The notes beneath the pieces are model-generated. The model made no database searches. It had not been told where the DNA came from and worked only from the letters and a program-made list of their open reading frames with translations. From positions 1 to 37,518 of the IMG/VR virus record IMGVR_UViG_3300044638_003204: a DNA stretch of 37,518 bases. One strand, given 5' to 3'. Each line of letters begins with the position of its first letter. Position 1 is the stretch's first letter. Source of the DNA: a virus. The position numbers and the translations under genes were made by a program. Below, in pieces: positions 1 through 37,518 of this stretch.

Positions 1-1080
1 ATTCTCAAATGATGTAGCGCAAATGCCAGTTTGGTTGCCTGCCATGTATGCTTTTGCTCGCACCATTTCGACATCTTTATACAATACCTGCGACGAAAGG
101 TAAGCGTTGCCAGCAACGTCCGCTGATACAAGTCCACCTTGCGAAAACCACCACATTTGACCAGCTTGAAACGCGATGGACTTGCCAGCGATGCAACCTA
201 CATTCGCAAACAAAATAGTTTGAAAATTAGGCGTTGTTCCCCATGCTGCCCTGTCGTAAATTCCGCTTGAAAGAGCATAGGTTTCACGATCTGTGAATAC
301 ATACAATTTCTGGTCGTTATTCTGACCTACATAGTTCACCAATGCCGTTACTGGTCGAGTAAATGAGAAGTCTCCTCGCCCTGATCCCGTTGTGCGTTCC
401 TGCCAGCTTGTAGGATCGCCAAGATCAGACGCAAGAACGATGTTTTTGTTAGCAATCCAAAGTCGATTACCAGAATATGCCATCCAAAAACCAATTGGTA
501 TGTCAGGGTCTTGCACTCCAGTAGTATTTGATCCATCCCAATACACAGGAGCGTTCACGCCATCTTGGATGAACAATACGCGATGCGAAGGTGTGACTGA
601 AACATCACCGCCAGTCGAAATGTTTGCTGATTTGGTTGCCAATGTGAAACAAAATTGTGAAACATTTGGATCAAGCGAAACATTGGTAAGTTGGAATGGT
701 TTCCAATCTTTAGGTTGCGTTAATGGGAATGGACTCCAATAAACCTTGCCGTTTACAGCAAATACAATGTATGGCAACTCATCCGCTTCAACTCCTTCGC
801 CATTTGTTCCGTAAATTTGCGTAGATGTTGTAGCATCTGCTGCTTTGAATTGCTTGTTTGCAAGAAACAAAATTCCGCCTTGAAAATTGCCCGGAGGCAA
901 TGACAAACGCATGGATTGTCCCGGTCTTGTCTGCGCGATACCACCTCTAAATTGGCAATTTACTGCCCATTTAACTTGATTTTCTGGCAATGCCCACGGA
1001 TTACGAACAGAGTTTACGCCTTGAGTCCAACCAGCAGTTGTTTTTACTTGCCGTCCAGAAGTAATTTGAGGTGATTTCAT
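1..1080 (-). CDS. Tail-tubular-B-like / phage stabilisation protein, C-terminus cut by window edge
   Basis: An open frame begins with ATG at 1080 and runs off the left edge without a stop, giving at least 360 residues. The protein is rich in Trp, aromatic residues and short beta-strand-like segments such as HRVLFIQDGVNAPVYWDG and GNRLWIANKN, a texture typical of beta-propeller tail-tube proteins. It lies one base downstream of the tail-tubular-A-like gene, and the A-then-B order is that of T7-type phages (gp11, gp12). The function is inferred from order and composition; no signature motif was recognised. It could equally be another nozzle or fibre-attachment protein. Confidence 0.6.
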   Translation of the reverse strand, partial: MKSPQITSGRQVKTTAGWTQGVNSVRNPWALPENQVKWAVNCQFRGGIAQTRPGQSMRLSLPPGNFQGGILFLANKQFKAADATTSTQIYGTNGEGVEADELPYIVFAVNGKVYWSPFPLTQPKDWKPFQLTNVSLDPNVSQFCFTLATKSANISTGGDVSVTPSHRVLFIQDGVNAPVYWDGSNTTGVQDPDIPIGFWMAYSGNRLWIANKNIVLASDLGDPTSWQERTTGSGRGDFSFTRPVTALVNYVGQNNDQKLYVFTDRETYALSSGIYDRAAWGTTPNFQTILFANVGCIAGKSIAFQAGQMWWFSQGGLVSADVAGNAYLSSQVLYKDVEMVRAKAYMAGNQTGICATSFEN

Positions 1081-1081
1081 T

Positions 1082-4000
1082 TTACCACATTACAGGGTCA
1101 GCTCCATCTCCTTCCGCATAACAAACGGAATTAATTTGAGGAACTGCCATAGCATGACCATCAATTGATTCTTGTTGATTTTTGAGGTATCCAAACGCAA
1201 TCTGCCAGTAGCGCATAGCTTGATCTGCAAAATCCTTGTCTTCCAAGTCAACTGCGTGAACAGCAGCAATAATGGCGCGTTCTTGCTCAAGCGGAATATA
1301 ATCATACACGCTTGTAATGCTTGGATTAGTCACCTTGTAAATAATCCTTGCCCATGCACAAGGCTTGCCAATGCGGATTCGGCGATATTGCGGATTGATT
1401 TCGGTTGGATGATATTGACCGATCAGCGTCATGTCATTACTGCGTCCGTAATCCCATGCGTAAAGGCTAACGTATCCATCCGTAATAGGCTTTTCAATGT
1501 GTGCAACGCTCTTTACAAAGATTGGATCGGAAATTGCATCAACAAAAAATGTGGATGACACAGAATTGCCTGTTGTCGTGTATGTCCTGCGTCCTGTTGT
1601 CGAAGTCAAATTACGCGAATGAGCAAGCGTGTCGTAAAGCTCGAAAGAATTGTTGTCAATACGACGAACATAGTAATTCGTGTTTGGCAACAATCCAGTT
1701 GGCAACGTGTCTCCTTCTTTTGCGCGGGCTACAAGCAGTGTCCCTGTCTCGTAGAGCGAAGCATCAGCAACAATGTTGTTAGATGGTTGAACTGTAACAT
1801 TGCGGATAATGTCAAGGCTCAACTGACCATTTCCTGTGGATGTCAAAACAACTGGAGACGCGCCATTATAAACGCGCACAGAGTCACCAATAATTTTGAT
1901 CGTGTAATTGGTCAATGCAACCAAAGGGGTTGGAAATGTTCCAGATGAGCTAAATTGAACAACTTGATCTTCAGTCAAGTATGCCGTATTTACAGGTTTA
2001 ATCAGATTTGAGTCAACAGATGGAGAAACCTGCGTCCGAATAGCGTAATATGTTTGACCAGTTCCGAAAGAATCAATGTTGATAAGCGTTGTTAGTCCAA
2101 CATTTGAATATGCTTTTGCAAGCGTATTTGATGCAACACTCAAATAAAATGGAGTTACACTATTATCAATTGCAGGAGATGTCGTTGGAAGGATATAATC
2201 AGTTCCAAAATAAATTTGTTGTCCACTTGTCAAACTTGTAAAATCACCCAACCAATTATTTGTGAAATCAACTCCAAATGCTCGTGAAATAACAACATAA
2301 AATGTTCCTGTTCCAGCAGAAGTAATGTTTACATCACTAAAATCTGTGTTTTGAACAGTAAATGTTCCAGTAACACCATTAAGCGGAGTTTCTGCACGAT
2401 ATGCAGTTCCAGAAACAAGAGGTGATGGCAATGTGCCTGTAGATGAAAAATTTACAAATACACCAGTTGACGGACTTAATGTTATGTTTGGATTTGAGGA
2501 ATACCCTGTTCCTGTAGTAACAACGTTAAGTTGTGTTACTTGACCAGTTAGCGAATCAACAACAGCAGTTGCTGTTGCCCCAGTTCCTCCACCACCAGTA
2601 ATTTTTACCTCTGGAGGATCAATGTATCCAGAACCTCCATTTATCTTATTAAATCCAGCAATAAATGTTGTTGTAATTGTTGCAACAGCAACCGCTGCTC
2701 CCGATCCAAATGTAATTGATGGTGCTGTTTGATAGCCAAATCCTGCATCTGTAATAACAACATTTGTAACAACTCCAGATACAATTATTGCATATCCAGT
2801 TGCTTGTCTAACTACAATTGTGCTTCCAGAAGGTGGGTCTGGAGGCAATGAAAAAGTTACATCTGGAGCAACTGCATAACCAGAACCTCCGCTTGTAATT
2901 CTAACAGATGTTACAGAACCAACTCGTATGGCTTGGAATTGCGCTCCAGAACCAGATGGAGTTGCAATATTAAGTCCCGGCGCGGTAATTTGACTTTCTG
3001 TGCCTACTTTTGATGTGGCTTGAATTAGCTTGACAAGCGAGTTTGTTCCCGATCCAGAAGTTGTAATCTTGATTGGATTCACGAAGTTTGTCGGAGTTGA
3101 TGCAGCAGCATCAGCTTGGTTTTCGTGCAATGACACTGAAAAATTATCAATGACATTTACAAAGTAATTCTGATTTGCAATGAGCGGTTGTGGCAATACG
3201 CCTCCAGCAGTAAATGCCTGCACTTGGTCGCCATCGCTGAAGTAATGCCGAACGCTGAAAACAAGTTTTGTCTCTGGAACAATTGCTTTGCGAATATCAA
3301 TGTCAATTGGCGACATTGAACCTGTTGTGTAAATTGGATTGCTATTACTCTTCGCATCAGAAAGCGAACTAAAGATGTTCAAATTCAGCGAATCTATCGG
3401 TTGTGCAAAGTATGTTTTCTTTTGTTCTAATGGCGCAGGAAGCGGCAATGTTGGAAAAACAACCTCGTTAGGCGAGTCAATTGCAAACGATGGAGCAGAT
3501 GCAAATTCCAACGAAGTTACAACTTGAGCATTACGCTGGTCGCGCAATTGCATTGAACCAAATCCAACTATGCTTGAAAGCGCGATTGGGTATTGCAATG
3601 CTTCAGCGTTTAGCGAATCGCTGAAAAGCTGGACTGTAACTGCGTCAATAACTCCAACATAATATGTTTGCCCATCGTTTAGCGGCACTGGAATTGTGCC
3701 TGTAAGCACCCTTGCAGACATTCCTTGACCAGATGTCAATCCATGTGGAGTTGTTGTTGTGAAATCAGTAATTGGATCAATGGCAACATTACGGGTCGCA
3801 ATCGTTGCATCATCTGGCGCAATAGTTCCATATTGGAAATCTTGCTGCGAGTGAATTGGAATGAGAAGACCATCCACTCCCATTCCGTTTGGCATTTGCG
3901 AGCGAAGATTGCGATTGTTTTGATCGGTTCCAAGAACGCGAATTTTCTTGCCAACATCATTGTTGCTTTCAGCAACCGCAATAAGTTGCGAAGGCTGAAT

Positions 4001-4336
4001 GATGTCCATCAGCGTTGCTACATAGCCTCGATCATCCCATGCCCACTGAACAGGTGAGAACATTCCTCCTTTGTTTACATGGTACTGGAAAAGCCGATTT
4101 CGGAAGTAGACAGGACTGCCGTCCACATTAATTGCCAAAGGTGTGTCAACGCCACGAGGAAGCGTTACACTGCACCCATCCCATCCAGTGCAGATATCGA
4201 CCTCGGCAGTCGAATGAGACCAATGCCCAGACTCCATTAGAGTTTGAACTGCCTGCGAAATTTTTCGGAAGACCTTTTCGTTAATCGTCGTTCCTAAAAT
4301 TTCCGCGCATTCCTCGAAAATTTGGGATACGAACAT
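1082..4336 (-). CDS. Tail-tubular-A-like head-tail connector with large repeat insertion
   Basis: The 1084-residue protein has a compact N-terminal region (about 1-190, beginning with a helix like those in tail-tubular A proteins: IFEECAEILG, then DICTGWDGCSVTLPRGV) and a C-terminal region (about 950-1084, SLYAWDYGRSNDMTLIGQYH) that look like halves of one domain. Between them are about 750 residues of repeats. At least five modules share the core GxLPxPLxxxxxYxVxxID, and at about 480-630 there are four copies of a GSGY-containing module (GGSGYAVAPDVTF, GGSGYIDPPEVKI). Such repeats occur in phage adhesins. It sits directly upstream of the tail-tubular-B-like gene. T7 gp11 is only about 200 residues, so this is greatly expanded. 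The connector role is inferred. Confidence 0.55.
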   Translation of the reverse strand: MFVSQIFEECAEILGTTINEKVFRKISQAVQTLMESGHWSHSTAEVDICTGWDGCSVTLPRGVDTPLAINVDGSPVYFRNRLFQYHVNKGGMFSPVQWAWDDRGYVATLMDIIQPSQLIAVAESNNDVGKKIRVLGTDQNNRNLRSQMPNGMGVDGLLIPIHSQQDFQYGTIAPDDATIATRNVAIDPITDFTTTTPHGLTSGQGMSARVLTGTIPVPLNDGQTYYVGVIDAVTVQLFSDSLNAEALQYPIALSSIVGFGSMQLRDQRNAQVVTSLEFASAPSFAIDSPNEVVFPTLPLPAPLEQKKTYFAQPIDSLNLNIFSSLSDAKSNSNPIYTTGSMSPIDIDIRKAIVPETKLVFSVRHYFSDGDQVQAFTAGGVLPQPLIANQNYFVNVIDNFSVSLHENQADAAASTPTNFVNPIKITTSGSGTNSLVKLIQATSKVGTESQITAPGLNIATPSGSGAQFQAIRVGSVTSVRITSGGSGYAVAPDVTFSLPPDPPSGSTIVVRQATGYAIIVSGVVTNVVITDAGFGYQTAPSITFGSGAAVAVATITTTFIAGFNKINGGSGYIDPPEVKITGGGGTGATATAVVDSLTGQVTQLNVVTTGTGYSSNPNITLSPSTGVFVNFSSTGTLPSPLVSGTAYRAETPLNGVTGTFTVQNTDFSDVNITSAGTGTFYVVISRAFGVDFTNNWLGDFTSLTSGQQIYFGTDYILPTTSPAIDNSVTPFYLSVASNTLAKAYSNVGLTTLINIDSFGTGQTYYAIRTQVSPSVDSNLIKPVNTAYLTEDQVVQFSSSGTFPTPLVALTNYTIKIIGDSVRVYNGASPVVLTSTGNGQLSLDIIRNVTVQPSNNIVADASLYETGTLLVARAKEGDTLPTGLLPNTNYYVRRIDNNSFELYDTLAHSRNLTSTTGRRTYTTTGNSVSSTFFVDAISDPIFVKSVAHIEKPITDGYVSLYAWDYGRSNDMTLIGQYHPTEINPQYRRIRIGKPCAWARIIYKVTNPSITSVYDYIPLEQERAIIAAVHAVDLEDKDFADQAMRYWQIAFGYLKNQQESIDGHAMAVPQINSVCYAEGDGADPVMW

Positions 4337-4338
4337 AT

Positions 4339-4623
4339 TTAAGCGCGAGTACGAGCAGAAAGTTCTTTTGCGAACATATCGAGGTCAGCCATGTCTGCTG
4401 CCTCTTCGGCCTTTGGTGCTGCTTCTTCTGCTCCTGCTGCTTCCTGCATATCCACTGACGAGGACATTGCAGAAAGTGCGGAAGCGAGTTCCTGAACCAA
4501 CGAATTAAGGTTGTCAAATTGCGACTTGCTAATTGTCATGGTAACATCTCCTTCAGGAGGAGTCATCATTTCAGTTTCCATTTCGGGTGTAGGCATTTCT
4601 GCCATATCGGGTGTCATTGCCAT
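4339..4623 (-). CDS. Small acidic Met-rich hypothetical protein
   Basis: This 94-residue protein has a Met/Glu/Pro-rich N-terminus, a predicted helix in the middle (FDNLNSLVQELASALSAMSS) and an Ala/Glu-rich segment before a basic C-terminus (KELSARTRA). The ATG at 4623 is preceded by an A/T-rich leader ending AAAATT, as at many structural genes here. It lies two bases upstream of the tail-tubular-A-like gene and four bases after another acidic protein, so it is probably a virion or assembly factor. The family was not recognised. Confidence 0.7.
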   Translation of the reverse strand: MAMTPDMAEMPTPEMETEMMTPPEGDVTMTISKSQFDNLNSLVQELASALSAMSSSVDMQEAAGAEEAAPKAEEAADMADLDMFAKELSARTRA

Positions 4624-4627
4624 AATT

Positions 4628-5008
4628 TTAATCTTCCTCTTCTTCAGCTTCGTTTAGTCCGTTCTCAATCTCGTCTTCAGCATCCATCTTCATTGGTGCT
4701 GTTGATTTCGGCGTTTTAATACCACAGATACATAGTTCAACGCAATGGTTTTTTTTAGTTTTACCATCGCGAGTTACTACCTCGGTGCGCTCCATTGTTT
4801 TTTTGAAATAAATTGTAGCAGTGCCTTCCTTCGGCAATTCTTTAAGACCTTCTGCGTTGTTGAAGTAAAGTGAAGGATAGCTGTACTCTGTATCGTCCTC
4901 TTCCTCTTCCATTTCTGGCTCGGAAATTGACATTGCCATCATTGGTTTAACCTCCTCGGACAGGTCAACAAAACCTTCTGGTAGTTCGTATTTTTCTTTC
5001 ATATACAT
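4628..5008 (-). CDS. Acidic hypothetical protein, possible virion-associated factor
   Basis: The 126-residue protein begins MYMKEKYELPEGFVDLSEEV; either the first ATG (5008) or the third codon (5002) could start it, and neither has a Shine-Dalgarno site. It has two strongly acidic stretches (EMEEEEDDTEY near residue 35 and a run of Glu/Asp at the C-terminus) around a central region with beta character and three Cys (CVELCICGI). It begins one base after the stop of the S74-fibre gene. The family is unknown; acidic ends fit a decoration or assembly protein, but nothing proves this. Confidence 0.7.
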   Translation of the reverse strand: MYMKEKYELPEGFVDLSEEVKPMMAMSISEPEMEEEEDDTEYSYPSLYFNNAEGLKELPKEGTATIYFKKTMERTEVVTRDGKTKKNHCVELCICGIKTPKSTAPMKMDAEDEIENGLNEAEEEED

Positions 5009-5009
5009 A

Positions 5010-6008
5010 TCAAGGATTCAGTTGAGCTTTCAAAGAAGCAACCTCCGAAGAGAGTTCTTGGATAGCTTTGATCATTGGGCCAATAAGTTCATTGTATCCA
5101 ACAGTCATTGCCTCATCGCCGCCATCAATTGTATGGTCTTGGAAACCTCCAAAATCAACTCCAGTTTTTTCAATAACTGCTTTAATTTCTTGAGCAATCA
5201 ACCCGTGATGGAATCTTGTTCGCTTATGCGTCCCATCATGCGTGATGTTTTTTAGTTTAGAATCCTCAAGCCATTTATCTCTAACAACAACATACGCTTC
5301 ATATACTGCGAGTTCTTCTGCATATTTTTGTTTTTCTTCATCAGAAGCGTTTTCTTTCGGTTCTAATGGTTTAATAACAATATCAGGTGGCGATGTGCGA
5401 TAATCTTCACGATAATCCCATTTGTAATCAACTGGTCGAAGTTCATTGATAAAGTCGAGACCTAAAACAGTATCACGAATATCTGCTTTATCTCTTCCAT
5501 CAGACCAAGCATTTGTTTGAGAAGTGACACTTGTAATAGAAGTATTGCCAATTCTAATTTGATTGCTCCCAGTTACTTGTGCATCGTACCCGAATCCACC
5601 AACATTTGTGAATGTTGTATTGTTTGCAAGCGCATTAAAACCAACTGCTGTATTACCGATTCCAGTAGTATTATCAATTAGAGCACCTGCCCCTACTGCT
5701 GTGTTGCTGGATCCTGTCGTGTTATCAACTAGAACAAAAGCTCCTACTGCTGTATTAGAATTTCCGCTTGTATTAAATTGCAGTGTACTTACACCGAGTG
5801 CTGTATTTGATGCTCCTTGTGTATTTCCACTAGATGCTTGACATCCAACTGCCGTGTTTCCTGATCCTGTTGTATTTGACTGAAGCGCACTAAATCCAAC
5901 ACATGTATTGGCTGCTACTTGCCCACCACCCAAACCAATTTTGATTGTATTAATTGTTGTGTCTTTATTTAGATCAATTATATCTGTTTTTGCTTTTGTA
6001 AGTGGCAT
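5010..6008 (-). CDS. Tail fibre with YadA-like head repeats and S74 intramolecular chaperone
   Basis: The 332-residue protein has an N-terminal segment, then about six repeats of the type NTAVGxxALxxNTTGxxN (residues 45-135) that match left-handed beta-roll head repeats of trimeric adhesins. A Peptidase_S74-like domain follows from about residue 165: SDGRDKADI (Ser169-Asp170) and later HHGLIAQEIKAV near 260. In the endosialidase family this domain trimerises the fibre and then cuts itself off, so the mature fibre would end near residue 168. A C-terminal coiled coil (LSSEVASLKAQL) fits a trimer. The leader before its ATG is nearly identical to that of the capsid gene. A receptor-binding role is inferred. 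Confidence 0.87.
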   Translation of the reverse strand: MPLTKAKTDIIDLNKDTTINTIKIGLGGGQVAANTCVGFSALQSNTTGSGNTAVGCQASSGNTQGASNTALGVSTLQFNTSGNSNTAVGAFVLVDNTTGSSNTAVGAGALIDNTTGIGNTAVGFNALANNTTFTNVGGFGYDAQVTGSNQIRIGNTSITSVTSQTNAWSDGRDKADIRDTVLGLDFINELRPVDYKWDYREDYRTSPPDIVIKPLEPKENASDEEKQKYAEELAVYEAYVVVRDKWLEDSKLKNITHDGTHKRTRFHHGLIAQEIKAVIEKTGVDFGGFQDHTIDGGDEAMTVGYNELIGPMIKAIQELSSEVASLKAQLNP

Positions 6009-6083
6009 AATTTTAGTTTTTCTATTTTAATTTTTGTTTTATTATTAAGCCACTGAGAGTGATACGAGTTAGCATAATTTTAT
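6009..6083 (-). other. A/T-rich leader of S74 fibre gene
   Basis: This short non-coding stretch contains no recognisable Shine-Dalgarno sequence. The bases next to the start (6009-6031) are almost the same as those before the major capsid gene (20688-20710): the shared core in coding sense is AAAATAGAAAA-CTAAAATT-ATG. It may act as an A-rich, unstructured ribosome loading site. Confidence 0.4.
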
Positions 6084-6446
6084 TTAATCAAAGAAAGTTG
6101 CGTTTACAAGTTGTAGATTAGGATGCGTGTAGTCAAGCCAAGCATTAGCGATGCTGGTGGGATTGTCAAACCATGCGCGGAGGTTGATACTTTGCCAGTA
6201 TGAATCCCATGCGTAGAGTTTGTTCACGCCAGTCGGGTAGAGGTAAACGCAGACCGCATGACCCCAGTCTTTCGTCTGGATTCGCAGCACACGGGTCTGT
6301 ATCGACTTTTCTTTGAGTCCCTGCGCCATTGCTATTGCTTCGGGAAGACAAGCGTTCCTGTAGCGTCCTGCGAACGCAGGTGGCTCGACTGGAAGCGTAG
6401 CGCAACCAGCAAGAGCAACGATAACAATAGCGAGAAGTAATCTCAT
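6084..6446 (-). CDS. Lipoprotein with Cys-His-Asp motif, paralogue of the gene at 13708-14076
   Basis: The 120-residue protein has a lipoprotein signal (hydrophobic residues 2-12, lipobox LAGC with Cys15). The mature part contains NACLPEAIAM (Cys33), GHAVCVYLYP (His63) and AWDSYW (Asp81). The Cys-His-Asp order and spacing suggest a small papain/transglutaminase-like fold, but this is an inference from motifs only. A second copy of the same family sits next to the lysis genes. It starts one base after the tailspike stop. Possible roles are peptidoglycan or envelope peptidase, superinfection exclusion, or an outer-membrane lysis factor. The codons are more GC-rich than those of its paralogue. 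Confidence 0.8.
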   Translation of the reverse strand: MRLLLAIVIVALAGCATLPVEPPAFAGRYRNACLPEAIAMAQGLKEKSIQTRVLRIQTKDWGHAVCVYLYPTGVNKLYAWDSYWQSINLRAWFDNPTSIANAWLDYTHPNLQLVNATFFD

Positions 6447-6447
6447 C

Positions 6448-8940
6448 TTACAACGATGTTAAATTTGTTTTTGTAATTGCAGGGTCAATTGCTTTATTCG
6501 CGCCAACAGAAAATAACTCAAGAGTTCCAGCAATTCCACCATAAGTTATAGAATATGTAGCTGAAGATGGAGCAGTAATTGTTGTATTATACAATTTATT
6601 ATTTCCTTGATTATATGGTTTTGCATTAGATATTCTACAATTTGACATTACGACATTGCCTTGAAGCCCCACTTCTGGCATTTGTGTAAATGTAGACGGC
6701 CCTTCAAATATACAAGATGAAACTATGCAATTATTCGTGGAATATCCTTTAAAATTAATTCCTTGACCATTAGTATTTGTTTTAATATAACAACCGCGAA
6801 TAACTCCGTCAGCTCCTTGGTTAGCAATTCCGGCATTCCAAGTGCAATTTATCATTGTTCCAACAAATCCACCTTGACCAGTAACTAAATCATACATTGG
6901 AACATCTGATTTACAATTTATCCATGTTCCTCGTAATGTATAGCCACCTTGAGGGACGGTTGTTCCGCTTCCTTCTTTTGAGAAAATAACATTTTCAAAA
7001 AGATTTGTTCCTCCATTGCTACTCACTGAAATTGCAAACCCACCAGAACCAATAATGGTCATATTTTTAAATGTATAATACCCTTGTTCTCCATAAACCA
7101 AATCAACTGTTGGAGCGGTAGTGCATCGAATAATTGTGTCTTCTGCGTTTCCAGTTCCAATAAATGATTGGAATCCAGAATTTGGTGTAATCCCAGAACC
7201 AAATCCACCTACTGGCAAATTGTATGTTCCCGGCCCGATAAATACTGTGAACTTATTGGTTGCAGATTTATTATTGTAAAATGGTGAAGATATTGATGCA
7301 AATTGAACTGCTCTTGCTAACTGGAGTCCATTTTTGACTGGATCAGAAAAATCAGCATTTACATAAATATCATTTTGGCAAATACTATACCAATAATTCC
7401 TTATTCCATTTTCATCCCTGTTGTTATCATCAAGCCATGAACCAACATTGCCACCAATGCAATTGTTGAAATTCATGTTGTTATAAAAAATATTGTCTTT
7501 AATTTGTGCAATATTGCAATTCCCAACAAAAATTGCACTTCCGTTGTTTATTGTATTTGTATCACCATTAAAACAATAAATTGTATTTTTTTCAATAAGA
7601 AGATTATCACCCCCCTCAATTCTGGCAGCACCACCACCACCAACACTTAACAACGGAACTTGGATTGTATTTTCAGAAATAATTATATTTGAAGTTTTAT
7701 TACTTGGTGGGCTAAATGTTAAACCAATACTTCTTGAGCAATTCCTAAAAAAATTGTTTTTTACATAAAGATTTTTATTTATCCAAGTATCACCATAAAT
7801 GCCTTGAGCTAAATTAAGTAATGTATTTCCAGAAACTTCAAGATGGTCATAATTTGAACCAAGAACTATTCCAAATCCACCAACATTTGTAAATGCAGAC
7901 CCTTCAACTGCTGGGCCAATGCAAATATTGTTTTTGATAATGCCACTTGAATCTTTAGGAGTAACACTCGGTGATCCATATCCATCTCCCCCAATTCCAA
8001 TAAATGTAGCATATCCCGTTGCGCTATCCGCTCCGGGTTGCAGGTTTGAAACTATGCAATTTTGAATAATACATCCTCTATCCCCAATTAAACTTTGAAT
8101 TGGATTAGGGTGATTTTCTCCCGAAGTAATAAACAATGGGAATGCTTCGTATCCATTTGTTGCATCTCCTCCAAAATTGATTGCTCTAATTCTATCAATC
8201 ATGCAGTTTCTTCCCATTAAAAAAACCGCTCCATTTTTACGCATTAACGCTTTAATGTTTTGCCAATTACAATCAATTGTTAAATTTGATACTGTCACAT
8301 TATCTCCAATAATAGAAATAACATAATATCCCGGGCCAGCTTCAGTTTGACTTGGCAGTGTTGAATTTACAATTTTAGTATTGTTAATTCCAGAACCAAT
8401 GACACTACAAAAATTAGGCCAAGTTGTATATTTTGTGTAATATGTCCCCGACAATAAAACAATAGTGCTATTTTGTGGCAATGTAGGAATCAAAGTGTCA
8501 AATTTTGATTCAGTCGAAGCATCATACGGATTGTTTATTGTGCCATCACCAGCAATGCCGTCCGTTCGGGTAGAAAGATAAACTGTTAATGGTGCTTTGT
8601 AAAATCTATCCACCAACCTATACGATTGAGACGCGCCACTTGAAGTAAATTGGGTGTTCTCATTAAATGTAATTTCTCCATTAACAAAAGCATCAAAACA
8701 ACGAATAATATAACACAATAGTCCCTCGCCTTCATTTCGAGGAATAGTTGGGATTTCAGCAGTGTTATTAGGATCACATGGGATATCCCAAACTACTCGA
8801 CCATTGGTAACGCTTTTATTGATTGTTCCGTAAAGAGCGTAGACAAGATTGTCAATTAACGAAGGAACGGATTCCCTCGAAATTTGAGGATATGGAACAT
8901 CAGGGCATTCGCTTGAGTTGTTATTGCATCCGCATGACAT
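6448..8940 (-). CDS. Parallel beta-helix tailspike / adhesin
   Basis: The 830-residue protein begins with a Cys-rich tip (MSCGCNNNSSEC), then a roughly 130-residue anchoring region. A segment typical of pectate-lyase-like tailspikes follows (DGTINNPYDASTESKFDTL, LLSGTYYT), and then hundreds of residues of Asn/Gly/Ile-rich coils such as VSNLTIDCNW, IIKNNICIG and VSGNTLLNL, the signature of a right-handed parallel beta-helix. It probably binds or cleaves host surface glycan; no catalytic residues can be assigned. It sits among other adhesins and has an A/T-rich leader without a Shine-Dalgarno site. Confidence 0.82.
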   Translation of the reverse strand: MSCGCNNNSSECPDVPYPQISRESVPSLIDNLVYALYGTINKSVTNGRVVWDIPCDPNNTAEIPTIPRNEGEGLLCYIIRCFDAFVNGEITFNENTQFTSSGASQSYRLVDRFYKAPLTVYLSTRTDGIAGDGTINNPYDASTESKFDTLIPTLPQNSTIVLLSGTYYTKYTTWPNFCSVIGSGINNTKIVNSTLPSQTEAGPGYYVISIIGDNVTVSNLTIDCNWQNIKALMRKNGAVFLMGRNCMIDRIRAINFGGDATNGYEAFPLFITSGENHPNPIQSLIGDRGCIIQNCIVSNLQPGADSATGYATFIGIGGDGYGSPSVTPKDSSGIIKNNICIGPAVEGSAFTNVGGFGIVLGSNYDHLEVSGNTLLNLAQGIYGDTWINKNLYVKNNFFRNCSRSIGLTFSPPSNKTSNIIISENTIQVPLLSVGGGGAARIEGGDNLLIEKNTIYCFNGDTNTINNGSAIFVGNCNIAQIKDNIFYNNMNFNNCIGGNVGSWLDDNNRDENGIRNYWYSICQNDIYVNADFSDPVKNGLQLARAVQFASISSPFYNNKSATNKFTVFIGPGTYNLPVGGFGSGITPNSGFQSFIGTGNAEDTIIRCTTAPTVDLVYGEQGYYTFKNMTIIGSGGFAISVSSNGGTNLFENVIFSKEGSGTTVPQGGYTLRGTWINCKSDVPMYDLVTGQGGFVGTMINCTWNAGIANQGADGVIRGCYIKTNTNGQGINFKGYSTNNCIVSSCIFEGPSTFTQMPEVGLQGNVVMSNCRISNAKPYNQGNNKLYNTTITAPSSATYSITYGGIAGTLELFSVGANKAIDPAITKTNLTSL

Positions 8941-8951
8941 AATTTTATTTT

Positions 8952-8980
8952 CTTTTAATGTTTGTTTATATTTGTGTCAA
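8952..8980 (-). promoter_or_regulatory. Candidate sigma70-like promoter before tailspike gene
   Basis: In coding sense there is a perfect TTGACA (8975-8980), a 17-base spacer and TAAAAG (8952-8957; four of six match to TATAAT) just before the tailspike ATG at 8940. The predicted transcript would have a very short leader. The region is so A/T-rich that chance matches are easy. Confidence 0.22.
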
Positions 8981-8988
8981 ATTAATTT

Positions 8989-10617
8989 TTATGCTGTAGA
9001 TAAAGAAACTACAACAAGAGAACTACCATTTGGCACAGTTGAAATTGTTAATGTTCTTGGAGACACATTGTTTATAGTGTAATTTGCTGGGGCTTGAAAA
9101 ATCCCATCAATTGTTACAATATACAGTGCAGAATTAAGGCTACCAGATGTATTTCCAGTTAGCGTCCAAGTTGCTGTTGATCCATCCCCAGAAAATGTCC
9201 AAACATTACCAGCATTAGATGGAGGGAGAAATCCAGTTGCACCCGTTGCGCCTTGAATTCCAATTCCCGTTGCACCAGTGCTTCCTTGAATTCCAATTCC
9301 CGTTGCACCAGTGCTGCCTTGAGTTCCAACACCTGTTGCTCCAGTGCTGCCTTGCAATCCAGTAGCTCCAGTAAGACCAGAAGTAACAATTGCAAATATC
9401 AATTGCTGATTGTTTATGAATTGCGATGTTCCTCCAGATGCAACAAGTGTTACTGTAATAGAAATATAACTATTAAGAACAACAGTTGGGGTAGCGGTAA
9501 TCCTCCAAGTTTGGAAATTGTTTGAATTGCTTTGGTCTTGAACAATGAATGTATCGTTTGTTTTGAACAGAGGAAAGAAGACATCAATGTCATTTCCAAG
9601 CGCATCAATATGTGAAAGCGTTACAATTGTAGATGCTGTTTGCGTAGCGTTATCCCAATACAATGTATTGATTGCAGGAACGCCGCTCGTTATAGTTGTG
9701 TCAGCTTTGTAGTTGTAAAATGTAGATGATTGTCCAGTAAGTCCAGTAGCACCTTGAATTCCTGTTGCGCCTGTGGCTCCAATCCCTGTAGCTCCAGTGC
9801 TTCCTTCTGGCCCAGTTGATCCAGTTGAACCTTCCACACCAGTTGCTCCAGTGGCTCCCACGCCAGTTGATCCTTGCAATCCTGTTGCTCCAGTTGACCC
9901 AGTCAAACCTTGAATTCCTGTAGCACCAGTAGTTCCCGCTCCAGTAGCTCCAACTGGGCCAGTAGAACCAGTTGCGCCAATTGAACCAGTGCTTCCAGTT
10001 GCTCCAATTCCACCATCTCCAGAAAGTGCAATTTGCCAGTCTGCAAAAGTTCCAGAACCTTGAACTTTATCTACATAAATTTTTACAAAATCATCTGCAA
10101 CTTCAATAATATTTCCTTCAACCCAATCAAAAGGATAAGCAGAATTAGCAACGGCACGAACTCTTGATCCGTATGTCCATCCAACATCTGCTGAAGTAAA
10201 ATAAAATGTTCTTAATCCAACTTGAATTGGATGCGATGTAAAACTTTGACGAGTAATTACTGGAGATATACCACTTGCTCCTTGCAACCCCGTTGATCCA
10301 GTTGACCCTGTTGCTCCAAGATTTCCCGTTGCTCCTTGAGTTCCTGTTGCTCCCGTAGCTCCAAACCCCGTTGCCCCTTTTGGGCCAGTTGCTCCAAGAT
10401 TGCCAGTTGCTCCTCTTAAACCACTTGCCCCAGTTGATCCAATTCCAGTTGAGCCTGTTAAACCTTGCTGTCCAGTTGCTCCAATAGCTCCTGTTGCACC
10501 TATCCCAGTTGCGCCTGTAGCTCCAACATAAGGCCAGTTGCAATCCATAGAATTTAATGGAGCGCATCCGCAATTTGAAGAGCTTTGTGGGCTTGGAACC
10601 CAATTGAATTTTGGCAT
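8989..10617 (-). CDS. Collagen-like tail fibre (Gly-X-Thr repeats)
   Basis: The 542-residue protein has a Cys-containing N-terminus ([14 protein letters not shown]), a first collagen block of Gly-Ala-Thr / Gly-Ser-Thr triplets (about 32-125), a globular insert (about 126-210, with [19 protein letters not shown]), a second collagen block, a second globular insert (about 300-420), a short third block and a C-terminal beta domain ([14 protein letters not shown] to the end). Thr often fills the third triplet position, the place glycosylated in bacterial collagen-like proteins such as BclA. It is probably a trimeric virion fibre. DNA-level repetition makes length variation by slippage plausible. 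Confidence 0.85.
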
Positions 10618-10635
10618 AAAAAAACTACAAGGTGT

Positions 10636-10932
10636 TTACTTTGGTTGATTATTTTTGTCAAAAGAAAGTTTTAGCACTTGCCAATAAACTTCGTCAATAA
10701 GCGTTCCGAGTTCCTCTACTGTTTCTTCTTGCAAGTCTGATAACCTTGCGTGAATTAGTTCGTGCGATAAAACATTTAGAAGATTGCTTTGCGAGTTCGG
10801 ATTGATCGTAATCAAGCGTTTTTCGTAATCGCAGCAACCATCGTCTGTGACACCATCAGTCTTGCCGGGATGTCCAAACTTAATAGTCCACAATTGACCA
10901 TTAATTCTTGCTTTTACGCTTTTTTTCGTCAT
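10636..10932 (-). CDS. Small zinc metallopeptidase-like protein (HExxH)
   Basis: The 98-residue protein contains LSHELIHARL, an HExxH zinc motif (His57, Glu58, His61), followed by acidic residues (EETVEELG, 69-76) that could supply the third ligand. This matches small SprT/ImmA-IrrE-like zincins found in phages. Its start overlaps the end of the winged-helix gene by 32 bases, so the two are co-translated. The substrate is unknown; ImmA-like zincins cut regulatory proteins, but that role is not shown here. Confidence 0.7.
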   Translation of the reverse strand: MTKKSVKARINGQLWTIKFGHPGKTDGVTDDGCCDYEKRLITINPNSQSNLLNVLSHELIHARLSDLQEETVEELGTLIDEVYWQVLKLSFDKNNQPK

Positions 10933-11161
10933 GGAAAAAATAATGTGGAACTTTTCTTACTCCATTACTTTTCTGTAAAAAGTAATCTTTCTTTTCAACT
11001 ATTCCAAGTTCAATCCCCATTCTAACTTTTCGAGAAGCGTGACTTGAATTTATATTCCAAATTTTACATAGCTCAACAATTGAATACCATCCTTTAGGAA
11101 CAGGCTCGTATCGTTTATGGATACTATCTTGGATGATTTTTAAAAAGTCGTTTGGAGTCAT
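10901..11161 (-). CDS. Winged-helix/HTH DNA-binding-like protein
   Basis: I choose the ATG at 11161 (MTPNDFLKIIQDSI) rather than an upstream TTG, since it lies just beyond the preceding gene's stop (11172). The 86-residue product has GWYSIVELCKIWNINSSHASRKV, a plausible helix-turn-helix, then a wing-like EKKDYF segment and a basic C-terminus (DEKKRKSKN). It overlaps the zincin gene. It may regulate phage genes or belong with the neighbouring HNH gene as a mobile insertion; both are guesses. Confidence 0.65.
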   Translation of the reverse strand: MTPNDFLKIIQDSIHKRYEPVPKGWYSIVELCKIWNINSSHASRKVRMGIELGIVEKKDYFLQKSNGVRKVPHYFFHDEKKRKSKN

Positions 11162-11171
11162 GATGCGAAAA

Positions 11172-11822
11172 TTAAACAAGAATTTTATTTCCTTTTTTGA
11201 TATTTTCAATTTTCCACAATGGCTGAAAATTTGTGTAATGATTTAATTTTATCAACTCTTCTTCTGTTTTTGCAAGAGATATTGGTATTATATGGTCAAG
11301 ACTCCATTCAGTTCTATTTTCCCATGTCATTCCTTCTTTAAATTTATTCTCAATGTATTTTTTGAAAAAATCATAATCGCATCCAAGTATTTTACTTGTT
11401 TTTGTTTTTTTGGAAAAACCACGATTTCTTATTCCGTTTTGGATCAGTGTAGAGATATTACATCTAATTTTATATATAGGATCACTTCTTCTTTTATTTC
11501 TAACATAATCTCTACTTGTTTTTCTAAACCTATCTCGATTTTTTTCTCTCCAAGAATTTTTAAGATGCCTACATTTTTCTTGGTTTTTGCTTCTCCATTC
11601 TTTCAAATACAGACTTAATTTTTCTTTATTTTGCTTTCTGTATTCTCTGCATCTTTCTTTTTCTTTTTCTTTATTTTCTTGCCACCTTTTTTTACATTTT
11701 TCAATACGCTTTTGCCTTATTTCTTGGTATTTTTCTGGATGAACCCAACGCTCTTTTCCAGTATGATAATACTGCCAAAAAACCATTCCATCACTTCTGA
11801 TGTCTCCTTGCTTAAATCTCAA
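11172..11822 (-). CDS. HNH homing endonuclease-like protein
   Basis: The C-terminal part has WSLDHIIPISLA followed by NHYTNFQPLWKIENIKKGNK, the HNH layout of free-standing phage endonucleases. The N-terminal two-thirds is a long Lys/Arg/Glu-rich helix (WRSKNQEKCRHLKNSWREKN). I place the start at the TTG at 11822, because this TTG overlaps the stop of the metallophosphoesterase gene (ATT-TGA/TTG-AGA) and the frame upstream is shadowed by that gene. This gives 216 residues. The high A/T content and position between unrelated genes suggest a mobile intron-less endonuclease. Cleavage target unknown. Confidence 0.85.
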   Translation of the reverse strand: MRFKQGDIRSDGMVFWQYYHTGKERWVHPEKYQEIRQKRIEKCKKRWQENKEKEKERCREYRKQNKEKLSLYLKEWRSKNQEKCRHLKNSWREKNRDRFRKTSRDYVRNKRRSDPIYKIRCNISTLIQNGIRNRGFSKKTKTSKILGCDYDFFKKYIENKFKEGMTWENRTEWSLDHIIPISLAKTEEELIKLNHYTNFQPLWKIENIKKGNKILV

Positions 11823-12583
11823 ATTGGAAGTCTCCACACATCTCCTTTTGCTCTTTGCGTGATTTGAAGTGATGACTGATGCAATGACTCGCAATATTCT
11901 CCCCACAGCCATCCTTGACACCAACTGAATGTGCTTCGGCGATTTTTAGCATATTCTAATGCTCCGCGAGCAGTTAATGTTCCTATATTATAGCAAGTTC
12001 CACCATGATATGTTCTGGCATTTTGAATGGCTACACGATGAGTATGCCCCATTATTATTTTTCTCCTGCTTCTATCGCAGTATTGCTCTGCCATGTCTCT
12101 TGCCGCAGATTCTCCAAAACAAGTTCCATGAGTAAATCCCATGTCTGCTATATCAACAATTTGTTCAATTCCAGAATATGGAATCAACCTTGCTTTAAGT
12201 TTTTTTGATGTATCTTCAATTGCAGAAATAATTTTGTGGGCGCAATATGATGTAACAGCATTTTTGCTATTTGTTAGTTTCCATGCTCGATCCTCATGGT
12301 TGCCACAAAGGATATATGGGTCTTTGCATCCTGCCATTAGCTGTCGCAAGTGAGTTAATCCAGTATCAATATCTGGAGTTATTTCGTCTCCATCATTTCC
12401 AGACCCCGCGCCATTTCCCATTAACGCAGACATATCAATAAAGTCACCAAGATGAAGTATTGTGTCTGGTTTATATTTTTCTTTAAATGACATTACTGCT
12501 TTCCACGCTTCGGAATCACAATAACGAGCGTGTGTGCATGAAACTGCTAACACTTTCTTCCATTTGTGTGCAATATTAGCCAT
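11819..12583 (-). CDS. Calcineurin-like metallophosphoesterase
   Basis: The 254-residue protein carries the metallophosphoesterase motifs in order: SCTH (15-18), HLGDFID (44-50), CGNHED (93-98), FTHG (about 152) and MGHTHR (about 180). The first motif normally begins with Asp (DxH); here it is Cys16-Thr-His18, which I believe occurs in a phage subgroup of this family. It would hydrolyse phosphoester bonds in nucleotides or nucleic acid; the substrate cannot be told. It lies six bases after the endolysin gene and overlaps the HNH gene by four bases. Confidence 0.85.
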   Translation of the reverse strand: MANIAHKWKKVLAVSCTHARYCDSEAWKAVMSFKEKYKPDTILHLGDFIDMSALMGNGAGSGNDGDEITPDIDTGLTHLRQLMAGCKDPYILCGNHEDRAWKLTNSKNAVTSYCAHKIISAIEDTSKKLKARLIPYSGIEQIVDIADMGFTHGTCFGESAARDMAEQYCDRSRRKIIMGHTHRVAIQNARTYHGGTCYNIGTLTARGALEYAKNRRSTFSWCQGWLWGEYCESLHQSSLQITQRAKGDVWRLPI

Positions 12584-12589
12584 ATTTAT

Positions 12590-13111
12590 TTATATCGATG
12601 CGATACTTGGATGAATGCGAATCAAATCTTTTACAAGTGTTTTTTTTCTAACTTTTCTCCAAACTCCGTCTCCGCTTGTTGAATCTCTTTCGCCTTTACC
12701 ATTGGTGTTTCCTTCCAAAGTCACAATTTCTTTACCTGTGTCTTCAACAACAAATCCAACATGAGAGAAGTCAAATGTTACAATGTCGCCAAGTTGTGCC
12801 TTATGCGTTTCATTATATACCTTAGTGGTGTTTGGACGTTGCAATGCCCAAGATTTTAGACCATGCGCAAGTGCTGTTTTTGGTCGCCATTCTTCAGGGC
12901 TTCTGCGTCTTAGATTAAGCCAAATTACAACCTGCGGAATAGACAACCACTCGCGGATGCACCAATCAACATACGCCGCGCACCAAGGCCAAGAAGCAGG
13001 TTCAAGATTTGTCGCGGATTGATATTCGCGGATTCTTGATCCACTATTATTTCCACCTTCTTCCCTCACGCCAACTTCCGCAGAAGCAATGGCAATAAGT
13101 TTATGAAGCAT
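12590..13111 (-). CDS. Endolysin, CHAP/NlpC-P60-like cysteine peptidase or amidase
   Basis: The 173-residue protein has WPWCAAYVDWC (catalytic Cys44 candidate), FSHVGFVVED (His117) and LEGN (Asn135), the Cys-His-Asn layout of CHAP-type peptidoglycan hydrolases. There is no signal peptide, so release through the holin encoded immediately upstream (13115-13291) is expected. It is a single-domain enzyme without a cell-wall-binding module, as is usual for phages of Gram-negative hosts. It follows the holin stop by three bases. Confidence 0.82.
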   Translation of the reverse strand: MLHKLIAIASAEVGVREEGGNNSGSRIREYQSATNLEPASWPWCAAYVDWCIREWLSIPQVVIWLNLRRRSPEEWRPKTALAHGLKSWALQRPNTTKVYNETHKAQLGDIVTFDFSHVGFVVEDTGKEIVTLEGNTNGKGERDSTSGDGVWRKVRKKTLVKDLIRIHPSIASI

Positions 13112-13114
13112 GAA

Positions 13115-13291
13115 TTATTTTTTCTCTTGACGAAACACATTGATTGCTCCTGCAACAGCAATTCCTGCCGCTGCAATTGCATTGAATTGGTTTGGTTCAA
13201 TAGCCAATCCAGATGCAGCAACAATCATAGCTACACCGCGCCAAGTGGATGTTTCAGATAAACGAGTAAGTATGTAATCAAGTATTTTCAT
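13115..13291 (-). CDS. Holin
   Basis: This 58-residue gene begins MKILDYILTRLSETSTWRG and continues with two hydrophobic segments (about 19-31, VAMIVAASGLAI; about 37-52, AAAGIAVAGAI) and a basic tail (FRQEKK). The TSTWRG motif followed by two membrane segments is common in small phage holins. Its ATG overlaps the stop of the small lipoprotein gene (ATGA) and the endolysin follows, the classical holin-endolysin order. It would open the inner membrane to the endolysin. Confidence 0.78.
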   Translation of the reverse strand: MKILDYILTRLSETSTWRGVAMIVAASGLAIEPNQFNAIAAAGIAVAGAINVFRQEKK

Positions 13292-13485
13292 TTGTCTTTG
13301 TATATTTTGTGTTCTGGAATGATTGGATTAAACCAATCTATTTTCTGTTCTACTGGGAAATATTTGACTTGCAAAGAAATTTGTATTTTTCCTAAATCAC
13401 CTGCATTTTTTCCAGTTGGTGGAATTAATATACTAACACAACCAATCATGCAAGCGGAAATTAAAATAATCAAGAAAAATTTCAA
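13288..13485 (-). CDS. Small lipoprotein, possible outer-membrane spanin
   Basis: The 65-residue protein starts at a TTG (13485) that overlaps the stop of the upstream membrane-protein gene (AAT-TGA). Its N-terminus is a hydrophobic signal with lipobox IGC (Cys16), followed by a short mature domain (PPTGKNAGDLGKIQISLQV). Size, lipoprotein nature and place between a coiled-coil membrane protein and a holin fit an o-spanin. There is no sequence motif that proves this. Confidence 0.62.
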   Translation of the reverse strand: MKFFLIILISACMIGCVSILIPPTGKNAGDLGKIQISLQVKYFPVEQKIDWFNPIIPEHKIYKDK

Positions 13486-13703
13486 TTGGTAATTTTGTTT
13501 TTGACAAATTCAAAAAACACTGTCCAGATAAATGCTGCTGCTGCAATGATACCAAATGCGTAGCCGCGATGAGATTCTAATGAACGCAAGCGTTTTTCAA
13601 AATCTGCAAATTTACTGCCAAAGTCTTTTTGATTTTCTAACACAAGATCAAGTTTACCGGAAAGTATTCCGAGCGTTCGCTGAATGTCATCTTGCTCCAT
13701 CAT
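13482..13703 (-). CDS. XhlA-like membrane protein of the lysis cassette
   Basis: The 73-residue protein has an N-terminal coiled coil (LGILSGKLDLVLENQKDFG, FEKRLRSLESH) and one C-terminal transmembrane helix (about 48-67, AFGIIAAAAFIWTVFFEFV). This layout is that of haemolysin XhlA-like lysis-associated proteins; an inner-membrane spanin would normally have the reverse order. It heads the lysis block and couples by TTGA overlap to the lipoprotein gene. Start could be either of two adjacent ATGs. Confidence 0.65.
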   Translation of the reverse strand: MMEQDDIQRTLGILSGKLDLVLENQKDFGSKFADFEKRLRSLESHRGYAFGIIAAAAFIWTVFFEFVKNKITN

Positions 13704-13707
13704 AAAA

Positions 13708-14076
13708 TTAGTTTTCTATAAAGTGAGAACTCGTAAGTTTGGTTTCTGCACTGCACCATTTCAGCCACTCTTTTGCAACCGAATCAGAATTATCCCACCA
13801 TGCGCGAAGGTTCATGCTTTTCCAATATGAATCCCAAACCCAAAGTTTGTTTTGGTTTGTTGGATAAAGGTAGCATGACAACGCATGGCTAAACTTAGGA
13901 GTATTTACTACAAGAACTTTTGCTTGAATCCCACTTTGTTTCAATGCTTGTGTCATGGCGATTGCTTCTGGCAAGCAAGCATTTTTGTATTTACCGACGA
14001 ATTGCGGTTGATCTACTGGGGGAGTAGATGTGCAACTTGTCAGTAAGATAACAAATATGGAAACAAGGAATTTCAT
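13708..14076 (-). CDS. Lipoprotein with Cys-His-Asp motif, paralogue of the gene at 6084-6446
   Basis: The 122-residue protein has a lipobox LTSC (Cys15) and a mature domain with NACLPEAIAM (Cys34), FSHALSCYLYP (His64) and WDSYW (Asp82), then NLRAWWDN and AKEWLKW. These blocks align along the whole length with the protein at 6084-6446. The triad-like order suggests a papain/transglutaminase-like enzyme anchored to the outer membrane. Its place between a small tail protein and the lysis genes allows either an infection-exclusion or a lysis role. Function not established. Confidence 0.8.
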   Translation of the reverse strand: MKFLVSIFVILLTSCTSTPPVDQPQFVGKYKNACLPEAIAMTQALKQSGIQAKVLVVNTPKFSHALSCYLYPTNQNKLWVWDSYWKSMNLRAWWDNSDSVAKEWLKWCSAETKLTSSHFIEN

Positions 14077-14318
14077 TCTTCAACCCAAGTGTAAATTCCA
14101 TTTACAACTTTAAGTGCAAATGTTCCTGTGTCGCTTGGTGGTGTAGGCATACGCTCGGCGACGAGGATGGGAGCCTCGTCAACCCGAACGTAAATCTTGC
14201 CGTCCGTCACGTTGATCGCAATTTCGCGTTCGATCCATTGAGAAGTTGATGGTTTAGCACCGGGGATTAAACTCTGCAATGGGAGGATGCGTGATGGGAT
14301 TTCGGTTTCGGACGGCAT
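14073..14318 (-). CDS. Small tail-associated hypothetical protein
   Basis: This 81-residue protein has the segment EREIAINVTDGKIYVRVDEAP, a beta-hairpin repeat often seen at the start of phage fibre or neck proteins (the form IAIN-x-DGK-x-Y). No membrane helix or catalytic motif is present. Its stop overlaps the following lipoprotein start by four bases and it starts six bases after the LamG-like gene. Probable virion component. Confidence 0.65.
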   Translation of the reverse strand: MPSETEIPSRILPLQSLIPGAKPSTSQWIEREIAINVTDGKIYVRVDEAPILVAERMPTPPSDTGTFALKVVNGIYTWVEE

Positions 14319-14324
14319 TTGATT

Positions 14325-15035
14325 TTAGACTCCAAATTTAACTTTTCCGAAGAATTTAACTGGAGCTTGCATTTTGACAAGCGTTGGTTGAGCAACGCCA
14401 TCAAGTTCCAAACCAGTTCCGTTGTTATAGAGTTCTGCAACTTCTGCGTCACTTAATGCGCGGTTCCAGATGCCGACTGCGTCGATTGAAGCGGAAAAGG
14501 CATCAACACGATCTGCTTCAGAGCCTAAAACAAGTTGGCTCAAAGATTCAGCCGTGCAAAGCGCGCCTGTTATTGATTCTGAGCCAATTAAATTTCCGTC
14601 AACAAATGCTTTAAATGAAGAATTTGAAGAACTATATACCATAACAACATGGTGATATTGTCCGTCATCTGGGATTGCACTGCCTTCAGCGAAAGAATAA
14701 AAACCTCCGCTAGAATCAGTAAAGAACCCCATTCCGATTTGCGTGCCATCACCCCAACCTGTCACTAGTGAAAAATCGTTACTACCTCCACCCCAAATGC
14801 TAAATATCGGAGAGCCTACGCTATTTTTATACCAGCAAGAAATAGATAGCTCTGAAGTGTTGGCAAGAAACGATGCGTCTCGTGAAAGTGATCCTTGATC
14901 AAACACAGCAGCATTCCCAATTTTGCCAGAAGCAAAAGAGACGTTGCCGTTGTTGGTGAGGGTGCGGTTGTTGCCGGAGGAGTCGGTGAGGTCGGAGAGT
15001 TTATAAAAAGCGCGAAGGTTGTCTGTTAGTGCCAT
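14325..15035 (-). CDS. LamG/concanavalin-like adhesin
   Basis: I choose the ATG at 15035 (MALTDNLRAFYKL), which has an A/T-rich leader, over an upstream ATG lying close to a terminator hairpin. The 236-residue protein shows a laminin-G-3/concanavalin fold: LSISCWYKN, HHVVMVYSSSNSSFKAFVDG, and the closing ASIDAVGIWNRALSDAEVAELYNNG. Such domains bind carbohydrate on the virion surface. A short tail (MQAPVKFFGKVKFGV) may dock to another virion part. It follows a terminator, so it may begin a transcription unit. Confidence 0.85.
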   Translation of the reverse strand: MALTDNLRAFYKLSDLTDSSGNNRTLTNNGNVSFASGKIGNAAVFDQGSLSRDASFLANTSELSISCWYKNSVGSPIFSIWGGGSNDFSLVTGWGDGTQIGMGFFTDSSGGFYSFAEGSAIPDDGQYHHVVMVYSSSNSSFKAFVDGNLIGSESITGALCTAESLSQLVLGSEADRVDAFSASIDAVGIWNRALSDAEVAELYNNGTGLELDGVAQPTLVKMQAPVKFFGKVKFGV

Positions 15036-15063
15036 AATATTTAAAAAATAGATTGCCAAAATA

Positions 15064-15094
15064 ACCCTGCCGCTACGCATTGTAACGGCAGGGT
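15064..15094 (-). terminator. Rho-independent terminator after coiled-coil fibre gene
   Basis: In coding sense, ACCCTGCCGTTAC and GTAGCGGCAGGGT form a 13-pair stem around a 5-base loop, followed by TATTTT. One pair is U-G in the minus-strand RNA and would be C-A in the plus-strand RNA, so the hairpin is designed for the minus-strand transcript. It lies 20 bases beyond the fibre stop at 15115. Confidence 0.85.
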
Positions 15095-15114
15095 GTTATT
15101 TAGTTTAGTTCAGA

Positions 15115-16800
15115 TTAGAACGTGCCACCACCGAGGATGAACCCAGTAAGTGTGCTTGTTCCAGAACCGATGATGTTTTGCGAAACAGTGACCGATCCAA
15201 CAACGTCGAGCGCAGTGGAAGGAGTTTCAGTTCCGATACCAACTGAACCAGCAGCACCAACGAAAAGCGCAGTTGAACCTGCACCGCTGATTTCCATGCT
15301 GGAGGCTTGGAGGTTAACGCCGCTGATAGAACCACCAGTGATGCTTACATTGCTGGAGTTCTGGGTTGACATTGTGCCAAGACCAGCAATCGTGCCTTCA
15401 GCCGACGAAAGGCGGGTCTCATGGTTGTCGGTAACGTCGCGGACGCTCTGAACGTCGCTTGTACGAGCAGAAACCTCGTTATCAATTGCAGTCTGGAGCG
15501 AGGCTACGGCAGCTTCACGTGCGGAAACTTCGTCAGCAATATCACTAGCAATCTCCGAAGCGAGGTCGCTGATAGCCGTTTGGCGAGCAGAAACTTCGTT
15601 GTCGATTGCAGTTTGCAGAGCGGCTTCAGCAGCAAGAGCGCGGGTCTCTTCAGCAGCAACAGCAGTGGCCGAGCTTGCAGTCAGGTTGGTGATTGCGTCC
15701 GTGAGGGAACCGTCAGCCGACTGAAATGCAGACACAACCTCCGTGAGCGAGTCAAGGGCGGCAGGGTCGATGTTGCTCAGAACCGAATCAACACGGCTAT
15801 TAACAGCCGAGATAGCGGATTCACGGGCAGTGGTCTCAGCAGAGATCGCAGCAGCGCGAGCAGTTGCTTCGGCAGAAACAGCGGCGGCACGTGCAGTTTG
15901 TTCCGCAGAGATAGCAGCTTCACGAGCCGATGTTTCGCTAGCGATGTCGTCAGCAAGACCGGATTCAGCAGCTTCGGCGCGGGTTTGTTCTGCGCTAACA
16001 GCAGCAATACGAGCAGTTACTTCAGCAGCAAGGTCGCTCTCAAGTTCAGCCTCCGCAGCTTCAGCGCGGCTAACTTCACTAGCAAGGTCGCTCTCCAAAG
16101 TGCTAACACGGCCAGTCAAGGTCGTAGCAGCATTTTCAATTGCGATAATGTCTGTCTCAGCTTCACTAACACGTCCTTCGACAATACCAGCGGCAGTCTC
16201 AATAGCGGTGCTACGAGTGTCGTTGGTGTTGGCGCGGCTAACGAGATTGCTGACATCGCCAGTCAGGATGTTGTCAGCGGCGATACGAGCGGCTTCTTCG
16301 TCGGAAATATCCGAAGCAAGTTCAGCTTCAGCGGCTTGAGCGCGAGTAACTTCAGCACCAAGGGCGGATGTCGCCGATGTGCCGAGAGCGGAAATGGCTC
16401 CGTTAAGATCAGAATCAGCCTGTTGAAAAGCTGTTACAACTTCCGAAAGGGAGTCAAGGGCCGCTGCATCCGTGTTGGATACAAGTGCGTCAACTCGGCT
16501 GGAGAGATCACTAACAGCAGTTTGACGTGCAGTAACTTCTGCGTCGAGGGCGGATTGAACTCCACCACTCAGGGACTCAGCGTAGCTACGGGTCGAGAAG
16601 TGACCTTCACCAGCGATTGGGACGATGGCGGTAGCATTACCTGCTCCGTCATTGCCTGTTCCGATGTAGAGGATGTTGTCGTTTTCGTTGTGGGCCAACT
16701 CTGCTGTGAGAGCGGATTGCGGTGCGCCTGCTCCTGCTGGATCACCGAGAAGACGATGACGATTGCTGAAGCGTGTGCGGTTGATGTCGTTGTTTGGCAT
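15115..16800 (-). CDS. Long coiled-coil tail fibre
   Basis: The 561-residue protein has an N-terminal head (MPNNDINRTRFSNRHRLLGDP, LYIGTGNDGAGNATAIVPI), then about 400 residues of Ala/Glu/Ser-rich heptad-like repeats (EVTARQTAVSDLSSRVDAL, EQTRAEAAESGL, SAEATARAAAISAE), in which a longer unit containing DAAALDSLSEVVTAFQQADS recurs twice. The C-terminal beta region (SGAGSTALFVGAAGSVGIGT) is typical of fibre tips. It is probably a trimeric fibre shaft. The GC-rich regular repeats also create long antisense frames, which are not genes. A terminator follows. Confidence 0.85.
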   Translation of the reverse strand: MPNNDINRTRFSNRHRLLGDPAGAGAPQSALTAELAHNENDNILYIGTGNDGAGNATAIVPIAGEGHFSTRSYAESLSGGVQSALDAEVTARQTAVSDLSSRVDALVSNTDAAALDSLSEVVTAFQQADSDLNGAISALGTSATSALGAEVTRAQAAEAELASDISDEEAARIAADNILTGDVSNLVSRANTNDTRSTAIETAAGIVEGRVSEAETDIIAIENAATTLTGRVSTLESDLASEVSRAEAAEAELESDLAAEVTARIAAVSAEQTRAEAAESGLADDIASETSAREAAISAEQTARAAAVSAEATARAAAISAETTARESAISAVNSRVDSVLSNIDPAALDSLTEVVSAFQSADGSLTDAITNLTASSATAVAAEETRALAAEAALQTAIDNEVSARQTAISDLASEIASDIADEVSAREAAVASLQTAIDNEVSARTSDVQSVRDVTDNHETRLSSAEGTIAGLGTMSTQNSSNVSITGGSISGVNLQASSMEISGAGSTALFVGAAGSVGIGTETPSTALDVVGSVTVSQNIIGSGTSTLTGFILGGGTF

Positions 16801-16845
16801 AATTAGTTTATGTTGTTTAGTTTAGTTTTTGTGTTTTTGTTTTTC

Positions 16846-16864
16846 TTGTTGAGTTTTTCAACAA
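16846..16864. repeat. Short inverted repeat in leader/spacer
   Basis: TTGTTGA and TCAACAA form a perfect 7-pair palindrome around a 5-base loop in the spacer between the small gene at 16873 and the coiled-coil fibre start. No U-tract follows on the minus strand, so it is not a standard terminator; it may be an operator or simply chance in A/T-rich sequence. Confidence 0.35.
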
Positions 16865-16872
16865 TGAAAGTG

Positions 16873-17076
16873 TTAATACGATCCAGCTTCTTCGATGTCA
16901 ACGAAAATCTCGACTGGATCAAAAATAGTTGGAAGTTCTGATAAATTAATTTCGCTTGCTAAAACTGCATATCTTCCGGGCAGTGGTTGCCACAATGGAT
17001 ACAAGTCTTTATCCCAATCTGTTAAGAATTCTAACCATCCACCCTCAGTATTGATTACTGCGTATTTCTCAGTCAT
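16873..17076 (-). CDS. Small hypothetical virion-associated protein
   Basis: The ATG at 17076 (MTEKYAVINTEGGWLEFL) gives 67 residues and lies one base after the collagen-like gene's stop; longer forms upstream run antiphase through the Gly-rich fibre and are rejected. The protein is rich in aromatic residues (GWLEFLTDWDKDLYPLWQPL) and acidic at the C-terminus. It resembles small fibre-partner or assembly proteins by size and place. Family not recognised. Confidence 0.7.
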   Translation of the reverse strand: MTEKYAVINTEGGWLEFLTDWDKDLYPLWQPLPGRYAVLASEINLSELPTIFDPVEIFVDIEEAGSY

Positions 17077-17077
17077 A

Positions 17078-19150
<2,073 letters not shown>

Positions 19151-19152
19151 AA

Positions 19153-19422
19153 TTACGAAATCACTACTTTTATCAAATTAGCGTCATTCACTGTTGGAGG
19201 TTGAACGGCATACGTCAATGTGAGAGTAGCAACAACGGCAGATGCTTTTTTATATACAACAGTAGCAATGTTGTTTGTTGTTCCGTAATATGTCAACGCA
19301 AGTTCGTCATACTCTGGAATCTGAAATCCCTGCAATCCTGCAAGTGATGTTTCAATTGAATTGACTCCATCTAAAACAAGATGGCGATATTTTGCTGTAT
19401 CAAGAATCGACGGAATTTCCAT
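19153..19422 (-). CDS. Small hypothetical virion protein
   Basis: The 89-residue protein contains [21 protein letters not shown] and [20 protein letters not shown]. The second element is a beta-strand pattern common in small proteins that precede phage fibres. It begins after a strong hairpin behind the capsid gene and ends two bases before the collagen-like fibre, suggesting a fibre-attachment or baseplate role. Function not shown by any motif. Confidence 0.75.
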
Positions 19423-19444
19423 AATTTAATTTGTAAGCTGATGA

Positions 19445-19476
19445 GGTGGCAGTGTCAACTTAATAACACTGCCACC
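19445..19476 (-). terminator. Strong hairpin after major capsid gene, no U-tract
   Basis: GGTGGCAGTGT and ACACTGCCACC form a perfect 11-pair, GC-rich stem with a 10-base loop, 17 bases beyond the capsid stop. In coding sense it is followed by TCATCAGC rather than U residues. It may be an attenuator, an RNA-stabilising end for the abundant capsid transcript, or a terminator of a host with little need for a U-tract. Confidence 0.6.
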
Positions 19477-19493
19477 GATACCAACCTATTTGA

Positions 19494-20687
19494 TTAAGGA
19501 ATTACGCAAGGCGTAGGATTGCCATCAAATGGGCAACGACGATAAACAATAGCGCACACGTTTTGTGGGCGAAGTGGCTGAATAGCGCGTTGGATTTGAT
19601 AGATATGCTGACCGAAGTCACCATACAGGTTACAATCGTTGTCGCGGAAGTAAGTCCACTCAAGTTCACCCATGGCGAGTTGAGGAGCGAATTTAAATGT
19701 GCCTTCGCCAACATAGTTTTCTGGAACAAGGCGTTTGAACGCTTCACCAGCGATAACGAACATGACTTCGTATGGAGCGGCAACCCAAGCTGGATTGCGG
19801 CGTTGAGCAAAACCATTCGTAACGGCAGTTGAAACGATTGGGTTGACCAGAGTCAAGACACCAGCAACGTTTGCAGTAGCGCGGAGAGGCTGTTGGTCGA
19901 TACCAAAAGCAAACCCACGATAGCCCATGAACTGATAACCAGAGATGGACTCTTCACCGAGCTTGAAGCTACCAGCGGAGAGATAGAGAAGGTCTTCCTT
20001 GACATCAGCGTCATTGCGGAAGTTCTCGATCTGATCGGCGGAAGCAAGAACTTGGAAGAACTCGCCATCTTTCGTTGCGAAAGGTTCGGCAAGCATCTCT
20101 TCGCGGAGGAAAGTTCCAATGCGATAGAGGGTCTTGAAGTTCATTGGCGCGTCAGGCACTTTGTTAGCAAACAAGGTGTTGATCTGCTGCATATCGCCAG
20201 TGAGGTTGCTTGTGAAAGCTGCTGTGGAATCCACAACATACTTGATGCCAGACTGGATCAGATACTGATATCGGATGTCGGCGTTGATGATCTGAAGGAT
20301 CGTCTTCTCAAGCGAAACTTGAGCTTGGAGATAAGAACCTTTGAAGGCAGTGCGAGCTTGCTTGACGCAAACACGTGGGCCTGCACCACGAAGTGTCTGA
20401 AGCTGGAACTGATACTCAGTCGAACCAACTTGATCGGGAGTAGCACCAACGCCGCAAAGCGAAAGGTCATTCACGAAGGTAGGAGAAGCGAGCGAAGCGG
20501 CAGGAACTGCCATTTCTTCAACCACGCTACGAACAACGTCCGAAACGGAAGGCAGAGTGCCACCATCAATGGAGTTGATGTAAGGTGATTTACGCGCAAG
20601 CACACGGGCAATTTGTCCGATGATGCGGTTTACGTCTTTGGAGGCGAAGTTTTGAACTGTCGCCAATGGAATACAATCGTTAGGCAT
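19494..20687 (-). CDS. Major capsid protein
   Basis: The 397-residue protein begins MPNDCIPLATVQNFASKDVN and is soluble, of even composition, with no membrane segment. The order portal - scaffold - this gene - fibres/tail, its size, the isolated long leader and its own downstream hairpin fit a HK97-fold major capsid protein. Six or more Cys are scattered through it (for example PRVCVKQ, PQNVCAIVYRRCPFDG). There is no Shine-Dalgarno site before the ATG; a leader rich in AAAACTAAAA precedes it. The HK97 fold is inferred, not seen directly. Confidence 0.82.
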   Translation of the reverse strand: MPNDCIPLATVQNFASKDVNRIIGQIARVLARKSPYINSIDGGTLPSVSDVVRSVVEEMAVPAASLASPTFVNDLSLCGVGATPDQVGSTEYQFQLQTLRGAGPRVCVKQARTAFKGSYLQAQVSLEKTILQIINADIRYQYLIQSGIKYVVDSTAAFTSNLTGDMQQINTLFANKVPDAPMNFKTLYRIGTFLREEMLAEPFATKDGEFFQVLASADQIENFRNDADVKEDLLYLSAGSFKLGEESISGYQFMGYRGFAFGIDQQPLRATANVAGVLTLVNPIVSTAVTNGFAQRRNPAWVAAPYEVMFVIAGEAFKRLVPENYVGEGTFKFAPQLAMGELEWTYFRDNDCNLYGDFGQHIYQIQRAIQPLRPQNVCAIVYRRCPFDGNPTPCVIP

Positions 20688-20704
20688 AATTTTAGTTTTC
20701 TATT

Positions 20705-20776
20705 TTAGTTTTGTTTGTGTTTGGGTTTTGTTCTGCTTGAACCGACCCGTTGTTTAGAAAACTTCGGGAACGACAT
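20705..20776 (-). CDS. Possible 23-residue basic leader peptide before capsid gene
   Basis: An ATG at 20776 directly follows the TGA of the gene at 20777 and opens a frame MSFPKFSKQRVGSSRTKPKH plus three residues, ending 17 bases before the capsid start. It is basic and Lys/Arg-rich. It could be a coupled small protein or merely a chance frame in the capsid leader. Confidence 0.22.
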   Translation of the reverse strand: MSFPKFSKQRVGSSRTKPKHKQN

Positions 20777-20962
20777 TCAAGTTCGCAGGAATATCATTTT
20801 CGTGATGTCACGAAATTGATCATCTTGCTTTGTTTCTTGTTTGTTCGCCCCGGCACGCTGGGCTTGTTGTGCGGCCTGTAGTGTGGATTCTTTGACTTCC
20901 ACGGAGTCACAGACATACGGAGTCTGCTCGCCGAGATATTTATCGACTGCAATATTTTTCAA
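20777..20962 (-). CDS. Small hypothetical protein upstream of capsid (TTG start)
   Basis: The frame gives 61 residues from a TTG at 20962, no ATG being available before an in-frame stop. It reads KNIAVDKYLGEQTPYVCDSV then an Ala/Gln/Lys-rich helix (LQAAQQAQRAGANKQETKQ). The composition is protein-like, and position beside the capsid gene suggests a head accessory protein. The sequence upstream is extremely A/T-rich (AATATTTTTT tracts), as expected of a promoter region. Confidence 0.45.
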   Translation of the reverse strand: MKNIAVDKYLGEQTPYVCDSVEVKESTLQAAQQAQRAGANKQETKQDDQFRDITKMIFLRT

Positions 20963-21096
20963 AAGTTGTCAACAATATTTTTAAAAAATATTTTCAAAAA
21001 ATATTTGACAGATATTCAATCGTCTCGTAGCTTGCTTTCATCTTACTTGAATTTTCACAGGATTCAGGCGAATAAAATTTCCTCTCTGGTAAAAAT

Positions 21097-21134
21097 AACC
21101 CGTCTTGATACTGTGAATATCAAGGCGGGTTTTT
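21097..21134 (+). terminator. Terminator hairpin, possibly bidirectional
   Basis: AACCCGTCTTGATA and TATCAAGGCGGGTT form a 14-pair stem around CTGTGAA, followed on the plus strand by TTTTT. In the plus-strand RNA one pair is U-G, so the stem is perfect; in the minus-strand RNA the same place is C-A. On the minus strand the stem is followed by ATTTTT, so it could still stop minus transcription. It suggests that some transcription comes from the left in this all-minus region. Confidence 0.75.
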
Positions 21135-21468
21135 ACTTGGCATGAAGCTCACGCAGTTCCCCAAAGTAGCTCGCAAAGGTGCTATATCTGTGAGCGAAAT
21201 ATGACAGAGAGAGCGACAACGAATCCTTTGGGTTTACTTGTCGGAAACGCACAGGGAAAAACATATGCTGTAACCATGCCAATTTTCCCGCTCAAATTTT
21301 TATTTGGGTAAACACGTTATTCCGAGTTCGGTAAATATTGCGATTAAAATTGCAATGTTTGCACGGGATAGGCGAAGGCGTTGCTAATGGGTGTTTGTTG
21401 AGTGTTGGTGCGGCCCGATAAAGATAGCAACGTAAATGTCGAAATGCCATACTGCCGATTCCTATACG

Positions 21469-21554
21469 GAATGAGTATTGTTCAAGACACTTCATCACCA
21501 TAACAGGCGAAGTGTCTCTTGCCGCCAACCTCAAGCCTTCCAGAATGAGTATTG
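21469..21554. repeat. 12-base direct repeats flanking a hairpin
   Basis: GAATGAGTATTG occurs at 21469-21480 and again at 21543-21554, bracketing 62 bases that contain a 9-pair inverted repeat (AGACACTTC at 21485-21493, GAAGTGTCT at 21509-21517). The second copy ends immediately before the stop codon of the glycosyltransferase gene. The layout recalls a small inserted element with target duplication, or tandem regulator sites. Confidence 0.6.
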
Positions 21555-22130
21555 CTACATGAGTGATGCCATAACTTCAGACTTTGGCTTGTCACTTTTT
21601 TCAATGTGTCGAACTTGGTTTAGCATATCCGACAATTTGCTTTCTACTCCAAGAATTTCGGATTCAAAACGAAGTCTGTTGTCAACAAAAAAATCCTCTT
21701 GAATAAATTTGCTCATTACGGAAGCGCAATGCTCGCGTGTTGCAAAAAACAAGTAGCATGGTTCTCCAGAAACGATGTTGAGAGTAGATTCAAATCTGAC
21801 CGCATCGTGTGGAGTGAAATTAATATTGACAACATCGTAATCGCTCATCCACCCACCTCCTGCCGCATGAAGCGCAGACCATCGGGAATATCGAGCGATA
21901 ATCTGCGGGAAGACGTGTTGGTAGTCCATTGGCAAGTCAAATGACATCTTCATTATTTTTGCCATGAACTTTTGATATGCATTGCTGGCTTGCGCGTGTG
22001 AGCGGTTAAGCATCACGCAATCCCAACCATTTTTTTCCCACGATGTCTTCCAGTAGTTTGCGCGAGCAAATTGCTCTGCCTGCGGCAAGGTCTGGATGCT
22101 TTCGTAATATGAGTAAATCTTAGGCTTCAT
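21555..22130 (-). CDS. GT-A glycosyltransferase-like protein (sugar-binding DxD region)
   Basis: The 191-residue protein contains ARYSRWSALHAAGGGWMSDYDVV (residues 79-101): helix, Gly-Gly-Gly-Trp and DYD (Asp97, Asp99), the hallmark of the nucleotide-sugar-binding region of GT32-like/DxD transferases. It is shorter than most such enzymes and lacks a membrane anchor. It lies 30 bases after another glycosyltransferase gene and before the capsid gene. Its acceptor could be a virion protein or host glycan; unknown. Confidence 0.7.
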   Translation of the reverse strand: MKPKIYSYYESIQTLPQAEQFARANYWKTSWEKNGWDCVMLNRSHAQASNAYQKFMAKIMKMSFDLPMDYQHVFPQIIARYSRWSALHAAGGGWMSDYDVVNINFTPHDAVRFESTLNIVSGEPCYLFFATREHCASVMSKFIQEDFFVDNRLRFESEILGVESKLSDMLNQVRHIEKSDKPKSEVMASLM

Positions 22131-22160
22131 TATACCCGAAATGGTAAATTTTGGTCTTTA

Positions 22161-23114
22161 TTAGTATGATTTATACCCGACATGGAATACTGGAATCCCA
22201 AGGTCAATGTGCGGTTGATGTCCTGCGTCTTTTGCACGCTTGCAGAACGAAATGTCATCTGGAAAGAAAAACCCTCCTTGACGCTCGCCAATGTCAGCAA
22301 ATACGCGACGATGGATTAGCATACATCCAGAACCAGTCCAGTCTACAGGCACAATCTCTTCGGGATATGATTTGGCTTTTGATCCCAAATCTTTGTTTGA
22401 GCAAACAATTGAATCCGCGAGTTGGTTTTCAAAGTATGCTGCGCCAATAATAGATTTTCCACTTCCGATCAAACGATGAATTACATGACGCTGCAATGCG
22501 GAATCTTGCACGTTCTGTGCCGCTCCAATCGTTGATTTTGCCCATGCTGGTCTTCCAATGGATGGAACAATGTCATTGTCGATCAAAAGCAGGTATTTTG
22601 CGTCTGTCTGAAGGAACTTTTTAGCAAGTTCGTTTTTTCCATGATAAAAATTACCAGTTGTTGCAAAGTCAAAGCGGATTTTGTCTCGGCCAAAGTCAAG
22701 TGCCATGTTGATCATGGAAAATGCGGTAATTGGGTTTGTTTGCTTTACGGCAGAGAACCCAACGAAGATGTCTCGACCAGCAAACTCTGTTCGGTAGCTC
22801 GGCAACCCTTCAGAAGATCGGGACTCTACAATTGGTTGCTGTAGTGGCAATGTTTTGTGTAGTTCCTCTTCAATTTGTGGTTCTGGAACCGCATTTTCGA
22901 TAGTTTCCAGAGGTTTTGTCTCGTTCTGTGTGCCAATATCAACATTACGATCCTCATTTTGCTCACTTACCTCTTCTTTTGGCTTGCGTCCGGGCTTTTT
23001 TGCAACTTTCGGTTGATTTACAGGTTGTGTTGGCACTCCATTTCGAGCGAATGGATCAAAATTGTCCAATGCGTTCATTGTAATGCGTTCATCTGGTGAT
23101 ATTTTTACTTCCAT
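22161..23114 (-). CDS. GT-A glycosyltransferase with long disordered N-terminal extension
   Basis: The 317-residue protein has about 110 residues of charged, Pro/Glu-rich sequence (with KKPGRKPKEEV at 39-49, an AT-hook-like patch), then a GT-A domain: DIFVGFSAVKQ, LLLIDNDIVPS (DND at 179-181 as metal-binding site), TGSGCMLIHRRVF, FPDDISFCKRA and a final HVG. These match GT2-like family transferases. It lies between the scaffold-like gene and another glycosyltransferase, inside the head operon. The extension could target it to a substrate. Substrate unknown. Confidence 0.78.
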   Translation of the reverse strand: MEVKISPDERITMNALDNFDPFARNGVPTQPVNQPKVAKKPGRKPKEEVSEQNEDRNVDIGTQNETKPLETIENAVPEPQIEEELHKTLPLQQPIVESRSSEGLPSYRTEFAGRDIFVGFSAVKQTNPITAFSMINMALDFGRDKIRFDFATTGNFYHGKNELAKKFLQTDAKYLLLIDNDIVPSIGRPAWAKSTIGAAQNVQDSALQRHVIHRLIGSGKSIIGAAYFENQLADSIVCSNKDLGSKAKSYPEEIVPVDWTGSGCMLIHRRVFADIGERQGGFFFPDDISFCKRAKDAGHQPHIDLGIPVFHVGYKSY

Positions 23115-23166
23115 ATTCTTAATTTATACTAAGTTTATCTAGTTATACACTAAACCTGCTATACTT
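23115..23166 (-). promoter_or_regulatory. A/T-rich spacer with three TATAC repeats
   Basis: The spacer upstream of the glycosyltransferase ATG has TATAC on the plus strand at 23125-23129, 23144-23148 and 23160-23164, in coding sense GTATA three times with A/T-rich flanks. It may be a promoter or operator for the inserted glycosyltransferase pair. No clear -35 box was found. Confidence 0.25.
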
Positions 23167-24450
23167 TTATAATCCTGCCTCATCCAAACCAAGGTCAATT
23201 GCGTCTGCGGCATTCATTTTAATCCGATCAGACAAATTTGATGGTTTATTTGATGATTGAGTTGTCACTGTTTGCTTTGGCAACTTGGAACTGCCTTTGA
23301 GCTTATTGTTCTCAGAGGTGAGTTGCTTGACTTGATCCATGAGTGCGTTCTTTTGCGCCTGCTCGGTGCGTAGCTGCTCTGTAAGCACATGACTGAAGAC
23401 AGCAGATGCAGCGACATTGGCGCGTTCCTGTGCCGTTGTAGGCCACAATGCAGAGTTGAACTTGGTTGCCAAGTCTCCAACCCGTTTATTGTGTTCCTCG
23501 ACCTGCTTCAGTTGCTCTGGAGTCGCATTTGGAAGAGGCTCAACAAACCTTGCCCACGGGAGGTCTTTTGTAATCTCCTCCATGTAATTGTCAATCTGCT
23601 CAACTTCCTTGCCATACCATTCTTTATTTTGCGTTTCGCGTTGAGTTAGGATTTCTTCAGCGTGATCAGCGGCATGAGAAATTTCAGCTTCTTGCTTTTC
23701 CTTGAGTTCGGAAACATCAACCAGACCACGTTTGAGCCTTTCAGAGTCTGTCAATGGCAGTTTCTGAAATGCAGACTGTTTCCAAAAACTGTCTGCAACT
23801 TTATCTGGCCCTCCAGCGTCTTCAATCGACTTGATTACATCGTCTCCAGCACCATGCTTTCTTAAAATTCCATATATACTTTCTTTGGCACTTTGGATTG
23901 GTGCTTCGTATTTGCTTTGGAACTCTGGATCGTTTTTGATGTCGAAGATTGCGCGGAACTTTTTGAGTTCTTCGTAATCTTGCGGGATTTCTTTCCGCTG
24001 CTCTGCTTCGGAGAGTCGTTGACGCAGAACTTCTGCTTCGGCGGCTTGTTGCTTGTATTGACTTGCGGTTTCTTGGAGCTTGCGCCAGTTGCTTTGGTTT
24101 TTTTCCGAGAGATTCCGAGGTTGCTCGATAGCGGCAATTTCTGGATCGATGTCGATTTTTGGCTCGACTGGTTGCTGCGGTTCTGGCTGAACATTGCTCT
24201 GACTCTCTTGAGTTGGTTTTTCGCCCTGCGTTTCCGTAGGAACAACTGAATCTTCAAGTGAATTGTCTGTATTTTCTCCAGTATCAGCAGTATTAGGTTG
24301 TTCATTGTTTTCTATTGTTTCTCCAAGTGCCTCATCAAGCAAGTTGTCAATTGTTGCGCTTGTTGTTTCATCGATTGGGTCTGAGTCAAGACTTGGGTTT
24401 CCAAATCCTGTTACGTCTGGTTCTACTGTGTTTTCGTTGGTATCTGTCAT
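23167..24450 (-). CDS. Scaffolding-like protein
   Basis: The 427-residue protein is very acidic at the N-terminus (residues 1-130 with many Asp/Glu/Thr/Gln), followed by long coiled-coil helices (RKLQETASQYKQQAAEAEV, EEILTQRETQNKEWYGKEV, QKNALMDQVKQLTSENNKL) and a Lys/Ser-rich tail. There is no Cys-rich or catalytic motif. The place between portal and capsid is that of the scaffold in T7-like and other podoviruses. It would build the procapsid and leave before packaging. Identification is by position and composition. Confidence 0.75.
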   Translation of the reverse strand: MTDTNENTVEPDVTGFGNPSLDSDPIDETTSATIDNLLDEALGETIENNEQPNTADTGENTDNSLEDSVVPTETQGEKPTQESQSNVQPEPQQPVEPKIDIDPEIAAIEQPRNLSEKNQSNWRKLQETASQYKQQAAEAEVLRQRLSEAEQRKEIPQDYEELKKFRAIFDIKNDPEFQSKYEAPIQSAKESIYGILRKHGAGDDVIKSIEDAGGPDKVADSFWKQSAFQKLPLTDSERLKRGLVDVSELKEKQEAEISHAADHAEEILTQRETQNKEWYGKEVEQIDNYMEEITKDLPWARFVEPLPNATPEQLKQVEEHNKRVGDLATKFNSALWPTTAQERANVAASAVFSHVLTEQLRTEQAQKNALMDQVKQLTSENNKLKGSSKLPKQTVTTQSSNKPSNLSDRIKMNAADAIDLGLDEAGL

Positions 24451-24454
24451 AAAT

Positions 24455-24709
24455 TTATTTCATTGATTTAGCCCCGGCACACTTCCATTTGCGGCGGCTT
24501 AAATTATTTGGTGTATTGGGATCGTTTTGTTTGCTTTTAGGAAGTGCTTTTTTAATGCCTAAACTTCTCGCGCAGTAACTGTCCCCACGGATGCTGCCCG
24601 GTGATATCTTTGCACCTTTCTGACCATAGGATACTTTTTTAGTCCTGCCAGTCGCTTTGTTCTTAACAATCTTGACTGACTTCTTGCCTTTTGCTGGTGC
24701 TGATTTCAT
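24455..24709 (-). CDS. Small basic conserved phage protein
   Basis: The 84-residue protein is highly basic and contains YGQKGAKISPGSIRGDSYCARSLG and NDPNTPNNLSRRKWKC, a pattern I recognise from many environmental podoviruses but with no known function. Its ATG overlaps the stop of the upstream 52-residue gene (ATGA). The strongly positive charge fits DNA or scaffold binding during head assembly. The SDs and lack of membrane segment give no more. Confidence 0.75.
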   Translation of the reverse strand: MKSAPAKGKKSVKIVKNKATGRTKKVSYGQKGAKISPGSIRGDSYCARSLGIKKALPKSKQNDPNTPNNLSRRKWKCAGAKSMK

Positions 24710-24864
24710 TTCTTTTTCTCTGTTTTAGCTGATTCTTTAATTGCCTTTGCAGTAGGTGCGCCTTTTGATCCGGGTTTCCTCATCTTCTCGCCACTACCAG
24801 CAGCGATGCGTTTCCTCTTTTCGTGGATATTAGCCCACAATCCTTGTTGTTTAGTTTTTGCCAT
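24706..24864 (-). CDS. Small basic protein (KMRKPGSKGAPTAK type)
   Basis: This 52-residue gene reads MAKTKQQGLWANIHEKRKRI then AAGSGEKMRKPGSKGAPTAK and a Lys-rich end. The GSGEKMRKPGSKGAPTAK block is common in small proteins next to head genes of environmental podoviruses; function unknown. The leader is GTAATT-ATG without Shine-Dalgarno. Its stop overlaps the next start, and it begins two bases after the preceding gene's stop. Confidence 0.8.
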   Translation of the reverse strand: MAKTKQQGLWANIHEKRKRIAAGSGEKMRKPGSKGAPTAKAIKESAKTEKKK

Positions 24865-24866
24865 AA

Positions 24867-25106
24867 TTACATTGCGGTAAAATTACCAGAGGTTGCGTCT
24901 TGGTTTTCTTCGTTATTTGCAGATAAGTCTTGCAGTTCACGAATAGCAAATTCAAAACCCTCTTTGAACTTTGCTTGCAACGCAACTTCCTCGATAGATT
25001 TACCATCGCACAACGGAATGCGCGAGCGGTAATATTCTATCAATTTATTACCAGATTTATTTAAATATTCCCGTAAGGTAACGCTATCTGCACTTGTCCA
25101 TTTCAT
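24867..25106 (-). CDS. Small hypothetical head-region protein
   Basis: The 79-residue protein is mainly helical: KWTSADSVTLREYLNKSGNK, then DGKSIEEVALQAKFKEGFEF and a Gln/Asn/Glu-rich tail. The SIEEVALQA..KEG pattern occurs in small phage proteins that lie between portal and scaffold; function unknown. A hairpin-containing spacer separates it from the gene upstream. Confidence 0.75.
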   Translation of the reverse strand: MKWTSADSVTLREYLNKSGNKLIEYYRSRIPLCDGKSIEEVALQAKFKEGFEFAIRELQDLSANNEENQDATSGNFTAM

Positions 25107-25150
25107 AATTTGTTATGTATTTGTTTATTGCAGTGTGCTCATGGCTGGCT

Positions 25151-25198
25151 TGGATAAAAACCAAGTCACATACTGGCATCTAACGAGGTTCTTATCCA
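25151..25198 (-). ncRNA. Intergenic 12-pair RNA hairpin
   Basis: In coding sense TGGATAAGAACC and GGTTTTTATCCA pair perfectly over 12 bases around a 24-base loop. One pair is G-U in the minus-strand RNA; the plus-strand version would have an A-C mismatch, so the hairpin is probably an RNA element of the minus transcript. There is no U-tract after it. It may regulate or protect the transcript between the portal-side gene and the scaffold genes. Confidence 0.5.
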
Positions 25199-25206
25199 GA
25201 GGAAGC

Positions 25207-25470
25207 TTATCGCAATCCTGCGTCAATGGCATCATAAGACGACATTGGCTTTTTAGTCAAATTTGGATTAACATCTTCTTTTTTAATAACGGATGCTGGA
25301 TCAACTTTTTTTGCATCGCGTCCAAATGCGTTTGGAGTAGATGAGTTGTTGTCAAATTTAGCATATGCGTCTGCTGTTTCTTGTGACATACCTTCTCCGC
25401 GATCAGGTTGTGCTTCCTGCATCGCGTATTTCTTGTAGTTCTTCAGTGCTTGTGAGTTTGATCCGCCCAT
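25207..25470 (-). CDS. Small hypothetical protein after portal
   Basis: I choose the ATG at 25470 (MGGSNSQALKNYKKYAMQEA), which lies after the portal stop (25490), rather than an alternative start inside the portal gene. The 87-residue protein is polar and probably partly disordered (FDNNSSTPNAFGRDAKKVDP), ending SSYDAIDAGLR. A role in portal or head assembly is likely from position only. Confidence 0.7.
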   Translation of the reverse strand: MGGSNSQALKNYKKYAMQEAQPDRGEGMSQETADAYAKFDNNSSTPNAFGRDAKKVDPASVIKKEDVNPNLTKKPMSSYDAIDAGLR

Positions 25471-25489
25471 AGTGTTATTTTGTTTTTGT

Positions 25490-27907
25490 TTATCCTGCTG
25501 TAACTGGTTTCGGAGGATTGGCGATTGCGTCAATCGTTCCAAGTTGTGTTGGTGCTGATTGCTCTGTCATTTCGCCAACAGCCCTTGCCTGTGCAACAAC
25601 TGGTCTGCGTCCTCCTCCTCCTGATGGCAATCCTGCGCCTGCCGCTGGTTGTAGTTCTTCTGGTGGCGGTGTTCCGTGACCTGCTGTCAAATGATCAAAC
25701 GCTTGCCTTGCCGCTTGCTTGTATTGTGTCACTTGCTGCGAGTTTGCACCCTTCGCTTCAGCTTGTCCAATGTGCATCATGAAATGCTGCAACGCTTTCA
25801 TAAATGGCGCAACCATTTCTGGAGGCAACGCGCCAGCGGGAGCTTGCTCAATAAGCGGCATGAGTTTTTGTGCCATCGTGTCAAGGTGAACGATGTCATT
25901 GTCTCTCGGAGATACAGGAACGTCTTGACCAGCAATGATAGATTGCAACTCGATAATCTGTTGGCGAGTAGCTTCAATTGCAAGTGCCTCAACCTGATCT
26001 TTCGGAAGGATAACTTGGTTGGCAATGCTTTCACCCATCTTGCGTGACCAATCGAGCTTCAGCAACTCGTCTTGGTTGACTTGCGGATTGCCCATGTAAC
26101 GTTGGATCATCAAATCAAGCATCGCGTTGTCCTGCGCCTGCGTGTCAGGCAGCAACTCTTCCGCTGGACTATATGCCATGAGCAAGATGTCAGCAGGAGG
26201 AAGGTTACGTTCAAGCATATTCAAGCAACAGAAAATTGCGTCTTCATCCAAATGATCTGGAATCTCGAAAGGCACAAGGAACGATGGCAAGTCCATGACA
26301 GACCGATCAAAAGCATCAACAACTTCACGCCTTGCCCATGTCGCTGATGGAACCATTTGACGAGCGATGTCAAGACGAGTTTTAAGTTCGGCAGCAGCTT
26401 TGACGTGTTCTGGATGACAGATACCTCGCTGCATACGCTCAACTGCTTTGGAGTATTGTTTTGTCCAACGCATCAAGATGCCTTCACGAAGCTGATTCTC
26501 GATAGCAGCAACGCGATTTACTTCAGATGCCGTGCGCTTACTGCCTTGCGCTTCCATTGGCATTCCCGGCAAAAATGTTCCAACTTGAATTTCAGCAAGA
26601 CCAGAAATGAACTGATCCAATCGCAGGAAATCATCAACATCCGCTGGCAAGTTTTGCGGAATGACTTCATATCCTTCCGCGATATAGCAGATAGGATGAT
26701 GGACAGTCAGCGGTGCTGCGCCTGCTTTTGCATTCGGGCCTTTCTTGAGCAGCAACATTCCTTTGAGGTAAACATTGTCCACAACAAGATTTCGAGCTTT
26801 GTCAACTGCAATATGCGTGTTGTAAAGGTCGCGTCCTGCACCACGGGAACCCATGAGATTGCCGTTGCCGATCTCGATTGCAAACAATGCGAGGCATTCG
26901 CTCATCGCGTTGTATCGGTCAATCTGTGTGCAAATTTCGTCTCCGCTCTTATCGTCAAAAAGAAAGCGGCTAATCTTGCCGTGCGGTTCTTTCACCAGCA
27001 ACTCGCCAAGCTCAACATATTTCGCGTCATTCTCGTAGCTTGCGCCATACGATCCTTCACGAATCCAGTCCTCGTAACGACGAGCGTCATCATCAGAATC
27101 CAGCGTTCTACCAGCGGGAATTGCGTTGTTTATTGACTTAATGAGGTTCTTGATATGCCACCCTGCCATTGCTGCCATCTGCGGGTCTTCAAGGACTGGA
27201 AGCAATTCCGCGATCTGGTATCGGCGTTTACGCGCCCAAATTGGAGTTGCGTCAACCTCCTGTGGAGTTTCAATGGAAAAGAACGTATAATCTTGGCGCA
27301 AAAATTCTGGTTTCCAATCGCGCAAATCGTCCCAACATAGACCACAAAATCCAAATGTGGTATTTTCATGGACAACTTGTGCCACGATGTCATCGTGACC
27401 ACTCCAACCACGGATGCACTTGGTAATTTCTTCGCGGAAAACTTTGGTTTTATTTTCTGCGTCTACTCCTTCGACTGGATACTTGGAGAAGGTGAGAGTT
27501 GTAGCCTGCTCGATGACCTGCCGAAAAGGAGGTTGAATTCGACTAACCATCGTGGACAAGAATCCAGTAGGACGATTAGAACGCCAATTTTGGCCCATGC
27601 TTTCCAGCTTCTTTGCAGCATATGGAGGCTCATTGTTGAGCTTCTTTTGGATCAGTTGATTTTTCCTATTCCTTTCGACATTTTGCTGTTTAAGCCTGCG
27701 ATACGCAGAGTGCGCTTGCGCGGCATCTTTAAATGTTCGCTTAACCTGCAAAGTATCTTTATTGACAACATCATTATTCCCAGCAGTGGAATCAACAACA
27801 TCCAAATCAAGAATGCGAGGTTTGTCATAAGCGTTAGTAATGCGAGGAGATTTTGTCGCATAGGTATCTGTTACTATTGCTGGTAACGGTTTTAATACGT
27901 CAGCCAT
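25490..27907 (-). CDS. Portal protein (head-tail connector)
   Basis: The 805-residue protein is of the large podoviral portal type. It carries typical blocks: SAYRRLKQQNVERNRKNQL, FLSTMVSRIQPPFRQVIEQA, PVEGVDAENKTKVF and a C-terminal acidic/Gln-rich segment. It is followed, in transcription order, by small genes, scaffold and capsid, as for T7-like phages. It would form the dodecameric ring through which DNA enters. The Pro/Gly-rich C-terminus (AAGAGLPSGGGG) is probably disordered. No single motif is diagnostic, so the call rests on length, order and resemblance. Confidence 0.8.
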   Translation of the reverse strand: MADVLKPLPAIVTDTYATKSPRITNAYDKPRILDLDVVDSTAGNNDVVNKDTLQVKRTFKDAAQAHSAYRRLKQQNVERNRKNQLIQKKLNNEPPYAAKKLESMGQNWRSNRPTGFLSTMVSRIQPPFRQVIEQATTLTFSKYPVEGVDAENKTKVFREEITKCIRGWSGHDDIVAQVVHENTTFGFCGLCWDDLRDWKPEFLRQDYTFFSIETPQEVDATPIWARKRRYQIAELLPVLEDPQMAAMAGWHIKNLIKSINNAIPAGRTLDSDDDARRYEDWIREGSYGASYENDAKYVELGELLVKEPHGKISRFLFDDKSGDEICTQIDRYNAMSECLALFAIEIGNGNLMGSRGAGRDLYNTHIAVDKARNLVVDNVYLKGMLLLKKGPNAKAGAAPLTVHHPICYIAEGYEVIPQNLPADVDDFLRLDQFISGLAEIQVGTFLPGMPMEAQGSKRTASEVNRVAAIENQLREGILMRWTKQYSKAVERMQRGICHPEHVKAAAELKTRLDIARQMVPSATWARREVVDAFDRSVMDLPSFLVPFEIPDHLDEDAIFCCLNMLERNLPPADILLMAYSPAEELLPDTQAQDNAMLDLMIQRYMGNPQVNQDELLKLDWSRKMGESIANQVILPKDQVEALAIEATRQQIIELQSIIAGQDVPVSPRDNDIVHLDTMAQKLMPLIEQAPAGALPPEMVAPFMKALQHFMMHIGQAEAKGANSQQVTQYKQAARQAFDHLTAGHGTPPPEELQPAAGAGLPSGGGGRRPVVAQARAVGEMTEQSAPTQLGTIDAIANPPKPVTAG

Positions 27908-27917
27908 AATTTATTTT

Positions 27918-28502
27918 TTATTTATTCAAATTTATCCAACAATCTTTAGGGGTATTTGATGCTGCTGACAATTGTTTTTTGAACATGAATACTGCGCTAC
28001 GATTATCGTGTCGCATTACATTGCAACCACCAAGTTTTACTGATGTCTCTGTATCTTTACCATTTCTAACGCTGGCAGACACACGTTCAGCAGCAGAAAC
28101 GCACGAGGCGCAACCTGATTTCCACGATTTATTTTCTGGACAAGTCTTGCAAACTTGTGCGCGTTGTTCAGCCAATTCGTCAGAAACAAGCAAATTTTTC
28201 TTGCCAGAATTTAAAATGTTTTTTGCCCAAACAGTAATGTCGTTTAACAAAGTTTGCTGACTTGTTTCTGGATGGACTGAAGTCACAACAACCATGTCAA
28301 CTCCATGACAAAAATTAGGCCAGTTAGAACAAAGGTAACTACTGACATCACCCTCAACATCGCCGATTGGCAAATGATTTTCCGCACGATAATTTTGCAC
28401 TGTTGTCAAAAGAAATTCATAAGAATGAGATGTCAATTTTACATCTCCTTCCATGTAGTGCCATCCACCGGGAGGTATCATTCCAATAATAGGTTTTGCC
28501 AT
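27918..28502 (-). CDS. Cys-motif protein of unknown function
   Basis: The 194-residue protein contains VCKTCPENKSWKSGCASCV, a four-Cys arrangement (CxxC, then CxxC) that probably binds zinc or forms a rubredoxin-like knuckle. The N-terminus reads MAKPIIGMIPPGGWHYMEGD. Proteins of this kind occur near the terminase in environmental phages, but I cannot name a function. It starts just after the 41-base repeat array and ends ten bases before the portal start. Confidence 0.75.
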   Translation of the reverse strand: MAKPIIGMIPPGGWHYMEGDVKLTSHSYEFLLTTVQNYRAENHLPIGDVEGDVSSYLCSNWPNFCHGVDMVVVTSVHPETSQQTLLNDITVWAKNILNSGKKNLLVSDELAEQRAQVCKTCPENKSWKSGCASCVSAAERVSASVRNGKDTETSVKLGGCNVMRHDNRSAVFMFKKQLSAASNTPKDCWINLNK

Positions 28503-28559
28503 AATTTTGTGTTCTTTAATTTAAATTTTAAAATCTTGCAAGCATAATTTATCTTTTAT

Positions 28560-28682
28560 GATAAATGAAGCAAGCAATATGATCTTAACGCATCATATTT
28601 GATAAATAAAGCAAGCAATCACCACTTAGTGCATCACATTTGATAAATAAATCAAACCACATTTGATTATACGCTACTTTTG
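28560..28682. repeat. 41-base tandem repeat, about three copies
   Basis: Units begin with GATAAAT at 28560, 28601 and 28642, exactly 41 bases apart. The first 20 bases of units 1 and 2 agree except for one base; their ends (GCATCATATTT, GCATCACATTT) also agree, while the middle differs. Unit 3 is partly degenerate and contains a perfect inverted repeat AATCAAA/TTTGATT (28650-28668). A TTTATC/GATAAA palindrome (28548-28565) overlaps the first unit. The array lies just after the terminase gene. It could be binding sites for a regulator, an origin-like element or a packaging signal. Confidence 0.75.
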
Positions 28683-28693
28683 ATATGTTGCAT

Positions 28694-30562
28694 TTATTCG
28701 CTAAAATCGATAAATTCTATTTTGTCAACGATGGATTGCATTCCGCGATCCATTAACCGAGGAGCTTCTTTTTTGTTTTCTACCATAGTCGCAGTTGATC
28801 CTGCTCGTTGCCTCATAAGAAATACCAGCATCGAAAGCGAGTCCAAAGCGTCAGGTGATGGTTGCCGTGTCCGCTTAACATAATCTTTTTTACTTTCTAC
28901 GCGCACCATGCCTTTTCCTTTCTGCATATAACGCCTTCCAGTAGCTTGCCGAACAAGTTGATCGTTGCTGAACCCCGGTGATATTTTTAAATATTCAAAC
29001 TCAAGATACTTGGACAAACCAAACAGCAATTCAGTTACAACTCCGTTGTAAAGCTCGCTCGCCTTCTGTGAATCATCGCCTAGGATATGCGTGTCCGTTG
29101 CCGCCCAAGAATAGTTCACTCCAAGCACATCATCACCAAACAAAGTTTTTAACGAGTCATGGATGCCTGCACCATTGCCAGTTCGGTCAACGCATAACCA
29201 GTTCGGAGCAATCTTCATGTTCTTACAAAACTTGATGATGTTGTAAGTTTGCTCCAGCGTTGCCGCTTTCGGGAATGTCATCTGAGAATCAAGCTGCAAT
29301 ACTGTTCTCGGAGTCTTGAACGGAATAAACTGGCCGCTCATCGGTGTCCACCCGTCACAAAGGCCAAATCTTCCGAAAGAACAAACAACAGTGTCATTGC
29401 CTTCCAGTGCCAAGTCGAACGCTGCCAGAGGCACTACAGGCCCAATAAACCGCACGTTACCCATCGCGTTATCAACCATTGACGGAGTAATAATCGCCAT
29501 GCTGATACCTTCCTGCGGGAACCAACCTCTCGCCATCGTAAAATATTCAGCGGTTCTGCCTTTCGCCTCGTATGCCGTGTAGCCTTCGTTGGTTTGCAAG
29601 CCGGGAAAAACAATTTTCTGCTCAATGACATTTTCGCATCGTGCGGCATCAAGGCGCAAGACGTGCCAACCATCGCGTGACTCCCATTCAAAGTCATCCT
29701 CGCAATCAACCGATCCCCAACCCCGCTCTGGTTCGCACCGCTTGCCAAACTCGCTTGTCCTATCTTTCGGGTTAGATGCAGCAAAAATTTTAATGCGTCC
29801 CTTTGCGCCTTCGGTATCAGCAGCGGACAAGATGTTTTGCAGACCCTCCCACACTCCAGCAGGAACTTCTTCCGCTTCGTCCAGCACAACATGAGTTCTG
29901 GACATCTGACCCCATGTCGGATGCGGCTTGCCTGATCTTGGACTTGGGTGGAAACCACGAAGAGTTCCCGTTCCGCTATCGCCTTTCGGAATAGCTACAA
30001 GATGAATTCCGTTCTTAGAATCATTATTTGCTTGTATGCTTTTTACAAGCGTTTCACTACCATCAAATTCTGGACGAACCAATGCAGTTGTATAAAACTT
30101 TTTAATAGCAGCAAATACGTTGCGTTGAGCGTGTTCAGCAGTAAGTGAAACAACTTTAATGCAAGTGTAGTGAGGGTCACGCATCCAGTCCAGCAGAAAC
30201 CATGCCGCTGCGCCAAATGTTTTTCCCATCGCTCCAGCACCTTGGATCAACAACTTGTCATGGTCAAACAAGCATCTCCATGTATCCATTGAGGATTGTG
30301 GTCGCCAATCATAAACCTGTTGACCCCACAAGACAGTTGCCGCCGCTTCAAACTGATCTTTGTTAAGCAGTTCGTTGACAAACTGCAATACAACATTTTT
30401 TGCAAACGGCAGGTCTACTTTAAAGTTGCCAGTTGTATTTGAAACATTTGTTATAATATACTTTGCGGCAAGCAATATCCCGCGATCTTCATCAGTCGCG
30501 TTATCAACCTCGGCACGAATTTTTTCTGCCAAGGCAATTGCGTTTTTAACATCTGCTGTCAA
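28694..30562 (-). CDS. terL: Terminase large subunit
   Basis: The 622-residue protein shows Walker A GAGAMGKTFG (108-117), Walker B THVVLDEAEEVP (223-234), the coupling motif AASNP (about 262) and a C-terminal nuclease domain with LCVDRTGNGAGIHDSL. This is the ATPase/nuclease that cuts and packages phage DNA. The start is TTG at 30562, overlapping the previous stop (ATT-TGA), because the next in-frame Met (residue 92) would remove the N-terminal region. No separate small-terminase gene is evident just upstream. Confidence 0.93.
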   Translation of the reverse strand: MTADVKNAIALAEKIRAEVDNATDEDRGILLAAKYIITNVSNTTGNFKVDLPFAKNVVLQFVNELLNKDQFEAAATVLWGQQVYDWRPQSSMDTWRCLFDHDKLLIQGAGAMGKTFGAAAWFLLDWMRDPHYTCIKVVSLTAEHAQRNVFAAIKKFYTTALVRPEFDGSETLVKSIQANNDSKNGIHLVAIPKGDSGTGTLRGFHPSPRSGKPHPTWGQMSRTHVVLDEAEEVPAGVWEGLQNILSAADTEGAKGRIKIFAASNPKDRTSEFGKRCEPERGWGSVDCEDDFEWESRDGWHVLRLDAARCENVIEQKIVFPGLQTNEGYTAYEAKGRTAEYFTMARGWFPQEGISMAIITPSMVDNAMGNVRFIGPVVPLAAFDLALEGNDTVVCSFGRFGLCDGWTPMSGQFIPFKTPRTVLQLDSQMTFPKAATLEQTYNIIKFCKNMKIAPNWLCVDRTGNGAGIHDSLKTLFGDDVLGVNYSWAATDTHILGDDSQKASELYNGVVTELLFGLSKYLEFEYLKISPGFSNDQLVRQATGRRYMQKGKGMVRVESKKDYVKRTRQPSPDALDSLSMLVFLMRQRAGSTATMVENKKEAPRLMDRGMQSIVDKIEFIDFSE

Positions 30563-30825
30563 ATTAGTTCTGGCAATTTTCGTTCGTGAACCATTTCGTT
30601 TATAACCTTGCGAACATGATGCAATGTATCATTGCAGCAAAACTTTCGCTCGCCAGTTTCTTCGTCAATGTAATGCGTGAATTCGCCAGTATGGTAACGC
30701 ACCGCTGACCGAAGCTCCTGATCAATGTCGTTCAGTGTCAATAGCGCATCCAATCCAGCACAAGCGTATTTAAAATCCCACTCCTGCTCTGGCAGGTTAA
30801 ATTCAAGAGTTGCTTTTGCTTCCAT
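30559..30825 (-). CDS. Conserved small phage protein (TLEFNLPE type)
   Basis: I choose the ATG at 30825, seven bases after GGAGG, instead of an upstream TTG. The 88-residue product starts MEAKATLEFNLPEQEWDFKY and has a C-terminal helix (DTLHHVRKVINEMVHERK). This N-terminal pattern is frequent in small phage proteins near packaging or replication genes; function unknown. It overlaps the preceding gene by 23 bases and the terminase start by four. Confidence 0.75.
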   Translation of the reverse strand: MEAKATLEFNLPEQEWDFKYACAGLDALLTLNDIDQELRSAVRYHTGEFTHYIDEETGERKFCCNDTLHHVRKVINEMVHERKLPELI

Positions 30826-30958
30826 TTTCAATCCTCCCGTCTGCTAACCAAATTCGGACATTTGACAAATCATCAAACTCTTTACTCCATTCTTCTTTTG
30901 TTATTTTTCCAGACATATATTTATCGTTTGATTTCCGCTGTGCTTCTGCTCTTGTCAT
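30803..30958 (-). CDS. Small hypothetical protein with strong RBS
   Basis: The ATG at 30958 follows a perfect GGAGGT with a short spacer (GGAGGTAAAATG). The 51-residue product (MTRAEAQRKSNDKYMSGKIT, then EEWSKEFDDLSNVRIWLADG) is highly charged and probably helical. The SD includes the last codon of the upstream gene, so the two are coupled. Function unknown. Confidence 0.7.
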   Translation of the reverse strand: MTRAEAQRKSNDKYMSGKITKEEWSKEFDDLSNVRIWLADGRIENGSKSNS

Positions 30959-30959
30959 T

Positions 30960-31238
30960 TTACCTCCAGTTTTGATCGTTGTCTCTGAACTCATTAATCT
31001 CCTTAATAGCATCAATAAGAATTTCGCGCAACCTATTCAATGCGCCTTCATAACTGCTCCAGTTTTCCTCGATGCGATCCAATATATAGCCATGATGGAT
31101 CACCTTGTATATCGGACTGTTACAATAACTCCACTTGGTTTCAATATACCAGTGGCAGTCACGATCCTTGTGGTGATCTTCTCCCATCAACGCATACCAT
31201 TCCTGCGTTAATTTTGTTATTTCTTGTTCTATATTCAT
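30960..31238 (-). CDS. Conserved small phage protein (DHHKDRDCH type)
   Basis: The 92-residue protein contains GEDHHKDRDCHWYIETKWSY and IYKVIHHGYILD, a His/Asp/Cys-rich block known from many phages but of unknown function; metal binding is conceivable. Its ATG overlaps the stop of the upstream gene (ATGA). A C-terminal helix follows (ALNRLREILIDAIKEINEF). Confidence 0.78.
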   Translation of the reverse strand: MNIEQEITKLTQEWYALMGEDHHKDRDCHWYIETKWSYCNSPIYKVIHHGYILDRIEENWSSYEGALNRLREILIDAIKEINEFRDNDQNWR

Positions 31239-31552
31239 GTATTTTTGTTAGAATCTGTCACAATTCGACAGATATGCGCAAGAATTTTGTTTATCCTCAT
31301 CGCATCCTGCACCCTGCATGAAGTAATTCGCGTTGGATGGAATATTGTTCCGTTATCGCTCACCTCAGTAATACTCAGAATATCCAAGAACTCCTTGCAA
31401 AGTGATTTCAAATCCTCGTTCTCGTATCGAAGTTTGTAAACCTCCGTTGGAGTCCAGTCGGCTGGACATCCGCACTCGCCAGCATCATACGCATGACACT
31501 TGCAGTCCTTGCCGGGAAAATATGATTTAAGATTCTTCCTGTTCTTCTTCAT
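31235..31552 (-). CDS. Small Cys-rich hypothetical protein
   Basis: I place the start at ATG 31552 (MKKNRKNLKSYFPGKDCKCH) with GGAGG nine bases before it; longer forms overlap the previous gene without benefit. The 105-residue protein has a Cys cluster in the first third (CKCHAYDAGECGC), which may bind a metal, then a helical middle (YENEDLKSLCKEFLDILS). Overlaps its upstream neighbour by 26 bases. Function unknown. Confidence 0.65.
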   Translation of the reverse strand: MKKNRKNLKSYFPGKDCKCHAYDAGECGCPADWTPTEVYKLRYENEDLKSLCKEFLDILSITEVSDNGTIFHPTRITSCRVQDAMRINKILAHICRIVTDSNKNT

Positions 31553-31823
31553 ATCCCATGTCCTCCGATAATCTCGCATGAAACGAATCCTCACCATCGT
31601 CTCCAGACAGCAAGTAATCAATCCTCCGAATGTATGTTGCAGCAGTAAGAATGAAAGTCACGCCAAGCATAAACTCGTAAAGCGTTTCTTCCTTATAATT
31701 CTTTCCAATACGATCTCCCCACTCGTTGACCTCATTAGAATCGTTCTCTTGAACAATCCTCTCAATCTCATCGGCAATATCTTCCAACTTATATTGAACG
31801 TAATCAAAGTGTCCTCCGCTCAT
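31527..31823 (-). CDS. Conserved small phage protein (MSGGHFDY type)
   Basis: The 98-residue protein begins MSGGHFDYVQYKLEDIADEI, a start motif shared by a well-known group of small phage proteins of unknown function, followed by charged helices (DRIGKNYKEETLYEFMLGVT, AATYIRRIDYLLSGDDGE). It starts on an ATGA overlap with the gene at 31820-31987. Confidence 0.8.
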   Translation of the reverse strand: MSGGHFDYVQYKLEDIADEIERIVQENDSNEVNEWGDRIGKNYKEETLYEFMLGVTFILTAATYIRRIDYLLSGDDGEDSFHARLSEDMGYEEEQEES

Positions 31824-31987
31824 AGTTTAAAAAAGTTCTGATCTAACCAAGTTATTGCTACTCCAGCATCGATAACATCTTTTGCATCAATGCAATTGTC
31901 GCTGATTATTCCGTGATCCTGCAATGCGTTCATAGCTTTTACTGGATCAAGTTTTTCATATTCAATGTATTGTTCAAGTGAATTCAT
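31820..31987 (-). CDS. Small hypothetical protein, ATGA-coupled
   Basis: A 55-residue frame (MNSLEQYIEYEKLDPVKAMN, then ALQDHGIISDNCIDAKDVID) fills the gap exactly, with ATGA overlaps at both ends. It is helical, acidic and Ile/Asp-rich. The perfect fit makes it a real gene; function unknown. Confidence 0.75.
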   Translation of the reverse strand: MNSLEQYIEYEKLDPVKAMNALQDHGIISDNCIDAKDVIDAGVAITWLDQNFFKL

Positions 31988-32226
31988 CGTTTTCCGAAAA
32001 TTGTGTCGAAGATGTTTATTGCATCTACGCTATGCCTAATTGGTTCTGGATAATCATCTTCTTTCTCATCATCCTCAAACTCTTGCTTAAATCCAGCTTC
32101 AAATGCAATGTCCCAAGTCTGGTTAAACATTTTACGCAAACCTCTTGCTGACATTGTTACTGTTCCTAATCCGTCAAATGACGGATTTTTTTCAATATAT
32201 TTAGCCCATAGTTCTTGCTTTTTCAT
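31984..32226 (-). CDS. Small hypothetical protein
   Basis: The 80-residue protein (MKKQELWAKYIEKNPSFDGL, then GLRKMFNQTWDIAFEAGFKQ) is helical and ends with an acidic segment (EDDEKEDDYPEPIRH). The start is supported by GGAGGACGCAAA-ATG, whose upstream codons are also the end of the previous gene (LEDAK). The WDIAFEAGF segment recalls small phage proteins next to nucleotide-metabolism genes, but no function is known. Confidence 0.75.
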   Translation of the reverse strand: MKKQELWAKYIEKNPSFDGLGTVTMSARGLRKMFNQTWDIAFEAGFKQEFEDDEKEDDYPEPIRHSVDAINIFDTIFGKR

Positions 32227-32480
32227 TTTGCGTCCTCCAATGCCGCTCTAGCAATCAGTCCCATATTTTCCCTATCTGCGTAAATATCTGTGCCGTCGAT
32301 AAACAAATCCTCAATCTTCATTAAAGCCTCCCTTGCATCGTCAAGTTCTTTGCACAATTTATTAACCACAAACATATGCTCGGTTGCAAGTGCATCGTAT
32401 TTTTCCCGTGCCTCGTCACGTTCTTTTAACGCATTTACCAAAGCGTAACTTAACTGATCTTTATCGTAGTCTATTCTCAT
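32223..32480 (-). CDS. Coiled-coil hypothetical protein
   Basis: I choose ATG 32480 (MRIDYDKDQLSYALVNALKE) since GGAGGGCGCGAA sits right before it and it overlaps the previous stop by four bases. The 85-residue protein is mostly helical (KERDEAREKYDALATEHMFV, KLCKELDDAREALMKIEDLF). It ends LEDAK, which is part of the next gene's ribosome-binding site. Function unknown. Confidence 0.75.
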   Translation of the reverse strand: MRIDYDKDQLSYALVNALKERDEAREKYDALATEHMFVVNKLCKELDDAREALMKIEDLFIDGTDIYADRENMGLIARAALEDAK

Positions 32481-32492
32481 TTCGCGCCCTCC
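32477..32492 (-). repeat. Shared junction/RBS repeat, copy 1
   Basis: In coding sense GGAGGGCGCGAAATGA: the end of the upstream gene (EGAK-stop), the Shine-Dalgarno site and the start of the downstream gene in one 16-base sequence. Identical copies occur at 32680-32695 and 33180-33195. Confidence 0.85.
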
Positions 32493-32683
32493 TTTTCGTA
32501 TCTCCCATTGGTCCAATTTTCAGTTTGAGCAACGGACAATTCCTTCTTTCGATTGTAGTAGAACACGAAAGGAATGGCGGGCCACACCAGCAGAATAAAA
32601 ACGCACCAAACCAAGCAGCCGATCACACAAAGAGGCACTGCAAACACGCTGCCGACCGCATACCAAAACGGGCTGAGTTTCAT
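32477..32683 (-). CDS. Small membrane protein
   Basis: The 68-residue protein has an almost continuous hydrophobic stretch at residues 7-42 (FWYAVGSVFAVPLCVIGCLV, WCVFILLVWPAIPFVFYY), enough for two transmembrane helices, then a charged cytoplasmic tail ending EGAK. It has a strong GGAGGGCGCGAA ribosome-binding site and ATGA overlap. It could be a superinfection-exclusion or membrane-modifying protein; unknown. Confidence 0.75.
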   Translation of the reverse strand: MKLSPFWYAVGSVFAVPLCVIGCLVWCVFILLVWPAIPFVFYYNRKKELSVAQTENWTNGRYEKEGAK

Positions 32684-32695
32684 TTCGCGCCCTCC
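32680..32695 (-). repeat. Shared junction/RBS repeat, copy 2
   Basis: The same 16 bases as at 32477-32492, here joining the 167-residue coiled-coil protein to the small membrane protein. Confidence 0.85.
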
Positions 32696-33183
32696 TTTAC
32701 AAAAGCCAATACATCCTCCGGATGCTTGTCTGCAAATTGAGGGTGTGTTGAAAGTAACCCAACCGCAATGCGTAGTTGCTGCCTCGCCTCATCGCGCTCT
32801 TGTTTGTATCTGCCACACATTGCCGCCCACTCGTCACGCTCGCGCTTATAGTCTTCCGTTTGGTCAACAAAATCAACAAATTGCTTTCGCGTTTCATCAC
32901 GTATTTTTTCAGCCATGAGTATTTTTTCTCGCGCAACATCCTTGCACAGAGTTATGTGTTGTATCTGTTTCAAAAAATCTGCGGCAGATGTATTTTTATC
33001 AAAAATCGCCTCGTCGCGCTCGCGTTCAAGTTTGCGAGCAAACTCCAAATCAACGCACGGCACTTGGTATCCGTTATCGTTCATGGCGTAGATTGGCTGG
33101 TCATCCGTCTCTGGTGTGTTTGATAGCGATGAGAAAAAATCTGTTACGGCATTGTTATCGCCTTTGATTATTTCAATTTTCAT
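32680..33183 (-). CDS. Coiled-coil protein with TPETD / FARKLERE motif
   Basis: The 167-residue protein has a start MKIEIIKGDNNAVTDFFSSL, then TPETDDQPIYAM and VPCVDLEFARKLERERDEA followed by long charged helices to the end (EEYKRERDEWAAM-like). The TPETD...VP..FARKLERERDEA pattern is widespread in small phage and bacterial proteins of unknown function. It ends FVKEGAK, the shared junction sequence, and begins with an identical one. Probably a long coiled coil. Confidence 0.78.
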   Translation of the reverse strand: MKIEIIKGDNNAVTDFFSSLSNTPETDDQPIYAMNDNGYQVPCVDLEFARKLERERDEAIFDKNTSAADFLKQIQHITLCKDVAREKILMAEKIRDETRKQFVDFVDQTEDYKRERDEWAAMCGRYKQERDEARQQLRIAVGLLSTHPQFADKHPEDVLAFVKEGAK

Positions 33184-33195
33184 TTCGCGCCCTCC
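33180..33195 (-). repeat. Shared junction/RBS repeat, copy 3
   Basis: Third identical copy of GGAGGGCGCGAAATGA, here at the start of the 167-residue gene, preceded by a second GGGAGG that may strengthen the ribosome-binding site. Confidence 0.85.
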
Positions 33196-33233
33196 CTCCC
33201 GTAAGCCGCATCCGTCTCTGGTGTCTCACTCAT
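33180..33233 (-). CDS. Putative 17-residue peptide (TPETDA remnant)
   Basis: Between two ATGA overlaps lies a 17-codon frame MSETPETDAAYGREGAK. Its TPETDA core repeats the TPETD motif of the next gene and its end is the shared EGAK junction. It fits the spacing exactly, so it may be a short coupled peptide or a decayed copy of a longer TPETDA-type gene. Confidence 0.45.
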   Translation of the reverse strand: MSETPETDAAYGREGAK

Positions 33234-33418
33234 ATCCATGCTCCATTCTCAACTTGCTCGATGTTGATTTGAATGCTCCACAAATGCGACCAGACCGATT
33301 GCTCTTGCAACCATCCGAAAAATGTTGACATGGCATCTGGACTTGACTTCGCCTTGGTGAACAACTCGCCACTGAATATGTTCTTTGGCGAGCTATATGT
33401 GATTTTGTATGTATTCAT
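33230..33418 (-). CDS. Small hypothetical protein
   Basis: I choose the ATG at 33418 (MNTYKITYSSPKNIFSGELF), which overlaps the deaminase stop by four bases; a longer frame upstream is antiphase to the deaminase gene. The 62-residue product contains FTKAKSSPDAMSTFFGWLQE and ends NIEQVENGAWI. Its stop overlaps the next small start (ATGA). Function unknown. Confidence 0.75.
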   Translation of the reverse strand: MNTYKITYSSPKNIFSGELFTKAKSSPDAMSTFFGWLQEQSVWSHLWSIQINIEQVENGAWI

Positions 33419-33807
33419 ATATTTATTAATTCTATTCCGAAATCTGCCGCGAGAAGAATCGTTGATTCGTCCGTTGGATAGGTTTCGCGGTAGACGATAC
33501 GCCTGATGCCATACGATGCAAGAGATTTTAAACAATTATTGCATGGCAGCGTTGTAGACGCAATCAACCGACACTCGTTCGGCTTGACATGACGCAATGC
33601 GTTCTGCTCCGCATGGACAACGTAGTTCCTCCTGCGCTCACGATCAGACCAGTCCTCAATCATGTGCGCTGGAAATCCATTGTAGCCACAAGCGGCAATC
33701 GTGTTGTCATGCCGCAACAACACTGCTCCAACCTGCCGCCATGGGTCTTTGCTCTTCTTTGCAACTACCTCGGCGATGCCAAGCGCGTATTCGTCCCAGT
33801 CGCTCAT
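33415..33807 (-). CDS. dCMP/CMP-type deaminase
   Basis: The 130-residue protein carries the zinc-deaminase motifs HAEQNA (His65-Ala-Glu67) and TLPCNNC (Pro88, Cys89, Cys92). These match dCMP deaminases and ComE-type deaminases, which turn dCMP to dUMP for thymidylate synthesis. The start at 33807 has GAGGA five bases before it and an ATGA overlap with the lipoprotein gene. Together with the MazG-like gene it points to phage control of nucleotide pools. Confidence 0.88.
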   Translation of the reverse strand: MSDWDEYALGIAEVVAKKSKDPWRQVGAVLLRHDNTIAACGYNGFPAHMIEDWSDRERRRNYVVHAEQNALRHVKPNECRLIASTTLPCNNCLKSLASYGIRRIVYRETYPTDESTILLAADFGIELINI

Positions 33808-34109
33808 TGCATTCCTCTCAAGATTTTATTTACCGCAAGCAAACGCAACCGCTCGTTTTCATCCTCCAATGAATTGCTCGGAAGAAAGTCGGCATCGTTG
33901 TATGTAACCGCTGATTCTGGAACGCCAGTGTAGGTATTATTCTCAACCACCGAGGCGGCACTTGGGGTCTTGTCTTCACGCAAATACATTTCCTTCAAGT
34001 TTGGCGTTGTGCCTTTCGGATATGTCAAGACTCTTTTCTCAGTGTATGTCTCCTTTGCCGTTCCACACGCGCACAAGGCCAAGCAAGATGCAAGCAATAT
34101 ATTTTTCAT
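33804..34109 (-). CDS. Small lipoprotein
   Basis: The ATG at 34109 (MKNILLASCLALCACGTAKE) overlaps the MazG-like stop (ATGA); a second ATG lies two codons upstream. The 101-residue protein has a lipoprotein-type signal with Cys in LCAC, then a polar mature part (TYPKGTTPNLKEMYLREDKT) and a charged helical C-terminus. Placed between nucleotide-metabolism genes, it could be an exclusion or lysis lipoprotein. No known family. Confidence 0.7.
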   Translation of the reverse strand: MKNILLASCLALCACGTAKETYTEKRVLTYPKGTTPNLKEMYLREDKTPSAASVVENNTYTGVPESAVTYNDADFLPSNSLEDENERLRLLAVNKILRGMQ

Positions 34110-34573
34110 TGGCATGACTCGCAGGATTCATCATCAAGTTTGCAGACTCGCTCGATCTTCACATCTTCAAAGTCAGATTCAATGTCGGGAATAGATTTTT
34201 CTTGCTTGACTTCCTCAGCCTTGTCTGCCCTCGCAATAGCCTGCTCGTTGCTATACCTACCGCTGGCATAACGTCTGCTTAACTTCTCCCTATTCGCGCT
34301 AATGCAACCTTCAAGTGACAAGTCAAGTTCATTCAGTAGTCCAGTAAGATAAAACAAGATGTCTCCTGCCTCCTCAATAATGTGCGGAATGTCGATTTGC
34401 TTCTGATAGACGCAATGCTTCTTGACCTCATCAAGCAACTCTCCTGCCTCGCCAGATACTCCAACCGCCATGTGCAACAAGTGCGCTTGCTGTGGTGTCA
34501 ACTGCCGAACAATCTCCGCTCCGGGCTTGACGATTGAATTTACGAACTGCTGGTATGGTGTTGTATTGCTCAT
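34106..34573 (-). CDS. MazG-like nucleotide pyrophosphohydrolase
   Basis: The 155-residue protein has the MazG helical metal-binding motifs SGEAGELLDEVKK (40-52; Glu42, Glu45) and IIEEAGDILFYL (65-76), then KLSRRYASGRYSNEQAIARADK, typical of phage MazG-like proteins. It would hydrolyse nucleoside triphosphates or ppGpp and help cut host signalling or nucleotide pools. A Cys-rich tail (DDESCESCQ) is unusual. The leader contains CTAAACTAAAACAAC-ATG without Shine-Dalgarno. Confidence 0.88.
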   Translation of the reverse strand: MSNTTPYQQFVNSIVKPGAEIVRQLTPQQAHLLHMAVGVSGEAGELLDEVKKHCVYQKQIDIPHIIEEAGDILFYLTGLLNELDLSLEGCISANREKLSRRYASGRYSNEQAIARADKAEEVKQEKSIPDIESDFEDVKIERVCKLDDESCESCQ

Positions 34574-34579
34574 GTTGTT

Positions 34580-35482
34580 TTAGTTTAGATTATTTATAAA
34601 TTTTATCCAGTCTTCTTTAATAACAGACCAGTCTATCATTCTTCCTATCTCATAGGATTCATCACACAATTTTTTATAGTAAGCAGGATTTGATTTCATT
34701 TTTTCTATCTCATAACTTGCAAAAAAAACAAAATCCTCAGATTTAAACGGAAGCAGTTTTCCTCCTCCTCGCTTCAAATATTCTGGAGCAATTCCACATG
34801 GAGTTATTAAAACAGGAATACCGCAAGAAAATGCTTCCAGCATTGGATATGGATTTCCTTCAATTAAAGACGGACATACAACCAAATCAATTTCTTTGTA
34901 TAAATTTTCAGCACCTAAAAAATTAATTCCTTCATTTTTTATAAGATTCAAACTAGTTTTTTGAGATATTTGCTCAACAAGATTCCCTCTCTTAATATCA
35001 AATCCTTGGTCTATTCTTGAATATTTTGCAAAATATCCAATGTTCTGCAATGACTCAGATTGTTTTTTAGGGTAATTGTTTTGGAATGTTCCTATTCTTA
35101 AAAGTTCTGGAACTCTTCCAACCCCATAACTTAATGAAATATTTGTTAAAATTGGAGCAATCGCGCCATATCCAGCTAATTTATTAAAATATTCTTTTGG
35201 AACATTGTTTTTTATAGGATTAAAAACATCCCAGTCTTGATGCAATACTCCAATTGATCTTTCTAATGGGACATCATACCTATCAAAAAGAGCAAAGCAT
35301 CCCTCTGGAGTTGACACGAAGTAATCGTATTTTTGTTTTAAGTATTCAAATTCATGTTTTGAATAATTTCCAGTCCAGCATAGTATATCACAATAAACAT
35401 CTGGATGTAATGCTTTTATTAATTCATTGTGGATTTTACCAAATACCCATCCATTATGGATAAAGAATAATACTTTTTTCAT
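34580..35482 (-). CDS. GT-B glycosyltransferase (GT4-like)
   Basis: The 300-residue protein has a GT4-type C-terminal site: SLIEGNPYPMLEAFSCGIPV (Glu208 and Glu216 form an ExxxxxxxE pair), followed by TPCGIAPEYL. The N-terminus begins MKKVLFFIHNGWVFGKIHN, a Rossmann-like first strand. It would transfer a sugar from a nucleotide-activated donor. It is more A/T-rich than the other glycosyltransferase in this block, suggesting separate acquisition. It starts on an ATGA overlap with the methyltransferase gene. Confidence 0.83.
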   Translation of the reverse strand: MKKVLFFIHNGWVFGKIHNELIKALHPDVYCDILCWTGNYSKHEFEYLKQKYDYFVSTPEGCFALFDRYDVPLERSIGVLHQDWDVFNPIKNNVPKEYFNKLAGYGAIAPILTNISLSYGVGRVPELLRIGTFQNNYPKKQSESLQNIGYFAKYSRIDQGFDIKRGNLVEQISQKTSLNLIKNEGINFLGAENLYKEIDLVVCPSLIEGNPYPMLEAFSCGIPVLITPCGIAPEYLKRGGGKLLPFKSEDFVFFASYEIEKMKSNPAYYKKLCDESYEIGRMIDWSVIKEDWIKFINNLN

Positions 35483-36078
35483 TTTGATAGCGTTAGATTT
35501 TCAGATTGTATTTTAATATTTGGGAATGTTCTACTTAATGAGTATGCTATTATGTCAATTTCATCGGTATTTCCATATCTACCGATTATGTATTCTACAG
35601 TGATTGAATCACAGGATATTTTTTTAGATTGAAGAAGTCTGGCAACTTCGTTCAATATGATATGATCGTGTCCTTCGGTATCTATTTTTAGATTTGCGAT
35701 ATGCTCAATGTTATACTTTTCAACAAGTTTATTGAATGAAATAACATTTGTTGTTTTAGATTTTATAACTGACTGGTCAATACCACATGACATTAAATAA
35801 TTTAAAACAACTTCATGCGGTTCATTTACCTTACTGCAACCTTTCATCCACAATGGAAGATTTAGTTCTAATATAACCGATTCTGGAACATAAAATATCT
35901 CAAAACTTCCGCACTGATTAGAACAAGCTGAGTTTTCTTTTTTGATGTTATTTCCAGTTGGAAGTCTATCAAGATACTCTGTCATTGGCTCAACTAAGAG
36001 ATAGTTTTTGTCTGGTGAGAAAACTCCATCTGCAACTTCAAAATCACAAGTCCCAATATCTACATGATCGTATTTCAT
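35479..36078 (-). CDS. FkbM-like methyltransferase
   Basis: The ATG at 36078 (MKYDHVDIGTCDFEVADGVF) overlaps the upstream stop by four bases and gives 199 residues. DIGTCDFE (7-14) is a diverged SAM-binding motif, followed by LLVEP (27-31) and LKIDTEGHDHIIL (130-142), the FkbM-specific KIDxEG region. FkbM-type enzymes often methylate sugars. Sandwiched between two glycosyltransferases by ATGA overlaps, it probably methylates the same glycan. Confidence 0.8.
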   Translation of the reverse strand: MKYDHVDIGTCDFEVADGVFSPDKNYLLVEPMTEYLDRLPTGNNIKKENSACSNQCGSFEIFYVPESVILELNLPLWMKGCSKVNEPHEVVLNYLMSCGIDQSVIKSKTTNVISFNKLVEKYNIEHIANLKIDTEGHDHIILNEVARLLQSKKISCDSITVEYIIGRYGNTDEIDIIAYSLSRTFPNIKIQSENLTLSK

Positions 36079-37190
36079 ATAATGCTTGGGTAAAACCTTG
36101 TCATGGCATCGATGCCGTTTCCGTTTGCATACCATCCTGCGCCTTCGTAGACATCGAGGACATCCTCGAAATATTTCTCATACATTGGCGCAACCTTCTC
36201 CAGCGTAAAGTTATTGCCAAACTTGCGGCAGTCATACGGGTTGATCTGGTCGCAATTTGCGACAGCATCCACGAAGTCACCCATCGTGCGGCATCGATAG
36301 CCAGTGATGCCATGCAGGTTGTTTTCTGCAAAGCTACCCCAGTCAGTGGTGATGGTTGGAGTGCCAGACAGCAAGTTCTCGATCTGGACTCCACCGAATG
36401 GCTCAACATACATCGATGGTAGGAACGATGCTCTTGCGCCTGCCATGAGCTTCTTGCGCGTTGGAACGTCTGCGTAGCCTACATACTCAACGTGCGAAGG
36501 TAGCTTGTAGCCTTCCTCCTTCTGACCAGCGATGACTAATTTGACTCCTGCTCGCTCCGTTGCTTGTATAGCGACATCAACGCCTTTACCGCTGTAGACC
36601 CTGCCAAGGTAGAGGAAGTAGTCTTCCTTCGCGCTATTGAAGTCGAAATCTGCGACATCAAAGTAATTCGGGATGACGACATCATACCAGTCCTGCTTGC
36701 ATGAACCAACCGCAGATAGCCCACAATAGGCATGGTAGATAGCATAGCTCTCCCACACCTTCCACCTTGCCCAGTGACCTCCTGCGTAGCCTATGCCGGG
36801 TTCAACCGCAATGAGGTCTGGATGAGCGTCAACCACGGGACGAACACCAGAACCCCAGAACGGCAAGATAAAGTCATGCTTCTGCTTGCGCTTGCCAACT
36901 TCGCGGATGGCATTGGCGAAGAACGTCTGGTAGGCATGGTCATTCATGTCGAACTTAAAGAACGTCTTGCGCCAGTCATGCGTTCCGTAGGACTTCTTGA
37001 AGTCATCGTTGGTCAGCACAGAGACGTGTTCTGTGCAGTCCAGAACGCTATCCTCATGCCCATAGTGGATGACCTCGTGACCTCGGCTTGTCATCATCTT
37101 CCCGAACTTAACCACCTTTTGCGTGTAGGCACAAGCGTTAAACTCTTTGCTGGTAACTGTATGTGGTAATCCGAGGATATGGAATCTCAT
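36075..37190 (-). CDS. GT-B glycosyltransferase (GT4 family)
   Basis: The 371-residue protein has the full GT4 pattern: YLGRVYSGKGVDVAI (194-208), VEYVGYADVPTRKKLMAGAR, and the donor-binding ExxxxxxxE in EPFGGVQIENLLSGTP (Glu263, Glu271). The N-terminal domain (MRFHILGLPHTVTSKEFNAC) would hold the acceptor. It lies one base downstream of a small coiled-coil gene. GT4 enzymes build surface glycans; the acceptor here is unknown but virion fibres are a candidate. Confidence 0.87.
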   Translation of the reverse strand: MRFHILGLPHTVTSKEFNACAYTQKVVKFGKMMTSRGHEVIHYGHEDSVLDCTEHVSVLTNDDFKKSYGTHDWRKTFFKFDMNDHAYQTFFANAIREVGKRKQKHDFILPFWGSGVRPVVDAHPDLIAVEPGIGYAGGHWARWKVWESYAIYHAYCGLSAVGSCKQDWYDVVIPNYFDVADFDFNSAKEDYFLYLGRVYSGKGVDVAIQATERAGVKLVIAGQKEEGYKLPSHVEYVGYADVPTRKKLMAGARASFLPSMYVEPFGGVQIENLLSGTPTITTDWGSFAENNLHGITGYRCRTMGDFVDAVANCDQINPYDCRKFGNNFTLEKVAPMYEKYFEDVLDVYEGAGWYANGNGIDAMTRFYPSII

Positions 37191-37191
37191 T

Positions 37192-37437
37192 CTATTTAGT
37201 TTTGATCTCAGTGCGTGTCAGTGCGTTATACATATCTGATGATGATGCGCCTGCATGGAAGGCAAGTTTAGCATCTTTGATAGCATCCTCCAGTGCGTCA
37301 ATGTAACAATTATCCTCAACAATGTTGCGACGAAGTGCCTTTATGGTGGAATAAAGGTTGTCGATTTGATCTCTCAATTCCATTATATATGGCTTGTCAG
37401 TAAGCGTTTCCGCTGCGGTTTCAGTTGATAACTTCAT
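37192..37437 (-). CDS. Small coiled-coil hypothetical protein
   Basis: The 81-residue protein is helical (LRDQIDNLYSTIKALRRNIV, DALEDAIKDAKLAFHAGASS). It ends TRTEIKTK, one base before the GT4 start. Function unknown; it may belong to the glycosylation block or to the unit upstream of it. Confidence 0.7.
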   Translation of the reverse strand: MKLSTETAAETLTDKPYIMELRDQIDNLYSTIKALRRNIVEDNCYIDALEDAIKDAKLAFHAGASSSDMYNALTRTEIKTK

Positions 37438-37461
37438 ATAATCTGTGTAGTAGATAATTGA

Positions 37462-37518
37462 CTACTTCTCGCCCTGTTCCAGCGTTAAGCGTTGAGCATC
37501 TTCAAGTTCGATGATTTC
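37462..37518 (-). CDS. C-terminal fragment of gene entering from the right edge
   Basis: The minus strand from the window edge reads EIIELEDAQRLTLEQGEK then TAG at 37462-37464 with no stop before. Only 18 residues are visible, so the gene cannot be identified. The following spacer (37438-37461) is A/T-rich and without a clear promoter. Confidence 0.4.
   Translation of the reverse strand, partial: EIIELEDAQRLTLEQGEK

Follow-up and report, generated by a model that had tools for sequence, protein, structure and literature searches.

The AT-rich spacer of 191 bp that separates the gene for the terminase large subunit (TerL) from a conserved gene of 194 amino acids (aa) is probably a transcription control region, made up of a sigma-70-like promoter and a helically phased operator array. 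The repeats, their spacing, a conserved promoter-like core, a fixed distance between dyad and core and dyad changes that fall on both arms are observed; from these we infer the identity of the promoter, its start point and binding by a dimer. The stretch of DNA that was analysed (the window) is an IMG/VR virus record of 37,518 bp, a partial one, in which the minus strand carries most of the called genes. A reading made earlier from the letters alone (the sequence-only reading) had suggested a regulator-binding array, replication iterons or a packaging signal. The first of these three suggestions appears to fit best, judging from the fixed, phased distance of the dyads to a conserved promoter-like core.

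The spacer and its tandem array

The spacer (28503 to 28693, minus strand) has a GC content of 0.26 and holds the repeats. TerL (622 aa; 28694 to 30562, minus strand; phrog_2, E 4e-11) lies transcriptionally upstream of it, and the 194-aa gene (27918 to 28502, minus strand), whose product has eight invariant cysteines and which is the proposed target of the predicted promoter, lies downstream. The next gene downstream of the 194-aa gene is a conserved gene of 805 aa (25490 to 27907, minus strand) that is called a portal by position only and is without a family match. The repeats had been placed directly after the terminase gene, which is correct for the minus-strand TerL, and they also stand upstream of the minus-strand 194-aa gene. 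The gap had been put at about 190 bases and described as rare in this genome, and it is indeed the largest one: a greedy ORF call over the window gives seven gaps of at least 60 bp, and none of the others is as long.

Tandem Repeats Finder (TRF) reports a 41-bp array of 2.4 copies at 28559 to 28655 (period 41, score 129). The motif GATAAAT starts at 28560, 28601 and 28642, in steps of exactly 41 bp, as had been claimed for three units, but the match of the third unit is confined to its first part (GATAAATAAATCAAACC), so the array consists of two full units and a fragment. The unit edges that had been singled out as conserved are enriched: the window has two occurrences of GATAAATRAAGCAAGCAAT (at most three mismatches) where shuffles predict 0.06, and two of the other edge, GCATCAYATTTGATAAA, where they predict 0.41, a count of two being reached by 6 of 100 shuffles. 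Two palindromes that had been called perfect are confirmed as inverted repeats with perfect arms, AATATGAT/ATCATATT at 28576 to 28599 and AATCAAA/TTTGATT at 28650 to 28668.

The informative repeated element is the dyad TTTATCA-N4-TGATAAA and not the unit edge. Three copies lie on the minus strand of the spacer: dyad A, farthest upstream (TTTATCA-AATG-TGATGCA, 28630 to 28647), dyad B (TTTATCA-AATA-TGATGCG, 28589 to 28606) and the promoter-proximal dyad C (TTTATCA-TAAA-AGATAAA, 28548 to 28565), which is a perfect palindrome in several relatives. The second arm thus takes the forms TGATGCA, TGATGCG and AGATAAA. With at most three mismatches allowed, ATTTATCANNNNTGATAAAT occurs three times in the whole window against 0.39 expected, and all three occurrences are in the spacer, exactly 41 bp apart.

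A -10-like TATAAT is also found at 28666 to 28671 (minus strand), upstream of the array and just past the TerL stop; 11 of 13 distinct spacers retain it as TATAA(C/T). Elsewhere in the window, 9232 to 10353 and 17885 to 19097 contain many arrays with periods of 9 or its multiples, CCAGTTGCT-like on the plus strand, which look like collagen-like repeats in tail genes.

The promoter-like core and its distance from the dyads

The -35-like hexamer TTGCAA (28536 to 28541, minus strand) lies 6 bp past dyad C. It is followed after 17 bp by the -10-like hexamer TAAAGA (28513 to 28518, minus strand), which stands 10 bp before the ATG of the 194-aa gene, and transcription would start near 28506 (minus strand), about 4 nt before that ATG. 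A tblastn search with the 194-aa gene gave 196 hits in 323 loci, many of which overlap. Setting eight aside left 188 usable upstream regions, which comprise 84 different sequences over the last 70 nt. A hexamer of the class TTG[CT]A[ACT], defined after the first relatives had been seen, stands exactly 39 nt before the ATG in 32 of these 84 distinct regions, and the next commonest offset, 47, is found in nine of the 84. The consensus layout in relatives is TTGCAA-N17-TATTAG/TAAAGA/TAAAAC-N10-ATG.

Dyads with at most two mismatches were found within the last 150 nt of 14 of the 32 hexamer-bearing regions, being absent from the remaining 18, and in none of the 52 regions without the hexamer. The gap between the nearest dyad and the hexamer is 6 bp in 12 of the 14 and 16 bp in two; these distances differ by roughly one turn of the helix. 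Seven regions carry another copy 47 or 88 bp from the hexamer, which places it 41 or 82 bp farther up. All 13 pairs of adjacent units show the same 41-bp spacing, while the bases between units vary. These pairs come from 11 sequences with at least two dyads, drawn from 13 distinct spacers of which two (L009 and L088) have a single dyad. Of 17 spacer groups with the core, 13 have their best dyad centred 15.5 to 16 bp ahead of the hexamer, although here, as in the counts above, the sequences are related and do not represent independent events or tests. The best dyad lies elsewhere in the other four groups (L089, L013, L014 and L016); the dyads of L014 and L016 resemble the consensus yet have a low symmetry score.

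A generic promoter scan did not flag the TTGCAA-N17-TAAAGA core, a result that fits a weak activator-dependent promoter, a host whose consensus differs or the absence of a promoter. Among the six genomes searched, five have the exact core pattern, and only at this gene, so there is no regulon that supports the promoter reading. A looser pattern also matched in three distant rows of the TerL tree (L063, L065 and L072), inside long gaps that contain genes, and these matches are taken as chance.

Relatives and the symmetry of the dyad

Of 143 loci found by the TerL search, 80 were kept, and 25 loci were found with the 194-aa gene; the region after TerL was examined in 76 of the 80, the other four ending in or at TerL. 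In a TerL tree of 56 rows, the window and the core-bearing relatives form one clade of 14 (support 100/98). Its spacers are 44 to 191 bp long in the 13 rows measured, and the spacer of L008 is also present. A second core-bearing group, with 64-65% identity in the 194-aa protein, is not among the rows of this tree and has a single half-site only in 10 of its 14 rows. In the sister clade of 16 rows, of which 14 were measured, the gap between TerL and the 194-aa gene is 1-3 bp in 13 and holds an 874-bp insert in one. The junction measures 596 to 3478 bp in 12 tree rows (L028, L044, L050, L062, L063, L065, L072, L075, L077, L079, L080 and L096) and so seems to admit whole genes in other lineages.

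The position of the spacer directly after TerL is what would be expected of a packaging initiation (pac or cos) site read by the terminase. This reading appears disfavoured, and we consider it very unlikely, because the same gene pair is nearly contiguous in the sister clade and the small subunit gene is far from the spacer. In G001, TerS (43025 to 43498; PF20901, E 2.7e-34) is separated from TerL by about 6 kb and from the spacer by about 9 kb, and in phages of the Sf6/P22 type pac is in or near terS. The ends of the records G001, G002 and G004 differ in their position relative to TerL, so no end shared by them is seen at the spacer.

This one spacer combines direct repeats with dyads and AT-rich DNA, as a replication origin with iterons might. 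However, a lambda-O-like gene of G001 (38583 to 39437; phrog_678, E 4e-28), about 13 kb from the spacer, holds three 21-bp iterons of its own (AAATACCTA...) followed by a 19-bp inverted repeat (G001 39073 to 39182; L108:19073-19182). The same three iterons are present in the O-like gene of G002, and two copies are kept in G012 and G013, which are without the spacer. These iterons are likely the replication origin of the phage group. In lambda, the iterons of ori lie in gene O; the spacer resembles ori in having direct repeats in phage DNA and differs from it in that the iterons here are in the O-like gene. Together with the distant TerS, the O-like gene iterons make both the origin and the packaging readings unlikely for the spacer, and an origin, given that the sister clade is almost without a spacer, is extremely improbable. 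Where only the end of the O-like gene could be aligned, G004 has an array with a 33-bp step near the aligned part, and G003 and G005 have a weak two-copy repeat only; no homologue of the gene was found in G014, G019, G020 and G021.

Close relatives share the spacer, and their units make one or two steps of 41 bp. The search for the array in related phages that the sequence-only reading had proposed thus gave a divided answer, since the spacing is kept in every adjacent pair but the array is confined to close relatives. The unit of dyad B is missing in L003, L004, L085 and others, L088 has one perfect dyad, and in L013 and L089 the promoter-like core is present but no dyad comparable to these. 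The dyad itself changes between lineages. In L009 (TTTATAACAAATTATAAA) both arms are altered together, to TTTATAA..TTATAAA, and in L017 and L018 (TTTTTGCATAAAAA(T/C)TGCAAAAA) they are altered together to TTTTTGCA..TGCAAAAA; in L015 and L259 only one arm of the L017-type dyad is changed.

Symmetry was compared with 1500 shuffles for eight hand-picked sequences, counting shuffles that were as good either at the same place or anywhere in 60 bases. These numbered 2 at the place and 5 anywhere for L088, 2 and 28 for L009, 2 and 57 for L017, 4 and 36 for L018, 1 and 14 for L005, and 0 and 6 for L011. For dyad C of the window there were 14 at the place and 225 anywhere, and for L013 there were 21 and 248. 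Since dyad C is imperfect and the weakest among the array carriers tested, the case for symmetry rests on the relatives.

The main alternative for the AT-rich stretch is an UP element, that is, an AT tract bound by the alpha subunit of RNA polymerase, with the tandem units as a by-product of slippage. UP elements lie immediately upstream of the -35 element, which is where the dyad, nearly all A+T, stands relative to the -35-like hexamer. The number of units differs between close relatives, and several core-bearing relatives are without a good dyad, as slippage and a simple AT tract would allow. Such a tract needs no dyad symmetry, yet symmetry is kept as both arms change in L009 and L017, and the array continues upstream for as much as about 80 bp more, with its step held at 41 bp; an UP element is therefore an unlikely explanation, if one to be weighed seriously.

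The same paired changes in L009 and L017 are those expected of base pairs in an RNA, and RNAfold gives an extended stem over dyad C, so that a hairpin in a read-through transcript of TerL might protect, process or end that transcript. The folding is ordinary on both strands (z -0.54 and 0.23), with 53 and 122 of 200 shuffles folding as well, and the spacer has no match in Rfam. The stems are A-U-rich and without a U tract, the arms of the upstream units are mismatched, and the distance from dyad to promoter-like core is fixed. An RNA element is quite improbable on these grounds, and an operator array beside a promoter remains the preferred reading.

The dyad sequence also occurs outside the spacer. 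With at most two mismatches, TTTATCANNNNTGATAAA is found at three places in G001 (65 kb) and four in G002 (62 kb); four of these seven are the spacer pairs, two in each genome, and the other three are isolated matches with two mismatches. Isolated near-dyad matches, one each, are present in the array-less records G012, G016, G018, G020 and G022, that of G018 with a single mismatch. A perfect dyad was found in 41 stretches, and among the 39 examined seven are at the TerL/194-aa locus and 32 are elsewhere; the perfect dyads of L010 and L011 are also at this locus. The perfect dyad is thus not specific to the phage group of the window. In G005 (71,431 bp), L256 and L282 are two diverged copies of the region near the two ends, 70% and 65% identical to the 194-aa gene of the window, and this record may be a chimera of two phages.

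The proposed control region, its target and candidate regulators

In the proposed control region, weak elements (TTGCAA-N17-TAAAGA in the window, with TATTAG or TAAAAC as the second element in relatives) would form a sigma-70-like promoter from which an almost leaderless message for the 194-aa gene starts, and the genes behind it would probably be on the same message. A dimeric DNA-binding protein, of phage or host, would bind the AT-rich dyad centred 15.5 bp upstream of TTGCAA, roughly -50 from the predicted start. In the window and its close relatives this site would have been copied upstream in 41-bp steps (four helical turns), so that binding could be cooperative between two or three sites that face the same side of the helix, and recombination or slippage between units would change their number. 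The protein may be an activator or a repressor; the place of the site upstream of a weak core leans towards an activator. More tentatively, the array may belong to a regulator not yet described, from a phage group that has not been cultured. Its operator would shift in sequence between lineages while dyad symmetry and exact position are kept on a nearly leaderless promoter, and strength would be gained by 41-bp copying of the site, so that one locus would present a natural series both in operator specificity and in copy number.

The control element is of a familiar kind, and no published description of this array was found in the open-licence literature. The operators OL and OR of lambda have several dyads in a row beside a promoter, an arrangement suited to cooperative binding of dimers, but they are closer together and control early genes. 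The spacer differs from them in its 41-bp spacing and its place beside the terminase, and no repressor gene is seen. The text on phage Mu in PMC4390567 describes Mor as a phage-made dimer that recognises a 16-bp element, centred at -43.5, with two inverted repeats of 5 bp, and promoters of the Mor/C type are described in PMC4461284 as having the activator site upstream of the -35 and non-consensus -10 and -35 elements. In these middle and late promoters, which are weak sigma-70 promoters, the dyad sits at the -35 region or close upstream of it, and the spacer has the same proposed layout. Unlike them, its dyad is of another sequence, has a centre at about -50 (counted from a start that is itself predicted) and is present in up to three phased copies. 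No member of the Mor/C family was found among 50 of the 92 ORFs of G001 (Pfam, E 0.01).

Repeated perfect 17-bp palindromes are described for the Cluster O mycobacteriophages such as Corndog, where the symmetry suggests binding of a dimeric protein and recombination between copies causes deletions (PMC4351075). Leaderless messages have been predicted for these phages. Their 34 sites are dispersed and mostly off promoters, and in that account the authors think a transcriptional role unlikely (PMC4351075). The spacer shares with them repeated dyads in a phage, but here these form one cluster fixed to one promoter-like core.

If the promoter is regulated as proposed, it offers a handle on gene control in a phage group for which no close isolate was found. 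The natural variants (core only, one dyad, a changed dyad, two or three dyads, and a dyad shifted by one turn) form a test series that would show how a promoter responds to the number of sites and to their helical phase. Should it be no more than an ordinary promoter with copies of an operator, its interest is modest.

The eight cysteines of the 194-aa protein are invariant in an alignment of 33 relatives. The protein has no match in Pfam, and the 33 members gave only weak matches in PHROGs: tail fiber assembly (best E 0.00098, eight members), phrog_13558 of unknown function (20 members) and the 'transcriptional regulator' phrog_536 (three members, best E 0.075). The best match of a profile search against the PDB was a zinc-finger protein (E 0.0072), which may reflect only the cysteines. 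An AlphaFold2 model (pLDDT 85.7, pTM 0.57) has no match at E 0.001 in BFVD or the PDB and no recognised fold. No relatives of the 194-aa protein were found among 50,697 phage records at E 1. TerL has four matches, 22-29% identical. The TerL of G001 (947 aa, L109:9732-12575) is 325 aa longer than that of the window and contains a match to LAGLIDADG_3; this segment is a probable intein, absent from the TerL of the window.

A regulator was sought among 50 of the 92 ORFs of G001, and no clear helix-turn-helix (HTH) regulator was seen among all 20 Pfam families and the best 25 of 54 PHROGs; the families among these are recombination, replication, nucleotide and glycan genes. A comparison of gene presence across 15 records showed that a 185-aa gene and a gene for a 136-aa protein with an acidic tail follow the core-bearing genomes. 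The 185-aa gene, which we take from its motif to be methyltransferase-like, was not found in the (partial) window record, and neither protein is likely to be the regulator. A 98/107-aa gene upstream of TerL is specific to carriers, but it matches only an unknown PHROG and was not recovered in G030 and G031, where a near-perfect dyad is present; it was rejected, as were two opposite-strand ORFs of 214 and 112 aa that look spurious. As to the host, no relative of the portal was found in bacterial genomes, and one relative of TerL, 64% identical, is on a 3.5-kb contig of a Terriglobia metagenome-assembled genome (MAG), a match too weak to name a host. A 209-aa gene of G001 (33010 to 33639; L108:13010-13639) matches the Erv1/Alr sulfhydryl oxidases (E 1.4e-8) and includes a weak Fe_dep_repr_C match (E 0.0046) below the cutoff of that family. 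This Erv1/Alr-matching gene shares its phage with the conserved eight-cysteine 194-aa protein.
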